Shown here: piece by piece, positions 1 through 64,000 of the stretch
Numbering within the stretch: position 1 is the first letter of the stretch
How the letters are laid out: each line of letters begins with the position of its first letter
DNA from: Bhargavaea beijingensis
GTDB taxonomy: Bacteria; Bacillota; Bacilli; Bacillales_A; Planococcaceae
DNA length: 64,000 nucleotides
Reading direction: 5' to 3'
NCBI RefSeq assembly: GCF_900101985.1
Contig: NZ_FNAR01000007.1
Location: 1 to 64,000, forward strand
The notes under the pieces: generated by a model
Seen by the model: the letters and a program-made list of their open reading frames with translations, nothing else
Told to the model about the DNA's origin: nothing
Databases searched by the model: none
Program-made: the position numbers and the translations under genes

Positions 1-97
1 TAAGGCTATGTATGGTTGGGTGAGCTTGCCAACGTGGAGGGAAAGACTGCGCTCTTACCCGGGGAGGCCTACGGATACGCCGGGCATACCCGGTAAC

Positions 98-1045
98 TTC
101 TCAGAACACAGTTATGGGTTCCGCCAGGGCAGAAGCGCACACGACTCGGTCCGGAAAGCCCAAAACTATATCCGGGAAGGCTAGCGTTGGGTGGTGGACA
201 TCGACTCGGAGAAGTTCTTCGACCGGGTTAAACCGACTGATGTCGACTCTCGCAAAGCGCGTTCAGGATAAGCGGCTTTTAAAACTGATTAGAAGCTTTC
301 TGAATTCAGGTGTCCTCGAGGACGGCCTTGTCAGGCCAGTCACGGAAGGAGCACCTCTAGGCGGACCCTTAAGTCCGCTCCTATCCAATATTATCCTCGA
401 TGAACTGGACAAAGAATTGGAGAAGCGAGGTCACCGCTTTGTCCGCTACGCCGATGACTGCAATATCTACGTGAAGTCCAGACGGGCAGGCGAACGAGTG
501 ATGGAATCAGTGACAAAATTCATCGAAGGGAAACTGAAACTCAAGGTGAACCGAAAGAAGTCGGCAGTAGTGGACCGGCCGTGGAAACGAAAGTTTCTCG
601 GCTTCAGCTTCACTCCAAATCGCAACCCGAAAATAAGGATAGCCAACAAGAGTAAGGCAAGGGCGTCAGGGAGATTACCTCCCGAAAGATGCCGTATTCC
701 TTAGAACATCGGGTGCAAAAGCTGAACAAGTTCCTGAACGGCTGGGTTAACTACTACCAACTGGCTGATACACCATCGGTGTTTAAGGATTTCGAGAGTT
801 GGATTCGAAGAAGACTCCGCATGTGCATTTGGAAGGATTGGAAGAAGCCAAGAACCCGGATCCGAAACCTGATTCGTTTAGGCACTCCACCATGGAAGGC
901 CTATGAATGGGGAAACACTCGGAAAGGGTATTGGCGCATTTCCATAAGCCCGATCATGCACAGAGCCCTCGGAAACTCCTTTTGGAGTTCCCGAGGGCTC
1001 GACAGTCTGATGGCACGTTATGAACTTTTGCGTCATCAATCTTGA
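98..1045 (+). pseudogene. Degenerate group II intron reverse transcriptase/maturase
   Basis: The reading frame is in at least three pieces. It begins inside the RT domain (FSEHSYGFRQGRSAHD from 98), so the N-terminal part (RT-0 to RT-2) is missing. A TAG at 182-184 replaces a residue that is normally Tyr before the WVVDID block. A frameshift near 228-240 breaks the FFDRV block, and another near 655-690 separates the palm from the thumb/maturase domain. The catalytic YADD box (RYADDCNIYV) and the maturase part (SLEHRVQKLNKFLNGWVNYY, later GNTRKGYW) are otherwise well preserved, so decay looks recent. It cannot make a functional protein from this copy. Confidence 0.88.
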
Positions 1046-1049
1046 TTGA

Positions 1050-1117
1050 ACCGCCGTATACCGAACGGTACGTACGGTGGTGTGAGAGGACGGGGTTAGT
1101 CACCCCTCCTTCTCGAT
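1050..1117 (+). ncRNA. Group II intron domains V and VI
   Basis: Bases 1050-1081 fold into a hairpin with a GAAC loop. The 5' arm contains ACCGCCGTA and the 3' arm TACGGTGGT, with a two-base CG bulge on the 3' side, which is the layout of domain V. The triad reads CGC, as in IIC introns, rather than AGC. Bases 1082-1117 form a second stem (GGGG paired with CCCC, closed by GAG/CTC) consistent with domain VI. Both appear intact although the protein is broken. Confidence 0.65.
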
Positions 1118-1135
1118 TCTGTGACCGTTCCCGCC

Positions 1136-1771
1136 TCAACTGTAAGCCATCTTATAGAGAGGGACGAGTGTGTCGAAAGTTTCTTTGGCGAGCCGGTAAA
1201 ACGCCTCTCCGTCCTCCAGCAGCGGGTCGCCGGCCGGGATATTCCGGCCGATCAGCAACTCGGCTTTCTTGACAGTGCGGAACCGTTCCAGAACATCTTC
1301 CAGACCAATTTCTGAAAGCGGTTCGGCTCCTTTTTTCATATGGTCCTGTGAAATGACATAACCATCCGGGATTGTCGCTTCCACTGCGTCGATCCTGTCC
1401 AGAAAGCGCTGGGCGATGCCGGCTTTATCGGGCAGCTCATAGATGAATGCAAGCCAGATAAACGCCCGGTCATCAAACAGCCCGACCTGAAAATGCGGAT
1501 GCTTTTTATAACCGCGCTTATCACCGGCAATCGCGAGCCATGTATCTTTCGGCGGATTCACCGTGCGCCGAGCATGCTTGGCGATATGGAGATGCATTTC
1601 CTGTCCGAGGATCGCGGAGAGATCATCGGTAAGCTCTCTTCCCAGCTCACGGAATTTCGGCCGGATCCGTTCTTCGATGGCGCCCATTCGCTCGGCGAGA
1701 CCTTCTATTTTAAAGGTGTCGAAGTCTTCCTGCTTGAAGCCGTTGAAGTTCAATTTATTCACATCCTTCAC
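1136..1771 (-). CDS. yktB: YktB family protein (UPF0637/DUF1054)
   Basis: A 211-residue protein matching the length of YktB (about 212 residues). Family-typical blocks are visible: KHARRTVNPPKDTWLAIA and KRGYKKHPHFQVGLFDD near the middle, and KKAELLIGR towards the C-terminus. The function is unknown; it is a conserved soluble protein of Bacillales. The start is GTG at 1771 with only a weak upstream purine stretch; a second in-frame GTG nine bases downstream is an alternative. As in B. subtilis it sits beside a small ykzI-like gene and suhB. A group II intron abuts its 3' end, so any native terminator has been displaced or lost. Confidence 0.88.
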   Translation of the reverse strand: MKDVNKLNFNGFKQEDFDTFKIEGLAERMGAIEERIRPKFRELGRELTDDLSAILGQEMHLHIAKHARRTVNPPKDTWLAIAGDKRGYKKHPHFQVGLFDDRAFIWLAFIYELPDKAGIAQRFLDRIDAVEATIPDGYVISQDHMKKGAEPLSEIGLEDVLERFRTVKKAELLIGRNIPAGDPLLEDGEAFYRLAKETFDTLVPLYKMAYS

Positions 1772-1924
1772 TTTCTTACTTGGTTGATTCCTTTTTCGCC
1801 CGCACGTTTATTGTAACAAAAAACGGGGAACAATCTTTGCAACAGGACATCTCAACAAACCGCGCGGGCCACTCCTGGAATGATGATCGAGATGACCAAA
1901 AAATCCGTGAAAGGGTGCATAAGC

Positions 1925-2128
1925 ATGAAACAAGTCATCCACGTGATCCGGAAAGCCGAAGTTGAAAAGCAGTATATTAACATGCTCAACCTGGAACTGG
2001 ACTATGAACTTGCCACTCTCTACGATGCCATGTCCCAATCCGATGCCGACCAGAAGAAGAAAAGCAAGCAGCGCCTAAAGGAGATCCACGCAGAGCTGGA
2101 GAAATATGAAGCGTTCAAGGCGAACTGA
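1925..2128 (+). CDS. ykzI: Small conserved protein, YkzI position
   Basis: A 67-residue, highly charged protein starting at MKQVIHVIRKAEVEKQ. The longer frame opens 45 bases upstream, but the ATG at 1925 has a GAAAGGGTG-type ribosome site at a good distance. The sequence looks helical: a central stretch (NLELDYELATLYDAM) is followed by a Lys/Glu-rich tail that could form a coiled coil. Its place between yktB and suhB and its size match ykzI of B. subtilis, a gene of unknown function. The symbol rests mainly on synteny. Confidence 0.6.
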   Translation: MKQVIHVIRKAEVEKQYINMLNLELDYELATLYDAMSQSDADQKKKSKQRLKEIHAELEKYEAFKAN

Positions 2129-2150
2129 CCGCGGGACGGACAGGGACCGA

Positions 2151-2198
2151 GGGGATCCGGAATCATTCAAGCTTCATTGGATGATGCGGATCCCCTTT
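2151..2198 (+). terminator. Hairpin downstream of the ykzI-like gene
   Basis: Arms GGGGATCCG and CGGATCCCC, extended by AATCAT/ATGAT, are followed by TTTAA. The T-run is short. A TATAAT at 2203-2208 right after it could serve as the -10 element of suhB, but no good -35 was found. Confidence 0.55.
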
Positions 2199-2248
2199 AA
2201 GTTATAATAGAAGAACGGCCTGCACCGCAGGCGGGAAGGGGGAGCCTG

Positions 2249-3046
2249 ATGGACTGGGGAGCGATTGACCGTTATGCAAAATCTTTGATCAAGGAGGCTG
2301 GGCACCGGATCAGGGTGAGCTTTGCGGGAAAAATACAAATTGATACAAAAGCTGACGCCAATGACCTCGTGACCGACATCGACCGGGAAATCGAGCAGTT
2401 CTTCATCTCGAGAATCCGCCGCGATTTTCCCGGGCACCGGATACTTGGCGAGGAAGGGTTCGGCGATGATGTCAGATCTACCGAGGGCGTGGTCTGGATT
2501 CTTGATCCGATTGACGGGACGATGAACTTTATCCACCAGAGGCGCAACTTTGCCATCTCGCTGGGGATTTTTGCCGACGGAATCGGAATGCTCGGATACA
2601 TCTATGATGTGATGGCGGACGATTTTTACCACGCCTACCGTGGAGAAGGTGCTTACCGAAATGACGAGCGCCTTCCGCGCCTGGAACCGGTCGCGGTTGA
2701 AAAAGCCATCATCGGCATCAATGCCAGCTGGGTGGCGCCGAATCGCTATATTGACCATGAAGCGGTCGGCAGGCTCGTTGCGGACTGCCGGGGAACACGC
2801 TCCTATGGCTCGGCGGCGATCGAACTTGCGCATGTCGCGGCCGGGCGGCTGGATGCCTACCTTTCCATGAGGCTCGCTCCTTGGGACATCGCCGGAGGGG
2901 CTGTCATCATCAGGGAAGTGGGGGCCATCTCAACCAACCTCCGCGGCGAAGAACCGGCTATGCTTTCTAGCGACACGTTCATTGCTGCCAGGCAGGGACT
3001 GCACCCATCCATACTGGACCGATATATCCGGTTGAAACAGACATAA
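2249..3046 (+). CDS. suhB: Inositol monophosphatase family phosphatase
   Basis: A 265-residue member of the Mg-dependent, Li-sensitive inositol monophosphatase/SuhB family (YktC in B. subtilis). All metal-site motifs are present: GEEG at 67-70, DPIDGTMNF at 86-94 and WDIAGG near 213. It should hydrolyse phosphate monoesters such as inositol phosphate in the cytosol; the physiological substrate in Bacillales is not settled. The ATG at 2249 has a GAAGGGGGAG ribosome site. The gene stands alone between a hairpin upstream and a strong bidirectional terminator downstream. Confidence 0.93.
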   Translation: MDWGAIDRYAKSLIKEAGHRIRVSFAGKIQIDTKADANDLVTDIDREIEQFFISRIRRDFPGHRILGEEGFGDDVRSTEGVVWILDPIDGTMNFIHQRRNFAISLGIFADGIGMLGYIYDVMADDFYHAYRGEGAYRNDERLPRLEPVAVEKAIIGINASWVAPNRYIDHEAVGRLVADCRGTRSYGSAAIELAHVAAGRLDAYLSMRLAPWDIAGGAVIIREVGAISTNLRGEEPAMLSSDTFIAARQGLHPSILDRYIRLKQT

Positions 3047-3047
3047 T

Positions 3048-3078
3048 AAAAGCGGATCCCGCTGAGGGTTCCGCTTTT
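3048..3078. terminator. Bidirectional terminator between suhB and the DUF5325 gene
   Basis: AAAAGCGGA-t-CCC pairs with GGG-t-TCCGCTTTT around a five-base loop, with A and T runs on both sides. It can end both convergent genes. Confidence 0.85.
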
Positions 3079-3101
3079 AAATCGATTCGGAGAACAGGAT
3101 C

Positions 3102-3287
3102 TTAAAGCAGCCCTTTGTCCCTCATCGCTTTTTTCGTTTTAAAGCCCATTCCCATGATGACGAACAGCAGGACGATGCCGCCGATGATGCCGAGCACACT
3201 TTTTACGCCGACGGCAAATCCGATTGCTATCATCGAGAACAGTGCCGCGAGGGCGTATAAGACAAATACCCATTGAACATTTTTCAT
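3102..3287 (-). CDS. ylaF: Small membrane protein, YlaF/DUF5325 family
   Basis: A 61-residue protein with two hydrophobic helices (about residues 5-26 and 29-47) and a short basic tail (KTKKAMRDK). Length, topology and position beside typA match YlaF of B. subtilis. The start has a strong GGAGGAATC ribosome site. No function is known; the small two-helix form suggests a membrane-associated accessory role. Confidence 0.75.
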   Translation of the reverse strand: MKNVQWVFVLYALAALFSMIAIGFAVGVKSVLGIIGGIVLLFVIMGMGFKTKKAMRDKGLL

Positions 3288-3354
3288 GAATGATTCCTCC
3301 GGAAACAGCTAATTTTGCCTCTTGGTAGTTATTAGATGACAAATGGCTTTCCTG

Positions 3355-3363
3355 TGATATAAT
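3355..3363 (+). promoter_or_regulatory. Extended -10 promoter element for typA
   Basis: TGATATAAT is an exact extended -10 (TGnTATAAT) about 40 bases before the typA start. No strong -35 was seen at 16-18 bases, which is usual for extended -10 promoters. Confidence 0.55.
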
Positions 3364-3404
3364 AGCACAGTTATGAATCCGGCAACAGAAAAGTGAGTGA
3401 AATT

Positions 3405-5255
3405 ATGACCAACCTACGTCAAGACCTACGCAATATCGCGATCATCGCACACGTTGACCACGGAAAAACGACACTTGTCGACCAATTGCTGAAGCAGTCC
3501 GGCATTTTCCGTTCAAATGAACACGTCGATGAGCGAGCGATGGATTCGAATGATATCGAGCGGGAGCGGGGAATCACGATTCTCGCGAAAAACACCGCTG
3601 TCCAATACCACGACATCAAAATCAATATTCTGGATACGCCCGGCCATGCCGATTTCGGGGGCGAGGTCGAGCGGATCCTGAAAATGGTCGACGGTGTACT
3701 GCTCGTCGTTGACTCTTATGAAGGCTGCATGCCACAAACCCGCTTTGTCTTGAAAAAAGCCCTTGAACAAAACCTGAAGCCGATCGTCGTCGTCAACAAA
3801 ATCGACAAAGAAGCTGCCCGTCCAGAAGAAGTGGTCGATGAAGTGCTTGAATTGTTCATCGAACTGGATGCAAACGATGAACAGCTGGAATTCCCGGTCA
3901 TCTATGCATCCGGCATCAACGGAACCGCCAGCCTTTCTCCTGATCCGGCAGATCAGGGAGAAAACATGCAGGTTCTGTTCGAATCGATTCTCGAGCACAT
4001 TCCTGCACCTGCGGACAGCCGGGAGGACCCTCTGCAGTTCCAGGTTTCCCTTCTTGACTACAATGACTATGTCGGCCGGATCGGAATCGGCCGTGTATTC
4101 CGCGGAACGATGCATGTGGGCCAGCAAGTCGTCCTCATGAAAAATGACGGATCAATGAAGAATTTCCGGATTACCAAAATGTCCGGTTTCCTCGGCCTGA
4201 AGCGGATTGAGATTGAGGAAGCCTTTGCCGGGGACCTCGTGGCCATTTCCGGTTTTGAGGACATCGATGTCGGCGAAACGGTCTGCCCGGTCGACCATCC
4301 GGAGGCGTTGCCTGCCCTCCACGTCGACGAGCCGACGCTTCAGATGACATTCCTCGTCAACAATAGCCCGTTCGCCGGACGCGAAGGCAAGTGGGTCACT
4401 GCCCGCAAGATCGAAGAACGTCTTGAGCAGCAGCTTCAGACGGACGTGTCTTTGCGTGTCGACCCTACGGATACTCCGGACGCGTGGATTGTATCGGGGC
4501 GCGGCGAGTTGCACTTGTCGATTCTGATCGAAAATATGCGCCGTGAAGGGTACGAGCTTCAGGTTTCAAAGCCGGAAGTCATCGTCCGTGAAATTGACGG
4601 TGTTCGCTGTGAGCCGGTCGAGCGTGTCCAGATCGACACGCCGGAAGAATACACCGGTTCGGTCATCGAATCGCTCGGTGAACGAAAAGGCGAGATGCTC
4701 GACATGGTCAACAATGGTAACGGCCAGGTCCGGCTCGTCTTTAACGTGCCTGCACGCGGGCTGATCGGTTATACGACCGAGTTCATGACCATGACACACG
4801 GCTACGGGATCCTGAATCATACGTTCGACAGCTACCAGCCGATGCAGAAGGGCCGGATCGGCGGCCGCCACCAGGGCGTTCTCGTCTCGATGGATAACGG
4901 TACGGCTTCGCCATATGGTATACTTCAGGTGGAAGATCGGGGGACGATCTTTGTCGAGCCCGGCACAGAAGTGTATGCGGGCATGATCGTCGGAGAACAC
5001 AGCCGGGACAATGACCTGACGGTGAATGTCACAAAAGTGAAGCACGCGACGAACGTCCGCTCCGCCACGAAAGACCAGACGACGACACTGAAAAAGCCCC
5101 GGATCATGTCGCTTGAGGAAGCGCTCGAATACCTCAGTGACGATGAATATTGTGAGGTCACGCCGAAATCCATCCGTCTCCGCAAAAAGCTCCTGGACAA
5201 AAACGAACGGGAGCGTGCAGCCAAGAAGAAAAAGCTCGCGGAGCAGGAAGCGTAA
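3405..5255 (+). CDS. typA: Translational GTPase TypA/BipA
   Basis: A 616-residue ribosome-associated GTPase of the EF-G/LepA superfamily, involved in 50S assembly and in growth at low temperature or under stress. The P-loop AHVDHGKTT, switch II DTPGHADFGGE and NKID specificity motif are intact in the N-terminal G domain. Elongation-factor II, III and V-like domains and the TypA-specific C-terminal domain follow, ending in a Lys/Glu-rich tail. The ATG at 3405 gives the expected MTNLRQDLRNIAIIAHVDH beginning; a GTG 12 bases upstream is in frame but lacks a good ribosome site. ylaH follows 24 bases downstream, probably in the same transcript. Confidence 0.96.
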   Translation: MTNLRQDLRNIAIIAHVDHGKTTLVDQLLKQSGIFRSNEHVDERAMDSNDIERERGITILAKNTAVQYHDIKINILDTPGHADFGGEVERILKMVDGVLLVVDSYEGCMPQTRFVLKKALEQNLKPIVVVNKIDKEAARPEEVVDEVLELFIELDANDEQLEFPVIYASGINGTASLSPDPADQGENMQVLFESILEHIPAPADSREDPLQFQVSLLDYNDYVGRIGIGRVFRGTMHVGQQVVLMKNDGSMKNFRITKMSGFLGLKRIEIEEAFAGDLVAISGFEDIDVGETVCPVDHPEALPALHVDEPTLQMTFLVNNSPFAGREGKWVTARKIEERLEQQLQTDVSLRVDPTDTPDAWIVSGRGELHLSILIENMRREGYELQVSKPEVIVREIDGVRCEPVERVQIDTPEEYTGSVIESLGERKGEMLDMVNNGNGQVRLVFNVPARGLIGYTTEFMTMTHGYGILNHTFDSYQPMQKGRIGGRHQGVLVSMDNGTASPYGILQVEDRGTIFVEPGTEVYAGMIVGEHSRDNDLTVNVTKVKHATNVRSATKDQTTTLKKPRIMSLEEALEYLSDDEYCEVTPKSIRLRKKLLDKNERERAAKKKKLAEQEA

Positions 5256-5279
5256 CCGCATCCGAAAGGAAGATTCATT

Positions 5280-5615
5280 TTGAAAGAGGAGCAAGTCTGG
5301 GAAGCAATGTCGCCCATTACCCGCTATGTGTATGAATTCTCACCATCCTTCAACACGGCGGGATACGTACTGTTCTTCATCATTTTTGCCTTATCGGCTC
5401 TCGTGTATTATCTGGGCTTTGCGAGAAAATTGAAGCTATGGCAGAACTTGGTCATTTATTCGTTCCTGGTCCTGGGCTGCCTGGTGCTCACGTTTCTCGC
5501 GTTTTTCCTGCCGATTGCAGAAGGCCTGATTGTCGCGGCTCTGATCCTGATCATCTACAGGCTCCGCCGGATCAACGACAACAAACACGAACAAAAAGAT
5601 TCCACGCCCGTGTGA
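5280..5615 (+). CDS. ylaH: YlaH-like membrane protein
   Basis: A 111-residue protein with an N-terminal soluble stretch of about 25 residues and three hydrophobic helices (about 28-46, 55-73 and 76-92). It ends in a charged tail (RLRRINDNKHEQK). Size, topology and position directly after typA match YlaH. The start is TTG with AAAGGAAG eight bases upstream. Function unknown. A strong terminator follows at once. Confidence 0.8.
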   Translation: MKEEQVWEAMSPITRYVYEFSPSFNTAGYVLFFIIFALSALVYYLGFARKLKLWQNLVIYSFLVLGCLVLTFLAFFLPIAEGLIVAALILIIYRLRRINDNKHEQKDSTPV

Positions 5616-5629
5616 GCGCAGAATCCCAT

Positions 5630-5676
5630 ACTGCAGACAAAGTGAGTGCCATGCTCCTTCGTCTGCAGTTTTTTTA
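5630..5676 (+). terminator. CTGCAGAC-type terminator after ylaH
   Basis: ACTGCAGAC pairs with GTCTGCAGT and is followed by seven or more T. It belongs to a family of related hairpins found at several gene ends in this window. Confidence 0.88.
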
Positions 5677-5688
5677 TGATTCGCATAC

Positions 5689-5727
5689 AAAAAGCTGCAG
5701 GCAAAAGGCGTTCCCTTTGCCTGCAGC
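5689..5727 (-). terminator. CTGCAGGC-type terminator of the ylaI operon
   Basis: GCTGCAGGCAAA pairs with TTTGCCTGCAGC. The five A at the left end become a T-run on the minus strand, so it ends ylaI. Its core resembles the plus-strand terminator just upstream. Confidence 0.85.
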
Positions 5728-5752
5728 AACTCAAAGGCCGATTAGTCCCGGT

Positions 5753-5956
5753 TCAGAACTCTTCTTCCGATGATTCGGATGTGCGGCGGAAAACGAATTT
5801 TCCGGTAGCGAGCCTCTCCGCGGTTTTTTGCGCGATGCGGTCGTGGCACTCCGTGCACATATAGGTATGGATCGGACGGTTCCGAATTCGTTTGGCTTCA
5901 GGGGATTCGTCCGGTATTTCCCCGTCTCGGTCGCAAATTACACAGCGTACATGCAT
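5753..5956 (-). CDS. ylaI: YlaI family zinc-ribbon-like protein (DUF2197)
   Basis: A 67-residue protein with two CxxC pairs (CVIC at 5-8 and CTEC at 34-37) separated by a polar linker, which suggests a zinc-binding fold. The C-terminus is acidic. Size and position match YlaI of B. subtilis. It is downstream of, and probably cotranscribed with, the next minus-strand gene. Function unknown. Confidence 0.82.
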   Translation of the reverse strand: MHVRCVICDRDGEIPDESPEAKRIRNRPIHTYMCTECHDRIAQKTAERLATGKFVFRRTSESSEEEF

Positions 5957-5968
5957 GACTCCGCCTCC

Positions 5969-6469
5969 TCAAACAAAAGTGATGGAGCGGATTCCCCTGA
6001 TCGGGGAGTCCATATTCGAGCCGTCGGGAAGAATGAGGAATGCAGGGCCTTCCTCGCCGAGCGGCTTGCCGTCACGGCTGAATTGGAATAGGAGCCCGTA
6101 TGCTTCATGGATCGGGAAGCGATGCTCGCTCCCGTCTTTGTCAGTAAAGACGACGGCTTCCGCGTCTTCATCCGCTTCCGCATTCTTAAGGAACGGTTCC
6201 AGTGCAATGCCGAATGTTCCCGTGAGCAGCTCTTGCTTCTTGAACTTCTTAGCCGGTTTCTCCAGCTCTTCCTGGGTTTTCGCACCTTCCATCAGTTCAC
6301 GGGACCAGTGTTTGGACGTTGATTTGATGTAGTCGCTCATTTGGTCATCTGCCACTTTTTCTTCTGTAAAATAAGTATTCAGGTCAAGCTTCCGGTCATC
6401 GAAGATCCAAGTGGTCGGATCCAGCGAGATGCGGTACTTGCACTTTCCTTGTATCGGTATGATCAGCAT
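5969..6469 (-). CDS. Conserved protein of unknown function (YlaL position)
   Basis: A 166-residue soluble protein beginning with a beta-like stretch (MLIIPIQGKCKYRISLDP) and the block TTWIFDDRKLDL. A charged helical region rich in Lys/Glu lies in the middle. No signal peptide or membrane helix is visible. It has a strong GGAGGAG ribosome site. Its position just before the divergent ylaN matches ylaL of B. subtilis; some databases may label relatives as peptidyl-prolyl isomerases, but no such active-site signature is recognisable here. Likely cotranscribed with ylaI. Confidence 0.6.
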   Translation of the reverse strand: MLIIPIQGKCKYRISLDPTTWIFDDRKLDLNTYFTEEKVADDQMSDYIKSTSKHWSRELMEGAKTQEELEKPAKKFKKQELLTGTFGIALEPFLKNAEADEDAEAVVFTDKDGSEHRFPIHEAYGLLFQFSRDGKPLGEEGPAFLILPDGSNMDSPIRGIRSITFV

Positions 6470-6646
6470 GGTGTATCTCCTCCAGTTTCTCGCATATTCA
6501 GTTTACAGCAAAGCAGACTCGGGCAAAAGGGGGAACCTCTAACGGATTCGGCACGTCCTTATGAAGGGTGCTTGCAATTTCCGCTCCCAAAAGATAAACT
6601 CTAATAGATATACTGTAGCAGAAAACCTGCTGATGGGGGCGGCTTC

Positions 6647-6928
6647 ATGGATACAAATGTTCAACCGGCGTATCATGAAAAGGCATTGGAACTTCTTCAG
6701 GCGGATGCGGAGAAAATCGCCCAGCTGATCAAAGTCCAGATGGATCATTTGACGATGCCGCAGTGCCCTCTGTATGAAGAAGTGCTCGATACACAGATGT
6801 TCGGGCTTTCCCGAGAAATCGAGTTCGCAGCAAAATTGGGCCTGATTGACCGTGAACAGGGAAGAGAGATTTTGGCTTCCCTGGAACGCGAACTGTCGAT
6901 TTTGCATGATGCATATACGAAGAAATAA
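6647..6928 (+). CDS. ylaN: YlaN family protein (UPF0358)
   Basis: A 93-residue mostly helical protein, the same length as YlaN of B. subtilis and S. aureus. Conserved blocks include the Asp/His-containing [20 protein letters not shown] and the region [10 protein letters not shown]. Published work links the family to iron homeostasis through Fe(II) binding and interaction with Fur; this is family knowledge, not shown here. The gene is a single unit with its own terminator and lies just before ftsW, as in other Bacillales. Confidence 0.92.
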
Positions 6929-6931
6929 CGC

Positions 6932-6968
6932 AAAAAACTCAAACTCGATTGCCGGTTTGAGTTTTTTG
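6932..6968 (+). terminator. Terminator between ylaN and ftsW
   Basis: AAAAAACTCAAAC pairs with GTTTGAGTTTTTT around a ten-base loop. The A and T runs make it usable in both directions. It ends only 25 bases before ftsW, which therefore may depend on read-through. Confidence 0.88.
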
Positions 6969-6993
6969 TTTAGAGAAAGCTTGAGGGAATGCG

Positions 6994-8160
6994 ATGAAAG
7001 CATATCTGAAACGATTTATCCGTAATTTTGATTTTGCACTCTTTTTTGTCTACCTCGCACTCTGCCTGTTCGGGCTTGTGATGATTTACAGTGCCAGCAT
7101 GGTATGGGCTGTCGAAGTGTATGGCTGGGAACCGGATACTTTCTACAAACAACAGCTCCGCAACTTATTCATCAGCTTGCCGGTGCTCTTCCTGGGCGCA
7201 TTCATTCCTTATAAACACTATAAAAGAAAAGGGTTCATGGCGCTTATGCTGGCTGCCACCTTCGTTTTGCTGATAGCCGTGCATTTCATCGGCAGCGGTG
7301 AGGAAGTGGGCGTGAGAAGCTGGATTAACCTGGGACCCCTGAACATCCAACCGTCAGAGGTAGCCAAAATTGCTTTCGTCCTATATTTTTCAGGTTTTTT
7401 TGCGAAGAAGCTTGAAAGAGGAACGATCAACGATTTGAACAACTCGGTGTTTCCGCCGGTATTGCTGCTTGCATTCGCGGTCCTGCTGATCATGATGGAA
7501 ACCGATATCGGTGCTACCATGATTTTGCTTGTGACAGCCGTTTCGGTAATGGCGGCGAGCGGCATGAGACCAAAGACGTTCTTTAAGTTTGCAGGACTGG
7601 CCGGTGCCGCAGTGTCTCTGTTTTTGTTGTTGGCGGTATTGACCGGCAAAGACCTTCTGACTGAAAAGCGGGCAGGCCGTCTGGCAACTTTCCTTGATCC
7701 TTTCGCCGACCCGCTCGGCTACGGCTTTCAGATTGTGAACGGCTATATCGCAATTGGAGTTGGCGGCCTGAAGGGCTTGGGCCTGGGTCAGTCCGTCCAA
7801 AAACTTGGGTATCTTCCGGAGCCGCAAACCGATTTCATCATGGCCATCATTTCAGAAGAATTGGGGATATTGGGCGTCCTGATTGTCATCGGAGGACTTG
7901 GTTTCATCGTTCTTCGTGCGATTGCGATTGCTTTGAAGGCGAAGGATCCCCAGGCCCGGATGATCGCCACCGGAATCGGGAGCCTGATCGGCTTCCAGGC
8001 GTTCGTCAATCTCGGCGGGATGACCGGGCTCATGCCGCTCACCGGGGTCGCGCTTCCGTTTATCAGCTATGGCGGAACGTCCTTAATCCTGTTATCATTT
8101 TGTTTAGGGATGCTGCTCAATGTATCCATGTTCGTCAAGAACGAATCCAAACAAGAATGA
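6994..8160 (+). CDS. ftsW: Division-type SEDS peptidoglycan polymerase FtsW
   Basis: A 388-residue integral membrane protein with about ten transmembrane helices. SEDS-family marks are present: the IYSAS motif in the first helix, PSEVAKIAFVLY, the LPEPQTDFIMAIISEELG block in the large loop, and PFISYGGTS near the C-terminus. It polymerises lipid II at the septum with a class B PBP. A second SEDS gene (spoVE) is present at 49451, so this one is taken as the vegetative paralogue, as its place before pyc indicates. It begins 25 bases after the ylaN terminator, and pyc follows after 13 bases. Confidence 0.94.
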   Translation: MKAYLKRFIRNFDFALFFVYLALCLFGLVMIYSASMVWAVEVYGWEPDTFYKQQLRNLFISLPVLFLGAFIPYKHYKRKGFMALMLAATFVLLIAVHFIGSGEEVGVRSWINLGPLNIQPSEVAKIAFVLYFSGFFAKKLERGTINDLNNSVFPPVLLLAFAVLLIMMETDIGATMILLVTAVSVMAASGMRPKTFFKFAGLAGAAVSLFLLLAVLTGKDLLTEKRAGRLATFLDPFADPLGYGFQIVNGYIAIGVGGLKGLGLGQSVQKLGYLPEPQTDFIMAIISEELGILGVLIVIGGLGFIVLRAIAIALKAKDPQARMIATGIGSLIGFQAFVNLGGMTGLMPLTGVALPFISYGGTSLILLSFCLGMLLNVSMFVKNESKQE

Positions 8161-8173
8161 AGGAGATGGGGAA

Positions 8174-11100
8174 ATGGGGAAAATCCAGAAGATCCTGGTG
8201 GCGAACCGGGGAGAGATTGCAATCCGGATTTTCCGGGCGTGCACTGAACTGAAAATCCGCACAGTCGGGATTTATTCGGCTGAGGACAGCGGATCGTTCC
8301 ACCGCTACAAGGCGGATGAAGCATACCTGGTCGGCAAGGGGAAAAAGCCGATTGATGCCTATCTTGATATTGAGGGGATCATCGCCATCGCGAAAGATTC
8401 CGGCGCGGACGCCATCCATCCGGGATACGGCTTCCTGTCTGAGAACGTGGAATTCGCAAGGCGTTGCGAAGAAGAAGGCATCATCTTCATTGGGCCCCGC
8501 TCAACTCACCTGGATATGTTCGGCGACAAAGTCAAGGCACGCGAACAGGCGGTCAAGGCTGATCTGCCGGTAATACCGGGAAGCGGCGGCCCTGTTTCTT
8601 CGCTTGAAGAAGTCCAAACATTCGGCGAACAAAATGGCTATCCGATCATCATCAAAGCGGCACTCGGAGGCGGAGGACGCGGAATGAGGGTTGTCCGTTC
8701 GGCAGATGAGACCGCGGAGTCATACGAGCGGGCGAAATCAGAAGCAAAGGCCGCTTTCGGGTCAGCCGAGGTTTACGTGGAGAAGTTCCTTGATAAGCCA
8801 AAGCATATTGAAGTCCAGATTCTGGCTGATACATATGGCAATGTCGTTCATCTGTACGAGCGTGATTGCTCAGTCCAGCGCCGCCACCAAAAAGTGGTGG
8901 AGATTGCTCCGTCAATTACGATTTCTGAAGATCTTCGGACGGAAATTTGCGAAGCGGCAGTCCGTCTTATGAAAAATGCGGGCTATGTCAACGCCGGGAC
9001 CGTTGAATTTTTGGTCGATGGGGAGAAGAACTTTTACTTTATCGAAGTCAACCCGAGGATCCAGGTGGAGCATACGATCACGGAGATGGTGACCGGAATC
9101 GATATTGTCCATTCCCAAATTTACATTGCAGAAGGCAGGAGCCTTTCCGATCAGGAGACGGGCATTCCGGAACAGAAGGACATTCCGCTATTCGGTTATG
9201 CGATTCAGTCCAGGGTGACGACGGAGGATCCGCTAAACAATTTCATGCCGGATACCGGCAAACTGATGGTCTATCGGTCCGGCGGCGGATTCGGCGTTCG
9301 TCTGGACGCGGGGAATGGCTTCCAGGGAGCGGTCATCACACCTCACTACGATTCGTTGCTGGTGAAAGTATCCACCTGGGGGATGACATTCAAGGAAGCG
9401 GCGGCGAAGATGGAGCGGAATCTTCAGGAATTCCGGATCCGCGGCATCAAAACGAATATTCCGTTTCTTGAAAACGTCGTTAAACACCCGGACTTCCTCA
9501 GCGGAAAGTACAACACTTCATTTATCGATGAGACGCCGGACCTGTTTATCTTCCCTGCAAGGAAAGACCGCGGGACAAAGCTCCTCACCTATATCGGAAA
9601 TGTCACGGTCAACGGATTCCCCGGAATCGGTAAAGAGCAGAAGCCGGTGTTCCACCCGGCCCGCAAACCATCTGTCGATTTGTCGGACCCGCCCAAGCCG
9701 GGAACCAAGCAGATCCTAGACGAGCGGGGGGCCGACGGGCTTGCCCGGTGGATTTTGGAGCAGGATGATGTGCTGCTGACCGACACCACGTTCCGTGACG
9801 CCCACCAATCCTTGCTGGCCACCCGGGTCCGGACGCATGACCTGCTTGAAGTTGCTGATGAAACCGCGCGCCTGATGCAGGATGCGTTCTCGCTTGAGAT
9901 GTGGGGCGGGGCGACCTTCGACGTCAGTTACAGATTCTTGGGCGAAAGCCCATGGGACAGGCTGATCAAACTACGTGAGAAGATCCCCAATGTCCTGTTC
10001 CAGATGCTGTTCCGCGGTTCCAACGCAGTCGGCTACAAAAACTACCCAGATAATGTGATCCGCGAGTTTGTCAGGAAATCCGCGGAAGCAGGGATCGATG
10101 TATTCCGCATCTTCGACAGTCTGAACTGGATCAAACAGATGGAAGTCGCCATTGATGAGACCCGGCTGTCCGGTAAAGTTGCCGAAGCGGCCATCTGCTA
10201 CGCCGGTGACATCTTGGATGACAACCGTGCGAAATATACGGTTTCCTATTACAAGGAGATGGCGAAGGCATTGGAAGACGCGGGTGCGCATATTCTCGCC
10301 ATCAAAGATATGGCGGGACTGCTGAAGCCTGAAGCGGCTTACCGTCTCGTCTCCGAACTGAAGGACACCGTATCCCTTCCGATCCATCTGCATACGCACG
10401 ACACGAGCGGCAACGGAATCCTGATGTACAGCCGTGCAATCGATGCCGGAGTCGACATTGTCGACACGGCACTCGGCTCGATGGCCGGCCTGACTTCCCA
10501 GCCGAGCGCTTCCTCGCTTGCTTATGCGCTTTCCGGGAGGGAGCGTAATGTGCGTACAGATATCGGGTCGATCGAGGAGCTGTCCCATTACTGGGAAGAC
10601 GTGCGGAAAATGTATGGCAGATTCGAGAGCGGCATGAAGAGCCCGCACTCGGAAATCTATGTCCATGAGATGCCGGGCGGCCAGTACAGCAACCTGCAGC
10701 AGCAGGCGAAAGGCGTGGGCCTCGGGGAGCGCTGGGAAGAAGTGAAGGAAATGTACGGCCGTGTCAACATGCTGTTCGGCGACGTGGTCAAAGTCACACC
10801 TTCATCGAAAGTGGTCGGCGACATGGCCCTCTTCATGGTCCAGAACAACCTTGACGAAAAGTCCGTAATCGAACGGGGCCGGTCCATTGACTTCCCTGAT
10901 TCGGTGATTGAATTTTTCCGCGGTGAGATCGGCCAGCCGTACGGAGGTTTCCCTGAGGAACTTCAGAAAGTCATCCTGAAGGGGAGGGAGCCGCTTACCG
11001 TGCGTCCGGGCGAACTGCTCGAGCCGTATGACTTCAAGGCAACCCGGGATCAGTTGTTCGAAAAGCTGAACCGTCCGGTTTCTTCCCACGACATCTTGGC

Positions 11101-11617
11101 ATATGCGCTTTATCCGAAAGTGTTCGATGATTTTACCGCACAGGCGGAAAAGTTCGGGGACGTTTCTGTACTCGACACGCCGACTTTCTTCTACGGCCTG
11201 AAACTTGGAGAAGAAGTGGAAGTGGAGATCGAGAAAGGAAAGACACTCATCATCAAACTTGTCTCGATCGGAGAAGTTCAGCCGGACGGCACACGCAACC
11301 TTTACTTTGAGCTCAATGGCCAGCCGCGTGAAGTCTGCATTGACGATGCGTCTGCAGAAACGGATCATATCCAGCGGAAAAAGGCGGAGAAGGGCAACAG
11401 CAAGCATATCGGTGCGACCATGCCGGGTACGGTTCTGAAAGTCGCCATTGACCGCGGCAGCCGGGTCAAGCGCGGGGAACACCTTCTCATCACCGAAGCG
11501 ATGAAGATGGAAACGACTGTCCAGGCACCATTTGACGGAACGGTCAAGGAGATCCATGTTTCGGCAGGAGATTCCATATCGACAGGTGATCTGCTCATTG
11601 AGATGGAGGAAGATTAA
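8174..11617 (+). CDS. pyc: Pyruvate carboxylase
   Basis: A 1147-residue biotin enzyme that makes oxaloacetate from pyruvate and bicarbonate. The order is biotin carboxylase (ILVANRGEIAIRIFRAC start, ATP-grasp GGGGRGMRVV, then NPRIQVEHTITEM), carboxyltransferase (DTTFRDAHQSLLATRVRT), allosteric/tetramer region, and biotinyl domain with EAMKMET (biotin Lys1111). The length is normal for the family. The ATG at 8174 is preferred over an upstream in-frame start because it has GAAGGAGATG and gives the standard N-terminus. It may be transcribed with ftsW. Confidence 0.97.
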   Translation: MGKIQKILVANRGEIAIRIFRACTELKIRTVGIYSAEDSGSFHRYKADEAYLVGKGKKPIDAYLDIEGIIAIAKDSGADAIHPGYGFLSENVEFARRCEEEGIIFIGPRSTHLDMFGDKVKAREQAVKADLPVIPGSGGPVSSLEEVQTFGEQNGYPIIIKAALGGGGRGMRVVRSADETAESYERAKSEAKAAFGSAEVYVEKFLDKPKHIEVQILADTYGNVVHLYERDCSVQRRHQKVVEIAPSITISEDLRTEICEAAVRLMKNAGYVNAGTVEFLVDGEKNFYFIEVNPRIQVEHTITEMVTGIDIVHSQIYIAEGRSLSDQETGIPEQKDIPLFGYAIQSRVTTEDPLNNFMPDTGKLMVYRSGGGFGVRLDAGNGFQGAVITPHYDSLLVKVSTWGMTFKEAAAKMERNLQEFRIRGIKTNIPFLENVVKHPDFLSGKYNTSFIDETPDLFIFPARKDRGTKLLTYIGNVTVNGFPGIGKEQKPVFHPARKPSVDLSDPPKPGTKQILDERGADGLARWILEQDDVLLTDTTFRDAHQSLLATRVRTHDLLEVADETARLMQDAFSLEMWGGATFDVSYRFLGESPWDRLIKLREKIPNVLFQMLFRGSNAVGYKNYPDNVIREFVRKSAEAGIDVFRIFDSLNWIKQMEVAIDETRLSGKVAEAAICYAGDILDDNRAKYTVSYYKEMAKALEDAGAHILAIKDMAGLLKPEAAYRLVSELKDTVSLPIHLHTHDTSGNGILMYSRAIDAGVDIVDTALGSMAGLTSQPSASSLAYALSGRERNVRTDIGSIEELSHYWEDVRKMYGRFESGMKSPHSEIYVHEMPGGQYSNLQQQAKGVGLGERWEEVKEMYGRVNMLFGDVVKVTPSSKVVGDMALFMVQNNLDEKSVIERGRSIDFPDSVIEFFRGEIGQPYGGFPEELQKVILKGREPLTVRPGELLEPYDFKATRDQLFEKLNRPVSSHDILAYALYPKVFDDFTAQAEKFGDVSVLDTPTFFYGLKLGEEVEVEIEKGKTLIIKLVSIGEVQPDGTRNLYFELNGQPREVCIDDASAETDHIQRKKAEKGNSKHIGATMPGTVLKVAIDRGSRVKRGEHLLITEAMKMETTVQAPFDGTVKEIHVSAGDSISTGDLLIEMEED

Positions 11618-11623
11618 TCAAAC

Positions 11624-11671
11624 AAAAAAACTGCAGCAACCGCCGGCTAGGCAGTTGCTGCAGTTTTTTTT
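11624..11671 (+). terminator. CTGCAG-type terminator after pyc
   Basis: AAAAAAACTGCAGCAAC pairs with GTTGCTGCAGTTTTTTTT; the outer arms share the CTGCAG core with other terminators in this window. Confidence 0.9.
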
Positions 11672-11713
11672 ACGGTTAGTGAATGCAGCGTGGGTTCGGG
11701 TGAAAACATGTAC

Positions 11714-11744
11714 ATGCCGCAGACAATGACCCTGTCTGCGGCAT
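11714..11744 (-). terminator. Hairpin downstream of ctaA
   Basis: A perfect 12-base stem ATGCCGCAGACA/TGTCTGCGGCAT with a seven-base loop lies 12 bases after the ctaA stop on the minus strand. No clean T-run follows, so its strength as a terminator is uncertain. The GCAGACA core matches the repeated hairpin family. Confidence 0.55.
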
Positions 11745-11756
11745 AAGGGGCGGATC

Positions 11757-12677
11757 TTATCCTTTTCTCACGGAATGCCGGCTTCTCGAGACAAGAAGAA
11801 CCATGTAACAGAGAAGGCCGAACAGGAGCGAGATGATCAGCGAGTGGACCAGCGCAGCAGCCAGATGGGCCCGGGTGAAAACCACGAGCATACCGGTCGA
11901 TGCCTGCGCAAGAACAAGGATGAGGGCGATCAGCCATCCTCTGCTGACAGCTTTTTGATGCTTGTAATGTTTCCACGCATGGATAAAGATGTAGGCAATC
12001 CAGATTACGATAAGCAGCGCGGCAAATCGGTGGCTCATCTGGATCCACTCATGCATGTTTGTGGGGAGGCCGATGTCGTCATTCCGGCAAAACGGCCAGT
12101 CGCGGCAGACCAGTCCGGAATCCGTATGCCGGACAAGCGCCCCCGTATAAACGACAAGATACGAATAGAGTGTAACGCCGATCGTATGCCACTTCAGCTT
12201 ATTGCTGATTTTCACGTTCTCTGCATCGAATTTCCGGTCAACCTCGAAAATAAGGAGGGTCAGCAGGAAGACAGCAGTGAAGGAAATCAGGGAAATGCCG
12301 AAGTGAAGGGCAAGGATAAAGTCACCCTGGCCCCATAGCACTTGGGCTGCGCCGATCAGTGCCTGGAGAACCAGGAAGAAAATGGCCATAAATGACAGGA
12401 ACTTGGTTTCCCGTATATGTCCGAGCGCTCGCCATGCCCAAACTGACAGAAGGACAATCAGGATTCCGACCACACCGGTAACAAGACGGTGGGAGAATTC
12501 AATCAGCACTTCCGCATTGATCTCAGTCGGGATCAGTTCACCGTTGCAGCCGGGCCAATGCCGTCCGCAACCCATCCCGCTTTCCGTTTTTGTGACGAGC
12601 GCCCCGCCAAGAAGAATGGCGAGCATACCGATCGTCGAAGCAACGGCGAGCCATTTCAGTGTTCGATTGTGCTGCAT
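11757..12677 (-). CDS. ctaA: Heme A synthase CtaA
   Basis: A 306-residue protein with eight predicted transmembrane helices in two four-helix halves. It oxidises the heme O C8 methyl group to make heme A for cytochrome aa3. The family cysteine pair is in the first extracytoplasmic loop (MGCGRHWPGCNG) and a second pair in the equivalent later loop (CRDWPFC); histidines in EFSHRLVTG and QMSHRFAAL fit heme ligands. An upstream extension exists, but MQHNRTLKWLAV has AAAGAGGTG in front and the normal start. It is divergent from ctaB. Confidence 0.94.
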   Translation of the reverse strand: MQHNRTLKWLAVASTIGMLAILLGGALVTKTESGMGCGRHWPGCNGELIPTEINAEVLIEFSHRLVTGVVGILIVLLSVWAWRALGHIRETKFLSFMAIFFLVLQALIGAAQVLWGQGDFILALHFGISLISFTAVFLLTLLIFEVDRKFDAENVKISNKLKWHTIGVTLYSYLVVYTGALVRHTDSGLVCRDWPFCRNDDIGLPTNMHEWIQMSHRFAALLIVIWIAYIFIHAWKHYKHQKAVSRGWLIALILVLAQASTGMLVVFTRAHLAAALVHSLIISLLFGLLCYMVLLVSRSRHSVRKG

Positions 12678-12797
12678 GGATGACACCTCTTTAAGAGTAC
12701 TAAACCGTTTGGTGACGGTGTCGCTTAATTGATGATAGCGGAAACGGAGGGCAAAAACAACGGCGACACCCGGACGGAACACCCGGCCGCACTCCAT

Positions 12798-12838
12798 TTC
12801 ACAATTTGTTCATAAAAAAGGTGTAAAGGCTTCACAAA
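12798..12838. promoter_or_regulatory. ResD-like sites in the ctaA-ctaB intergenic region
   Basis: The 318-base gap between ctaA and ctaB has no credible gene. It contains TTCACAAA (12831-12838; TTTGTGAA on the minus strand), TTCACAAT (12798-12805) and TTTGTTCAT (12805-12813). These resemble the ResD box TTTGTGAAT, which controls ctaA in B. subtilis. Assignment is by similarity only. TATAGA- and TATTAT-like hexamers occur between 12860 and 12952, but none has a correctly spaced -35. Confidence 0.35.
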
Positions 12839-12995
12839 TGAATTTACCAAATGCATTACTATAGAGATGCTGTGCTCTATTATACGGACGGTCCGCTATC
12901 ATTCGACAATTTTACCTTATGTATAGAATTCAACCCGAAATTCAGCTATAGTAAAGGGTAGCGGAGCTTGCCGGCAGTTCGAAAGGAGGGGTTTC

Positions 12996-13910
12996 ATGAC
13001 AAACAGTCGCACCGCACATGCAGCAGCGGCGGAAGCTGAATCCGCTTCTTTTATGAAGGACTTTTTGGCACTCATCAAGATCGGCATCGTAAACTCCAAT
13101 GTCATTACGGCGTTTACCGGTTTCTTCCTTGCCATCCAGTTCGGCGGCCGGCATTTTCTGGACGAATTGGACTCGCTGTTTTATGTCATCATCGGCTCTG
13201 CACTCATCGTCGCAGGTGCCGCAGCGATGAACAACCTGATAGACAGGGACATCGACCCGATCATGTCACGGACAAAATCCCGTCCGACGGTTACGGGACG
13301 CTTCAAGGTAACGCCAGTGCTTGCCATGTCCGTCGGCTTCATGCTGGTCGGTGAGATTCTCCTGTTCTCCGCCAGCACGACGGCAGGACTATTGGGAATC
13401 GCAGGGATCTTCAGCTATGTCGTTCTCTACTCGATGTGGTCCAAGCGGAAGCATGCCAGCAACACGATTGTGGGCAGTATCTCCGGGGCCATGCCTCCAC
13501 TGATCGGTTGGGCGGCAGTCGAGCCTTCGCTCGGTCCCGGAGCATGGGCGCTCTTCCTGATCATGTTTGCCTGGCAGCCGCCACACTTCTATGCCATTGC
13601 CATGAGAAGGACGGAAGAATACCGGGCGGCGGGCATCCCGATGCTGCCGGTCGTCAAAGGATTTGCCCGGACGAAAAAGTCGATGCTCGCCTGGGTGCTG
13701 GTCCTCTTCCCGCTCCCATTCCTGCTTCCGCAGCTTGGCTGGGCGTTCATGATCCTTGCAACGGCACTAAACGCAGGATGGCTCTTTATCGCCCTGAAAG
13801 GCTTCAGGGCCAAGGACGACATCAAATGGGCGACAAGCATGTTCGTGTATTCACTGAACTACATGACGATCCTATTCGTCGCGATGATCATCTTCGCGGT
13901 CATCATCTGA
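12996..13910 (+). CDS. ctaB: Protoheme IX farnesyltransferase CtaB
   Basis: A 304-residue UbiA-family prenyltransferase that converts heme B to heme O. The first Asp-rich motif reads NNLIDRDIDPIMSRT (about residues 79-93), and a second polar loop contains FAWQPPHFYAIAM. About nine transmembrane helices are predicted. The ATG at 12996 has GAAAGGAGG ahead. It starts the cta block and precedes the oxidase subunit genes by 94 bases. Confidence 0.95.
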   Translation: MTNSRTAHAAAAEAESASFMKDFLALIKIGIVNSNVITAFTGFFLAIQFGGRHFLDELDSLFYVIIGSALIVAGAAAMNNLIDRDIDPIMSRTKSRPTVTGRFKVTPVLAMSVGFMLVGEILLFSASTTAGLLGIAGIFSYVVLYSMWSKRKHASNTIVGSISGAMPPLIGWAAVEPSLGPGAWALFLIMFAWQPPHFYAIAMRRTEEYRAAGIPMLPVVKGFARTKKSMLAWVLVLFPLPFLLPQLGWAFMILATALNAGWLFIALKGFRAKDDIKWATSMFVYSLNYMTILFVAMIIFAVII

Positions 13911-13915
13911 TTGCG

Positions 13916-13939
13916 GAATTCTTTCTTTGATAAGAATTC
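13916..13939. repeat. Inverted repeat between ctaB and ctaC
   Basis: Perfect arms GAATTCTT and AAGAATTC surround an eight-base loop. There is no T-run. It could be a weak attenuator, an RNA processing site or a protein site; nothing here decides between them. Confidence 0.4.
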
Positions 13940-14004
13940 ATTATAAATTGGGCACTCCGTCCTCATATTTGAAAACATCTATGAAAGAGAGGTTTGGTTA
14001 ATCG

Positions 14005-15072
14005 ATGATGAAAGGTCTCAAGAAATGGCGCCTTGTAACGCTTTTGGCAGCCCTCACCATCATCCTGTCGGGTTGCGGCGAAGAATACCTCTCGACGCTT
14101 CTTCCGGCAGGGGAAGTCGGACAGGATCAATTCTTCCTGCTGATTTTGACGACCAGCATCATGATCCTTGTCATGGCTGTTGTCTTCACCATCTACTTCA
14201 TAGCGCTGGCTAAATTCCGCCGCTCGAAGCTTGGTGACAATCACATTCCGAAGCAAGTCGAAGGCAGCCACAAGCTGGAATTCATCTGGACGGCGATCCC
14301 GATTCTTCTCGTCATCATCATGGCGGTGCCTACTGTCTACTACACCTACAAATTGGGTGATGTGGCGGCGATGGAAGCCACTGACGAAGAAGGCAATCCT
14401 GAAAACCTCGTCGTCAACGTGACGGCGAAGCTGTACTGGTGGGAGTTCGAATATCCGGAGCACGGAATCGTCACTTCCCAGGAACTTGTCGTTCCGACCG
14501 GCGAAAAAGTGTACTTCAACCTGATTTCTTCAGACGTTAAGCACTCCTTCTGGATTCCGGCTGTCGGCGGTAAGCTTGATACCAACGTCGAAAACGTCAA
14601 CAAGTTCTATCTGACGTTCGACAAAGAGTCCAAAGGCCTCGAAGACGGCGTCTTCTACGGTAAGTGTGCGGAACTTTGCGGCCCTTCCCACGCGCTCATG
14701 GACTTCAAGGTGAAATCCATGAACCGTGAAGATTTCGACAACTGGGTGGCGGCCATGAAGGAAACGGAAGGCGCAACAGCAAGCGCTGACTCCGCTGACG
14801 CTGGCGAAGCGGCATTTGCAAATAGCTGTCTTTATTGCCATGCAGTTTCCGCAGTAGGAACAAGCGGCGCTTCGGCTCCGAACCTTGCCACTTTCGGCGA
14901 CCGCAACCGTGTCGCAGGCTTCCTCGAGCACGACAAGCAAAACACGATCGACTGGATCAAGGATCCGCAGAAGTACAAGCCGGGCAACCTGATGCCTGCT
15001 TTCGACAGTCTGTCGGATGAAGACTTGGATGCAATTGCAGATTATCTGCTTGAACTGAAAGTAGAAGAATAA
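14005..15072 (+). CDS. ctaC: Cytochrome c oxidase subunit II with fused cytochrome c (caa3 type)
   Basis: A 355-residue lipoprotein. The signal peptide ends in a lipobox, LSGC, with the lipid-modified cysteine at 24. Two transmembrane helices follow, then a cupredoxin domain with the CuA site (Cys221, Cys225 in CAELCGPSHALM). A short Ala/Asp/Ser linker leads to a cytochrome c domain with CxxCH at Cys275-His279 and a later Met. The fusion marks a caa3-type oxidase. The ribosome site AGAGAGG lies about 12 bases from the ATG, rather far. Confidence 0.95.
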   Translation: MMKGLKKWRLVTLLAALTIILSGCGEEYLSTLLPAGEVGQDQFFLLILTTSIMILVMAVVFTIYFIALAKFRRSKLGDNHIPKQVEGSHKLEFIWTAIPILLVIIMAVPTVYYTYKLGDVAAMEATDEEGNPENLVVNVTAKLYWWEFEYPEHGIVTSQELVVPTGEKVYFNLISSDVKHSFWIPAVGGKLDTNVENVNKFYLTFDKESKGLEDGVFYGKCAELCGPSHALMDFKVKSMNREDFDNWVAAMKETEGATASADSADAGEAAFANSCLYCHAVSAVGTSGASAPNLATFGDRNRVAGFLEHDKQNTIDWIKDPQKYKPGNLMPAFDSLSDEDLDAIADYLLELKVEE

Positions 15073-15099
15073 GGTACCGGTAAAGGAGGGTAACTAACA

Positions 15100-16974
15100 G
15101 TGACAACTGTTGCGAATTCAGTCGAACAAAAGAAAGGGTTCGGCGCGACACTGTGGGATTGGCTGACCACAGTAGACCACAAGAAGATCGGTATCCTTTA
15201 CCTCATCGGCGGCGGGTTCTTCTTCGTCCTCGGCGGTATTGAAGCGCTTATGATCCGTTTGCAGCTTCTCATACCGAATAACGACTTCGTCAGTGCGGGC
15301 TTCTTTAACGAGCTGATTACGATGCACGGTACGACGATGATCTTCTTGGCAGCGATGCCGCTTTTGTTCGGATTTATGAACTTCATTATGCCGCTCCAGA
15401 TCGGAGCGCGCGACGTTGCGTTTCCATTCATCAACTCCCTTGGTTTCTGGATGTTCTTTTTAGGGGGGCTGTTCCTTAACCTGAGCTGGTTCCTGGACGC
15501 AGCTCCAGATGCGGGCTGGACATCCTATGCATCCCTGTCAATCGCATCGCCAGGCCATGGGATCGACTTCTATGCAATCGGCCTTCAGATTGCCGGCGCG
15601 GGTACACTGATGGGGGGAATCAACTTCCTCATCACAATCATCAACATGCGTGCACCGGGTATGACTTACATGCGTATGCCGCTGTTTACGTGGACCACGT
15701 TCATCGCTTCGGCACTGATCCTGTTCGCGTTCCCGCCGCTGACAATCGGTCTGTTCTTCCTGACTTTCGACCGGATGTTTGGCGCGAACTTCTTTGACCA
15801 TACTATGGGCGGAAACACGATCATCTGGGAGCATATCTTCTGGATCTTCGGTCACCCTGAGGTTTACATTCTTATTCTTCCGGCGTTCGGGATCTTCTCC
15901 GAGATTTTCTCGACATTCTCCCGGAAGCGTCTGTTCGGTTACTCGGCGATGGTTTTCGCGACTGTGCTCATCGGGTTCCTCGGCTTCATGGTTTGGGCCC
16001 ACCACATGTTCACAGTCGGTCTCGGGCCGACAGCTAACGCGATCTTTGCCGTAGCGACAATGGCAATCGCGGTCCCTACGGGCGTCAAGATCTTTAACTG
16101 GCTCCTGACGATTTGGGGTGGAAGCATCAAGATCACGACTCCGATGCTTTACGCACTCGGCTTCATTCCGTCGTTCGTCATGGGTGGCGTCACCGGTGTC
16201 CAGCAGGGTGCTGCTCCGCTTGACTACCAGCTCCATGACTCGTACTTCATCGTTGCCCACTTCCACTACGTCATCGTCGGCGGTGTGGTGCTTGGTATTC
16301 TTGCAGCGACACACTACTGGTGGCCGAAAATGTTCGGTACGATGCTCAGCGAGAAACTTGGTAAAGTGACATTCTGGTTCTTCTTTATCGGCTTCCACAT
16401 GACGTTCTTCCTGCAGCACTTCCTCGGTCTGATGGGGATGCCGCGTCGCGTATGGACCTTTATGGACGGCCAGGGCTGGAACCTCTTTAACGCAATCAGT
16501 ACGGTCGGGGCAATCCTCATGGGTATCGCCACCATCGTCCTGATCATCAACATTATTATTACAACTGCAAAGAACGAACGTATCGGCAACGACCCGTGGG
16601 AAGATGGCCGCACACTTGAGTGGGCAATTCCTTCGCCGCCGCCGTTCTACAACTTCGCTCAGACTCCGCTTGTCCGCGGACTCGACACTTACTGGATCGA
16701 AAAGCAGGAAGGCCATAACGGCTACACTGCAGCTGAGCCTGTAACAGATATCCACATGCCGAACGGTTCGATCATTCCGTTCTTCATGACACTCGGACTC
16801 TTCATCGCCGGATTCGGTGCGATGTACCGAATCGAGCATAGTTGGGGACTTGCTGTCCTGATCTTCGGGCTTGCCTTCACATTCCTTATGATGGCAATCC
16901 GCTCGGTCAAGGATGACCTCGGGTTCTACGTAACGAAAGAACAGATCCGCCGCATGGAAAGGGGGCGTAACTGA
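15100..16974 (+). CDS. ctaD: Cytochrome c oxidase subunit I
   Basis: A 624-residue heme-copper oxidase main subunit with at least 12, probably 14, transmembrane helices. It carries heme a, heme a3 and CuB. The CuB/proton-channel block WEHIFWIFGHPEVYILILP is present, as are GATHYWWP-like and HDSYFIVAHFHYV regions with the heme ligands. The GTG start at 15100 has an optimal AAAGGAGGG. The stop codon overlaps the start of ctaE by one base, which indicates translational coupling. Confidence 0.97.
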   Translation: MTTVANSVEQKKGFGATLWDWLTTVDHKKIGILYLIGGGFFFVLGGIEALMIRLQLLIPNNDFVSAGFFNELITMHGTTMIFLAAMPLLFGFMNFIMPLQIGARDVAFPFINSLGFWMFFLGGLFLNLSWFLDAAPDAGWTSYASLSIASPGHGIDFYAIGLQIAGAGTLMGGINFLITIINMRAPGMTYMRMPLFTWTTFIASALILFAFPPLTIGLFFLTFDRMFGANFFDHTMGGNTIIWEHIFWIFGHPEVYILILPAFGIFSEIFSTFSRKRLFGYSAMVFATVLIGFLGFMVWAHHMFTVGLGPTANAIFAVATMAIAVPTGVKIFNWLLTIWGGSIKITTPMLYALGFIPSFVMGGVTGVQQGAAPLDYQLHDSYFIVAHFHYVIVGGVVLGILAATHYWWPKMFGTMLSEKLGKVTFWFFFIGFHMTFFLQHFLGLMGMPRRVWTFMDGQGWNLFNAISTVGAILMGIATIVLIINIIITTAKNERIGNDPWEDGRTLEWAIPSPPPFYNFAQTPLVRGLDTYWIEKQEGHNGYTAAEPVTDIHMPNGSIIPFFMTLGLFIAGFGAMYRIEHSWGLAVLIFGLAFTFLMMAIRSVKDDLGFYVTKEQIRRMERGRN

Positions 16975-17600
16975 TGGATTTAAATACTAAGTTCACACCT
17001 CAGTCCTGGCCGGATCATCCCGAGACGGCTACGATGGAAGGCAAGAACAAGTTCGTCGGTTTCTGGCTCTTCCTCGGTGGAGAGACAATTTTGTTCGCCA
17101 CGCTCTTTGCGACCTATCTCGCGCTGAAGAACTCGGTTCCTGACGGAAACGAGTTCCGGACCGAGACACTCTTTGAACTCCCGCTCGTCTTTGTCATGAC
17201 AATGCTTCTTCTCACATCGTCCCTGACAAGTGTCTATGCGATGTACCACATGAAGAACTACAACTTCAAACAGATGCAGGTGTGGCTGGCCATCACCGGC
17301 TTCCTCGGCCTCGGCTTCCTTGCCCTTGAAGTATACGAGTTCAATCACTACATCCATCTTGGATTCACATACGGAAACAGTGCATTCAGCTCGGCATTCT
17401 ACACGCTTGTCGGAACGCACGGTCTCCACGTTGCAGTCGGCCTTGTCTGGCTGACGCTCCTGATCCTGCGGAACGCGAAGCGCGGGCTTAACCTGTATAA
17501 TGCTACAAAGTACTATACGTTTTCGCTTTACTGGCACTTCATCGACGTTGTTTGGGTGTTTATCTTCACGGTAGTCTACTTGATGGGAGTGGTCGGTTAA
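16974..17600 (+). CDS. ctaE: Cytochrome c oxidase subunit III
   Basis: A 208-residue membrane protein with five helices, the short form of subunit III seen in caa3 oxidases. Typical segments are GFWLFLGGETILFATLFATY near the N-terminus, GTHGLHVAVGLVWL and YWHFIDVVWVFIFTVVYL near the end. The ribosome site (GAAAGGGGGCG) lies inside the end of ctaD. Confidence 0.96.
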   Translation: MDLNTKFTPQSWPDHPETATMEGKNKFVGFWLFLGGETILFATLFATYLALKNSVPDGNEFRTETLFELPLVFVMTMLLLTSSLTSVYAMYHMKNYNFKQMQVWLAITGFLGLGFLALEVYEFNHYIHLGFTYGNSAFSSAFYTLVGTHGLHVAVGLVWLTLLILRNAKRGLNLYNATKYYTFSLYWHFIDVVWVFIFTVVYLMGVVG

Positions 17601-17601
17601 T

Positions 17602-17934
17602 ATGGCACACGATATCGAGATTATCGAAAAGACACCGGCTGAGTTTGCATACAAGAAGCGCCGTTCTGACCGGATGATGCGCAGCCAGCTGATGATGTTC
17701 GCGCTCATGATTTTCTTGACGCTCATCTCATTTGCTGCTGTTCAGGCAGGATTCTCCGCCTACTTTGTCGTCCCGGTCATCCTGCTCCTTGCGACTATTC
17801 AAGTCGGACTCCAGCTGTATTACTTCATGCACATGAGTGAAAAAGGCCACGGCCTGGTTGCATTCTTCATGTACGGCGGAATGCTCTTGGCATTCCTCAC
17901 GGTTCTGGCATTTGTCACCATTATCTGGTGGTAA
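17602..17934 (+). CDS. ctaF: Cytochrome c oxidase subunit IV
   Basis: A 110-residue protein with three transmembrane helices (about 35-53, 57-74 and 85-107), typical of the small subunit IV/CyoD-like family of Bacillales caa3 oxidase. The N-terminal 30 residues are charged and cytoplasmic. It begins one base after the ctaE stop and is followed by a strong terminator, so it closes the operon. Confidence 0.93.
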   Translation: MAHDIEIIEKTPAEFAYKKRRSDRMMRSQLMMFALMIFLTLISFAAVQAGFSAYFVVPVILLLATIQVGLQLYYFMHMSEKGHGLVAFFMYGGMLLAFLTVLAFVTIIWW

Positions 17935-17942
17935 TGCGGCAA

Positions 17943-17979
17943 CATCCCTGAAGCAATTGTGCTTCAGGGATGTTTTTTT
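17943..17979 (+). terminator. Terminator of the cta oxidase operon
   Basis: CATCCCTGAAGC pairs with GCTTCAGGGATG and is followed by seven T. Confidence 0.93.
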
Positions 17980-18054
17980 CGTTTTCCGATGGAGCATGCT
18001 GAAACAGGAACCCCTCTGTTGCAGTCCGATTAAGCAGGTGTCATAGTTCGTTCA

Positions 18055-18083
18055 TTGATTCGACTATGCAACGGTCTTATAAT
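18055..18083 (+). promoter_or_regulatory. Sigma-A promoter of ctaG
   Basis: TTGATT, 17 bases, TATAAT. The -10 is perfect and lies 30 bases before the chosen start codon. Confidence 0.75.
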
Positions 18084-18113
18084 GGAGGGAGACACTCAAA
18101 AGGAGCGATGGCA

Positions 18114-19043
18114 ATGGTGCCAATTAGCATATTCGGTTTCAGGGCGCTCTGGAGCCCCTATTTTTTCTTGACGCTCGCCGTCCTGTTTCTGCTTTACCTC
18201 GCCATCACTGTAAAATGGCGTGACCGTTTTGAAGGAAGCGAGCCGCTCTCGCGCAAAGAATTGATTTACTTTTCTGCAGGGATGCTGCTCGTTTATGTCA
18301 CCAAAGGATCACCGGTTGATCTTCTTGGTCATATTTTGTTCAGCATGCACATGGTTCAGATGGCGGTTCTCCTCCTGATTGCGGCGCCGTTCCTGATCAA
18401 AGGAATACCCGTATGGATCTGGAGAAAAGTGTTTTCGGTGCCTGTTCTTAAATTGGTTCTCCGCGTACTGACCAAACCGCTTATTGCCATTATCGTATTC
18501 AGCGGTATGTTCTCTGTGTACCATCTTCCGATGATTTTGGATACCATCAAGCTCAGCATTCCGCTCCATGCGATTTTCACGATTACCCTGTTCCTTTCGG
18601 CGCTCTTTATGTGGTGGCCGATTTTGAACAAAGAGGACTTCGCCCCAAAAATGAACCAGGGGCTGCATAAGATCGCTTACCTCATCGCCAGTGCTATCCT
18701 GATCACCCCGGCATGTGCCTTGATCATCTTCGTCGATACACCGGTTTATGAAACCTATCAGAGCGGTGAAGCATGGCTGCAGTCAATGGCACTTTGTGTT
18801 CCAGCCGGCACGCTGGGTGTTCTGGCCGGGGCCGGACTTTCCGGACCTGAGGTGTTCACATCGATGCCGATCTTGTACGATCAGCAGCTTGGCGGCGTAA
18901 TTATGAAGATCCTCCAAGAAATCATCTATGGCGTCGTTCTCGGCCAGATTTTCCTGACCTGGTTCCGACATGAGCGGGATAACGCCGACGAACTTACACA
19001 AAAACAATTGCTGGAACGCAAGCGGCTTGCGATGTATAAATAA
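18114..19043 (+). CDS. ctaG: Cytochrome c oxidase assembly factor CtaG
   Basis: A 309-residue caa3-type CtaG (the Firmicute integral membrane family, unrelated to Cox11-type CtaG). About seven transmembrane helices are predicted. Conserved histidine-containing helices such as HILFSMHMVQMAVL and a buried Trp-rich region (FMWWPIL) may handle copper. The ATG at 18114 sits nine bases after AAAGGAG; an earlier ATG at 18108 is too close. It has its own promoter, and a DUF420 gene follows 32 bases later. Confidence 0.92.
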   Translation: MVPISIFGFRALWSPYFFLTLAVLFLLYLAITVKWRDRFEGSEPLSRKELIYFSAGMLLVYVTKGSPVDLLGHILFSMHMVQMAVLLLIAAPFLIKGIPVWIWRKVFSVPVLKLVLRVLTKPLIAIIVFSGMFSVYHLPMILDTIKLSIPLHAIFTITLFLSALFMWWPILNKEDFAPKMNQGLHKIAYLIASAILITPACALIIFVDTPVYETYQSGEAWLQSMALCVPAGTLGVLAGAGLSGPEVFTSMPILYDQQLGGVIMKILQEIIYGVVLGQIFLTWFRHERDNADELTQKQLLERKRLAMYK

Positions 19044-19075
19044 GCCGCAGCGAACCATAGGGGGAAACCAACAAG

Positions 19076-19537
19076 ATGTCAGTGCCGATTCTACCGACAA
19101 TCAGTACCTTTTTTATCGTCCTGAGCGCAATTCTCGTTGCCATCGGCTGGGTGCTCATTCTGAAGCGGAAAGTGGATGCGCATAAAAAAACCATGTTAGC
19201 AGCAGGTGTCTCAGCGCTTCTATTCTTTATCATCTATGTATCAAGAACGGTCTTCATCGGCAATACGTCGTTCGGCGGACCGGACCACCTGAAAATCTAT
19301 TATACGATTTTCCTTGTGTTTCATATTATGCTGGCGACAACTGGAGCCGTGTTTGGCATCATTTCAATCTATACCGGTCTGAAGGACAAGCTGCCGAGGC
19401 ACCGCAAGATTGGTCCTGTGACCAGCATCATCTGGTTTTTCACTGCCATCACAGGCGTCGCTGTCTACCTCCTTCTGTACATCCTCTATGAAGGCGGCGA
19501 CACGACATCCATGATAAAGGCGATTTTCGGAAATTAA
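19076..19537 (+). CDS. ctaM: DUF420 membrane protein, CtaM-like oxidase assembly factor
   Basis: A 153-residue protein with four transmembrane helices (about 9-28, 41-60, 74-98 and 115-139). DUF420 members include YozB and the S. aureus CtaM, which is needed for active aa3-type oxidase. A histidine in the third helix (FLVFHIMLATTG) and HRKIGPVTSIIWFFTAITG are family-like. The position directly after ctaG supports an oxidase-assembly role. Confidence 0.85.
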   Translation: MSVPILPTISTFFIVLSAILVAIGWVLILKRKVDAHKKTMLAAGVSALLFFIIYVSRTVFIGNTSFGGPDHLKIYYTIFLVFHIMLATTGAVFGIISIYTGLKDKLPRHRKIGPVTSIIWFFTAITGVAVYLLLYILYEGGDTTSMIKAIFGN

Positions 19538-19562
19538 AAAAAGACCGCTTTGGGCGGCCGGC

Positions 19563-19597
19563 GGCAGACTATGCGAAATCAGCATGGTCTGCTGTTT
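19563..19597 (+). terminator. Terminator after ctaM
   Basis: GGCAGACTATGC pairs with GCATGGTCTGCT, with one mismatch, followed by GTTTTCC. Confidence 0.7.
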
Positions 19598-19675
19598 TCC
19601 TGTTTTCGAGCTGCATCACTTCAATCTCAGGTTACATTCTTTTTGTCCGGTCCAAATTGGCTGGTCACCTCAAGG

Positions 19676-20734
19676 TCAGATCTTGAATTCCGCTTTGATG
19701 ATTCCCGCTTCCCGTGCCGTCGTGAAGAGAATGACGATCAGGGGTCCGATGAACAGGCCGAGGAAGCCGAAAAGTTTTAGGCCGATAAACATCGAAATCA
19801 GTGTGGCAAGAGGGGAGAGGCCGATCTGCTCACCCATCACTTTCGGTTCCACGGTACGCCGGGTCACAAGCAGAATAGCCGCTAGAATAGCAAGCTTTGT
19901 TCCTTCTGCCACATCACCGACCGCAAACTGATAGATCGACCAGGGGCCAAGGATAATGATGGACCCGAGAATGGGAATCAGGTCGATGATCCAAATGACG
20001 ATTGACATGAGGAGGGCATATTCGGGCTTGATGATCAGCAGACCAACAAACGAGGCTGCCAGTATAATCAGACTGACAAGGAACTGGGCCTTTATGAAGC
20101 CGAACACCGTGCGGTTTAGCCGGTCCATCATCAGCTTTACTTTTTTCGAGGTGCTGTCGTTCAGCCGGTTAAAGACGGTTTTTTTCAGGCCGGGAAGGTC
20201 AAGCATGAAGAGGAATAGGGCAATGGCGTAGAAAAGCAGGCTGACCAGGAAGTTCGGGATTCCGGTCAGGAGCCCGGTGATCACGTCATAGTTGACGAAG
20301 GCGAGAAGGAAATCCCTGGCCGATTCAATGACCTGGTTCATGCCGTTCTGGATAGACTCCACCACCTCTAGCGGCATGCCTTCCGTATAATTGAACAGTT
20401 TGTCCTGCATATCAATCCAGGCACCGGCCATCGCGTTGAAAGTCTCCGGAGCGGACTTCGTGAAGTCGATCAAGCGACCGGCAAGTTGGGTCACGGCGAA
20501 GTAGATGAGTAGGGCCAGCAAAAGCAAGAAAAAGATATAGACCGAGATTACGGTCATTTTCCTCTTCCATTTAAATCGGGTCATGGTCATCCTGACTAAC
20601 GGCTCCAGAAGAATGGCCGTAATCAATGCAAATACAAGCGGCAGCGAAATCGGCAAGATGAAGAAAGTGATCAGGATGGCGATGACGGCGAGGAAGATGA
20701 TAGTAAAGGTGCGGCGGTTCAGCCATTTTCCCAT
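19676..20734 (-). CDS. AI-2E/YtvI family membrane protein
   Basis: A 352-residue member of the AI-2 exporter (UPF0118) family, with about eight transmembrane helices and a large central amphipathic segment (about 85-150). The family mark WIIDLIPILGSIIILGP is present near the C-terminus. Some members (YtvI) act in sporulation and others in transport; the sequence does not settle which. It stands alone with GGAGAGACC ahead of its ATG, between a convergent and a codirectional gene. Confidence 0.82.
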   Translation of the reverse strand: MGKWLNRRTFTIIFLAVIAILITFFILPISLPLVFALITAILLEPLVRMTMTRFKWKRKMTVISVYIFFLLLLALLIYFAVTQLAGRLIDFTKSAPETFNAMAGAWIDMQDKLFNYTEGMPLEVVESIQNGMNQVIESARDFLLAFVNYDVITGLLTGIPNFLVSLLFYAIALFLFMLDLPGLKKTVFNRLNDSTSKKVKLMMDRLNRTVFGFIKAQFLVSLIILAASFVGLLIIKPEYALLMSIVIWIIDLIPILGSIIILGPWSIYQFAVGDVAEGTKLAILAAILLVTRRTVEPKVMGEQIGLSPLATLISMFIGLKLFGFLGLFIGPLIVILFTTAREAGIIKAEFKI

Positions 20735-20829
20735 AAATGAGGTCTCTCCCAGATTGTTGATGAGTTAATTATAGCCAACAAAAAGAAATTTGAATAGAAG
20801 TGAAAGTCCGCGGTGAGGCGGAATGAAAA

Positions 20830-20861
20830 CAAAAAGCCCCGCTTGGAAAAGCGGGGCTTGG
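20830..20861 (-). terminator. Terminator of the yugN-like gene
   Basis: AAGCCCCGC and GCGGGGCTT form a strong stem; the A-run to its left is a T-run on the minus strand. Confidence 0.9.
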
Positions 20862-20864
20862 CCG

Positions 20865-21230
20865 TCAGGCCTGCAATTCGTACGGTTTCAGATCTTCTTT
20901 GAGTGCAAGAAGGGTCTGGGTGCAGTTTTCAAGAAGATAGTCCGGGAAGTATTCATCTTCTCCGTATTCGACGCCGTGCGGGTAATAGTGCTTGCCGACT
21001 ACCGGCTTCTTGAGATGAATCACTGCATCCCGTGCTCCGACGTCGCCGTCTGTCGTGTACCCGAAAACGCGGAGATAGTAAGTGCCTTCCTTGATGACGA
21101 TTTTTTTGTCATAGCTCACCCGTTCGTAGTCCCATTGTTCAGCGCGGATAAGACCATGCTTGTTCATGATTTCATCAAGCAGTTGAAGATCGGCTGCAAC
21201 GCCTTCAATGCCGGTGTTTTCAAAATACAT
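20865..21230 (-). CDS. YugN-like family protein
   Basis: A 121-residue soluble protein of the YugN-like family. The blocks GLIRAEQWDYERVSYDKK, YYLRVFGYTTDGDVG and KKPVVGKHYYPHGVEYG are typical. The upstream in-frame extension was rejected because MYFENTGIEG has AAAGGAGGCG directly ahead. Function unknown. Divergent from the CAP-domain gene, with about 150 bases between the starts. Confidence 0.85.
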   Translation of the reverse strand: MYFENTGIEGVAADLQLLDEIMNKHGLIRAEQWDYERVSYDKKIVIKEGTYYLRVFGYTTDGDVGARDAVIHLKKPVVGKHYYPHGVEYGEDEYFPDYLLENCTQTLLALKEDLKPYELQA

Positions 21231-21317
21231 ATTCAGTACGCCTCCTTTGGTGCGGTCTGTCTGCATATCATACCCCATCTATGATAGAACAACGGGAAAA
21301 CAGTTGCAATGGCAAGA

Positions 21318-21347
21318 TTGTGTCCAAAGTCAGCGCCCTGTTATAAT
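21318..21347 (+). promoter_or_regulatory. Sigma-A promoter of the CAP-domain gene
   Basis: TTGTGT, 18 bases, TATAAT, 35 bases before the TTG start. Confidence 0.65.
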
Positions 21348-21381
21348 GGTCCCAATAAACAGAGATCGAGGAGTTTTTCGA

Positions 21382-22443
21382 TTGAAATTCACACTCAGGC
21401 TAATTGCGGTCCTTGCCGCCATCACGGTGGTGATCCTTTTCACGACGCAAAATACAAAAGAGAATGATCCGCTGATTTCACCGGTGCCGAACACGGCTCT
21501 GCCGGGGGAGGGGGCTCCCCCGGCAGGCCAGGAAACGGTCAGCCGGCCGGAAACCGGCCTTTCGGTTCTGGTCGGTGAGACAACTGAAAAACTTACCGCG
21601 GATTTTGGCAGACCGGACCGGATTGAGCCATCCATGTATGGTTATGAGTGGTGGGTGTACAGCAGCCCGGCGGAGACGTATATGATGGCCGGTGTCCAGA
21701 ACGGAACAGTCAATCAGGTGTATGCAGCCGGCACTGATTTGGATGTAAGCCCATTCAGCATCGGCTGGACCATGGAGGAAATTTACCGATCCACAATCAT
21801 CGAACCCGAGGTGAGCGTGGAGATCGGAACCAATCGGTATCTGTTTTCCATGAATGGGGATGATTTGGAGGAGCGCCTATTGGTGGCCTATGAAGGCGTA
21901 TATGCCCAGGTTTACGCTGACCGGGAAAAGGGGGAGGTCATGGCGGTACGATTCCTGGCCCCCAGGGTGCTTGTCCTGCATCAGCCGTATGAAATGACGT
22001 ACGAAGGGCATCTGATCGCGACGGAGCCGCTGTCATCGGCCGTACAGATTGCGGCAGACCGGGCTGCCGAGCAACAGGTCATGGAACTGACGAATGTTTT
22101 CCGTCAGCGGCACGAACTGCAGCCGCTGCAGGCGGATGGCAGCGCAACGGTCATTGCCCGCGAGCGTGCGGCTGACGCTGCGAGGGGCAGCCGTTCAGAA
22201 GAAAGTGCCGGGCCTCTATCTGAGCCGCTGAAATTGGCCGGCATCGACTACAGTGAGGCGGGAGAAAATATCGCGGCAGACTACGTGGATGCCGCGGCAA
22301 CCGTCCACGGGTGGGTGAATTCCGCCGAGCACCGTGAACTGATCTTCAATAGAAAATACAACCGGCAGGCGGCCGGAGTATCCAATAAAGTGTATTCGCA
22401 CCTTTTCCTTAACCGGAAGGAACCAGCCGGCTCATCTGATTGA
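21382..22443 (+). CDS. ylbC: CAP/SCP-domain secreted or membrane-anchored protein (YlbC-like)
   Basis: A 353-residue protein with an N-terminal signal/anchor helix (LRLIAVLAAITVVILFTT), a low-complexity Pro/Gly linker, a CAP-associated N-terminal domain of about 140 residues, and a C-terminal CAP (PR-1/SCP) domain. The CAP part shows VMELTNVFRQRHEL, GENIA and HGWVNSAEHRELIF; cysteines are absent, as in bacterial members. The start is TTG at 21382 with GAGGAG eight bases upstream. The ylb-region location and architecture match YlbC of B. subtilis, whose biochemical role is unknown. Confidence 0.8.
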   Translation: MKFTLRLIAVLAAITVVILFTTQNTKENDPLISPVPNTALPGEGAPPAGQETVSRPETGLSVLVGETTEKLTADFGRPDRIEPSMYGYEWWVYSSPAETYMMAGVQNGTVNQVYAAGTDLDVSPFSIGWTMEEIYRSTIIEPEVSVEIGTNRYLFSMNGDDLEERLLVAYEGVYAQVYADREKGEVMAVRFLAPRVLVLHQPYEMTYEGHLIATEPLSSAVQIAADRAAEQQVMELTNVFRQRHELQPLQADGSATVIARERAADAARGSRSEESAGPLSEPLKLAGIDYSEAGENIAADYVDAAATVHGWVNSAEHRELIFNRKYNRQAAGVSNKVYSHLFLNRKEPAGSSD

Positions 22444-22452
22444 GGCGGCCGG

Positions 22453-23181
22453 TCATCCGGTAACGAATGTTCCGGGACTTTGTTCGGAAAAGCTGCGGAT
22501 ATGGAGCGGTACGGATGCCATCGCGGCATACAGTGCCGCTTTTTTTTGGATAATGGGCCGCTTTGTCTCGAGCAGCGGAAGCAGCTCCGCGTGGGTAAGA
22601 GATCTGAACAATTGCGCATCCGGCTTTACGGAAGGATCCGTTTCCATTACGCCGGGTACGTCCTTGAAAAATTCAACGATTTCAGCACCCAGCATATCGC
22701 CCAGGACCACTGCGGTCAGGTCACTGCCGCCACGACCTGTCGTCCGGATCCGCCCGTCGCGTCCTGTCCCTTGGAAACCGGGTACGACGGCGACATTGCA
22801 GTCACCCCAGATACGGAAAAAGGGCTCCAGCTCCATTTCCAGGTCGGCACTGCCAAATGGTCCTTCGGTCAGGATACCCGAACGGCTGCCATAGATCAGC
22901 TCGTTTTCTATACCTGCTTGTTCAAGCTCGGCGGACATGATCGCCGAAGCTAAAAGCTCTCCGCAACCGGCAGCGACATCTTGGGCATGAGGCGAGATCC
23001 CGATTGCTTCACTGATGGACAGCAGGCTGTCCGTTGAATAGGGATCTCCTGCCCTTCCCATGGCGGATACGACGATGACAACCTTCCCGTGTTCCCTGAC
23101 CGCCCTTCTGATATGGCGGATACATGCTTTTCTGGAGCGGCTATCCCTCATGGCGACCCCTCCAAATTTCTGGATGATCAT
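22453..23181 (-). CDS. Stand-alone aspartokinase catalytic domain
   Basis: A 242-residue amino acid kinase. It has the aspartokinase marks KFGG at residues 5-8, VVSAMGRAGDPYSTDSLL, the GRGGSDLTA aspartate-binding block and VPGVMETDP. It ends at a natural stop right after the catalytic domain, so the two C-terminal ACT domains that give lysine/DAP/threonine feedback in normal aspartokinases (about 400 residues) are absent. It would phosphorylate aspartate, the first step to diaminopimelate, lysine and dipicolinate, probably without feedback control. It is divergent from a MurE gene and convergent with the CAP-domain gene (nine-base gap). A weak GATGGTGG ribosome site is present. Confidence 0.82.
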   Translation of the reverse strand: MIIQKFGGVAMRDSRSRKACIRHIRRAVREHGKVVIVVSAMGRAGDPYSTDSLLSISEAIGISPHAQDVAAGCGELLASAIMSAELEQAGIENELIYGSRSGILTEGPFGSADLEMELEPFFRIWGDCNVAVVPGFQGTGRDGRIRTTGRGGSDLTAVVLGDMLGAEIVEFFKDVPGVMETDPSVKPDAQLFRSLTHAELLPLLETKRPIIQKKAALYAAMASVPLHIRSFSEQSPGTFVTG

Positions 23182-23206
23182 CGAACTACGCCACCATCTT
23201 TCTTCG

Positions 23207-23258
23207 TGTCATTCAACCACCGTCCTACATACGATGGAGGGTACTCCAACATAATGTA
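23207..23258 (+). promoter_or_regulatory. Candidate sporulation-type promoters of the murE-like gene
   Basis: CATACGAT at 23228-23235 is one base from the sigma-E -10 CATACAnT; a weak -35 (TGTCATT) lies 14 bases upstream. CATAATGTA at 23250-23258 fits the sigma-K -10 CATAnnnTA exactly, with AC 17 bases upstream at 23231-23232. These motifs carry little information, so chance matches are possible. No good sigma-A promoter was found in this 114-base gap. Confidence 0.3.
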
Positions 23259-23295
23259 TTCGCTCAGAACAAAAATGTTCGGGAAGGGGTCAGGC

Positions 23296-24813
23296 ATGAT
23301 CGAATTATGCGAGCTGCTGAAAAACTGGCCGTGCACGGCAAAGGGCGGGGACTTCCGGGCACTTGTCAGCGGCGTGACGGATCATTCGGCCGAAGTCATT
23401 CCCGGTTCGGTATTCGTAGCCCGAAAAGGTCGTTCGGCGAGCGGGCTGGATCATATCCAGGAAGCCCTTCACAACGGGGCGGTAGCGATTGTCACAGATA
23501 TCTCCCGTCCTCCTGGGATTCCGCAGGGCGTGACGTCGATTTCCGTACCGGATGCAGCCGATTTTCTGGCGTATGCCTGCTCGGCTTTCTATGGCCATCC
23601 ATCCAGGGAACTGACGGTATTTGCGGTTACCGGGACAAATGGGAAAACCACCACCACCCGGTTTATCGGCCAGTTGCTGAAGGCAGGCGGGATACGGTCG
23701 GCCGTTATCGGGACACTCGGCGTTTGGATAGATGGAAGAAAAGCTCCGCTTCAGACCCCGCCTATGACGACCCTGCCGCCCGCGCATCTGCACCGGGTGC
23801 TCAGGTACTGTGCGGACGAAGGGGTCACGCATATCGCCATGGAGGCATCTTCACTCGGATTATCGGGCAAGCGTCTTGACCATTGCAGCATCGACTACGG
23901 AATCTTCCTTAATATTGGAACGGATCACCACGCCGAACACGGAGGGGAAGAAGCGTATCTTAGCGCCAAGGGCAGATTGTCAGAACTTGCCGGAAAAATC
24001 ATTTTGAATGCAGATGATGCTTCAGTTTTGAGCATTACCCGAGGCACTCGTCCTGTAATGACTTTCGGGGAGCGGCCCGGTGGCGACACACACCTGAGAA
24101 TCTCGGATGACGGAAAAGGAGACTGGATGCTTGCGGCCGGCAAGGCGCACACGGTCATCGCCGCACCGGTGGAGGGCAGGCATAATCGCCTGAATGCGGC
24201 CGCCGCCTTTGCATCGCTCATGGCTGCCGGATTCGGTCTGGCTGATTTTCGAAGAAATGCATCCTGTCTCTCCCTGCCCGAGGGCAGGATGCAGGAGTCG
24301 GAAGGGGCGGGCATCCGGGTGTTTGTTGACTATGCGCATACACCGGACGCTCTTGAAGCGGTGCTCGGCGCACTTTCCTCGTTGTGTACGGGCCGGCTTA
24401 TTACGGTCTTCGGGTGCGGCGGGGATCGGGATAGGGAAAAGCGTCCAAAGATGGGGAGCGTTGCCGGGGAGTATTCGGATTCGGTCTGGGTGACTTCCGA
24501 TAACCCAAGAAGCGAGGAGCCGACTCAGATCATCTCGGACATCATGGAAGGGCTGGCGGGTACATCAGCCATCGTACGTACAGAGACGGACAGGGAGCGT
24601 GCCATCCGCGGCGCCATTTATGAAGCGGAAGCAGGGGATTTCGTGCTCATCGCGGGTAAGGGACATGAGGAAATCCAGATTTCCAAATCTTCTTCAAGGC
24701 CTTTTTCCGACTACCGGACGGCGCTCCGGTTTCTTGGAGAACGGGCGGCGGATGGAGACACCAGAGTGCAATCGGCCGACAGATTCTGGTATGATGGGAG
24801 TGGAATGGAGTGA
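23296..24813 (+). CDS. murE: UDP-MurNAc-tripeptide synthetase (MurE family)
   Basis: A 505-residue Mur ligase adding the third stem-peptide residue. The P-loop TGTNGKTTT has Lys117. EASSLGLSGKR, the FVDYAHTPDALE block, and GKGHEEIQ are in order. The specificity motif is DNPR at 402-405 (then SEEP), the signature of meso-diaminopimelate-adding enzymes; lysine-adding MurE of staphylococci has DNPA. The N-terminal uracil-site block reads VTDHSAEV, while typical enzymes have DSR there. The ATG at 23296 is chosen for GGAAGGGGTC; a long upstream extension overlaps the divergent kinase gene and is unlikely. murE is normally in the dcw cluster, but none is there in this window. The stop overlaps the ylbF region. 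Confidence 0.88.
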   Translation: MIELCELLKNWPCTAKGGDFRALVSGVTDHSAEVIPGSVFVARKGRSASGLDHIQEALHNGAVAIVTDISRPPGIPQGVTSISVPDAADFLAYACSAFYGHPSRELTVFAVTGTNGKTTTTRFIGQLLKAGGIRSAVIGTLGVWIDGRKAPLQTPPMTTLPPAHLHRVLRYCADEGVTHIAMEASSLGLSGKRLDHCSIDYGIFLNIGTDHHAEHGGEEAYLSAKGRLSELAGKIILNADDASVLSITRGTRPVMTFGERPGGDTHLRISDDGKGDWMLAAGKAHTVIAAPVEGRHNRLNAAAAFASLMAAGFGLADFRRNASCLSLPEGRMQESEGAGIRVFVDYAHTPDALEAVLGALSSLCTGRLITVFGCGGDRDREKRPKMGSVAGEYSDSVWVTSDNPRSEEPTQIISDIMEGLAGTSAIVRTETDRERAIRGAIYEAEAGDFVLIAGKGHEEIQISKSSSRPFSDYRTALRFLGERAADGDTRVQSADRFWYDGSGME

Positions 24814-24818
24814 TGCCC

Positions 24819-25265
24819 ATGATGATGACCGACGAATGGCTCCGAGTCATCGAGGAATCTGAACAGCTCAGCCGATTGATCGTCTCCTCCGAAGCGGCGG
24901 AGGCTTACCGGCTTGCACATATTCGCGTTTATTCCGATTCCGGCCTTGTGCAGGAGATCGCGGAGTTCGCAAAACTCAAGGAACAGTATGAAGAGGTTCA
25001 GCGGTTCGGCCGCTATCACCCCGACTACAGCACCGTCATGAGGGAAATCCGGACGAAAAAACGGGAGCTCGACCTGAATGACAAAGTGGCCGCGCTCAAA
25101 GTGGCCGAGAACGATCTCCAGGACCTTCTCGACGAAGTGAGCCTGCTGATCGGAAAGACCGTTTCCGAATCCGTCAAAGTCCCTGTAAGCAACCCCTTCT
25201 TCGAAACCGGCTCCGCCTGCGGAGGCAGCTGCGGAACCGGCGGTGGCTGCTCCTGCAGTGCCTGA
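24819..25265 (+). CDS. ylbF: YlbF, regulatory partner of the Y-complex
   Basis: A helical protein of about 148 residues in the YlbF/YmcA family. In B. subtilis YlbF joins YmcA and YaaT in a complex that assists RNase Y mRNA maturation and affects competence, sporulation and biofilms. A C-terminal Gly/Cys-rich tail with four cysteines (SACGGSCGTGGGCSCSA) matches the cluster reported to help bind an Fe-S centre. Several closely spaced ATG codons precede DEWLRV; 24819 fits the GGAG site best. It overlaps or touches the murE stop, so it is probably coupled to it. Confidence 0.9.
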   Translation: MMMTDEWLRVIEESEQLSRLIVSSEAAEAYRLAHIRVYSDSGLVQEIAEFAKLKEQYEEVQRFGRYHPDYSTVMREIRTKKRELDLNDKVAALKVAENDLQDLLDEVSLLIGKTVSESVKVPVSNPFFETGSACGGSCGTGGGCSCSA

Positions 25266-25299
25266 ATACAGAAAAAGGAGATGCCGTCTTGGATCTGAG

Positions 25300-25344
25300 A
25301 CTGTAGACAAAGTGTGTATGACTACTTTGTCTGCAGTTTTTTCT
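25300..25344 (+). terminator. CTGCAGAC-type terminator after ylbF
   Basis: ACTGTAGACAAAGT pairs with ACTTTGTCTGCAGT, one mismatch, followed by six T. Confidence 0.9.
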
Positions 25345-25386
25345 TTTCCGCTAACGCCGGGGCCGGGGATTTCAGGGAAAATGAAA

Positions 25387-25410
25387 ACTGCAGACAATGC
25401 TGTCTGCAGT
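25387..25410 (-). terminator. CTGCAGACA hairpin downstream of the GDPD gene
   Basis: Perfect arms ACTGCAGACA/TGTCTGCAGT with a four-base loop. On the minus strand it is followed by TTTTC, so it is a plausible but modest terminator. It repeats the core of the preceding hairpin. Confidence 0.6.
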
Positions 25411-25458
25411 CAGTGGAGATCCGATTGGGTATTATTGCCCGTCAATCCCGGAATACTT

Positions 25459-26397
25459 CTACACCAAGTCTTCCGGTGAGTCCCGTACTTCATTTTCCGG
25501 TCCGCCTGCAAGTCCTGCGGCAAGGTCCGGGCGATCCGTGACGATGCCCTTGGCTCCGGCCGCGATCAGCCGTTCCATGGTCGGGCGGTCGTTGATCGTC
25601 CAATAATGGACAGGGATGTTGAGCCGCCCGAGAAAACGGACGAATGGCGGAAGGTCGAGCGGAAAGATGCCGGACCGCACCGGAATCTGAAACACATCGG
25701 CCCTCGGCTGGTACAAATGCCCGAAACCGCTCGCAAACGCGAGATAAGCGCGCCTGACTTCCTGTTCGCCGGCCCCGAGGGCAATTTGGTTTCTGGCATA
25801 CAGATTGAACCGGTCGATTTGGCTGTCATGGAAACTGGTGACGACCACCCTGTGCCGCGCATCCGTTTCTTCAATCACCCGCCAGAGCTTTGAAGGAAGC
25901 AAGCCTCCCTCGTATGTATCAGGCGCGTCTTTCATGTCGATATTGATCAGCAAATGGGGGAAGTCTTCAAGGAGTCTCCGGAGGGAGACGGCCCCGCCGG
26001 CCTTACCCCTGAATGGGTAGGAACCGTCTTCGCCCGCATGGCGGAAACCGAAATCCGCATCCTCCAGCTCTGCCAGCGTATAGTCACCCGGACGGCCGTC
26101 CAGATTGGTTGTCCGCTCGAGCGTCTCATCATGGAAGACGATCACTTCCTCATCTTTTGTGAGGTGGACATCGATTTCAAACCCGTGAGCACCCAGACCG
26201 GCTGCCCGCTCAAAGGCGGGCATCGTATTTTCAGGTGCCAGTCCGGCTCCGCCCCGGTGAGCGAGAATGATCGGTACATCATAATCAAGGGCAGGGACGG
26301 ATGTCCGGCCCTCAGGCTTCGAGAAAATTTTTGAACCTGCCCATGCGGCAGCTCCGGCCGCTGCAACCGTAAGGGCAACTTTTCTTTTCTTCGTCAT
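25459..26397 (-). CDS. Glycerophosphodiester phosphodiesterase family protein
   Basis: A 312-residue TIM-barrel GDPD enzyme that releases glycerol-3-phosphate from glycerophosphodiesters. Motifs: [24 protein letters not shown] with the metal acids, [18 protein letters not shown] and a C-terminal ITDRPDL-like block ([11 protein letters not shown]). The N-terminus has a hydrophobic Ala-rich stretch ([15 protein letters not shown]) after KKRK, which may be a membrane anchor or signal peptide. Start supported by GGGAGGGATC. A monocistronic unit. Confidence 0.9.
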
Positions 26398-26472
26398 GCT
26401 GATCCCTCCCTTTATCCGTGAAAACTATGTTCAGTATAAAAGAAACCGGTTGTCATGTCATTTTCCGTCCGG

Positions 26473-26502
26473 TTGCCGTGTTTTTCCGGCTTATGGTATT
26501 CT
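26473..26502 (+). promoter_or_regulatory. Promoter of ylbG
   Basis: TTGCCG, 18 bases, TATTCT with a TGn extension just upstream of the -10. It lies about 20 bases before the start codon. Confidence 0.5.
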
Positions 26503-26521
26503 GTATGGTAGGAAAGTAGGG

Positions 26522-26800
26522 ATGATCATGATTGAACGGCGCGGAATCGTCGTCCATCTTCACCACCTGAAACAGGTGAAGGCGCTCAGGAAGTATGGGC
26601 ATGTCCAATATATTTCCAAGAGAATGAAGTATGCCGTAATTTACTGCGATCTCGACGATGCTGAAGAAACGGCAAAAAAACTAGATAAGCTCCAGTATGT
26701 CCGTTCGGTTCAGCTCTCGATGAAGCCGTTTATCAAAACAGAATTCGAGAACGCGAAGCCCGACAAGGCGAAGGAGTATGACTACAAGGGCGGACTTTGA
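26522..26800 (+). CDS. ylbG: YlbG family protein (DUF2129)
   Basis: A protein of about 92 residues with the family blocks [36 protein letters not shown] and QLSMKPF. It looks like a small ferredoxin-fold domain. ATG at 26522 and at 26528 are both possible, with GGAAAG at slightly different distances. It is convergent with the next minus-strand gene, with only one base between the stop codons and no terminator there. Function unknown. Confidence 0.88.
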
Positions 26801-26801
26801 T

Positions 26802-27185
26802 TTACCGGAGCGGCGGAATCAGGTGATTGAGCCGAAGGATGCCGGTGATGTGCCGGTAGTACTGATCCCGATCGGAATAGTCTTTGGAAGGTCGCACTTC
26901 CACTGGGATTGGCGTGGCGCCGGCTTGTGTTGCGGCTTCCCTGAAGCGGGTGACACGTGCACTTTCTTTGCCGCTGCCCCGGATACCTTCCCGGCAGATG
27001 TAAATCGGCATGAAGTTCCCCTCTCCAGCGGGATCAAAAGCCGCGGCCAAAGACAGGACGCCGCTTTCCCCTGTCGTGAAGATGAAAGCGCGATGAAGAC
27101 GGCCGGAATTTGTGCGGATCAGCTCGCACAATTCGAATACATCACCGAGCCCTTCGCCCAATTCGATAAAGCGTTGTGTATTCAT
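26802..27185 (-). CDS. DUF7147-type conserved protein
   Basis: A 127-residue protein starting at MNTQRFIELGEGLGDVFELC, with GAGAAAGGAGG ahead. Other recognisable blocks are RAFIFTTG and FMPIYICREGIRG. I recall related short proteins in Bacillales wrongly labelled methylthioribose kinase; no kinase motifs are visible and the length is far too short. Function unknown. It shares a 74-base gap with the divergent rsmD. Confidence 0.65.
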   Translation of the reverse strand: MNTQRFIELGEGLGDVFELCELIRTNSGRLHRAFIFTTGESGVLSLAAAFDPAGEGNFMPIYICREGIRGSGKESARVTRFREAATQAGATPIPVEVRPSKDYSDRDQYYRHITGILRLNHLIPPLR

Positions 27186-27259
27186 GCGGCTCCTCCTTTC
27201 TCTGCTCATCCTATCATACCGGCAGGGCGGGGAATAGCGCAAAACAGGAAGGTGAAAAG

Positions 27260-28325
<1,066 letters not shown>

Positions 28326-28337
28326 CGGTGCATTGCC

Positions 28338-28382
28338 AAAAAGCGTCCGCGAAGGCCAACTGCCTTTCCCGGGCGCTTTTTC
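28338..28382. terminator. Bidirectional terminator between coaD and ylbJ
   Basis: AAAAAGCG pairs with CGCTTTTT and AAGG with CCTT inside, leaving an imperfect middle. A and T runs flank both sides. Confidence 0.8.
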
Positions 28383-28385
28383 CGG

Positions 28386-29279
28386 TCAGGTCCAGAAAGA
28401 TAGGAGCAGCATGAACACTGGTGGCACGATGATCATGTGTGCCAGGCGTGCTGCCGCATACCAGCGCATCGGGATGCCGGCCCCGCGGGCGATGACTGAG
28501 ACTTGAAGGTGGATGCTGAGGCCGTTCATGGATAGGATGAGTGCAGTCAGCGCCGCATGAAGATCCATCCCGGAAAACAGGTCGTATGCCGTCTGAAGTC
28601 CTGCAGTCATTTCAAACAGCGGAAAGACCGCCATTCCTGCCGTCTGTGCATCCATTGGGCTGAGCCTGGACAGCAGATCCGCCGCCACGGTTCCGACGGC
28701 GGAAAAAAAGACGACAGTTGTCGCCACAAGGACAATGGTCTGGGAACTGTCCTTCAGGCTTTCGGTGAGTGGGGAGCCGGCTTTCCTTTTTGGGGTGACT
28801 GAAGAAACCGGCGGACATGTCGGCTGAATGGCCGAGCGGATGGAGAGAATCAGGAGAAAAACAAGGTTAAGCCCATGGATGACGGCCATGAGCAGCCACC
28901 CGACCGAAGCGCTCCCGAACAGTTCATTGCCGACATAGCCGATCAGCAACATGGAACTCGGGGCATGGCAGATTGCAATCAGCAAAGCGCCTTCCCGCTT
29001 CGTCAGCCGCCCGTCCCTGACTTGATGGGATACGGAAACCGCCCCGACGGGGAAGCCGCCGAACGCTCCCAGCAGGTAAGTTTTCCAGTAGGTGCCTGTC
29101 CGTCTTTTCGGCTCTTTTCCGGGCAGGCGGAGCAGCCATTGAGTCAGGATCAGATAAGGAAGCAGATAGGGAAGCAGCGCTTCCGTAAACAGTTCAATGC
29201 CGAATACTGCCCCCTCCCGGGCAAGTCCCGGCTGGAGGAGAAACAGTACGATGAGGCACCAGATGATGACGGTATACAC
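28386..29279 (-). CDS. ylbJ: Sporulation membrane protein YlbJ (short form)
   Basis: A 297-residue multi-pass membrane protein with seven to nine helices. It resembles YlbJ, a nucleoside-recognition/gate-type protein of the sigma-E regulon. Visible landmarks are GAFGGFPVGAVSVSHQV, AICHAPSSMLLIGYVGN and a C-terminal GLSIHLQVSVIA. B. subtilis YlbJ is about 400 residues, so this copy lacks roughly 100; part of the conserved C-terminal half may be compressed. The start is GTG at 29279 with GAGGGAG about 12 bases upstream. A sigma-E-like promoter precedes it. Confidence 0.78.
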   Translation of the reverse strand: MYTVIIWCLIVLFLLQPGLAREGAVFGIELFTEALLPYLLPYLILTQWLLRLPGKEPKRRTGTYWKTYLLGAFGGFPVGAVSVSHQVRDGRLTKREGALLIAICHAPSSMLLIGYVGNELFGSASVGWLLMAVIHGLNLVFLLILSIRSAIQPTCPPVSSVTPKRKAGSPLTESLKDSSQTIVLVATTVVFFSAVGTVAADLLSRLSPMDAQTAGMAVFPLFEMTAGLQTAYDLFSGMDLHAALTALILSMNGLSIHLQVSVIARGAGIPMRWYAAARLAHMIIVPPVFMLLLSFWT

Positions 29280-29302
29280 GAAAATAATCGACTCCCTCGT
29301 TT

Positions 29303-29331
29303 TTGAATGCGCCCATCGCCGGTGCTACACT
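29303..29331 (+). promoter_or_regulatory. Sigma-A promoter of ylbL
   Basis: TTGAAT, exactly 17 bases, TACACT. It lies about 45 bases before the TTG start of ylbL. Confidence 0.65.
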
Positions 29332-29332
29332 A

Positions 29333-29361
29333 TGTATATGCCGGCATGAACGGGGCTATTT
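29333..29361 (-). promoter_or_regulatory. Sigma-E-like promoter of ylbJ
   Basis: Read on the minus strand: AAATAGC, 14 bases, CATATACA. The -35 ATA core, the spacing and CATA of the -10 fit the sigma-E pattern. ylbJ is a known sigma-E target in B. subtilis, which supports the call. Confidence 0.5.
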
Positions 29362-29375
29362 TGGAGGGATCGGTT

Positions 29376-30428
29376 TTGAATAATGTAAAAAGGATTGCGC
29401 TTACGGCTGTGCTGCTGATTTTTGCGGCAGCAGCGCTCCTACCGCTGGACATGTATATCCAAAAGCCGGGCGGCGCGTATGAGCTGGCGCCTCTCGTGGA
29501 AGTAAAAGGCGGCGATCCGGATGATGAAGGCTCCTTGAGTCTGATGACAATCGCCCTCTCAAAGGCGACCCCGCTCACTTATGCGGTTTCCAGTTTGATG
29601 GACAGCCGTAAAATCATGAAAGCCGGACAGGTCCGCAGGGACGGAGAGACCGAGGAGGAATATAATCTCCGTCAAATGCAACTGATGGAAGATTCCCAGA
29701 TCAATGCCATCTTCGTGGCCTATAACCGTGCAGGGAAGCCCGTCACGCTGGAGACCGAAGGAGTGCTCGTTATGGATGTGGTGGAAGGAAGTGCGGCAGA
29801 CGGCATCCTGGAGGCGGGCGACCTGATCACCGGAATCGGGGAACAACCGGTCGATTCGGCGGAAGCCTTTGCAGATACTGTCGCCTCACTGCCCGAAGGT
29901 GACACGGTTAACCTGAAAGTGGTCCGGGATGAAGAAGAGATTTCTAAAGAAATTTCCCCCGGCATCATTCCGGGTGCAGGGGGAAGGAAAGGGCTCGGCG
30001 TGAGTTATGCCGCCAAGCGGATGATTGAGACCGATCCGGAAGTTGAGATTGAGACGGAGGAGATTGGAGGCCCTTCCGCAGGGCTCATGTTCACACTTGA
30101 GATCATGAATCAGCTGTTGGATGAGGATCTAACCAGAGGTTACCGGGTCGCCGGTACAGGAGAGATCAATGAAGACGGCACGGTCGGCCGGATCGGCGGC
30201 ATCGACTTCAAGGTGATGGCTGCCGACCGGGAGGGGATTGAAATTTTCTTTGCACCGGATGATGAAATCACTGCCGAGATGAAAAAAAGCATTCCCGGAA
30301 TCCGGTCGAATTACGAGATTGCTGCAGATACGGCTGAAAAAATCGGCACGGATATGAAAATCGTGCCGGTAAAGACGATTGATGATGCCCTTGATTATCT
30401 GGAGGAGCTGGATACGGATCCTGACTGA
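29376..30428 (+). CDS. ylbL: YlbL, membrane-anchored PDZ/Lon-type protease
   Basis: A 350-residue protein with an N-terminal anchor helix (about residues 7-25), a PDZ domain (about 120-205) and a C-terminal Lon S16 peptidase domain. The catalytic Ser234 lies in GGPSAGLMF and the Lys279 in GGIDFKV, giving the Ser-Lys dyad. In B. subtilis YlbL takes part in recovery from DNA damage by degrading the cell-division inhibitor YneA, together with CtpA. The start is TTG at 29376 after GGAGGG. Confidence 0.92.
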   Translation: MNNVKRIALTAVLLIFAAAALLPLDMYIQKPGGAYELAPLVEVKGGDPDDEGSLSLMTIALSKATPLTYAVSSLMDSRKIMKAGQVRRDGETEEEYNLRQMQLMEDSQINAIFVAYNRAGKPVTLETEGVLVMDVVEGSAADGILEAGDLITGIGEQPVDSAEAFADTVASLPEGDTVNLKVVRDEEEISKEISPGIIPGAGGRKGLGVSYAAKRMIETDPEVEIETEEIGGPSAGLMFTLEIMNQLLDEDLTRGYRVAGTGEINEDGTVGRIGGIDFKVMAADREGIEIFFAPDDEITAEMKKSIPGIRSNYEIAADTAEKIGTDMKIVPVKTIDDALDYLEELDTDPD

Positions 30429-30431
30429 CGC

Positions 30432-31640
30432 TTAATCGGCGATGATTGGCGGTGTGCGGAAGTCCTTTCCGGGCCTGTCCCCGGTGCCGATTGCATACAG
30501 ATCCGATGCCCGGATATCCGCCTTTAGCATCGGGTCATCCGTTGAGGCAGCCCGGGAAAGCAGCGGAAGCCCGAATCGGTCCTTGTTTTGGTTCAGATAC
30601 GTGCGGCCGGCCGCAGTCATCCCAAGAAGCCTGAGATACCGGGGATGACTGAGCCGGCTGAACTCGTTTTTGTCCATCCCGCACAGAATATGGGTTAAGA
30701 TTCTTTGGATTCGAGTCCATGTGTACCGCTTCGTTTTGACAGCCCCCATGAATTCCGTGTATGAAGAAGCTTCATGTGCAGCTCGGGCAATCCGGTATTC
30801 AAGCCCTTCGGTCATTTCCGCAACTTCCTTAAGCCGTGAGGCGCCGTCACGGATGATAAGAGGGCGGAGGATGGGCCAGAAGCGGTCCCAGCCGCCGAAT
30901 CCGCCATGCGCCTTCCTGAACCGCTCCAGGGCGTCTGCGGTGTGATCCGGAATGGCGTGCAGAACATCACTGGTGAGTCCTTCCGCCATGACCGCTTTCC
31001 TGATGGCCGTCGCGCTCATGATTCCGCTGTCCGGATCGGCCCCGAGTTCATGATAGCCGGTTCCTGTCCTTTCAATGGTAAAAGCGGCCATTTCCGGGGT
31101 GATCGAGCTGGCGGCCTTCATGTAATGGAAGCCGAGAATATTGTTCGGCTTCGTGAGGTCTGCAAGCGGGCCGGCGTCCGCCGAAACATCTGCAATGGAC
31201 CGATAAGCCCTGCTTAAGGCCGCCGGATAGCTGATTCCTGTCTTCACGATCCTGCGCACTTCCGCATCGTAGCCGGACTCCTCTTCTTGCAGCAGGCGCA
31301 ATGTATTTCGGAAGGGTTCGACGGACCCGTCTTCCGACCCGAAGCAGAACATCCCGCAGCGGGCTGCCGCCAAAATGCCGATCGCGCCTTCGGCAAATTC
31401 GGACGCCTGTGCCACGGCGAACCGGTACGGAAGCTCAAACACAATATCGGCTCCCGAGCACAGTGCCAGTTCGGTTCTCATCCACTTGTCGATAAAAGCC
31501 GGCTCGCCCCGCTGAAGGAAATTGCCGCTCATGACGGCAATGACGACATCGGCTCCCGTAAGCCGCCGGGTCTCCTTCAGGTGGTGGACATGCCCGTTAT
31601 GCAGCGGGTTGTATTCGACGACGACGCCTGCGGCTTTCAT
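30432..31640 (-). CDS. tmcAL: tRNA(Met) cytidine acetate ligase TmcAL (YlbM)
   Basis: A protein of about 402 residues, the family length. It has an N-terminal nucleotidyltransferase-like domain with GVVVEYNPLHNGHVHHL and VIAVMSGNFLQRGEPAF, then LTKPNNILGF and SATAIRKA. TmcAL makes N4-acetylcytidine at the wobble base of elongator tRNA-Met using acetate and ATP. The start codon ATG at 31640 has GAGGAG eight bases upstream. The stop is three bases from the convergent ylbL stop. Confidence 0.93.
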   Translation of the reverse strand: MKAAGVVVEYNPLHNGHVHHLKETRRLTGADVVIAVMSGNFLQRGEPAFIDKWMRTELALCSGADIVFELPYRFAVAQASEFAEGAIGILAAARCGMFCFGSEDGSVEPFRNTLRLLQEEESGYDAEVRRIVKTGISYPAALSRAYRSIADVSADAGPLADLTKPNNILGFHYMKAASSITPEMAAFTIERTGTGYHELGADPDSGIMSATAIRKAVMAEGLTSDVLHAIPDHTADALERFRKAHGGFGGWDRFWPILRPLIIRDGASRLKEVAEMTEGLEYRIARAAHEASSYTEFMGAVKTKRYTWTRIQRILTHILCGMDKNEFSRLSHPRYLRLLGMTAAGRTYLNQNKDRFGLPLLSRAASTDDPMLKADIRASDLYAIGTGDRPGKDFRTPPIIAD

Positions 31641-31740
31641 CACGCTCACTCCTCTGATACAATCGGATTAACGACATTATAGCGTGGCCCGGATGAAAAA
31701 TACAGGCGGCAACGGCATCCGAGGGTGACAAGAAATAATC

Positions 31741-31769
31741 TTGACATCACGATTTGGACATACTATAAT
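31741..31769 (+). promoter_or_regulatory. Consensus sigma-A promoter of ylbN-rpmF
   Basis: TTGACA, 17 bases, TATAAT: a perfect sigma-A promoter, the strongest in the window. It fits the need for abundant L32 mRNA. Confidence 0.93.
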
Positions 31770-31797
31770 CAATTCTGTTGTCTTGAGGTGATTCCTG

Positions 31798-32337
31798 ATG
31801 AAATGGACCATCCGGCAATTAAATCAATTCCGGCAGGATTCCATGCCGGTGGACGGCACCGCTGACCTTTCCGGTGTCCTGAAGCGCGACCCGGAAATCC
31901 GGGCAATCGGACCGGTCCGTGTGACGGGCACCTGCTCCGTCGGCAACGGCCAGATGACCTGCCGCTTCAGGCTGGAGGGAACGATGACGCTCCCCGAGGC
32001 CAGAACCTGGGAAGATATCGAATACCCGTTTGAAATCGTGACGGATGAACAATTTGTCTGGGAAGGCTATGCCGACCCGGACGACGATGCCGTTCACGAG
32101 GTGACGGGGGAAGTGGTGGATCCGACGCCGGTCTTCGAAGAGCTGGTCCTGCTCGAAGTCCCGATTCAGGTAATCGGGGAGGAAGCGGCACCTTCACGGG
32201 AAGGAAAAGGATGGGCCTTTTCATCCGAAGAGGAATTCGCCGCCAAGCGTGAAGAAGAAAAGCCGAAAGTGGATCCCAGACTTGCCGGGCTGGCCAAGTT
32301 TTTCGATCAGCAGGGCAAGGATTCAAAGGACGAATAG
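31798..32337 (+). CDS. ylbN: YlbN/YceD family protein (DUF177)
   Basis: A 179-residue protein of the DUF177 family, linked to 23S rRNA accumulation (YceD in E. coli). The zinc-lacking core has VTGTCSVGNGQMTCRF and a C-terminal DPRLAGLAKFF typical of the family. It precedes rpmF by 21 bases, an arrangement kept across bacteria. Start supported by GAGGTG. Confidence 0.9.
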   Translation: MKWTIRQLNQFRQDSMPVDGTADLSGVLKRDPEIRAIGPVRVTGTCSVGNGQMTCRFRLEGTMTLPEARTWEDIEYPFEIVTDEQFVWEGYADPDDDAVHEVTGEVVDPTPVFEELVLLEVPIQVIGEEAAPSREGKGWAFSSEEEFAAKREEEKPKVDPRLAGLAKFFDQQGKDSKDE

Positions 32338-32358
32338 AACCGTAAGGAGGTGCCCCGC

Positions 32359-32532
32359 ATGGCAGTACCTAAGAGAAGAACTTCCAAAACTGCAAAGCGC
32401 CAACGCCGCACACACTTCAAGCTCCAAGTGCCAGGCATGGTCGCTTGCGATAACTGCGGCGAGATGAAACTCGCTCACCGTGTTTGCAAAAATTGCGGTG
32501 AATACAAAGGTAAACAAGTCATCTCCGAGTAA
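32359..32532 (+). CDS. rpmF: 50S ribosomal protein L32
   Basis: A 57-residue basic protein starting [19 protein letters not shown], with two cysteine pairs (CDNC and CKNC) that bind zinc. It is the zinc-containing (C+) form. An optimal AAGGAGGTG ribosome site precedes the ATG. Confidence 0.98.
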
Positions 32533-32546
32533 TCAGAGACGAACGC

Positions 32547-32574
32547 GGCCGGAATCCGATTCCGGTCTTTTTTT
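32547..32574 (+). terminator. Terminator after rpmF
   Basis: GGCCGGAAT pairs with ATTCCGGTC (one G-T pair) with a three-base loop, followed by seven T. Confidence 0.92.
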
Positions 32575-32691
32575 GTGCAATAACCTTTGTACGTACCGGA
32601 CGGAAATATGCTTGCTCGGCAAAAAGATCTCCAACAAGGTTTCACAGAATGGTAGGGTTAAGAAAGCATGCAATTGAAGGAGGACTCGGGA

Positions 32692-33453
32692 ATGGTTTAC
32701 CGGTTTGAGAAAAGGGGAAGCGGAGCGGTATTTACGATCGACCGTCCCGAAAAGCGAAACGCGATCAACGAAGAAGTGATGGACGGCCTGTCTGCGGCGG
32801 TGGAAGCCGTCAAGGAAGACGAATCCCTCCGATACTTCGCTGTCACTGGAGAGGGACAGTCGGCATTCTGCTCGGGAGGGGACCTTTCTGAATTCCATAA
32901 GCTTCGCACAGAAGAAGAAGCCGCCCCGATGCTCGGCAAGATGGCGGACATTCTGCTCCGGATGTCTTTGTTGCCTGTTCCGGTCATTGCGCTGATCGAT
33001 GGCCATGCCGTCGGAGGCGGCTGTGAGATAGCCACCGCCTGCGATTTCAGGCTCGTCCGCGAAGGCGTGAAATGCGGATTTATCCAGGGGACACTTGCCA
33101 TCACGACCGGATGGGGCGGGGCATCTCACCTGCTGACCAAGTCAGGAAGACAGGATACGGCTCTCAGGATGCTGACGGAAGCCAGGCCGATGGAAGCCCG
33201 GGAACTGCTTGAATCCGGCTGGGCGACCGTGCTGTTCCCCGGAGACAAATTCGAAGCGCTCGACCGCTTCGTTGAGCCGATGGAGCGCGTACACCCATCG
33301 GTTCACCGGGCCTATAAGCAGGCGGCTGTCCGCAGGCTTCTGTCCGCAGGCCTTTCCGGGCAAGTCCGGGAAGAGGTCGCGGCTTGTGCCAGGCTGTGGG
33401 AAGCTGACGTCCACCATGAGGCGGTTGACCGTTTCCTCAACAAGAAAAAATGA
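32692..33453 (+). CDS. Enoyl-CoA hydratase/isomerase family protein
   Basis: A 253-residue crotonase-fold protein. It has the oxyanion-hole segments FCSGGDLSEF and GHAVGGGCEIATACDFRL, but the second-glutamate region reads FIQGTLAITTGWGG, so the exact chemistry is uncertain (hydratase, isomerase or hydrolase). AAGGAGG is placed well for the ATG at 32692. It lies shortly before an acyl-CoA carboxylase operon and may belong to the same acyl-CoA pathway, though a regulator gene separates them. Confidence 0.83.
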   Translation: MVYRFEKRGSGAVFTIDRPEKRNAINEEVMDGLSAAVEAVKEDESLRYFAVTGEGQSAFCSGGDLSEFHKLRTEEEAAPMLGKMADILLRMSLLPVPVIALIDGHAVGGGCEIATACDFRLVREGVKCGFIQGTLAITTGWGGASHLLTKSGRQDTALRMLTEARPMEARELLESGWATVLFPGDKFEALDRFVEPMERVHPSVHRAYKQAAVRRLLSAGLSGQVREEVAACARLWEADVHHEAVDRFLNKKK

Positions 33454-33454
33454 A

Positions 33455-33483
33455 GTCTATTTTTTCTCTCCACCGCATATAGT
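33455..33483 (+). promoter_or_regulatory. Sigma-E-like promoter of the ylbO-like gene
   Basis: GTCTATT, 14 bases, CATATAGT. The -10 differs from CATACAnT by one base and the -35 keeps TATT. It starts right after the preceding stop codon. Confidence 0.5.
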
Positions 33484-33505
33484 TTCCCAAACGGGGGTGG
33501 TAGAG

Positions 33506-33892
33506 GTGAAGGAAAATACAAGGAAAGATCGCTGGACACCGGAGGATGACCGCATTCTCACAGACACGGTGATCGAAGCGGTGAAAAATGGCGGGACCCA
33601 GCTGGGTGCATTTGCCGATGCGGCTGAGAAACTTGGACGGACCAAGCAGGCATGCGGATTCAGATGGAACAAGACCCTCCGGAAAATCCATTCGGCCGAG
33701 CTTGAGGCCGCGCAGAAAAAGCCCGAGCATCATCTGAAGTCCCACCTGAAACAGGCGATGAGCGGATTCGATGAATTATCCGAGTCCTACATGCGATTGA
33801 AAAAAGAGCATGAAGCGCTTGCCCGCGAGCATCACAAGCTTCTGGCATGGCTTTCCAAAGGAGTCACATTCATCGAGAAACAGGATAGTTGA
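33506..33892 (+). CDS. ylbO: RsfA/YlbO-type sporulation transcription regulator
   Basis: A 128-residue protein with an N-terminal Myb/SANT-like DNA-binding domain (RKDRWTPEDDRILTDTVIEA, then GFRWNKTLRK) and a C-terminal coiled coil rich in Lys, Glu and Leu (about 85-120). RsfA-family proteins tune forespore or mother-cell gene expression. The position after rpmF matches ylbO of B. subtilis. The start is GTG at 33506, behind a GGGGGTGG site. A sigma-E-like promoter lies immediately upstream. Confidence 0.82.
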   Translation: MKENTRKDRWTPEDDRILTDTVIEAVKNGGTQLGAFADAAEKLGRTKQACGFRWNKTLRKIHSAELEAAQKKPEHHLKSHLKQAMSGFDELSESYMRLKKEHEALAREHHKLLAWLSKGVTFIEKQDS

Positions 33893-33947
33893 ACGCAGGA
33901 CCGCCAACCGGTTCTGCTTTTCTTTTTGCAAGTTTTTCTAGTTAGAC

Positions 33948-33975
33948 TTGAAAACGGTTTCAGTTTTCATATAGA
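33948..33975 (+). promoter_or_regulatory. Promoter with overlapping cre (CcpA) site
   Basis: TGAAAACGGTTTCA at 33949-33962 fits the catabolite-responsive element TGWAAnCGnTnWCA at every position. It overlaps a likely -35 (TTGAAA, 33948-33953), with TATAGA 16 bases on as -10. Binding of CcpA here should repress the acyl-CoA carboxylase operon when glucose is available. Confidence 0.7.
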
Positions 33976-34028
33976 CTGATAATGAAGGGGTTTAAAATAA
34001 TTCGTCAATTCATTAGGGGGAGATCCGC

Positions 34029-35384
34029 ATGGAAAAGATTCTTATCGCGAACCGGGGGGAAATCGCGTCACGTATCATCAGGACATGCCGGAAGCTCGGT
34101 ATCCGCACCATTGCCGTCCATTCACAGGCCGATGCCGGTCTGCCTTTTGTACAGGAAGCGGATCAGTCGTTTGAAATCGGGCCTGGACCGGTTCCTCAGT
34201 CTTACCTGAAAGGCGATGAAATCATCGAGCTGGCCAAGAGGGAAGGTGCAGATGCCATCCATCCCGGCTACGGGCTGCTGTCGGAAAATGCGTCATTCGC
34301 AAGAAAAGTGCAGGAGGCGGGTCTGACATTTATCGGCCCTGCGGCTGATGTCATCGAAAAGATGGGGGATAAGATCGAAGCAAGACGCGCCATGATCGAT
34401 GCGGGGGTTCCGGTCGTGCCGGGAACGGAGGAAGGCGTTGCCACGCTGGAAGAAGCGTTGGGCGCAGCCGAAGACATCGGTTACCCGGTCATGATGAAAG
34501 CGAGTGCCGGCGGAGGCGGGATCGGCATGGTCCGCTGTGAAAATGAGCAAGCGCTCAGTCGAAACTTCGATGGAGTAAAAAAACGCGCCATGTCTTATTT
34601 CGGGGATGACCGGGTGTTCATCGAGAAATTCATCGATGACGCCCGCCATATCGAAGTGCAGATTTTCGGAGACCACCACGGCAATATCGTTCATCTGTTT
34701 GAACGTAACTGCTCTGTACAGCGCCGTAATCAGAAGGTCATCGAAGAGTCTCCGTCACCCGCATTCCCGGAAGAGGCGAAAGCGCGGATGCTCAGTGCAG
34801 CAGTGGAAGCGGGGAAAGCAGTCAACTATACGAATGCCGGCACAGTCGAGTTCATCGTCGGCCCGGATAATGAGTTTTACTTCCTTGAGATGAATACACG
34901 GCTTCAGGTGGAACATCCGGTGACGGAAGCGGTAACCGGACTTGACCTGGTCAAATGGCAGATTGACGTGGCTTCCGGCAGGGAGCTGCCTGTGAAGGAC
35001 CAGGACAAGGTGATGTCCGCCGGCCATGCGATTGAATACCGGATCTACGCGGAGGACCCGGAAAAGTTTCTTCCGTCACCGGGCAAGATTACACAGCTTG
35101 TCCTGCCGGAGGGAGAAGGGGTGCGGATCGACCGCGGTTACACGGAAGGGAACACAGTCACGCCATTTTATGACCCGATGATCGCAAAAGTGATCATCAG
35201 CGGCAGCACTCGCGAAGAGGCGATCCGCCGTTCGGAACAATTCTTCCGGGGGGCGGATGCTGCCGGCGTACGGACGAACATCCCGCTTTTCAAATCGTTC
35301 GCCGGTTCCGAAGAGTTTGCGGAAGGCAACTATACAACCCGGGTGCTAGAGGGATGGCAGGCCAAGAAAAAGGAGGAAGTTTAA
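34029..35384 (+). CDS. Biotin carboxylase subunit of an acyl-CoA carboxylase
   Basis: A 451-residue AccC-type ATP-grasp enzyme that carboxylates biotin. Motifs: ILIANRGEIASRIIRTCR, the Gly-rich KASAGGGGIGMV, ERNCSVQRRNQKVIEESPS and LEMNTRLQVEHPVTE. It is close in size to AccC but is part of a carrier-plus-carboxyltransferase operon of the acyl-CoA type, so it is probably not the fatty-acid-synthesis AccC. The carrier gene begins one base after its stop. A cre-overlapping promoter lies upstream. Confidence 0.92.
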   Translation: MEKILIANRGEIASRIIRTCRKLGIRTIAVHSQADAGLPFVQEADQSFEIGPGPVPQSYLKGDEIIELAKREGADAIHPGYGLLSENASFARKVQEAGLTFIGPAADVIEKMGDKIEARRAMIDAGVPVVPGTEEGVATLEEALGAAEDIGYPVMMKASAGGGGIGMVRCENEQALSRNFDGVKKRAMSYFGDDRVFIEKFIDDARHIEVQIFGDHHGNIVHLFERNCSVQRRNQKVIEESPSPAFPEEAKARMLSAAVEAGKAVNYTNAGTVEFIVGPDNEFYFLEMNTRLQVEHPVTEAVTGLDLVKWQIDVASGRELPVKDQDKVMSAGHAIEYRIYAEDPEKFLPSPGKITQLVLPEGEGVRIDRGYTEGNTVTPFYDPMIAKVIISGSTREEAIRRSEQFFRGADAAGVRTNIPLFKSFAGSEEFAEGNYTTRVLEGWQAKKKEEV

Positions 35385-35385
35385 T

Positions 35386-35598
35386 ATGAATGAACTAAAA
35401 TCAACAATGGCAGGAACTGTTTTCACCGTAGATGTAAATGCAGGGGACGAAGTAACGGCAGGGCAGACGGTCGTGGTGCTGGAATCGATGAAAATGGAGA
35501 TTCCGGTCGAAGCCGAAAAGGGCGGCAAGATCAAGGAAGTTCGCGTCAGCATCGGTGATTTCATCAATGAAGGGGACACCATCCTCACATTCGAATAA
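35386..35598 (+). CDS. Biotin carrier domain protein (70 residues)
   Basis: A minimal biotinyl domain with ESMKMEI; biotin would be attached to Lys36. Two symmetric halves of the flattened beta barrel are recognisable (AGTVFTVDVNAGDEVTAGQT and GKIKEVRVSIGDFINEGD). It is as short as YngHB-type carriers of B. subtilis. It carries carboxybiotin between the proteins encoded on either side. Confidence 0.93.
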   Translation: MNELKSTMAGTVFTVDVNAGDEVTAGQTVVVLESMKMEIPVEAEKGGKIKEVRVSIGDFINEGDTILTFE

Positions 35599-35633
35599 TC
35601 GGCTGTCCGGCAGCCAAGGGAGGGGGAAGTGGA

Positions 35634-37175
35634 ATGACAGTGAAAACAAACGAGAACGAACGTCTTGAAAGGTCACTGGAACAGATTTATGCGGGGGGAC
35701 ATGCGAAATATCATGAAAAGCAGAAGGAACAGGGCAAACTTTTTGTGAGGGACCGCCTCAAGCTGCTGTTTGACAACGGAGAGTACACGGAAGATGCCCG
35801 GTTTGCCAACGTTGAAGCCGGAGATTTGCCGGCGGACGGAGTCGTGACTGCCACAGGCAAGGTCGGGGGGAAGACCGTTTGTGTCATGGCGAACGATTCT
35901 ACGGTGAAGGCCGGATCATGGGGGGCGCGGACGGTTGAAAAAATCATCCGCATCCAGGAAACGGCAGAACAGCTGAAAGTCCCGCTCCTTTACCTTGTCG
36001 ACTCGGCCGGGGCGCGTATCACCGACCAGCTGGACATGTTCCCGAACCGCAGGGGGGCGGGGCGGATTTTCCATAACCAGGTGCGCCTTTCCGGGGTCAT
36101 CCCGCAGATCTGCCTTTTGTTCGGACCGTCTGCGGCAGGCGGTGCCTATATCCCGGCTTTCTGTGACATCGTGATCATGGTGGACGGAAATGCCTCGATG
36201 TACCTCGGGTCCCCGAGGATGGCGGCGGAAGTGATCGGCGAAAAGGTAACGTTAGAAGAGATGGGCGGTGCCCGCATGCACTGCACGGTCAGCGGATGCG
36301 GAGACTGGCTTGCAGCGGATGAACAGGAAGCGATTGAAGCTGCGAAAGAGTACCTGGGCTTTTTCCCGTCCAACTTCGCCGGGAAACCGGAAGTCAAGAC
36401 ACCGGTTCCGGCAGCCGAAGGCCGGACGCTCGGTGAAATCATCCCTGAAAATCAGAACGCGCCTTTCGATATGTATGAGGCAATTGACAGATTGATTGAT
36501 GAAGGAAGCTTTTTCGAAATCAAGAAGTTGTTCGCTCCGGAGCTGATCACCGGGCTCGCACGCATTGAAGGCCGGCCGGTCGGCATCATAGCGAACCAGC
36601 CGAAAGTCAAGGGTGGCGTCCTCTTTGTCGACTCGTCGGACAAAGGCGCAAAGTTCATTTCGCTCTGTGATGCATTTTCCATACCGCTTCTGTTCCTGGC
36701 GGATGTGCCGGGCTTTATGATCGGGACAAAGGTCGAGCGTGCAGGAATCATCCGCCACGGTGCCAAACTCATCTCTGCGATGAGTTCCGCGACGGTGCCG
36801 AAGATTTCCGTCATCGTCCGCAAGGCGTACGGCGCAGGGCTGTACGCAATGGCCGGCCCTGCTTTTGAGCCGGATGCCTGCATCGCGCTGCCGTCGGCAC
36901 AGATTGCCGTCATGGGCCCTGAAGCGGCGGTCAACGCTGTGTATTCGAATAAGATCCAAGCCATCGAGGATCCGAAAGAGCGGATCCGGTTCATTCAGGA
37001 AAAACGTGCGGAGTATAAGGAACAGATTGATATCTATAAGTTGGCATCCGAGATGATCATCGATGATATCGTTTCGCCCGAAAACCTCCGTTCGGAACTG
37101 GCATCCAGGTACAGCTGCTATGCCACAAAAGAAGTTGTGCCACCTCTTCGCAAGCACCCGGTCAATCCGGTATAA
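35634..37175 (+). CDS. Acyl-CoA carboxylase carboxyltransferase (beta) subunit
   Basis: A 513-residue carboxyltransferase with N- and C-terminal crotonase-like halves, similar to PccB/MccB/YngE. Typical blocks are RLKLLFD, VDSAGARITDQ and PSAAGGAYIPAFCD in the first half, then GVLFVDSSDKGAKFI, DVPGFMIGTKVERAGIIRHG and RKAYGAGLYAMAGPAF. The substrate could be propionyl-, methylcrotonyl- or another acyl-CoA; the tripartite layout and YngE likeness slightly favour methylcrotonyl-CoA. No HMG-CoA lyase or acyl-CoA dehydrogenase is nearby. A terminator follows. Confidence 0.9.
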   Translation: MTVKTNENERLERSLEQIYAGGHAKYHEKQKEQGKLFVRDRLKLLFDNGEYTEDARFANVEAGDLPADGVVTATGKVGGKTVCVMANDSTVKAGSWGARTVEKIIRIQETAEQLKVPLLYLVDSAGARITDQLDMFPNRRGAGRIFHNQVRLSGVIPQICLLFGPSAAGGAYIPAFCDIVIMVDGNASMYLGSPRMAAEVIGEKVTLEEMGGARMHCTVSGCGDWLAADEQEAIEAAKEYLGFFPSNFAGKPEVKTPVPAAEGRTLGEIIPENQNAPFDMYEAIDRLIDEGSFFEIKKLFAPELITGLARIEGRPVGIIANQPKVKGGVLFVDSSDKGAKFISLCDAFSIPLLFLADVPGFMIGTKVERAGIIRHGAKLISAMSSATVPKISVIVRKAYGAGLYAMAGPAFEPDACIALPSAQIAVMGPEAAVNAVYSNKIQAIEDPKERIRFIQEKRAEYKEQIDIYKLASEMIIDDIVSPENLRSELASRYSCYATKEVVPPLRKHPVNPV

Positions 37176-37188
37176 TAGGACTGCAACA

Positions 37189-37214
37189 AGGCCTGCCCTA
37201 TCGGCGGGCCTTTT
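37189..37214 (+). terminator. Terminator after the acyl-CoA carboxylase operon
   Basis: AAGGCCTGCC pairs with GGCGGGCCTT (one mismatch), loop CTATC, followed by TTTT. Confidence 0.8.
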
Positions 37215-37361
37215 CGATGGGGAAAGGAGCTCCAAAACCTGTCCGGCTTGCGGTGAATGGAAAAGCAACTGAAACTGTCCAAAAATAAGCCTGTGGAGAG
37301 CTATATCAACCTTTGTAGACAGCAACAGTCGAAAAGGGGGGGCGTAGAAGCAGGAATCATC

Positions 37362-37389
37362 TTGCATAGATAATTGCCTTTTCTATATT
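37362..37389 (+). promoter_or_regulatory. Candidate promoter of the panE-like gene
   Basis: TTGCAT, 16 bases, TATATT, ending 27 bases before the start codon. Confidence 0.5.
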
Positions 37390-37416
37390 GTCTATGTTTT
37401 AAGGAGCAGATTGGCG

Positions 37417-38322
37417 ATGAGGATCAATGTAGCTGGCGCCGGGGCCATCGGGATGCTGATCGGTGCCCGCCTTGCCGAAGTCGGATTCGATGTCCGGATG
37501 ATTACGAGAACTGCTAAGCAGGCAGCGGCGATCCGTGATGAAGGGATTCTGCTTTCGAAGGGAAATGAGAAAAAGGTCTTCAGTGTAGGGGCGACAGCAA
37601 GTTCCGAAGCTGGCATAGAAGACGGCCTGACCATACTGGCGATGAAGTCTTATGACCTTGAACCATTTCTTGAGGAACTAAACGGAAAGCTTGGGGAAGC
37701 ACCGCTGCTGTTTATACAAAACGGCGTGTCGCATTTGTCTCTGCCCGCGCGTTTCCGGGATCGGCCGATTGCATTTGGGACGGTCGAGCATGGTTCCAGG
37801 AAAACCGGCCCCCGTTCGGTTGAGCACACCGGAACGGGACCACTCCGGATTTCGCCTGCTACTGATGATTTCACCCCTTTTCACCCGCTGTTGACCGCCC
37901 ATTCTCCGACTTTCCCCGTTGTCCGTGCAGAAGAGGGGCCGGGGCAGCTTCTCATGAAAAAGGCAGTGAAGAACTGTCTGATTAACCCGGTGACGGCTGT
38001 AGCCGGTGTCAGGAATGGGATGCTGGCAGAAGATCCGGACCTCCGAGCATTGCTTGGCCGGATGCACGCGGAACTTGCTGAGGCATTTCCGGAGATTGCA
38101 GGCGAGGTGACACTGGGCGAGGTGTTTGATCTCTGCCGGAAAACAGCGGACAACACCTCTTCGATGCTGGCCGATCTCATGGCGGGAAGAAAGACGGAAG
38201 CCGATTCAATCATGGGCGGTGTAATTGTGCTTGCACAGGAGCGCTGCGCGTCTCTTCCGTCAGTGACGGCACTGTATGACCTTGTCCGTTCATTGGAAAG
38301 GAGGGGAGACCGGCATGGCTGA
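37417..38322 (+). CDS. panE: 2-dehydropantoate 2-reductase (ketopantoate reductase) family
   Basis: A 301-residue NADPH-dependent reductase. It starts with the Rossmann motif VAGAGAIGMLIGARLAEVG, has FIQNGVSH in the middle and the catalytic lysine region LMKKAVKNCLINPVTAV. It reduces ketopantoate to pantoate in coenzyme A synthesis; B. subtilis has ylbQ/panE in the same neighbourhood. ATG 37417 is chosen over TTG 37411 because of its spacing from AAGGAG. It overlaps the next gene by eight bases. Confidence 0.85.
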   Translation: MRINVAGAGAIGMLIGARLAEVGFDVRMITRTAKQAAAIRDEGILLSKGNEKKVFSVGATASSEAGIEDGLTILAMKSYDLEPFLEELNGKLGEAPLLFIQNGVSHLSLPARFRDRPIAFGTVEHGSRKTGPRSVEHTGTGPLRISPATDDFTPFHPLLTAHSPTFPVVRAEEGPGQLLMKKAVKNCLINPVTAVAGVRNGMLAEDPDLRALLGRMHAELAEAFPEIAGEVTLGEVFDLCRKTADNTSSMLADLMAGRKTEADSIMGGVIVLAQERCASLPSVTALYDLVRSLERRGDRHG

Positions 38323-38707
38323 CTACTTCTTTGCTGCGGCGGGATTTCTGATTGCGTTCCCGGCAGTTGCATTTTTCTTTTTTTTCACCGTGTTCACCCG
38401 GCTGTATAAGGATCCGTCAAAGGGGTTCAGCAGGGCGGCAGATTGCACGACCTTTCTGCTATTGCCCGCTGTGCCGGCTGTGGTGGAGGCATTTACCGGT
38501 TATCAGACGGAATTCTACCTGGCTATGGCGGTAATCGTGTTTGCGCTTTATATGACTTATCGGGAACGCAAGACGGAACACGATTTCGAAATCGGCCCGC
38601 TTCTGCGGAAAATCTGGCGTCTGTTGTTTCTGATCCTTTCGGCAGCCTACCTGGCAGCATCGGTCATCGGGACCGGGGTCATGATTGCCGATTATATTGG
38701 CAGATGA
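38315..38707 (+). CDS. DUF3397 membrane protein
   Basis: A 130-residue protein with four hydrophobic helices (about 4-24, 45-62, 66-81 and 103-126). It has a strong GGAAAGGAGGGGAG site within the end of the panE-like gene, so the two are coupled. DUF3397 genes are commonly found just before the bshC/mraZ region in Bacillales. Function unknown. Confidence 0.8.
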   Translation: MADYFFAAAGFLIAFPAVAFFFFFTVFTRLYKDPSKGFSRAADCTTFLLLPAVPAVVEAFTGYQTEFYLAMAVIVFALYMTYRERKTEHDFEIGPLLRKIWRLLFLILSAAYLAASVIGTGVMIADYIGR

Positions 38708-38737
38708 GCGGAATTTTTTCATTCGGCGGATCGGGAA

Positions 38738-38746
38738 TGCTATAAT
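38738..38746 (+). promoter_or_regulatory. Extended -10 promoter element of bshC
   Basis: TGCTATAAT is an exact extended -10. A weak TTCATT lies 17 bases upstream. Confidence 0.6.
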
Positions 38747-38782
38747 CGGATTCGATTAATGAATGCAAATGGGGTTTTCGAC

Positions 38783-40402
38783 ATGGAATTTGAACGACTG
38801 GACATCCGGCCGGCGGGGAAAGTCATGGACGCCTACTTAAATAATCCGGATTTTATCCATACATATTTTGACTATCCGACGGACCGCGCCGGTTATTTGA
38901 GCAGGCTTGAGGAACTGCAAAACCGGTCTTTTGACCGTGCAGGACTGGCCTCTGTAATCCGGAGGTTCATGGGAAACGCCGCAGGGTTATCGGGAAAATC
39001 CGAAGCTCATCTGCAGGAACTTGAGGAAGGGGCGCAGGCAGTTGTCGGAGGACAGCAGGCGGGGCTTCTGACCGGCCCGCTTTATTCGGTGAACAAGGCC
39101 CTGTCCGTCATCGTGGAGGCGCGCCGGCTCCGCGAAAAGCTCGGCACGCCTGTTGTTCCGGTTTTCTGGATTGCAGGTGAAGACCATGATCTGCTGGAAA
39201 TCAACCATGTCTATTCAATATCGGATGAACGTCCGGTTAAACGGCAGTTCCCGGTCCCGTTCGGAGCAAAGACTATGGCATCCGAGACAGCATTCAATCC
39301 CGCCGATATGGAAAGGTTTATACGCGGGGTGTTCCGCGATTATGGTGAGACTGCCTATACTGAAAGCCTGATCGGAACCGTCCTCGGCTGCCTGGAGGGC
39401 AACTCAACCTATACCTCCTTCTTCGCCGCCCTAATGACAAGGCTGTTCAGTGACGAGGGGCTGTTGCTGCTCGATGCGGCCGATCCTGCGTTAAGACAGT
39501 TTGAAAAGCCTTACTTTGAGAACATGGTCCGCCGGTCTGCCGATATCGCAGCGGGGGTGGCGGAAACGGAAGAACGTTTCGGCCGAGACGGCTTTGACAC
39601 TCCCCTCGGCGCTGAAGAGCAGGATGCCCATCTGTTTTATGTGGATACAGGAGAGCGGTTCCTCCTCAAGCGGGAGGAAGGTCGTTTTGTCAACAAACAG
39701 GCAGGATTCTCATTCTCGGAAGATGAGCTGGCAGAGTTGGCTCTTGCACATCCTGAACGGTTCAGCAACAACGTTGTGACCCGGCCGGTCATGCAGGACC
39801 TGGTCATTCCGGTGTTGGCGTTCGTAGGGGGACCCGGCGAAATTGCCTACTGGTCACTGTTGCGTCCGGCGTTCCGGGAAATGGGCATCAAGATGCCGGT
39901 CGTCGTGCCCCGGCAGTCGCTGACATTCATCAGCCGCCTGACCGAGAACCTCCTTGAGGAAACCGGCCTGAGTGCCGGAGACGTACTGGCCGGCATGGCG
40001 CAGGAAAAACAGCGGTCATACATCGAACAGGTCAGCGATCGGGATGCGTCCGGCCGAATCGACCGAATGGAAGAACAGTTGAATGCCGGCTACCGGGAAC
40101 TTGCCGACTCCCTTGAATCCAGGGGACGGCACGTCCGGGAGCTGGTCATGAAGAATATCGGATTCCATGAGCGCCAGTTCAACTACTTGCGGGAGAAGAT
40201 CCGCGAATCAGTCCTTCTCGAGCATGAGACGGCGATTCGCCGATACGACCGCCTTCAAGCGGAACTACTGCCGGAAGGCGGGTTCCAGGAGCGGAAGTAC
40301 TCGCCTTTCCAGTATATGAACGAATACGGTCCGCATTTTATTTCTGATCTTGCGGCAAAAATGAGCGGACAACCGGGAGACCACCACCTGGTCCGCCTCT
40401 GA
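38783..40402 (+). CDS. bshC: Bacillithiol biosynthesis cysteine-adding enzyme BshC
   Basis: A protein of about 539 residues, the family length. It joins cysteine to glucosaminyl-malate in the last step of bacillithiol synthesis. Recognisable parts are the Rossmann-like core with VVGGQQAGLLTGPLYSVNKA and FWIAGEDHDLLEINHV, a long Glu/Arg-rich coiled coil (about 430-500) and the C-terminal PFQYMNEYGPHFI. MEFERLDIRP at 38783 has a GGGG ribosome site; an earlier in-frame ATG lacks one. bshC lies just before mraZ in many Bacillales. Confidence 0.94.
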   Translation: MEFERLDIRPAGKVMDAYLNNPDFIHTYFDYPTDRAGYLSRLEELQNRSFDRAGLASVIRRFMGNAAGLSGKSEAHLQELEEGAQAVVGGQQAGLLTGPLYSVNKALSVIVEARRLREKLGTPVVPVFWIAGEDHDLLEINHVYSISDERPVKRQFPVPFGAKTMASETAFNPADMERFIRGVFRDYGETAYTESLIGTVLGCLEGNSTYTSFFAALMTRLFSDEGLLLLDAADPALRQFEKPYFENMVRRSADIAAGVAETEERFGRDGFDTPLGAEEQDAHLFYVDTGERFLLKREEGRFVNKQAGFSFSEDELAELALAHPERFSNNVVTRPVMQDLVIPVLAFVGGPGEIAYWSLLRPAFREMGIKMPVVVPRQSLTFISRLTENLLEETGLSAGDVLAGMAQEKQRSYIEQVSDRDASGRIDRMEEQLNAGYRELADSLESRGRHVRELVMKNIGFHERQFNYLREKIRESVLLEHETAIRRYDRLQAELLPEGGFQERKYSPFQYMNEYGPHFISDLAAKMSGQPGDHHLVRL

Positions 40403-40455
40403 TCACCGTCCCAACCAGCCTGTACCGCTCTTAACGGTGGTGTCGGGCTGCGGGC

Positions 40456-40494
40456 AAACCGGACCCGGAACAATCGTTCCGGGTCCGGTTTTTT
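40456..40494 (+). terminator. Terminator after bshC
   Basis: AACCGGACCCGGAAC pairs with GTTCCGGGTCCGGTT, followed by six T. Very strong. Confidence 0.95.
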
Positions 40495-40680
40495 ATATTA
40501 TCGGATGGCAAGCGTCTCTTCCCTAACGCTCCTTGAGCGGCCGGCCGCCATGCCTTCCGGGTGACCCCGGCTCAGCAGGCAGTGGTTGCAGGCTGAAGAC
40601 AGCAAAAGACTGCCTATCAGGCTCTGATGAACACATTCCGTCTGCATCCATCATCCTGAAGGGTTTTATGGAAAAGAAAA

Positions 40681-40720
40681 ACTGCAGGCAAAGGAGTAAT
40701 CCGTTTTCTTTGTCTTCAGT
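40681..40720 (-). terminator. Orphan CTGCAGGCAAAG hairpin
   Basis: ACTGCAGGCAAAG pairs with CTTTGTCTTCAGT, two mismatches. The A-rich left flank reads as a T-rich tail on the minus strand. It is another copy of the repeated CTGCAG-type hairpin. Confidence 0.55.
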
Positions 40721-40723
40721 CCG

Positions 40724-40750
40724 GCACCGTCCTTAAAGGGCGGTGCTTTT
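40724..40750 (+). terminator. Second hairpin in the bshC-mraZ gap
   Basis: GCACCG and CGGTGC with inner CC/GG pairs and a TTAAA loop, followed by TTTT. A plausible rho-independent terminator with no obvious gene to serve. Confidence 0.65.
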
Positions 40751-40938
40751 CTTGTCCTTCTGATGGGAGAGAAGAAGCATATTGGACAAGAGATGAGAGT
40801 TGAGGAGAGCCGAAAGTTCGCAAGTGTGGTTTCTATCCGGCGTTACAGGTGTTGCCGCCTGAACTAACTTGAAAATAGGGACGGGAAGACCCACAGTTTC
40901 CGTTACCAAATTGTAATATAAGAGATTTGCAAAAACGG

Positions 40939-40983
40939 GTGGAGGAAAGTGGGGGGATGTGGTACATTAAGTTTACGATGTGG
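40939..40983 (+). promoter_or_regulatory. MraZ-binding direct repeats
   Basis: GTGG occurs at 40939, 40949 and 40959 with an exact 10-base period, and again at 40980, just before the mraZ start. MraZ represses its own operon by binding GTGG/TGGG-type repeats at about 10-base spacing, so this is the probable operator of the dcw cluster. The promoter itself was not confidently placed. Confidence 0.7.
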
Positions 40984-40994
40984 GGTGAAGACAC

Positions 40995-41426
40995 ATGTTC
41001 ATGGGCGAATATCAGCATACGGTTGATGCAAAAGGCCGGCTGATCATTCCGGCGAAGTTCCGCGATGATCTGGACGGCGGATTCGTCGTCACCCGCGGAT
41101 TGGATAAATGCCTGTTCGCTTACACCATGGACGAGTGGAAACGTCTTGAAGAAAAGCTTAAGGCGTTGCCGGTCACCAAAAAAGATGCCCGAGCATTCAC
41201 CCGCTTCTTCTTCTCCGGGGCAACCGAGGTGGAACTTGATAAGCAGGGACGCGTCAATTTACCTGCGAACCTTTTGAGTTATGCCGGCCTCGAGAAGGAT
41301 TGCGTCGTACTCGGGGTTTCCAGCCGGATTGAAATCTGGGCGAAGGATGCCTGGGAAGGTTATTTCGAGGAATCGGAAGACTCCTTTAACGAGATTGCTG
41401 AAAACCTCATTGACTTTGATATTTAA
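40995..41426 (+). CDS. mraZ: Transcriptional regulator MraZ
   Basis: A 143-residue protein made of two AbrB-like halves. Each carries the DKxGR type motif: [13 protein letters not shown] near residue 12 and [13 protein letters not shown] near 82. It is a DNA-binding autorepressor of the division and cell-wall cluster. The gene heads the dcw operon and has its repeat operator upstream. Confidence 0.97.
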
Positions 41427-41453
41427 ACTCACCGATGAAAGAAGGGGACGGAC

Positions 41454-42389
41454 ATGTTCGATCATGTGACCGTGCTGCTGAAAGAGACAGTCGACGGACT
41501 GAATGTCCGTCCTGACGGCCTCTATGTCGACTGCACACTCGGCGGCGGCGGCCATAGTGAATATCTTGTGCAGCAACTTGGAGAAGGCGGACGGCTGATC
41601 TGCTTTGATCAGGATGAAACCGCCATCCGCCATGCGCGTGAGCGCCTGGCGGACCATCTGGACAAGATTATATTCGTCCGATCGAACTTCCGGTACCTGG
41701 AGGAAGAGCTTAGGAATTTGGGCATCACCGGTGTCGATGGTGTGCTCTATGATCTGGGCGTCTCTTCGCCCCAATTCGATACGCCGGAGCGGGGCTTCAG
41801 CTACCGCTATGACGCGCCGCTTGACATGAGAATGGACCAAAGCGCCTCGCTCAGCGCCTATGAAATCGTTAATGAATGGGCCTATGGAGACCTGGTCCGC
41901 ATCTTCTACCGATATGGTGAAGAGAAATTTTCCAAGCAGATTGCCAGGAAAATCGAAGAAGCCAGGAAGGAAAGCCCGATCCGGACCACCTTCGAACTCG
42001 TGGAACTGATCAAGGCAGGCATCCCTGCTGCAGCAAGAAGGAAAGGCGGACATCCTGCAAAGCGGATTTTCCAGGCCATCCGGATCGCCGTCAATGATGA
42101 ATTGGGGGCGGCTGAAGAGTCGCTGCAAGATGCTATCCGGCTGTTGAACAAAGGCGGCCGGATCAGCGTCATTACATTCCACTCGCTGGAGGACCGGCTC
42201 GTCAAGACGATGTTTAAGGAGGCATCTTCGCTTCCTGACCTGCCTCCCAATTTGCCGGTGATTCCCGAAGGCATGGAGCCCGAGCTGAAACTGATTACCA
42301 GAAAACCGATCCTGCCTTCCGAAGAGGAGCTGGAGAGCAACAATCGCTCCCACTCCGCAAAACTCAGAATCGCAGAAAAACAGAGATAA
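41454..42389 (+). CDS. rsmH: 16S rRNA (cytosine1402-N4)-methyltransferase RsmH (MraW)
   Basis: A 311-residue methyltransferase that begins with [14 protein letters not shown] and has the SAM-binding [15 protein letters not shown]. The region [20 protein letters not shown] and HSLEDRLVK are characteristic. It methylates C1402 in the ribosomal P site. It follows mraZ by 27 bases with GAAGGGGACG as ribosome site. Confidence 0.97.
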
Positions 42390-42446
42390 TCAATACTCGT
42401 ACACAAAAAGAAACGAGAAAAAACAAACCAAGGGGGACTAGTTTCG

Positions 42447-42830
42447 ATGGCGCTTGAAGCACGCAAGTTTGACCATGCATACATACAGGAACCCGAGATC
42501 ACCCGTGTGCCGGCACCCGCGCCGGATCCGGCGACACAACCGGAACGCAAGAAAAAATGGTTCACAAAAGGCGAAAAAACGCTGTTCGTGGCGTTTGTTG
42601 CCGCAGTGGCCATGTTCGCGGTTATCCTTCTCCAGGCGCAGTCGTCCCTCAGCGAGGTGAACAAGGAGATCCAGCTGATCCAGTCCGATATTACGGAAAC
42701 GGCCAAGCAAAATCATGATTTGTCCATACAGGTGAGCGAAAAATCGACCTACGAGCGCATCTGGGGTAAAGCCCGCGAGCTCGGCCTGTCGCTCAATGAG
42801 AAAAACGTGAAGGTCGTGCCTGGGCAATGA
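42447..42830 (+). CDS. ftsL: Cell division protein FtsL
   Basis: A 127-residue bitopic protein. It has a cytoplasmic N-terminal tail of about 48 residues, one transmembrane helix (LFVAFVAAVAMFAVILLQA, about 49-67), and an extracellular coiled coil with DITETAKQNHDLSIQVSEKS. This matches FtsL in size, topology and position between rsmH and pbpB. It works with DivIC/FtsB and DivIB in the divisome. It overlaps pbpB by four bases. Confidence 0.92.
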   Translation: MALEARKFDHAYIQEPEITRVPAPAPDPATQPERKKKWFTKGEKTLFVAFVAAVAMFAVILLQAQSSLSEVNKEIQLIQSDITETAKQNHDLSIQVSEKSTYERIWGKARELGLSLNEKNVKVVPGQ

Positions 42831-45043
42831 AAAAGAAGTTTCGTTTCCAATGGGGAGCCTTCCTGATGTTTTGCGTCTATGGAGGGCTCTTTTTACTTTT
42901 ATTCTCAAGATTCCTATTCATTCAGGTGACGGGGGAAGCCGAGGGTCAGCCGCTCCGGGCCATGGCCCATGCAAAGTACGAACGGGAACAGGTACTGAGT
43001 GCCGACCGGGGCAAGATTGTTGACCGGTCGGGAGATCCCATTGCGGAAGACACAGTGAGCTATAAGCTGATTGCGATTCTATCCGAAAAGGCCAGCAAGG
43101 ACGTCAAAAATGATAAATGGCTACATGTCGTCGATCGGGAAAAGACCGCCCGCGCCCTTTCCGAACATATTGACATGTCAGAGGAAGAGATCCTGGATCG
43201 GCTGAACCGGCAGGAAGATCCGGATGTCTACCAAGTGGAATTTGGTCCGGCGGGACGTGACTTGAGCCATGACAAGATGAAAAAGATCGAAGCACTCAAG
43301 CTCCCCGGCATCCAGTTCGTGAAAGACAAAAAGCGGTTTTATCCGAACGGTCCGTTCGCATCGCACCTGATCGGCTTCGCGCAGAAGATGGAGCAGAAAG
43401 ACGGAACGGTTAAGACAGTCGGCCAGATGGGGCTTGAGAAGACGTTTGATGACCTGTTAACCGGCAAGGACGGAAAGATGGCCTATGAAAGTGATACATG
43501 GGGGTATTTGCTCCCCGGTGCAGAAAAGCAGGTGACCTCTCCCGAAGACGGGGCGGACATCAAGCTGACACTCGACAAGACGATCCAAAATTTCGTTGAA
43601 GATTCCATGAATCAGGTGGAGAAAGAGTACGCCCCCGAGCGTATGTCGGTAATTGTAGCCAATCCGGAAACAGGCGAGATTCTTGCAATGAGCCAGCGGC
43701 CGACATTCGATCCGGAGACAAGGGACGGGCTGTCGTCCAACTGGCTGAACGAAGCGGTCCAATACACGATCGAACCGGGCTCGACCATGAAAATCTTCAC
43801 TCTCGCTTCGGCAATCGAAGAAGGCGTCTGGAAACCGGATGACTATTTCAAGTCGGGCAGCTACTCGATCTACGATACGACCATTTATGATCACAATAAA
43901 AACGGCTGGGGCTGGATCTCCTTCAGGGAAGGGTTTCAGCGATCCTCGAACGTGTCGATGGCTTATCTCCTTGAGAGAATGGGTGGGCAAGCGATGATGA
44001 AACATTACCGGGATTTCGGTTTCGGCCAGAAAACCGGCATCGACCTTCCCGGCGAAGCCACCGGCAGCCTGAACGACGTCGGTCCGGTCGAGCGGCTGAC
44101 GACGGCCTACGGGCAAGGAACGACCGTCACGCCAATCCAGATGGTGCAGGCTGCGTCGGCGATCGCAAACGGCGGAACGATGATGAAGCCGTACATGATC
44201 AAGGAGATCAAAGATCCGAATACGGGAAAAGTACTGCGCGAAGGTCAGCCGGAGGAAAAGTCCAGCCCGATTTCAGCGGAAACAGCGGAAACCGTTCTTG
44301 AGCTGATGGAGTCGACGGTCACTTCGGAAAATGGCACTGGCCGGATTTTCCAGTTGAATGATTATTCGGTTGCCGGAAAAACGGCGACTGCCCAGATCCC
44401 AAACGGCAAGGGCGGCTACCTCCGGGGGCCGAACAATTTGATGTACGGATTCCTCGGCATGGCGCCTGCGGATGACCCTCAACTGATTGTATATGTGAAC
44501 GTGCACCGGCCGAAGATCCCCGCTGGCGAGTATGGTGCAGTTCCTGTTTCGAAAATCTTCAAGCCTGTCATGGAAAACAGCCTGAAGCACCTGAATATCC
44601 GTCCGGATGTGGACCAGGAAACGGGCAAAGCTTACAATCTTCCTGATTTTGCAGGACAGGCTTCGGATTCGGCAGCCAAAGAACTTGCTGAAAACGGCAT
44701 CCATGCCGTGATTACGGGAAGCAAAGGGGAAGTTGCCGCGCAGTTCCCTGTTAAAGGGACGCCAGTCCTTCAGGAAAGCGTCGTCCTGCTGCAAACAGAA
44801 GGCGAGCCGGTCATTCCGGACTTCACGGGATGGCCGAAGCGGTCCATTTTGGCTTATGCATCCATGACCGGCGCCAATGTCAAGCTGAGCGGTGAAGGGT
44901 ATGCCGTGTCTCAAAGTGTATCGCCGGATTCACCCGTAGATCCTGCTACTCCGGTGGTGATCCAGTTGGAGACCCCGGAGCAGGAAGTCATCAAGTCCGG
45001 AAAAGAAGAGAAAACGGAGGAAGAGGAGCTGCCGCTTGACTAA
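42827..45043 (+). CDS. pbpB: Division-type class B penicillin-binding protein (PBP2B)
   Basis: A 738-residue septal transpeptidase. It has an N-terminal anchor helix (about 10-30), a pedestal domain, the transpeptidase domain and two C-terminal PASTA repeats (about 606-730), then an acidic tail. Active-site motifs are STMK with Ser319 and SSN at 373-375. The third motif is KTA (518-520) in place of the usual KTG; the spoVD product in this window keeps KTG. Partner of FtsW. Start inside the end of ftsL. Confidence 0.95.
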   Translation: MKKKFRFQWGAFLMFCVYGGLFLLLFSRFLFIQVTGEAEGQPLRAMAHAKYEREQVLSADRGKIVDRSGDPIAEDTVSYKLIAILSEKASKDVKNDKWLHVVDREKTARALSEHIDMSEEEILDRLNRQEDPDVYQVEFGPAGRDLSHDKMKKIEALKLPGIQFVKDKKRFYPNGPFASHLIGFAQKMEQKDGTVKTVGQMGLEKTFDDLLTGKDGKMAYESDTWGYLLPGAEKQVTSPEDGADIKLTLDKTIQNFVEDSMNQVEKEYAPERMSVIVANPETGEILAMSQRPTFDPETRDGLSSNWLNEAVQYTIEPGSTMKIFTLASAIEEGVWKPDDYFKSGSYSIYDTTIYDHNKNGWGWISFREGFQRSSNVSMAYLLERMGGQAMMKHYRDFGFGQKTGIDLPGEATGSLNDVGPVERLTTAYGQGTTVTPIQMVQAASAIANGGTMMKPYMIKEIKDPNTGKVLREGQPEEKSSPISAETAETVLELMESTVTSENGTGRIFQLNDYSVAGKTATAQIPNGKGGYLRGPNNLMYGFLGMAPADDPQLIVYVNVHRPKIPAGEYGAVPVSKIFKPVMENSLKHLNIRPDVDQETGKAYNLPDFAGQASDSAAKELAENGIHAVITGSKGEVAAQFPVKGTPVLQESVVLLQTEGEPVIPDFTGWPKRSILAYASMTGANVKLSGEGYAVSQSVSPDSPVDPATPVVIQLETPEQEVIKSGKEEKTEEEELPLD

Positions 45044-45049
45044 GCGTCT

Positions 45050-45078
45050 GAATAGCACAGGCAAGCCTGTCATACGTT
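45050..45078 (+). promoter_or_regulatory. Sigma-E-like promoter of spoVD
   Basis: GAATAGC, 14 bases, CATACGTT. The -10 differs from CATACAnT by one base and the -35 has the ATA core. B. subtilis spoVD is transcribed by sigma-E from a promoter in the same pbpB-spoVD gap. Confidence 0.6.
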
Positions 45079-45105
45079 GTAAGAAAAACGTAAGGTGGGA
45101 GAAAT

Positions 45106-47040
45106 GTGCGACGCTTTATCGAAGCCCGGATGAGAAAACGGCTCCGGCTGGCCTTTCTTGTCCTCGCCGTCCTGTTTGCCGCATTGCTTGCAAAACTGTT
45201 CCATGTCCAGATCGTCCGTAATGCGGAATTGACCGAGAAGGCGATGGAAAACTGGGATCGGGAGCTTCCGTTTGCCGGAAAGAGGGGAGAGATCCTTGAC
45301 CGTAACGGCAACCGCATCATCGGCAACCGCATTGCGCCCACTCTGTACTTCATGCCTTCCCAGAACCGGGATATCGCAGGCACAGCAAGAAAACTTGCCC
45401 CGCTGATTGATGCGGACCCGAAAAAATTGGAAGAGCAAATGTCGAAAAGAGCGTCTATCATTAAACTCGCGCCGGAAGGCAAGAACATCCCGTATGAAAC
45501 AGCCGTCCGGATCGGGAAAATGGGGATTCCCGGCCTTTACACCGGCGTCGACTATGTGCGGGACTATCCCTATGGCGATATGCTGTCACGGCTTGTCGGG
45601 TTTACCGGCTACGACAACCAGGGACTTGCAGGGATCGAGTACGCCTATGAAAGCACACTGACGGGCAAGGGCGAAAAAGTTCGGCTATTTGTGGATGCCA
45701 AAGGCAATCCGCTGCCCCATGTCGGTGACGGCTGGGTGGAAGGTGCCGGTGGGGCGGATGTGGAGCTGACGATTGATGTCCGCATCCAGGAAATCGTGGA
45801 GCGGGAACTTGAACAGGCCATGCTCAAGTATGATGCCGCGCAGGCACTTTCGATCGTCATGGCCCCTGACACCGGTGAGATTCTCGCCCTTGCATCCACC
45901 CCGAACTTTGATCCGTCAGACTACTCCTCGGTCGACCCTTCCATCTTTAACCGGAATCTGCCGGTGTGGATGACGTTCGAACCGGGTTCGACATTCAAAA
46001 TCATCACCTTGGCAGCGGCGCTTGAAGAGGGGAAAGTGAACCTTGAGAAAGATCATTTCCATGATCCGGGCTACGCCCTCGTAGAAGGAACCCGCCTCCG
46101 ATGCTGGAAGCGCGAGGGACACGGATCCCAGACATTTCTAGAAGTCGTTGAGAACTCGTGCAACCCGGGGTTCATCGCACTCGGCCAGCGGGTAGGGAAA
46201 GATAAGCTTATGCAATACATCCGGGACTTCGGATTTGGTGCAACGACCGGATCCGGCATTGCCGGCGAGGCTTCGGGGATCCTGTTTTCGGAAGAAGCGT
46301 TCGGCCCTGTGGAACATGCGACGACCTCGTTCGGACAGGGAATCTCTGTCACGCCAATCCAGCAGGTGCAGGCTGTGGCGGCAACCATCAACGGCGGGCG
46401 GATCATGAAACCGTACGTTGTCAGCCGCGTGCTGGATCCGGAAACGGGAAAAGCGATCAAAGAAATCCGCCCGGAGGAAAAACGGCGGGTGATCAGTGAG
46501 GAAACGTCCAAGCAAGTGCGTGAATCACTGGAATCGGTCGTCGCCAACGGATCCGGGCGAAATGCTTTCGTGGACGGCCTGCGGGTCGCGGGTAAAACAG
46601 GCACTGCTCAAAAGGTGGAGGATGGGCGGTACAAGGAGGGGGATTATATCGTATCCTTCATCGGCTTTGCTCCAGCGGACGACCCGGACATTCTCGTCTA
46701 CGTAGCGGTGGACAGCCCGAAAAACGAAGTCCAGTTCGGGGGGACGATCTCGGCGCCGATAGTCGGAAGGATCATCGGCGATGTAGCCGCCGTCCGGGGA
46801 ATCGGACCGAGAAAAGGACAGCTGGAGCGGGAATACCGCTGGGGTGACCCTGTCCAGATCCGTGTACCTGACCTGACCGGAAAAACATATGACGAAATCA
46901 GGCAGATGCTGTACACTGTGAAACTGGAATGGCACGGATCAAAAGGCGGAACCGTTGTCCGGCAGCTCCCGGAGCCGGGGACACTCATGGAAGAATCGGG
47001 CACGCTCCACCTTTATGCCGGACCTGACGAAAAAGATTAA
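45106..47040 (+). CDS. spoVD: Stage V sporulation protein D, class B PBP for spore cortex
   Basis: A 644-residue transpeptidase, nearly the same length as SpoVD (646). One N-terminal anchor helix (about 14-33), a pedestal domain, the catalytic domain with STFK (Ser295), SCN in VVENSCNPGF, KTG at 497-499, and a single PASTA repeat at the C-terminus. It acts with SpoVE in cortex peptidoglycan synthesis. The GTG at 45106 follows AGGTGGGAG; an internal ATG at 45130 is a less likely start. The pbpB-spoVD pair is the normal sporulator order. Confidence 0.93.
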   Translation: MRRFIEARMRKRLRLAFLVLAVLFAALLAKLFHVQIVRNAELTEKAMENWDRELPFAGKRGEILDRNGNRIIGNRIAPTLYFMPSQNRDIAGTARKLAPLIDADPKKLEEQMSKRASIIKLAPEGKNIPYETAVRIGKMGIPGLYTGVDYVRDYPYGDMLSRLVGFTGYDNQGLAGIEYAYESTLTGKGEKVRLFVDAKGNPLPHVGDGWVEGAGGADVELTIDVRIQEIVERELEQAMLKYDAAQALSIVMAPDTGEILALASTPNFDPSDYSSVDPSIFNRNLPVWMTFEPGSTFKIITLAAALEEGKVNLEKDHFHDPGYALVEGTRLRCWKREGHGSQTFLEVVENSCNPGFIALGQRVGKDKLMQYIRDFGFGATTGSGIAGEASGILFSEEAFGPVEHATTSFGQGISVTPIQQVQAVAATINGGRIMKPYVVSRVLDPETGKAIKEIRPEEKRRVISEETSKQVRESLESVVANGSGRNAFVDGLRVAGKTGTAQKVEDGRYKEGDYIVSFIGFAPADDPDILVYVAVDSPKNEVQFGGTISAPIVGRIIGDVAAVRGIGPRKGQLEREYRWGDPVQIRVPDLTGKTYDEIRQMLYTVKLEWHGSKGGTVVRQLPEPGTLMEESGTLHLYAGPDEKD

Positions 47041-47093
47041 CGATAAGAGGTGCCTGAGCAGGCACCGCCGTTTTAAAAGGAGAACGAGAATAC

Positions 47094-48065
47094 ATGACAC
47101 TCGCCACGACCATCACGATCATTGCGATCGCCTTTATCATATCTGCGCTTCTCGCGCTGCCGCTGATCCCGATGCTCAGAAGGCTTAAGTTCGGCCAGAG
47201 CATCCGGGAGGAAGGCCCGCAGGCGCACCAGAAAAAAGCCGGAACCCCGACAATGGGGGGCATCATCTTTATCCTCTCCATCGTCACGACCGCTCTCGCG
47301 CTCGGCTGGATGAACGGACTGCTGACCACGCAGACGATCGTCCTGCTGCTCGTGCTTGCCGGGTTCGGGCTGATCGGATTCCTGGATGACTTTATCAAGG
47401 TCGTCCTAAAACGTAATCTCGGACTGACGTCCCTCCAGAAGTTGATCGGCCAGATCGCCATCGCCGTCGTCTCTTACCTGCTGCTCCGTCTGGGGCCGTT
47501 TGAGACAACCGTAGGTCTGCCGTTCACGTCATTCGAAATTGACCTGGGACCGTTTTATGTCCTGTTCCTCATCTTCTGGCTTGTCGGTTTTTCAAATGCC
47601 GTCAACCTGACGGACGGCCTTGACGGACTGGTGGCAGGCACTTCTTCGATCGCCTTTGCGGCATTCGGGGTGCTTGGACTGGTTTACGGCCAGGAAGATC
47701 TATCGCTCGTCGCATTTTCCGTGACCGGAGCGCTTCTCGGTTTCCTTCTCTTCAATGCCAATCCGGCAAAGATTTTCATGGGGGATACCGGCTCATTGGC
47801 GCTCGGCGGAATATTGGCAATGCTATCTGTCCTGATGAAACAGGAACTGCTCCTGCTTCTTGTAGGAATCGTTTTTGTCATCGAGACACTATCCGTCATT
47901 TTGCAGGTGATTTCGTTCAAGACGACCGGAAAGCGGATTTTCAAGATGAGCCCGATCCATCACCACTTCGAATTGTCGGGGTGGTCCGAATGGAAAGTCG
48001 TCATCGTGTTCTGGACAGCAGCGCTTGCCGCTGCGCTAATCGCGGTATTGCCGGAGGTGATCTGA
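47094..48065 (+). CDS. mraY: Phospho-N-acetylmuramoyl-pentapeptide transferase MraY
   Basis: A 323-residue membrane enzyme with ten transmembrane helices that makes lipid I. It has QAHQKKAGTPTMGGIIF, FLDDFIKV, the NLTDGLDGL catalytic loop, ANPAKIFMGDTGSLALGG and the histidine loop PIHHHFEL. murE, which usually sits between spoVD and mraY, is absent. murD begins one base after the stop. Confidence 0.97.
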   Translation: MTLATTITIIAIAFIISALLALPLIPMLRRLKFGQSIREEGPQAHQKKAGTPTMGGIIFILSIVTTALALGWMNGLLTTQTIVLLLVLAGFGLIGFLDDFIKVVLKRNLGLTSLQKLIGQIAIAVVSYLLLRLGPFETTVGLPFTSFEIDLGPFYVLFLIFWLVGFSNAVNLTDGLDGLVAGTSSIAFAAFGVLGLVYGQEDLSLVAFSVTGALLGFLLFNANPAKIFMGDTGSLALGGILAMLSVLMKQELLLLLVGIVFVIETLSVILQVISFKTTGKRIFKMSPIHHHFELSGWSEWKVVIVFWTAALAAALIAVLPEVI

Positions 48066-48066
48066 T

Positions 48067-49410
48067 ATGAAACCGATACACCAATTTGAAGGCCGCCGTG
48101 TACTTGTGCTGGGGCTTGCCAAAAGCGGTTCGGCCGCCGCGCGTCTCTTGAACCGGCTTGGCGCCGATGTGGTAGTGAATGATGCCAGGGGAGACGACCC
48201 GGAAGCCGCCCCTCTACGTGAACTGGGCATCGAGGTGATTCTCGGCGGCCACCCGGAGGACCTGCTTGACAGGGGATTCGACTACGTCGTCAAAAATCCG
48301 GGCATCCGATATGACCATCCGGTCGTCTCTCGGGCGATGAAGGCCGGCATCCCGGTCTGGACCGAAGTGGAGCTGGCCTACCTGATCAGCGAAGCCCCGC
48401 TGCTCGGCGTCACCGGATCCAACGGAAAGACGACCACCACCACCCTCCTCTACCACATGCTCAATATCGGAGGCAAAAATCCGCTGATCGCAGGTAATAT
48501 CGGCACACCCTCATGCCTGGTTGCAGCAGAGGCAGAGCCGGATCAGGCCATTGTCATCGAATTGTCGTCGTTCCAGCTGATGGGCACGGAAAGGTTCCGT
48601 CCGAAGATCGCGATCTGGACGAACCTGTATGAAGCACATATCGACTACCATGGAACGTTCGGAGAATACGGGGAAGCCAAATTCAATATCACCCGTAACC
48701 AGCTGCCGGAAGACGTACTGATCTACAATGCCGACCAGCAGGCGGTGGCGGACTATGCCGAGAGGTCCTTTGCGAGGAAAATTCCCTTTACGCTCGCCGG
48801 CCGGGCGGAAGACGGCATCAGCGCAGATGGGGAAGCGGTATACTGGTACGGCGAGAAGTTGCTGGAACGTTCCTCCATTCTGCTGCCGGGACGCCATAAT
48901 CTGGAGAACATCCTGTCGGCGACGGCTGCAGCCCTTACATACGGCAGCCCGCTGGAAGCAGTGAAGGACGTTCTCTCCTCTTTCTCGGGGGTCCGTCACA
49001 GAACACAATTTATCCGGGAATGGAAAAAACGCAGGTTCTACAATGATTCGAAGGCGACCAACACCCTTGCAACCAAAAGTGCGCTTGAGGCATTTGGCGG
49101 TCCTGTCGTCCTTCTGGCCGGGGGATTGGACCGGGGCCATTCATTCGAGGAGCTGCGCCCGTTTATGGACCGTGTCCGGGAGATTGTCGTTTTCGGGGAA
49201 ACGGCCGGCCGGCTCGGTGAATTTGCCGAATCATGCGGTGTCGCGGGCATCCATGATGCTTCCGATATCGAACAGGCGACTGAAATAGCAGCCGGCGTAT
49301 CAAGGGAAGGAGATACCATCTTGCTGTCGCCGGCCTGCGCGAGCTGGGACCAGTACGAAAGCTTTGAGGTCCGGGGCGACCGCTTCATCGAGGCTGTCCG
49401 GAAGCTTTAG
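48067..49410 (+). CDS. murD: UDP-MurNAc-L-alanine--D-glutamate ligase MurD
   Basis: A 447-residue Mur ligase adding D-glutamate. Three domains are visible: N-terminal Rossmann (VLVLGLAKSGSAAARLL), central ATP-binding (TGSNGKTTTTT) and C-terminal with FYNDSKATN and LLAGGLDRG. It follows mraY with a one-base gap, which suggests tight coupling. Confidence 0.97.
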   Translation: MKPIHQFEGRRVLVLGLAKSGSAAARLLNRLGADVVVNDARGDDPEAAPLRELGIEVILGGHPEDLLDRGFDYVVKNPGIRYDHPVVSRAMKAGIPVWTEVELAYLISEAPLLGVTGSNGKTTTTTLLYHMLNIGGKNPLIAGNIGTPSCLVAAEAEPDQAIVIELSSFQLMGTERFRPKIAIWTNLYEAHIDYHGTFGEYGEAKFNITRNQLPEDVLIYNADQQAVADYAERSFARKIPFTLAGRAEDGISADGEAVYWYGEKLLERSSILLPGRHNLENILSATAAALTYGSPLEAVKDVLSSFSGVRHRTQFIREWKKRRFYNDSKATNTLATKSALEAFGGPVVLLAGGLDRGHSFEELRPFMDRVREIVVFGETAGRLGEFAESCGVAGIHDASDIEQATEIAAGVSREGDTILLSPACASWDQYESFEVRGDRFIEAVRKL

Positions 49411-49450
49411 AACCCTCCCGATAAAGTTAGCCGATCCATAACAAGGAAGG

Positions 49451-50542
49451 ATGCATGCACTGGAAAAAAAGCTCCTGATCCTGTTTGCCTCCGCTGCTGC
49501 AGCGCTCAGTTTTCTGGGAATCCTATTTGTTCATTCTGCGGGATCATACTGGGGAGAGATCCACTATGAGGGTTCCCTCCCATTCGCCCTGAAGCAGACG
49601 GTTTATCTTGCTGTGGCTCTGGCCGCGGCTGCATTTATCCTGCGATTCAGAGGAATCGGGAACAAAAAGTTCTGGAGTGCCGTCTACATTCTATCTATTA
49701 TTCTTCTGGTTGGTGTGCTTATTCCGGGAATCGGAGCAGTGCGCAACGGTTCACAGAGCTGGATCGCACTTGGACCGATCAGTCTCCAGCCGGCAGAATT
49801 CACGAAGATTGCAGTGATCGGCAAGCTTGCCTCCATGCTGGGTGAACAGCGGGGCCGGAAGGTGTTCAGGTTCTCCCATCTGGCAGTCATCCTATTGCCG
49901 GCGGGGCTGATCATGCTTCAGCCCGACTTCGGATCGATGATGATCATGACTGTCTCGGCTTTCTGTGTGCTTCTGATTGCCGGGTATCCGCTGAAGTTCT
50001 TTTTCGGGCTCGGAGCGGCCGGGGCAGCCGGCATTACTGCACTGATTGCGGCAGCCCCTTACCGCCTGGACCGGATCAAAGCTTTCCTGGATCCGTGGAG
50101 CGATCCGCTGGGGAGCGGATTCCAGGGAATCCAATCCCTTCTCGCGGTGGGTCCCGCCGGCCTGCTTGGTTACGGTTACGGCCAGAGCAGGCAAAAATAC
50201 CTGTACTTGCCCGAGCCGCAGAACGATTTCATCTTTGCCATCATCGCCGAGGAAATCGGGTTTATCGGTTCCTCCGCCGTCATCCTTCTCTTCCTGTTGC
50301 TGACCGCCGCGGCTTTCGGGCTTGCGGCCCGCCAGCGGGACCCGTTCTCGCTCCAGATGGTATCGGGCATGGCAGCCATGCTCGGTTTCCAGTCTTTCCT
50401 CAATATTGGAGTCGTGACGGGACTGCTGCCCGTGACAGGCGTCACCCTGCCGTTCATCAGCTACGGCGGATCATCGTTGCTTGCCGCCTGGATTGCGGCT
50501 GCCCTCATCCTGAGATTTGGATCCGGTGGGGGAAAGGGCTGA
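49451..50542 (+). CDS. spoVE: Sporulation SEDS protein SpoVE
   Basis: A 363-residue SEDS polymerase with about ten transmembrane helices. FVHSAGSYW replaces the usual YSAS segment, and GVRNGSQSWI-like (AVRNGSQSWIALG), LQPAEFTK, DPLGSGFQGIQSLLAVGPAG, LPEPQNDFIFAIIAEEIGF and PFISYGGSS are all present. It is the second SEDS gene here and sits in the spoVE position after murD. GGAAGG directly abuts the ATG at 49451, so a slightly later start is possible. murG and murB, which follow in B. subtilis, are absent. Confidence 0.88.
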   Translation: MHALEKKLLILFASAAAALSFLGILFVHSAGSYWGEIHYEGSLPFALKQTVYLAVALAAAAFILRFRGIGNKKFWSAVYILSIILLVGVLIPGIGAVRNGSQSWIALGPISLQPAEFTKIAVIGKLASMLGEQRGRKVFRFSHLAVILLPAGLIMLQPDFGSMMIMTVSAFCVLLIAGYPLKFFFGLGAAGAAGITALIAAAPYRLDRIKAFLDPWSDPLGSGFQGIQSLLAVGPAGLLGYGYGQSRQKYLYLPEPQNDFIFAIIAEEIGFIGSSAVILLFLLLTAAAFGLAARQRDPFSLQMVSGMAAMLGFQSFLNIGVVTGLLPVTGVTLPFISYGGSSLLAAWIAAALILRFGSGGGKG

Positions 50543-50557
50543 AAGGAGGCCTTCCGT

Positions 50558-51370
50558 TTGGATAAAGTAATCGATATCGAAGATCGTATCCCTTCCCTTA
50601 GAGAAAAGAGGAAGAGAAGGGCGAACCGGAACTTTCTGTTTCTGCTCGTCCTGTTCCTTTTGCTGCTGGCGGTACTGCTCTATTTCCAGTCACCGCTCAG
50701 CAAAGTGAAGGAGATCCACGTGGAAGGCGCGGCCCTCCAGAGCGAAGAGGAGTACATCCGGGCCTCCGGCATCCGTACGGGAGATCCACTTTGGGGATTT
50801 CGTGCAGGCAAAGTCAAGCAATCGGTGACAAGCCTGAAAGGCGTGGAACATGCAGAGGTCATCAGAAAAGACTTCCGCGATGTTGTCATCCGGGTGGACG
50901 AGTTTGAAACCGTGGCCATCATCCAGCAGGAGTCGGGTTTCCAGCCAGTTCTTGCAGATGGTTCGGTTTTCGCCCAAGTATCCGAAACACCGCCGTCCGC
51001 TCCTGTTCTCTCAGATTTTGGCGAACGCGGGCAGTTGAAGAAGATGGTGAATGAGCTGGAAAAAATTCCCGAATCCATCGCCTCCCTCATCTCGGAAGTG
51101 AAATACACCGGTGAAGGGTCCATCACAGCGTTCATGACAGATGGTTATGAAGTCCGTGGCATGATTTCCGGTTTTGCCGAGAAGATGGAATACTATCCAT
51201 CGATCGTCACTCAACTTACGGAAGAGGGAAAAGGGGTCATCGACCTTGAGGCGGGGGTCTTCTTTACCAGCTACGAAACGATCTATGGAAATGGTGAAAC
51301 ACGGAATGATGGGGAAGGGGAAGAAGATGCGGAAGGGGAACCCGATGAACAGGAAATCAGTATCCCATGA
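50558..51370 (+). CDS. divIB: Cell division protein DivIB/FtsQ
   Basis: A 270-residue bitopic protein. A basic cytoplasmic segment (SLREKRKRRANRN) is followed by one transmembrane helix (about 27-45), a POTRA domain starting near VKEIHVEGAALQSEEEYI, and a beta domain (VRGMISGFAEKMEYYPSI). The tail is very acidic and likely unstructured. It stabilises the FtsL-DivIC-PBP2B subcomplex. The TTG start has GAAAGGAGG. Confidence 0.93.
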   Translation: MDKVIDIEDRIPSLREKRKRRANRNFLFLLVLFLLLLAVLLYFQSPLSKVKEIHVEGAALQSEEEYIRASGIRTGDPLWGFRAGKVKQSVTSLKGVEHAEVIRKDFRDVVIRVDEFETVAIIQQESGFQPVLADGSVFAQVSETPPSAPVLSDFGERGQLKKMVNELEKIPESIASLISEVKYTGEGSITAFMTDGYEVRGMISGFAEKMEYYPSIVTQLTEEGKGVIDLEAGVFFTSYETIYGNGETRNDGEGEEDAEGEPDEQEISIP

Positions 51371-51463
51371 TTTTCCTGGAGTCTTGCGTTGTACGGTCCA
51401 GACGCTTGCAATAAGTTGCTAGAACCTCCCTTTTGCGTTTAAAGTATAGAGGGAGCGGGAATT

Positions 51464-51490
51464 GAAGGATTTTGAACATAATTCACGAAT
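51464..51490 (+). promoter_or_regulatory. Sigma-H-like promoter of ftsAZ
   Basis: GAAGGATTT fits the sigma-H -35 RnAGGAwWW fully. Eleven bases later CACGAAT fits RnnGAAT except for its first base. In B. subtilis a sigma-H promoter raises ftsAZ expression at the onset of sporulation. Confidence 0.55.
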
Positions 51491-51494
51491 ATAC

Positions 51495-51523
51495 TTAACA
51501 TTGACTAGAGAATGAAATAGAAT
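51495..51523 (+). promoter_or_regulatory. Sigma-A promoter of ftsAZ
   Basis: TTAACA, 17 bases, TAGAAT; each hexamer is one base from consensus. It ends 33 bases before ftsA. Confidence 0.7.
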
Positions 51524-51556
51524 GATTGTTAAGAGGATCAGAAGGAGGTGCCATCC

Positions 51557-52831
51557 GTGAGTCAGGCCGATATGTATGTTTCACTCGACATCGGTTCCTC
51601 CTCCGTTAAAGTGCTGATCGGGGAAATGACGGATCGTTCGTTGCACGTAATCGGAGTCGGAAATGTAAAATCGGAAGGCATCCGGAAGGGTGCCATCGTA
51701 GATATAGATGCAACTGTCCAGTCCATCCGGAAGGCAGTTGAACAGGCTGAGCGGATGATCGGAATGTCGATCCGGGAGGTCGTGCTGGGAATCCCGGCCA
51801 ATCAGGTCATGCTTCAGCAGGTGAAGGGCGTCGTGGCGGTGAACAGCGAAAACCGCGAAATTACGGACGATGACCTTGACCGGGTCATGAGATCCGCGGA
51901 AGTGATGATTCCGGCGGAGCGGGAGCTCATCAACATCATCCCGCAGCAGTTCATCGTCGATGACCTCGATGAGATCAAGGATCCGCGCGGCATGATCGGT
52001 GTCCGTCTCGAAATGGACGCCACGCTCGTGACGACGTCACGAACGCTGCTCCACAACATTCTTCGCTGTGTCGAGCGGGCAGGCCTTCAGATTCGGGAAA
52101 TTTATCTGCAGCCGCTCGCGGCCGGGTACTTTGCCCTGTCAGAGGACGAAAAAAACCACGGTACCGCCTATGTGGATATCGGCGGAGGTTCGACAACAGT
52201 CGCTGTATTCGGTGACGGCCGCCTTGTTTCGGCGGGCGTCCTTCCCGTGGGCGGCGACCATGTGACAAAAGACCTGTCGATCGTTCTTAAAACGACGACC
52301 GAACAGGCGGAGCAGATCAAGCACCAGTACGGACATGCTTATTACGATGATGCTTCCGAGGATGAATTGTTCGAAGTGCCTGTTGCAGGCATGGAGACAA
52401 AAGACCAATACAGCCAGAAGTATATTTCCGAAATCATCGGCGTCCGTCTCGAGGAATTGTTCGAGATGGTACTGGACGAGCTGTACCGGATGGATATCCG
52501 GGACCTTCCGGGCGGGATTGTCCTGACCGGCGGCACGGCGAAGCTTGAGGGTCTGCCGCAGCTTGCAAGGGAAGTTCTCCAGACACGTGTCCGGACTTAT
52601 GTGCCGGAGTTTATCGGTGTCCGTGAGCCAAAGTACTCAACTGCGGTCGGTCTTATCCGCTATGCCCGTATGGAAGATGAATTCTTCGGCCAGCGCGGGG
52701 AATCCCCGTTCGGCGAAGCGATGGAGGCGGCGGCACCGGCTCCCGCAAAGAAGAAAGAGCCGCGCGGCAAGGACGACCAGGAAAAAGTCGTCAGCCGGAT
52801 GAAAAAATTGTTTGATAAATTCTTTGATTGA
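51557..52831 (+). CDS. ftsA: Cell division protein FtsA
   Basis: A 424-residue actin-fold ATPase that tethers FtsZ to the membrane. It has YVSLDIGSSSVKVLIGE (phosphate 1), the inserted 1C domain, YVDIGGGSTTVAVF (phosphate 2) and GGIVLTGGTAKLEGL (adenosine). The C-terminus ends in an amphipathic basic helix (SRMKKLFDKFF) for membrane binding. GTG at 51557 lies eight bases after GGAGG; the GTG at 51548 overlaps the ribosome site and is less likely. Confidence 0.96.
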   Translation: MSQADMYVSLDIGSSSVKVLIGEMTDRSLHVIGVGNVKSEGIRKGAIVDIDATVQSIRKAVEQAERMIGMSIREVVLGIPANQVMLQQVKGVVAVNSENREITDDDLDRVMRSAEVMIPAERELINIIPQQFIVDDLDEIKDPRGMIGVRLEMDATLVTTSRTLLHNILRCVERAGLQIREIYLQPLAAGYFALSEDEKNHGTAYVDIGGGSTTVAVFGDGRLVSAGVLPVGGDHVTKDLSIVLKTTTEQAEQIKHQYGHAYYDDASEDELFEVPVAGMETKDQYSQKYISEIIGVRLEELFEMVLDELYRMDIRDLPGGIVLTGGTAKLEGLPQLAREVLQTRVRTYVPEFIGVREPKYSTAVGLIRYARMEDEFFGQRGESPFGEAMEAAAPAPAKKKEPRGKDDQEKVVSRMKKLFDKFFD

Positions 52832-52867
52832 CCGGAAGTCACCCGTACATCCATAGGAGGAGAAACC

Positions 52868-54049
52868 ATGCTGGAATTTGATACTAATATTGATGCTCTC
52901 GCCGTCATCAAAGTCATCGGCGTTGGCGGCGGCGGCAACAACGCAGTTAACCGGATGATTGAACACGGCGTACAGGGTGTGGAATTCATCGCAGTCAACA
53001 CGGACGCCCAGGCACTCAAGCTGTCCCAGGCGGAAGTCACGCTCCAGATCGGCGAAAAGCTGACACGCGGACTTGGGGCGGGCGCAAACCCTGAAGTGGG
53101 TAAAAAAGCCGCTGAAGAAAGCAAGGAACAGATCGAGGAAGCACTCCGCGGCGCAGATATGGTGTTCGTCACCGCCGGAATGGGTGGCGGCACAGGTACG
53201 GGAGCGGCACCTGTCATCGCCCAGATAGCCAAAGACCTCGGCGCACTGACGGTTGGCGTCGTGACGCGTCCGTTCACCTTCGAAGGCCGTAAACGTGCAA
53301 CACAGGCAATCGGCGGCATCGCGGCCATGAAGGAATCGGTCGATACCCTGATCGTCATCCCGAACGACCGGCTGCTTGAGATCGTTGACAAAAATACACC
53401 GATGCTTGAGGCATTCCGCGAAGCGGACAATGTCCTGAGGCAGGGTGTTTCGGGTATCTCCGACCTGATCGCGGTACCGGGCCTCATCAACCTCGACTTT
53501 GCCGACGTAAAGACAATCATGCAGAACAAAGGCTCCGCATTGATGGGGATCGGTGTCTCATCGGGAGAGAACCGGGCATCCGAGGCTGCCAAGAAGGCCA
53601 TCTCCAGTCCGCTTCTTGAAACTTCGATCGACGGTGCCAAAGGCGTTCTGATGAATATTACAGGCGGATCGAATCTGAGCCTGTTTGAAGTTCAGGAAGC
53701 GGCCGATATCGTTGCCAGCGCTTCCGATGAAGAAGTCAATATGATTTTCGGTTCGGTCATCAACGACAATCTGAAGGATGAGATTGTCGTGACAGTCATC
53801 GCAACCGGATTTACAGAAGAGCAGCTGAACCAGCGCACCACACGTGCAGGCGGGTTTAGTGCGGGCCGCGCCCAGCAGCCTGTCCGCCAGGAACGTCCTC
53901 AGCAGCCGGCTCCATCCCGCAACGACTATCGTGACCGTGATGACCAGGCCGGCCACTTCCAGCAGGAGCCGCCGCAGCGTCAGAGCCAGCAACACCATGA
54001 AGACACACTGGATGTTCCGACATTCCTGCGCAATCGCCGGAGAAGATAA
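52868..54049 (+). CDS. ftsZ: Cell division protein FtsZ
   Basis: A 393-residue tubulin homologue that forms the division ring. The GTP-binding signature [16 protein letters not shown] is near 104, with [12 protein letters not shown] at the start and the T7-loop region [18 protein letters not shown] Gln/Arg/Pro-rich linker of about 50 residues leads to the conserved C-terminal peptide [12 protein letters not shown], which binds FtsA, SepF and others. Strong TAGGAGGAG. Confidence 0.98.
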
Positions 54050-54069
54050 TATAGAATCCGACAACTTTC

Positions 54070-54107
54070 AAAAGCCCTTTTCGCTTCTTTGCGAAAAGGG
54101 CTTTTTG
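54070..54107 (+). terminator. Terminator after ftsZ
   Basis: AAAAGCCCTTTTCGC pairs with GCGAAAAGGGCTTTTT. Usable in both directions. Confidence 0.94.
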
Positions 54108-54155
54108 CATGCCTTCACATGGTTGCATGCTTAGGCGCGGCACCCCCTTCGTTTC

Positions 54156-54203
54156 TGTCGCTTCCTGTCCGAATTTTTGGGGCAGCCCGTCCGGGTTCCG
54201 ACA
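54156..54203 (+). promoter_or_regulatory. Possible Spo0A boxes before spoIIGA
   Basis: TGTCGCT (54156), TGTCCGAA (54166) and TTCCGACA (54196, TGTCGGAA in reverse) each resemble the 0A box TGTCGAA with one or two mismatches. spoIIG is a Spo0A-activated operon in B. subtilis. No clear sigma-A hexamers with the long spacing of spoIIG were found. Confidence 0.3.
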
Positions 54204-54251
54204 GAGCCTGCGGACAGGGCGTGATACGGTATGCACAAGGGAGGGGGAGCC

Positions 54252-55112
54252 ATGTACGGAGAAGTGGCGATTGCGGTAAATTCGGCATTCAATTATCTCA
54301 TTCTTTCATTCGCAGACAAGGTTGGTCTGCGGCCGGCCGGCAAGTGGCGGCTTCTGGGGGCCGCGGTTGCGGGAGCGTGTCCGGTCGTATTATTCGGAGG
54401 GGCTTTTATTCCGACGGCAGCGGCTTTTCTGGCGATGATCACCATCGCCTTCGGCCTGCATCGGAATGCAGCACTGAAAGGGGCAGGTGCAACACTGGCC
54501 GCTGCCCTGTTCGCCGGAGGGCTTCTGACTGTGTTGAATCCGTCTGAATTCGGCCTCGGGGGGACTGCAGCTGTCTTTACATCGTGCCTGTTTGCTTCGG
54601 GAGGCCTCCATATACTCGCAATCAGATGGCGGGGCGCCGAAGATGATATGGTTGCGGCGGATTACCGGGTGGGAACTGAACTTGAATTGTTCGGCAGCAG
54701 AATACCGGTTTCAGCGTTTGCGGATTCAGGCAATGCTTGCACGGAGCCCCTGTCCGGAGCTCCGGTCCATTTTATTGCTTACAGGTCAGTAAAAGAACAA
54801 CTCCCGAAAGACATCCGCACAGCGCTTGAAAACCTGCCAAAAGAAGGTGTCCCGGACCTGTCCGCTTTTCCGCCGGAAGTCAGAGGCCAAATCCGTCCGA
54901 TCCGGCTCAGGACGGTCGGCGGAAGCACTTGGGCCGTCGGCTTCAGGGCCGGAAGCTGGACCATGAACGGTATGGAAAATGCCCGGATCGGCGGATACTT
55001 CGTACTGACCGAAAATGATGCCGAGTATCCTCTCGGTGCCGACGCCATCCTCCACCGCTCCTCCCTCATTCATCTAAAGGAAAGGGGATCGACAGATGCT
55101 GACAGGTCTTAA
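54252..55112 (+). CDS. spoIIGA: Pro-sigma-E processing protease SpoIIGA
   Basis: A 286-residue protein with five predicted N-terminal transmembrane helices and a C-terminal aspartic-protease-like domain. The catalytic motif DSGNAC has Asp158 (family DSGN). It removes the pro-peptide from sigma-E in the mother cell on a signal from the forespore (SpoIIR). ATG 54252 lies after GAGGGGGAG. It overlaps sigE by 17 bases, as expected for this operon. Confidence 0.93.
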
Positions 55113-55803
55113 GAAATGGATTGCGGTACTTCTCCAGACCATCAAGAAAGACGGGACATACTATATTGGAGGCCATGAATCCCTACCGGTCCCGCTCACC
55201 AAGGAAGAGGAGGAAGAAACGTTACGGAGATTCATGGAAGGCGACCGGGAGGCCCGTGACCGGCTGATCGAAAAGAATCTGAGGCTCGTGGTGTACATCG
55301 CCCGCCGTTTTGAGAATACCAACACACATATCGAAGATTTGATCAGCATCGGCGCCATCGGCCTGATCAAGGCGATTGAAACCTTTGATACAGAGAAGAA
55401 AATCAAGCTTGCGACTTATGCATCCCGCTGCATCGAGAACGAAATTCTTATGCACCTCAGGAAGACAAGCCGCATGAAGTCGGAAGTGTCGTTTGATGAG
55501 CCGCTGAATTCGGATGCGGATGGCAATGAACTGCTATTGTCCGATATTCTCGGGACAGATGAGGACATCATTACCGATGATGTCGAACGCAAAATTGAGC
55601 GGCAGCATGTGGTCGAGGCCATTTCCCGGCTAAATGACCGGGAGCGCTACATCATGGAATGCCGTTTCGCACTGGGAGGCAAAGAAGAAATGACGCAGAA
55701 GGAAGTTGCGGACCACCTGGGCATTTCCCAGTCTTATATTTCCCGGCTTGAAAAAAAGATCATCAGTGACTTGAGGGGTCTCTTGAACCATCCGGTCAGC
55801 TGA
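55096..55803 (+). CDS. sigE: Sporulation sigma factor E (pro-sigma-E)
   Basis: A 235-residue mother-cell sigma factor. The N-terminal pro-sequence with its amphipathic basic stretch ([14 protein letters not shown]) ends near [11 protein letters not shown], the usual SpoIIGA cleavage area. Region 2 ([14 protein letters not shown]-like, then [19 protein letters not shown]) and region 4 ([20 protein letters not shown]) are intact. It directs early mother-cell genes; likely targets in this window are spoVD, ylbJ and the ylbO-like gene. Confidence 0.97.
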
Positions 55804-55900
55804 TGGATGAAATTGGCGAGTGTTCTCAGGGAATAGGACACCGGCCTCCGGACAGACTGTAGGGAAACAGAGAAAAGTCAAAAGTCCGGAGGATGATGAG

Positions 55901-56707
55901 ATGTCCAACATGAAAGTGGAGATTTGCGGAATCGATACATCGAAGCTCCCTCTCCTGTCCCATGAAGACATGCGTGAAACATTCAAACGGATGCAGGCGG
56001 GTGACCAGTCTGCCAAAGATGAACTGGTGATCTGTAATCTACGGCTCGTCCTGAGCATCGTACAGCGATTCGCCTACAGGGGGGAGCAGGCGGATGATCT
56101 GTTCCAGGTAGGCTGCATCGGTCTCCTGAAATCCATTGATAATTTTGACCTTAAGCATAACGTGCGCTTTTCCACCTATGCCGTTCCGATGATCATCGGG
56201 GAAATCCGGAGGCATCTCCGGGACCACCATCCGGTCCGGGTGTCGCGTTCGCTTCGGGACATCGCCTACAAAGCGATGAAAGCGAAAGAGCAGTTTGTAC
56301 ATGAACAGCTGAAAGAGCCGACCCTTGACGATCTGGCAAAGATAACGGAGATTCCATCTGAAGATATCCTGTTCGCTCTGGATGCCATCCAGGACCCACT
56401 GTCGCTTCATGAGCCGATCCACCATGACGGCGGCGACCCTGTGACGATGATGGACCAGCTTCAGGACACCCTTGTCAACGAAGACCGCTGGCTCAATTAC
56501 GTCTCGGTCAAGGAGACGGTGCGGAAGATGGACGCCCGGCAGCAGAAAATACTTTCCAAGCGCTTCTACTACGGTGAGACCCAGACGGAAATCGCAAGGG
56601 AACTCGGAATTTCACAGGCACAGATTTCACGTCTTGAAAAACATGCCATCGGAATTATCCGTGAAACCCTCGACCAGGAAAAGGACAAGGAAAAGAAGAA
56701 ACGGTAA
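55901..56707 (+). CDS. sigG: Forespore sigma factor G
   Basis: A 268-residue sigma factor starting MSNMKVEICGIDTSKLPLL, the conserved SigG beginning. Region 2 reads DDLFQVGCIGLLKSIDNFDL and FSTYAVPMIIGEIRRHLRD; region 4 has EIARELGISQAQISRLEKHA. It drives late forespore genes. ATG 55901 follows GGAGGATGATGAG; the frame is open further upstream but without the family signature. No sigma-F/G promoter could be assigned with confidence in the gap. Confidence 0.97.
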   Translation: MSNMKVEICGIDTSKLPLLSHEDMRETFKRMQAGDQSAKDELVICNLRLVLSIVQRFAYRGEQADDLFQVGCIGLLKSIDNFDLKHNVRFSTYAVPMIIGEIRRHLRDHHPVRVSRSLRDIAYKAMKAKEQFVHEQLKEPTLDDLAKITEIPSEDILFALDAIQDPLSLHEPIHHDGGDPVTMMDQLQDTLVNEDRWLNYVSVKETVRKMDARQQKILSKRFYYGETQTEIARELGISQAQISRLEKHAIGIIRETLDQEKDKEKKKR

Positions 56708-56735
56708 GGGACGGGTATTGCGTTATTCCAGGAAG

Positions 56736-56777
56736 ATTCCGGTTTTGTTCAGTATGGACGGAACCGGGATTTTTTTG
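56736..56777 (+). terminator. Terminator after sigG
   Basis: ATTCCGGTT pairs with AACCGGGAT (one G-T pair), then seven T. Confidence 0.8.
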
Positions 56778-56922
56778 CGTATATCCGGAAAACATGAAAC
56801 ATCTGCGGGATTGGCCAGCAGCGGCGCCTTTTCCCGGGAAATGGGCGACCGGCACCTGAACAAGCGGAATGCGGGCTCTTTTCATAGGCCGACTTGCATA
56901 AGATGTACGGGAGGGGTCTGCC

Positions 56923-57162
56923 TTGAAATTTTCCGATCTGCAGAAAAAAGAGTTTATCGAGGCCGGAAGAGGCCGTCAGCTCGGCTATGCGGTCGATGCA
57001 ACAATCTCCGCGGAAGATGGGACGATTGAATCTTTCCACGTAGGCGGGATGGAAAAGATGCGTCTTTTCGGGAACGGGGAGGCGCCTGTGAAAATTCCGC
57101 TCCGCCGGGTGATGGTCATCGGAAAGGATGTTGTCCTCGTGGATGACGCAACAAAAGAATAG
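56923..57162 (+). CDS. ylmC: YlmC/YmxH family sporulation protein (PRC-barrel)
   Basis: A 79-residue protein of the YlmC/YmxH family, a single PRC-barrel-like domain. Recognisable blocks are RGRQLGYAVDATI near the N-terminus and IPLRRVMVIGKDVVLVD at the end. TTG at 56923 has GGGAGGGG upstream. It lies after sigG as in B. subtilis. The ylmD gene that normally follows is not present; ylmE comes next. Confidence 0.88.
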   Translation: MKFSDLQKKEFIEAGRGRQLGYAVDATISAEDGTIESFHVGGMEKMRLFGNGEAPVKIPLRRVMVIGKDVVLVDDATKE

Positions 57163-57176
57163 GGATGGGGAAGTCA

Positions 57177-57205
57177 TTGAAAAAGCACCCCCGCCTTGAT
57201 ACAAT
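57177..57205 (+). promoter_or_regulatory. Sigma-A promoter of the ylmE-sepF operon
   Basis: TTGAAA, 17 bases, TACAAT. Both hexamers are near consensus and the spacing is optimal. Confidence 0.8.
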
Positions 57206-57239
57206 GTATAAAGCAACGTAGAGAAAAGTGGGAATTGGA

Positions 57240-57932
57240 TTGTTGACTGTAGCAGAACGTTTAAACGATATACAACAACAAATCATGGATGCATGCAAGC
57301 GTGCAGAGAGAAACCCGGAAGATGTCACAATTGTTGCGGTGACAAAGTCGGTCGGGCCGCAGCGCGCCCGCGAAGTGATCGAATCCGGAATCCGCCACCT
57401 GGGCGAGAACCGTGTGGAAGGCCTCGAATTGAAGATGCCTGAGATCGGTTCGGATGCGCGCTGGCATTTTATCGGTTCTCTCCAGAGCCGGAAGGTCAGG
57501 GATGTCATCAACCGGATCGATTTTCTTCATTCACTGGATCGCGCAAGCCTTGCAAAAGAGATCCAGAAGCGGGCAGAGCGCCCCGTCGACTGCTTTGTCC
57601 AGGTGAACGTATCCGGCGAAGCTTCCAAGTCCGGCATCGGTCCCGAAGAAGCGGCCGATTTCATCAGATTGCTCGGTGCCTACGATAAGATCCGGGTTGT
57701 CGGCCTGATGACGATGGCACCGAATACAGAGGAAGAGCAAGTGATCCGCAACACTTTCCGCGGCCTCCGGGAATTGCGCGATGAAATTTCATCGCTCGGC
57801 CTCACGCATGCGCCATGTACCGAACTGTCAATGGGCATGTCAAATGATTTCGGCATAGCGGTCGAGGAAGGGGCGACGTTCGTCCGGATCGGCACCGCCA
57901 TTGTCGGCTATGAAAGCGGGGAACGCTCATGA
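57240..57932 (+). CDS. ylmE: Pyridoxal phosphate homeostasis protein YlmE (YggS/PLPBP)
   Basis: A 230-residue single-domain TIM barrel that binds PLP without known catalysis and buffers the PLP pool. The PLP lysine lies in [30 protein letters not shown] and [10 protein letters not shown] are the family blocks. The start is one of two adjacent TTG codons (57240 or 57243) or a GTG at 57228; the family N-terminus favours the TTG pair. It overlaps sepF by four bases. Confidence 0.92.
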
Positions 57933-58405
57933 GCTTCAAGGACAAGTTCAAGAACTTCTTCTATCTTGAGGAGGAAGAGGAAATGCAGGAAAAAAGTCAG
58001 CCGGCGCCCGCACAGCCGCCGCGACCGGAGCCGCCTCGACAGGCAGAGCAGGACTGGAGGCAGAAAGACCGCCGCAAACCGGCACCGACACGGCCTCAGG
58101 AAGGTCCGAATGTGGTGAGTCTCCAAAGCATCAAAAAATCCTCCAAAATGATCCTTTCGGAGCCACGCGTGTACGCGGAGGCACAGGATATAGCGGAGCA
58201 TCTGAAAAACAAACGCACGGTTGTCGTCAATCTGCAGCGCATCGATCACGGGTCGGGCACGCGGATCATCGATTTCCTAAGCGGAACAGTCTACGCGCTC
58301 GGAGGGGACATCACACGCATCGGACACGATATTTTCCTCTGTGTTCCGGAAAACGTGGAACTGTCCGGAGAAATTTCCGAGTATCTGTACGACGAATTTG
58401 AATGA
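57929..58405 (+). CDS. sepF: Cell division protein SepF
   Basis: A 158-residue Z-ring membrane anchor. It begins with a short amphipathic segment ([17 protein letters not shown]), then a Pro/Gln/Arg-rich linker, then the SepF core (about 70-158) with [19 protein letters not shown] and [12 protein letters not shown]. Size and order are typical. It binds the FtsZ C-terminal peptide. Confidence 0.96.
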
Positions 58406-58424
58406 TGGGATGAGATAAAGTCTT

Positions 58425-58688
58425 ATGTGGGCACTTGTCAATCTATTGGCCAACGCAGCACAGATCTATTCGATCCTGCTGGTCATTTACGTACTCATGT
58501 CTTGGGTGCCGAGCACGAGGGAAACATCCATCGGCCGGTTCCTCGCCAAAATCTGCGAACCTTACCTGGATATATTCCGCAAGATTATCCCGCCAATCGG
58601 CATGATCGACATTTCGCCGATTGTTGCACTGATTGCACTGAATCTGATTGTCCGGGGACTCTACACTGTTTTTGGTATGATCGCGTGA
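58425..58688 (+). CDS. ylmG: YggT family membrane protein YlmG
   Basis: An 87-residue protein with two long transmembrane helices and the family signature [12 protein letters not shown] between them, followed by [21 protein letters not shown]. YggT proteins are linked to cell or plastid division and osmotic tolerance. The ribosome site is weak (GAGATAAAG). It follows sepF by 19 bases. Confidence 0.9.
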
Positions 58689-58736
58689 CCGGCGCCCTGG
58701 TTTGTTCGGGTTCCGATCTTCAGAAATAGGACCGGG

Positions 58737-58790
58737 AGCCTTCCCGGATCCCTGCCCGTCATGCGGAGGGATTCGGAGAGGCTTTTTTTT
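58737..58790 (+). terminator. Terminator after ylmG
   Basis: A long interrupted stem: AGCCT, CCG and ATCCCT pair with AGGGAT, CGG and AGGCT, followed by eight T. Confidence 0.85.
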
Positions 58791-58866
58791 ATGGCTTTTT
58801 GGCCATACTGGCCGTGCGCTCAAAACTTGTTTTTCAGCTTAAAATAGAAAGGATGGTGCAGGGCTG

Positions 58867-59643
58867 ATGAGTGAGATCTTTCAGCATTTCAGAAAGGATG
58901 AACAGCCGTTTATCGAACAGGCAAGCGGCTGGGTAACAGAAGTGGAAGACCGGTATGCACCAAAACTGACCGGGTTTCTCGACCCGAGGCAAAGGCACAT
59001 CGTCCGGGCGGTGGCAGGGTCGGATGATTTGGTCATCACAGAGTTTGGGGGGCTTCCGGAAGCGGAGCGGCAGCGGATGATGATCGCCCCTTCCTATTTC
59101 GTCGCACAGCCGGGGGATTATGAGATAGCAGTGATGGAAATCCGCTATCCGGCCAAGTTCATCGAAATCGGACACCGTGATGTGCTCGGATCACTCACCG
59201 GTCTCGGCATCGACAGGACCAGGTTCGGCGATATCCGGACCGGTGATGGCGTTGTCCAGTTTGCGGCCGACCGGTCACTAGCAGATTACCTGTCCGCCAA
59301 TCTCCAGGCAGTCGGAAAGGCGAAGGTCCGGGCAGCGGAAGTGGAATCCGCAGATTCGCTGTTGCCGCAGACCGACCATTATGAAGAAGAATCAATGACA
59401 GTTTCATCCCTCCGGCTGGATACCGTCCTTGCAGGCGCATTGAATCTGTCCAGGCAGAAAGCCGCTTCGCTTATCCAATCCGGCCGGGTGAAAGTGAACC
59501 ATACCGTCCGCGAGTCGGTTTCGTTTGAGCTGTCCGACTCCGATCTTCTTTCGGTTCGTGGACACGGGCGGATCAGGATTGAAGAGATTGGCGGGCGCAC
59601 TAAAAAAGAACGGATCCGCCTGATTATCGGCAAGCTCATATGA
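58867..59643 (+). CDS. ylmH: S4-domain RNA-binding protein YlmH
   Basis: A 258-residue protein. The N-terminal two thirds are the YlmH-type domain (LTGFLDPRQRHIV, FGGLPEAERQRM), and the C-terminal S4 domain is at about 181-240 (RLDTVLAGALNLSRQKAASL and GRVKVNH). In B. subtilis YlmH has a role in ribosome-associated quality control that overlaps RqcP. It sits between ylmG and divIVA as usual. Confidence 0.94.
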   Translation: MSEIFQHFRKDEQPFIEQASGWVTEVEDRYAPKLTGFLDPRQRHIVRAVAGSDDLVITEFGGLPEAERQRMMIAPSYFVAQPGDYEIAVMEIRYPAKFIEIGHRDVLGSLTGLGIDRTRFGDIRTGDGVVQFAADRSLADYLSANLQAVGKAKVRAAEVESADSLLPQTDHYEEESMTVSSLRLDTVLAGALNLSRQKAASLIQSGRVKVNHTVRESVSFELSDSDLLSVRGHGRIRIEEIGGRTKKERIRLIIGKLI

Positions 59644-59699
59644 TCCAGAGCGAATTTTGGCAGAAAGCGTGTTTTACCGCCAAAATTTTCGGATTTGCC

Positions 59700-59728
59700 G
59701 TGTCAAGGATGCCGGGTCCATGTATAAT
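59700..59728 (+). promoter_or_regulatory. Promoter of divIVA
   Basis: GTGTCA, 17 bases, TATAAT; 39 bases before the divIVA start. Confidence 0.65.
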
Positions 59729-59767
59729 AGGTCTCAACGGAGTTTGAAAAAGGGGAGATGCAACACA

Positions 59768-60277
59768 ATGGCATTGACACCGCTTGATATACATAACAAG
59801 GAATTCGGCCGCTCATTCAGGGGCTACGATGAAGACGAAGTCAACGAGTTTCTCGAGCAGATCATGAAAGACTATGAGGGCGTTCTTCAGAAAAACAAAC
59901 AGTTGGAAGAACAGCTCGATATGACGAATGAACGGGTCACCCATTTCACGACGATTGAAAACACACTTCAGTCCTCGATCCTGATTGCGCAGGAGGCGGC
60001 TGAGGAAGTGCGCCGCAACTCACAGAAGGAAGCGAAGCTCATCGTCAAAGAAGCCGAGAAAAACGCGGACCGCATCGTAAACGATGCCCTGACCAAGGCG
60101 CGCAGGATTGCAGGCGAGATCGAAGAGCTGAAAAAGCAATCCAAAGTATTCCGGAACCGCTTCCGGATGCTTGCGGAGGCACAGCTGGAGATGATCAACA
60201 CCGACGACTGGGATCTCCTGATGGACTACGAAGTCGACACGGCAGGACTGGATAAGCTGGAGGCCGAGGAAGAGTAA
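59768..60277 (+). CDS. divIVA: Pole and septum organiser DivIVA
   Basis: A 169-residue coiled-coil protein. The N-terminal lipid-binding domain reads MALTPLDIHNKEFGRSFRGY followed by DEDEVNEFLEQI, with Phe and Arg for membrane-curvature sensing. A long coiled coil follows to about residue 145 and an acidic tail ends the protein. ATG 59768 is set by the family start and GGGGAGATG; the upstream in-frame stretch is not conserved. Confidence 0.96.
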   Translation: MALTPLDIHNKEFGRSFRGYDEDEVNEFLEQIMKDYEGVLQKNKQLEEQLDMTNERVTHFTTIENTLQSSILIAQEAAEEVRRNSQKEAKLIVKEAEKNADRIVNDALTKARRIAGEIEELKKQSKVFRNRFRMLAEAQLEMINTDDWDLLMDYEVDTAGLDKLEAEEE

Positions 60278-60282
60278 GCATC

Positions 60283-60311
60283 TTGACCGGCGGAATCCGA
60301 TTCTTTATAAT
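60283..60311 (+). promoter_or_regulatory. Sigma-A promoter of the ileS T-box transcript
   Basis: TTGACC, 17 bases, TATAAT. One base from perfect consensus. Confidence 0.85.
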
Positions 60312-60339
60312 GACCACAAGCAGACTGAACGATTCAATC

Positions 60340-60574
60340 TAAAGGCGCAGATGGAGACAGTAGGGGCAGCGGATGCCAAAGCGAGCCGGGGGGCGGTGGG
60401 AGCCCGGTGCGGAAGCCGCCATCGAATATCACTCCGGAGCCGGACCGCGGAAATAGCAGTACGCGGTCCCGCCACACCCCGTTACGGTGTCCGAGAGGCG
60501 GTGCGCATGCGTACCGCAATGAGGGTGGTATCGCGGGCATAGGCCCCGTCCCTTTTATGGGACGGGGCTTTTTT
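60340..60574 (+). ncRNA. T-box leader for isoleucine (tRNA-Ile sensing)
   Basis: The leader starts with GGCGCAGATGGAGACAGTA-type stem I sequence. The specifier loop GAATATCACT presents ATC (60428-60430), an Ile codon. The conserved T-box element is at about 60513-60537 (GAGGGTGGTATCGCGGGC), followed by the intrinsic terminator GCCCCGTCCC/GGGACGGGGC plus T-run (60543-60574). Uncharged tRNA-Ile would stabilise the antiterminator and let RNA polymerase reach ileS. Confidence 0.93.
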
Positions 60575-60624
60575 ATTTGGATGGATGCCTGTTTGTGCAG
60601 GCTTTAATAAGAGGAGGAAACAGG

Positions 60625-63390
60625 ATGGACTACAAGAGCACATTGCTCATGCCGAAAACAGATTTCCCGATGCGCGGAAACCTGCCGAAAAATGAGCCGA
60701 AGATGCAGGAAAAATGGGGAGAGATGGACATCTATCAAAAAGTGCAGGAACGGACTGAAGGCCGTCCGTTTTTCGTCCTTCACGACGGTCCGCCGTACGC
60801 CAACGGTGATCTCCATATGGGCCATGCACTCAACAAGGTGTTGAAAGATATTGTTGTCCGGCACCGTTCCATGACCGGCTATCATGCTCCTTACGTGCCG
60901 GGATGGGATACGCACGGCCTGCCGATTGAACAGGCGCTTGTCAACAAGGGGGTCAACCGGAAGGAAATGACGGTGGCCGAATTCCGTGAGCTTTGCAAGG
61001 AATACGCGCTTGAGCAGATCGACCGGCAGCGCTCACAGTTCAAGCGGATCGGTGTCCGCGGAAATTGGGAAAACCCGTACATCACCTTGAAGCCCGAGTT
61101 TGAAGCCCGCCAGATCGGCGTCTTCGGAGACATGGCCAAAAAGGGCTATATCTATAAAGGCAAAAAACCGGTCTACTGGTCGCCGTCCAGCGAATCCGCA
61201 CTTGCGGAAGCAGAGATCGAGTACAAGGACAAAAAGTCGCCTTCGATCTATGTTGCATTCCCTGTCAAGGACGGCAAGGGTGTTCTGGATACAGATGTGA
61301 ACTTCCTGATCTGGACAACGACCCCTTGGACGATCCCGGCCAACCTCGGGATCTCGGTCCATCCGGACTTCGACTATTCCGTCGTCGAAGCGGACGGCAA
61401 AAAGTATATCCTGGCCAAAGACCTTCTTGAAGAAGTTTCCTCAAAGGTCGGCTGGGAAAAAGTCGAGACGCTGAAAGAACTGAAAGGCAGGGAACTTGAA
61501 CATCTCACTGCCGGACATCCGCTTTACGGCAGGGATTCCCTGATCATCCTCGGAGACCATGTCACGATCGATGCCGGTACCGGCTGTGTCCACACTGCGC
61601 CGGGCCACGGGGAAGACGACTTCCGCGTCGGCAAGGCGAACGGCCTAGACGTGCTTTGCCCGGTGGATGACCGCGGCTATATGACCGAGGAGGCACCAGG
61701 CTTCGAAGGACTCTTTTATGACCAGGCAAACAAGCCGATCACGGATGCTTTGAATGAAAAAGGGGCCCTCGTGCATCTTGAGTTCATGACTCACTCCTAT
61801 CCGCACGACTGGCGCACCAAAAAGCCGGTCATCTTCCGCGCCACTTCCCAGTGGTTCGCTTCGATCGAGAAGTTCCGGGAGGAGCTGCTGCAAGCAATCC
61901 GCAACACATCGTTCACGCCGGCGTGGGGGGAAACCCGCCTTTATAACATGGTCCGCGACCGCGGGGACTGGTGCATCTCCCGCCAGAGGGCATGGGGAGT
62001 TCCGATCCCGGTCTTCTACGCGGAAAACGGGGAGCCCATCATCACCGACGAAACAATCACACATGTACAGAAGCTGTTCCGCGAACACGGATCGAATATC
62101 TGGTTCGAGCGTGAAGCGAAGGACCTGCTGCCGGAAGGCTTCACGCATCCGGGCAGCCCGAATGGGAAGTTTACAAAGGAAACGGACATCATGGATGTCT
62201 GGTTCGACTCAGGCTCGACACACCAGGGCGTCCTCGTCGAACGGGATGACCTCGTTTATCCGGCCGACCTTTATCTCGAAGGGTCTGATCAGTATCGCGG
62301 CTGGTTCAATTCATCCCTGACGACTTCTGTGGCCATCAACGGCATTGCGCCCTACAAAGGCATTCTCAGCCACGGTTTTACACTGGACGGCGAGGGCCGC
62401 AAGATGAGCAAGTCGCTCGGCAACGTCATCGTACCGGCAAAAGTGATGGACCAGATGGGCGCGGACATCCTGCGCCTGTGGGTATCTTCCACGGACTATA
62501 CGGCGGATGTGCACGTGTCGGATGCCATCTTTAAACAGGTATCAGAAGTCTATCGGAAAATCCGCAACACGTTGCGCTTCCTGCACGGGAACCTGGCGGA
62601 CTTTGACCCGGCAAAGGATCGTGTCGCACATGCCGGCCTCCGTCCGGTCGACAAGTACATGGAACTCAAGCTCCAGCGCTTGATCCGCACTGTCCGTGAG
62701 GCCTATGACCGCTACGAGTTCATGACGGTCTACACTTCCGTCAACAATTTCGTGACGGGCGATCTGAGCTCGTTCTATCTGGATATCGCGAAAGACGTGG
62801 TGTATATCGAGGCTGCCGATCATCCTCACCGCCGTGCGATGCAGACAGTCATGTATGACACGCTGATCGCCCTCCTCAAGCTGATGTCGCCGATCATCCC
62901 GCATACGACAGACGAAATGTGGGGCTACCTCGCACATGAGGAGGCGGAAAGCGTCCAGCTGACCGACATGCCTGATGCCCGCGCGGAAACAGATGAAGAC
63001 ATTGCGCTCATGGCGCGTTTCTCCGAGCTGATGGAGGTCCGTGACGATGTTCTGAAGGCGCTGGAAGAAGCCCGGAATGGGAAAGTAATCGGCAAATCGC
63101 TCGAAGCGGCAGTGACCGTCTATGTTCCGGAGGATCTCAAGGTGCTCCTCACTTCGGAAGACATCGACTTCGCACAGTTCTTTATCGTTTCCGGCTTCCG
63201 CATCGGCGGCAATCTGGAAAATTCTCCTGCAGACGCGACAGGCTCACGCGTCCGCGTCGTCGTGGAAAAGGCGGAAGGCGAGAAATGTGCACGCTGCTGG
63301 TCCGTACCGGGCACAGTCGGCGAAAATCCGGAACATCCGGAACTCTGCGCACGCTGCGCCGACGTCGTCATCAATCACTACGAAGCGTAA
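60625..63390 (+). CDS. ileS: Isoleucyl-tRNA synthetase
   Basis: A 921-residue class I synthetase. HMGH is at 64-67, KMSKS from Lys593, with a CP1 editing domain between them ([26 protein letters not shown]). The C-terminus has a zinc knuckle with CARCW and CARC. It is the normal bacterial form. ATG 60625 follows GAGGAGG. Expression is controlled by the T-box leader. Confidence 0.98.
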
Positions 63391-63423
63391 GCAACAGCCG
63401 CTCCCCTCAAGGGGCACAGACAG

Positions 63424-63459
63424 AATCGGACCCAGAAAAAACTTTCTGGGTCCGATTTG
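63424..63459 (+). terminator. Terminator after ileS
   Basis: AATCGGACCCAGAAA pairs with TTTCTGGGTCCGATT. The T-run is short (TTTG). The next 200 bases hold no gene; ylyA, found here in B. subtilis, is absent. Confidence 0.85.
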
Positions 63460-63665
63460 TCATTTAGTAGCCAAAAAAGCCCCATAACCGATTAAAGCGA
63501 AGGTCCGGACCGCAAATCCGGGGGATGATTAAGTAACCACTTTCAGGAATAGTCTGATACATGGTTCTTCAACTCGCCGGCGCCTTTATGCACCCCATAT
63601 CCGGGCGCACACCTGCGGCAACGTATGGTAAAATAAACAGGATTCAATCGGATGGAGGAAAAGAC

Positions 63666-64000
63666 GTGTTATTTTACTACGCCATCGCGGCGGCCCTTGT
63701 CATCATCGACCAGTGGACAAAGTGGCTTGTCGTGAGATATATGGAAGTCGGAGAGCGGATTACCGTACTGGATCCGTATCTCGCCATTTTGTCGCACCGC
63801 AATCGCGGAGCGGCATGGGGGATGCTGCAGGGCCAGATGTGGCTGTTCTATATCGTGACAGTGGTGGTCGTCGCGGGAATCCTGTATTATTTCCACAAAC
63901 ATGGAAAAGAAGGCGGGGCGGGCTTCCGGGTGAGCCTCATGATGCTCTTGGGCGGCGCACTCGGCAACTTCATCGACCGGCTGCGGATGGGGGAAGTGGT
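63666..64000 (+). CDS. lspA: Lipoprotein signal peptidase LspA (3' end outside window)
   Basis: The first 111 residues of signal peptidase II. GTG 63666 follows GGAGGAAAAGAC. Visible are the first helix with ALVIIDQWTKW, the HRNRGAAWGML block with the conserved Asn-x-Gly-Ala, the second and third helices, and GGALGNFIDRLRMGEV with the first catalytic aspartate. It cleaves prolipoproteins such as the ctaC product. The reading frame stays open to the window end. An extended -10 (TGGTAAAAT, 63626-63634) may be its promoter. Confidence 0.95.
   Translation, partial: MLFYYAIAAALVIIDQWTKWLVVRYMEVGERITVLDPYLAILSHRNRGAAWGMLQGQMWLFYIVTVVVVAGILYYFHKHGKEGGAGFRVSLMMLLGGALGNFIDRLRMGEV

What the first reader, a model, noticed from the sequence alone, without database searches (positions are those of the whole stretch)
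22453..24813. Divergent aspartokinase-MurE pair: possible dedicated diaminopimelate module for the spore cortex
A MurE ligase lies in the ylb region, far from the dcw cluster, which has no murE in this window. It carries DNPR at residues 402-405, the motif of meso-DAP-adding enzymes. Divergent from it is an aspartokinase domain, the entry enzyme to DAP. Sporulation-type promoter candidates (sigma-E-like CATACGAT, sigma-K-like CATAATGTA) precede murE and no good sigma-A promoter is seen. In Bacillus sphaericus and relatives vegetative walls contain lysine while spore cortex contains DAP, which needs a separate DAP-adding activity in the mother cell. This pair could be that system. If the genome has a second, DNPA-type murE, the idea gains strength.
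Basis: partly seen in the sequence, partly recalled or inferred. Interest (0 to 1): 0.62.

Follow-up and report, generated by a model that had tools for sequence, protein, structure and literature searches.

The report
Spore-only diaminopimelate ligase gene pair
This bacterium carries two versions of a cell-wall ligase, and the one in this window looks like a dedicated copy that puts diaminopimelate into the wall of the dormant spore, next to a stripped-down enzyme that starts diaminopimelate synthesis; this would give a gene to a spore enzyme activity described decades ago.

Summary
In detail: murE (23296-24813 +) with DNPR at 402-405, divergent from an aspartokinase-like ORF (22453-23181 -); the dcw cluster in the window has no murE. 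The genome has a second MurE (contig C37), but with DDPR, not the predicted DNPA. Of 261 family genomes, 193 carry the window-type MurE2; all 193 have SpoIVA and 192 have dpaB (the miss is 76% complete). The 64 SpoIVA-negative genomes lack MurE2 but keep the C37 type. In the one mixed genus only the dpaB-positive species keeps a diverged pair. The short aspartokinase, without ACT domains, is found in 111 of the 193. dapG is absent from the dpaAB-asd-dapA operon, so the short kinase probably replaces it. Enzyme activity, expression and cortex chemistry are untested. Best reading: a mother-cell DAP-adding MurE for the cortex, with a feedback-free aspartokinase.

The parts
23296..24813 (+). murE2: second, DNPR-type MurE ligase (505 aa), proposed sporulation-specific DAP-adding enzyme
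   Evidence: orthologues
22453..23181 (-). short aspartokinase (242 aa, AA_kinase domain only, no ACT), proposed feedback-free supplier of aspartyl phosphate for DAP and dipicolinate
23206..23235 (+). sigma-E-like promoter of murE2: GTGTCATTC-N13-CATACGAT (-10 at 23228-23235)
   Evidence: spacing rule from PMC517825
23284..23289 (+). ribosome-binding-site-like AAGGGG of murE2

Best explanation
The gene at 23296-24813 is a sporulation-dedicated paralogue of MurE that adds meso-diaminopimelate to UDP-MurNAc-L-Ala-D-Glu in the mother cell, so that the spore cortex is built with DAP while the growing wall is built by the other MurE (DDPR type, C37), presumably with L-lysine. It is switched on from a sigma-E-like promoter. 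The divergent short aspartokinase is a DapG-like catalytic domain without ACT regulatory domains; it would feed the aspartate pathway without lysine or threonine inhibition, supplying DAP for the cortex and dihydrodipicolinate for DPA, in place of the dapG missing from the dpaAB-asd-dapA operon. Shown here: two MurE clades, motifs, co-occurrence with sporulation genes, conserved pair and promoter block, purifying selection, missing ACT and dapG. Inferred: substrate specificity, mother-cell expression, lack of feedback, use in the cortex.
For: Second MurE in the genome with DDPR. 193 of 261 family genomes have MurE2 (best E <= 1.1e-80; the other 68 >= 1.2e-75). All 193 have SpoIVA and none of the 64 SpoIVA-negative genomes has MurE2, while all 64 have the C37-type MurE. 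dpaB is in 192 of the 193 plus G014, and G014 is the only one of four genomes of genus g3 with dpaB and with a (diverged, DNPR) murE2-kinase pair. On a vegetative-MurE tree of 41 rows the genus-level label changes 5 times, at least 3 times on strongly supported branches. MurE2 is one clade (SH-aLRT 93), the DDPR MurE another (100). Motif DN[P/A/S/C]R in 96 of 96 distinct MurE2 proteins read, 90 of them DNPR; none of 19 extra MurE-like hits read in MurE2-negative and other genomes has DNPR. Promoter block in 55 of 65 divergent intergenics against 0.01 in shuffles, 0 of 30 before the vegetative murE; present in the named Sporosarcina highlanderae L243. spoIVA of this genome has CATACAATG upstream. 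29 of 30 asd loci have dapA directly after asd, none an aspartokinase. dN/dS 0.08-0.15 for murE2 and 0.07-0.17 for the kinase within the genus. DNPR binds the free carboxylate of DAP (PMC3829189, passages).
Against: No enzyme assay, transcript or cortex analysis. DNPR alone does not fix specificity: the A409R change in S. aureus MurE gave no DAP activity (PMC3829189), and the vegetative MurE here also keeps the R. The promoter block also resembles a sigma-K -10 (CATANNNTA), and the loci are related, so shuffles overstate its significance; 10 of 65 intergenics do not fit the pattern, and 16 of 29 murE2 loci without a detected kinase lack it. The 30 vegetative controls come from two genera only. 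The short kinase has KFGG[VI]A in most instead of KFGGTS and misses the TIGR00657 cut-off. dpaA and ylbJ of this genome score far below their family cut-offs, so sporulation of this strain is not certain. dS exceeds 1 in 4 of the 7 murE2 comparisons, so those ratios are rough. The lysine chemistry of the vegetative wall is inferred from the family, not measured.
Confidence: 0.83

Rival explanations
1. MurE2 is expressed in the forespore and makes DAP precursors for the germ-cell wall rather than the mother-cell cortex.
For: The co-occurrence with sporulation genes does not tell compartments apart.
Against: The conserved promoter block has a CATA -10 and a spacing that fits the mother-cell sigma-E rule (PMC517825), and spoIVA of this genome has CATACAATG upstream. 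In B. sphaericus the cortex, not the germ wall, is recalled as the DAP layer (not seen in any call).
Confidence: 0.07
2. MurE2 serves ordinary growth (mixed wall or precursor recycling), and its tie to spore formers is by chance of gene loss.
For: No expression data; genera that lost spores also lost other genes.
Against: The joint presence holds over 193 genomes with 3-5 changes on the tree; all 64 SpoIVA-negative genomes live without it and with the C37-type MurE; Mpl profile only 42 bits against a cut-off of 389; sporulation-type promoter.
Confidence: 0.06
3. The short aspartokinase is not a pathway enzyme but a degenerating remnant or a regulator of its neighbour.
For: No ACT domain, KFGG[VI]A instead of KFGGTS in most, below the aspartokinase cut-off.
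Against: Lengths of 237-256 aa in 85 loci (median 243) and purifying selection; the CGE and GRGGSD motifs are kept in the window protein; tight pairing with murE2; no aspartokinase in the asd-dapA slot.
Confidence: 0.2

Closest known systems
meso-DAP-adding MurE of E. coli / M. tuberculosis (PDB 1e8c, 2wtz)
   Same: Mur ligase domains, GTNGKT P-loop, DNPR, GKGHE; over the cut-off of one DAP-ligase model, NF001126
   Different: Second copy in its genome, outside dcw, in part of the family paired with an aspartokinase, confined here to genomes with sporulation genes
DAP-adding ligase induced in sporulating Bacillus sphaericus (Tipper, Pratt, Linnett; recalled, not found in the library)
   Same: Would be the same activity in the same family: lysine wall in growth, DAP in cortex
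   Different: Known (recalled) as an activity; no gene assignment was seen in the listings
DapG, aspartokinase I of B. subtilis (dpaA-dpaB-asd-dapG-dapA operon; order and name recalled)
   Same: Closest NCBIfam model PRK08210, recalled as the DapG type
   Different: No ACT domains, KFGG[VI]A in most, placed beside murE2; the slot between asd and dapA holds no aspartokinase
L-lysine-adding MurE of S. aureus (PDB 4c12)
   Same: Mur ligase family
   Different: DNPA motif there (PMC3829189); the vegetative MurE here is DDPR and MurE2 is DNPR

Membership tests
DAP-adding MurE (EC 6.3.2.13) | score over the curated cut-offs for MurE and for a DAP-ligase model | tested here: met
   TIGR01085 398.2 (cut-off 257.3); NF001126 393.7 (373). 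Not reached: e.g. NF001124 394.9 (476), NF001123 319.5 (586)
DAP-adding MurE (EC 6.3.2.13) | DNPR carboxylate-binding motif and catalytic Lys/P-loop | tested here: met
   D402-R405, GTNGKT 113-118, K225 invariant in A2
DAP-adding MurE (EC 6.3.2.13) | adds meso-DAP in vitro | not testable with these tools
   needs an assay
Aspartokinase, full-length (TIGR00657) | score over cut-off; catalytic domain plus ACT domains | tested here: not met
   TIGR00657 153.7 (cut-off 208.7); only PF00696 found; the chain ends at 242, about residue 243 of the 421-aa 3aaw
Aspartokinase catalytic domain (PF00696) | AA_kinase domain with CGE and GRGGSD | tested here: met
   104 bits (cut-off 24.9); both motifs in the sequence; alignment to 3aaw; KFGGVA replaces KFGGTS
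Sigma-E regulon promoter | -35 and -10 elements with spacing 12 +/- 1 and conservation | tested here: met
   sigma-K cannot be excluded from sequence
Sigma-E regulon promoter | transcription in the mother cell | not testable with these tools
   needs transcript mapping
Sporulation-specific gene | present only in genomes with sporulation genes | tested here: met
   193/193 with SpoIVA, 0/64 without; dpaB in 192/193

The most novel reading that the evidence does not exclude
DAP in the cortex is so constrained that the spore-forming genera of this family, whether their other MurE is the DDPR type or the divergent type of genera g3 and g13 (perhaps ornithine-adding), keep a separate mother-cell MurE for DAP, and part of the family couples it to a feedback-free aspartokinase driven from a shared divergent promoter region; loss of sporulation removes the module.
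Probability: 0.55. Interest if true: 0.7.

Novelty: new variant of a known kind. Interest (0 to 1): 0.62.

Why it matters
It gives a concrete gene to an enzyme activity of sporulation known (from recall) since about 1970 and makes an old question testable: why the cortex needs DAP even where the growing wall does not. A one-gene deletion in a Sporosarcina laboratory strain would show whether cortex can be built with lysine. MurE2 is also a clean genomic marker for sporulation genes in this family, and an aspartokinase without its regulatory domain is of interest for dipicolinate and lysine metabolism.

Tried and rejected
Rejected: the prediction that the second MurE is DNPA (DDPR in 41 of 41 vegetative-type proteins read). 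Rejected: CATAATGTA as a sigma-K promoter of murE2 (4 of 65 intergenics); the conserved letters there (AATRTATTC, 52 of 65) fit better a -35 of the divergent aspartokinase, though in the window itself that gene's -10 is weak by eye and only 24 of 65 show CGAATA-N12-16-CATA on that strand. Rejected: Mpl/recycling ligase (42 bits against 389). Checked and rejected: that the extra MurE-like hits of genomes without MurE2 hide a DNPR enzyme (19 read, none DNPR).

No structure was predicted, since the fold is not in doubt.

Literature: the old B. sphaericus papers are recalled, not seen. No gene assignment for a sporulation DAP ligase was seen (20 of 26 papers listed; 8 of 8; 15 of 99; 1 of 1; 25 of 108; 15 of 29; 5 of 5); these are listings, most papers were not opened, and subscription journals are largely missing. 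One search was swamped by the word cortex and says nothing. Papers opened by passages only: PMC3829189, PMC517825, PMC6971209, PMC3533761, PMC4015370, PMC9781867.

Limits of counts: 'MurE2 present' rests on an E-value gap, with motifs read in 96 proteins (distinct over a 160-residue stretch); genus tallies were counted by hand from the printed rows. Intergenic counts pool related genomes; some genomes entered through two loci (86 loci, 65 distinct intergenics). Of the 29 murE2 loci without a detected kinase, two pairs are the same genome and one (L211) is a Sporosarcina locus whose kinase is cut short. In one search, 53 loci were left out because no ATG lay near the expected start. In one search both trait labels were set identical by genus, so its pair test shows nothing beyond the number of changes; genera g3, g13 and g14 are not in that tree. 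The trees are quick trees without bootstrap, and L141 is a very long branch.

Full report
What is there. The window holds a 505-aa MurE ligase at 23296-24813 (+) and, divergent from it across 114 bp, a 242-aa aspartokinase-like ORF at 22453-23181 (-). The MurE passes the MurE subfamily cut-off and one DAP-ligase equivalog cut-off, not the others, and has DNPR at 402-405. The kinase is an AA_kinase domain alone; its best NCBIfam model is PRK08210 (aspartate kinase; I recall it as the DapG type), below cut-off; aligned to a 421-aa solved aspartokinase it ends at residue 243. The neighbours are a CAP-domain gene (ylbC-like) and a ylbF-like gene. The dcw cluster in the same window runs spoVD, mraY, murD without murE, and is followed by spoIIGA, sigE and sigG.

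A second MurE exists. The genome (2.99 Mb, 43 contigs, 99.8% complete) has one further full MurE, 35% identical, on contig C37. Its motif is DDPR. DDPR was found in 41 of 41 vegetative-type proteins read, including those of genera without sporulation genes.

It follows sporulation genes. In 261 genomes of the family, 193 (12 genera) hold a strong MurE2 (E <= 1.1e-80); the remaining 68 have nothing better than 1.2e-75. In the 11 SpoIVA-negative genomes whose best hit was read, it is the DDPR protein; 19 further MurE-like hits, mostly from such genomes, carry other letters (DHPG, DDLN and others), none DNPR. SpoIVA is in 197 genomes: the same 193 plus four of genus g3, three of these with weak scores; two of the 193 (G222, G244) also score weakly. 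DpaB is in 193 genomes: 192 of the MurE2 genomes (the miss, G249, is 76% complete) plus G014 of g3; one of the 193 hits is under the curated cut-off. G014 holds a divergent, fast-evolving murE2-like gene with DNPR beside a short kinase, next to a gene that looks by eye like the same ylbC-like neighbour; its three sister species have neither dpaB nor a strong MurE2. The C37-type MurE is in 237 of 261 genomes, including all 64 without SpoIVA; it is missing (at E <= 1e-100) in g3, g13 and one other genome. On a tree of that protein the genus-level label changes five times, at least three times on strongly supported branches. All this rests on genes, not on observed spores.

The kinase is a variable partner. 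Orthologues of the short kinase (E <= 1e-39) are in 111 of the 193 genomes (g1, g11, g13, g14, g17, g19); in the other 82 (g5, g7, g8, g10, g16, g18) the best kinase hit is no better than 1.9e-23. In 85 loci it is 237-256 aa long, median 243, and nearly always has K[FY]GG[VI]A where aspartokinases have KFGGTS. In 29 of 30 asd loci dapA follows asd directly and no aspartokinase lies within 1.5 kb; in B. subtilis dapG sits there (recalled). I infer that the short kinase took over that supply role in one part of the family. Both genes are under purifying selection in the genus (7 comparisons).

Promoter. Aligning 65 distinct intergenics of the divergent pair gives two conserved islands, GTGWCRTTY-N13-CATACGATA toward murE2 and AATRTATTCG. 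A pattern for the first fits 55 of 65 (shuffled mean 0.01) and 0 of 30 sequences before the vegetative murE of two genera; 13 of 29 murE2 loci without a detected kinase carry a similar block (12 of them with CATATGAT), 16 do not. The B. subtilis sigma-E logo has an 8-nt -35, spacing 12 +/- 1 and a 10-nt -10; sigma-K has spacing 15 +/- 1 (PMC517825, passages). The spoIVA gene of this genome has CATACAATG upstream. So a mother-cell sigma, more likely sigma-E, is the best reading. The shuffles ignore common descent; the stronger point is that the islands stay while the spacer has changed.

Phylogeny. MurE2 forms one clade (SH-aLRT 93) and the DDPR enzymes another (100); genera g3 and g13 have a third type in which DNPR is replaced by a segment like SRSHVT. 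I suspect these are ornithine adders, because ornithine walls are recalled for some genera of this family; no call names these genera, and some g13 genomes carry a further DDLN-type copy. That the genus g13, which has SpoIVA and dpaB, keeps MurE2 although it lacks the DDPR enzyme is a useful internal control. Whether MurE2 is the ancestral dcw enzyme is not settled by the tree.

Mechanism. Shown: motifs, two paralogues, co-occurrence, pair, promoter island, selection, missing ACT, no kinase in the dapG slot. Inferred: in the mother cell sigma-E starts murE2 (and perhaps the kinase); the unregulated kinase keeps the aspartate pathway open for DAP and dipicolinate while lysine is plentiful; MurE2 makes DAP-tripeptide, which MurF and the cortex machinery (SpoVD) use. 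S. aureus work warns that MurE selectivity is not set by this motif alone and is helped by substrate pools (PMC3829189, start of abstract and passages), which would make an extra DAP supply meaningful.

Against. dpaA and ylbJ of this genome are divergent and below cut-off, and if the host is Bhargavaea it is described, as I recall, as non-sporing. Three of the g3 genomes keep traces of spoIVA without MurE2. Ten of 65 intergenics and 16 of 29 kinase-less loci miss the promoter pattern. No chemistry or expression was measured.

Known or new. The chemistry (lysine in growth, DAP in cortex, a DAP ligase appearing in sporulation) is recalled from work on B. sphaericus; no paper naming the gene turned up in the listings, which cover only open-licence papers and were partly capped. 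I rate it a new variant of a known kind: a MurE by the sequence criteria tested, but a spore-dedicated paralogue with its own promoter and, in part of the family, its own kinase.

Noticed in passing
L135-L140, L142, L143 (genera g13 and g3): A third, very divergent MurE type without DNPR or DDPR (SRSHVT-like segment aligned there instead), perhaps ornithine-adding; one clade (SH-aLRT 100).
   Followed up: partly
L343-L361: Further MurE-like paralogues in non-sporulating and some other genera with DHPG or DDLN at the DNPR position; function unknown.
   Followed up: partly
L133:2840-6234 (contig C18 of the host genome): dpaA-dpaB-asd-dapA operon lacks dapG; dpaA is short and far below its family cut-off.
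   Followed up: partly
window 28386-29279 (-): ylbJ-like gene scoring 90 bits against a cut-off of 305: a divergent cortex gene in this lineage.
   Followed up: no
window 22523-22539 (+): Terminator-like hairpin followed by a T run inside the 3' part of the aspartokinase gene, on the strand of the upstream CAP-domain gene.
   Followed up: no
L176 (G003): Two dpaB hits about 1 kb apart in one relative; could be a real duplication or an assembly artefact.
   Followed up: no
window 23272-23289: The stretch AAAATGTTCGGGAAGGGG before the murE2 start looks, by eye, conserved in Sporosarcina and this genus beyond what a ribosome-binding site needs.
   Followed up: no
families f6 and f16 of the class (e.g. 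G346, G366, G339, G311): Other Bacilli genomes with two MurE hits; not checked for spore linkage.
   Followed up: no
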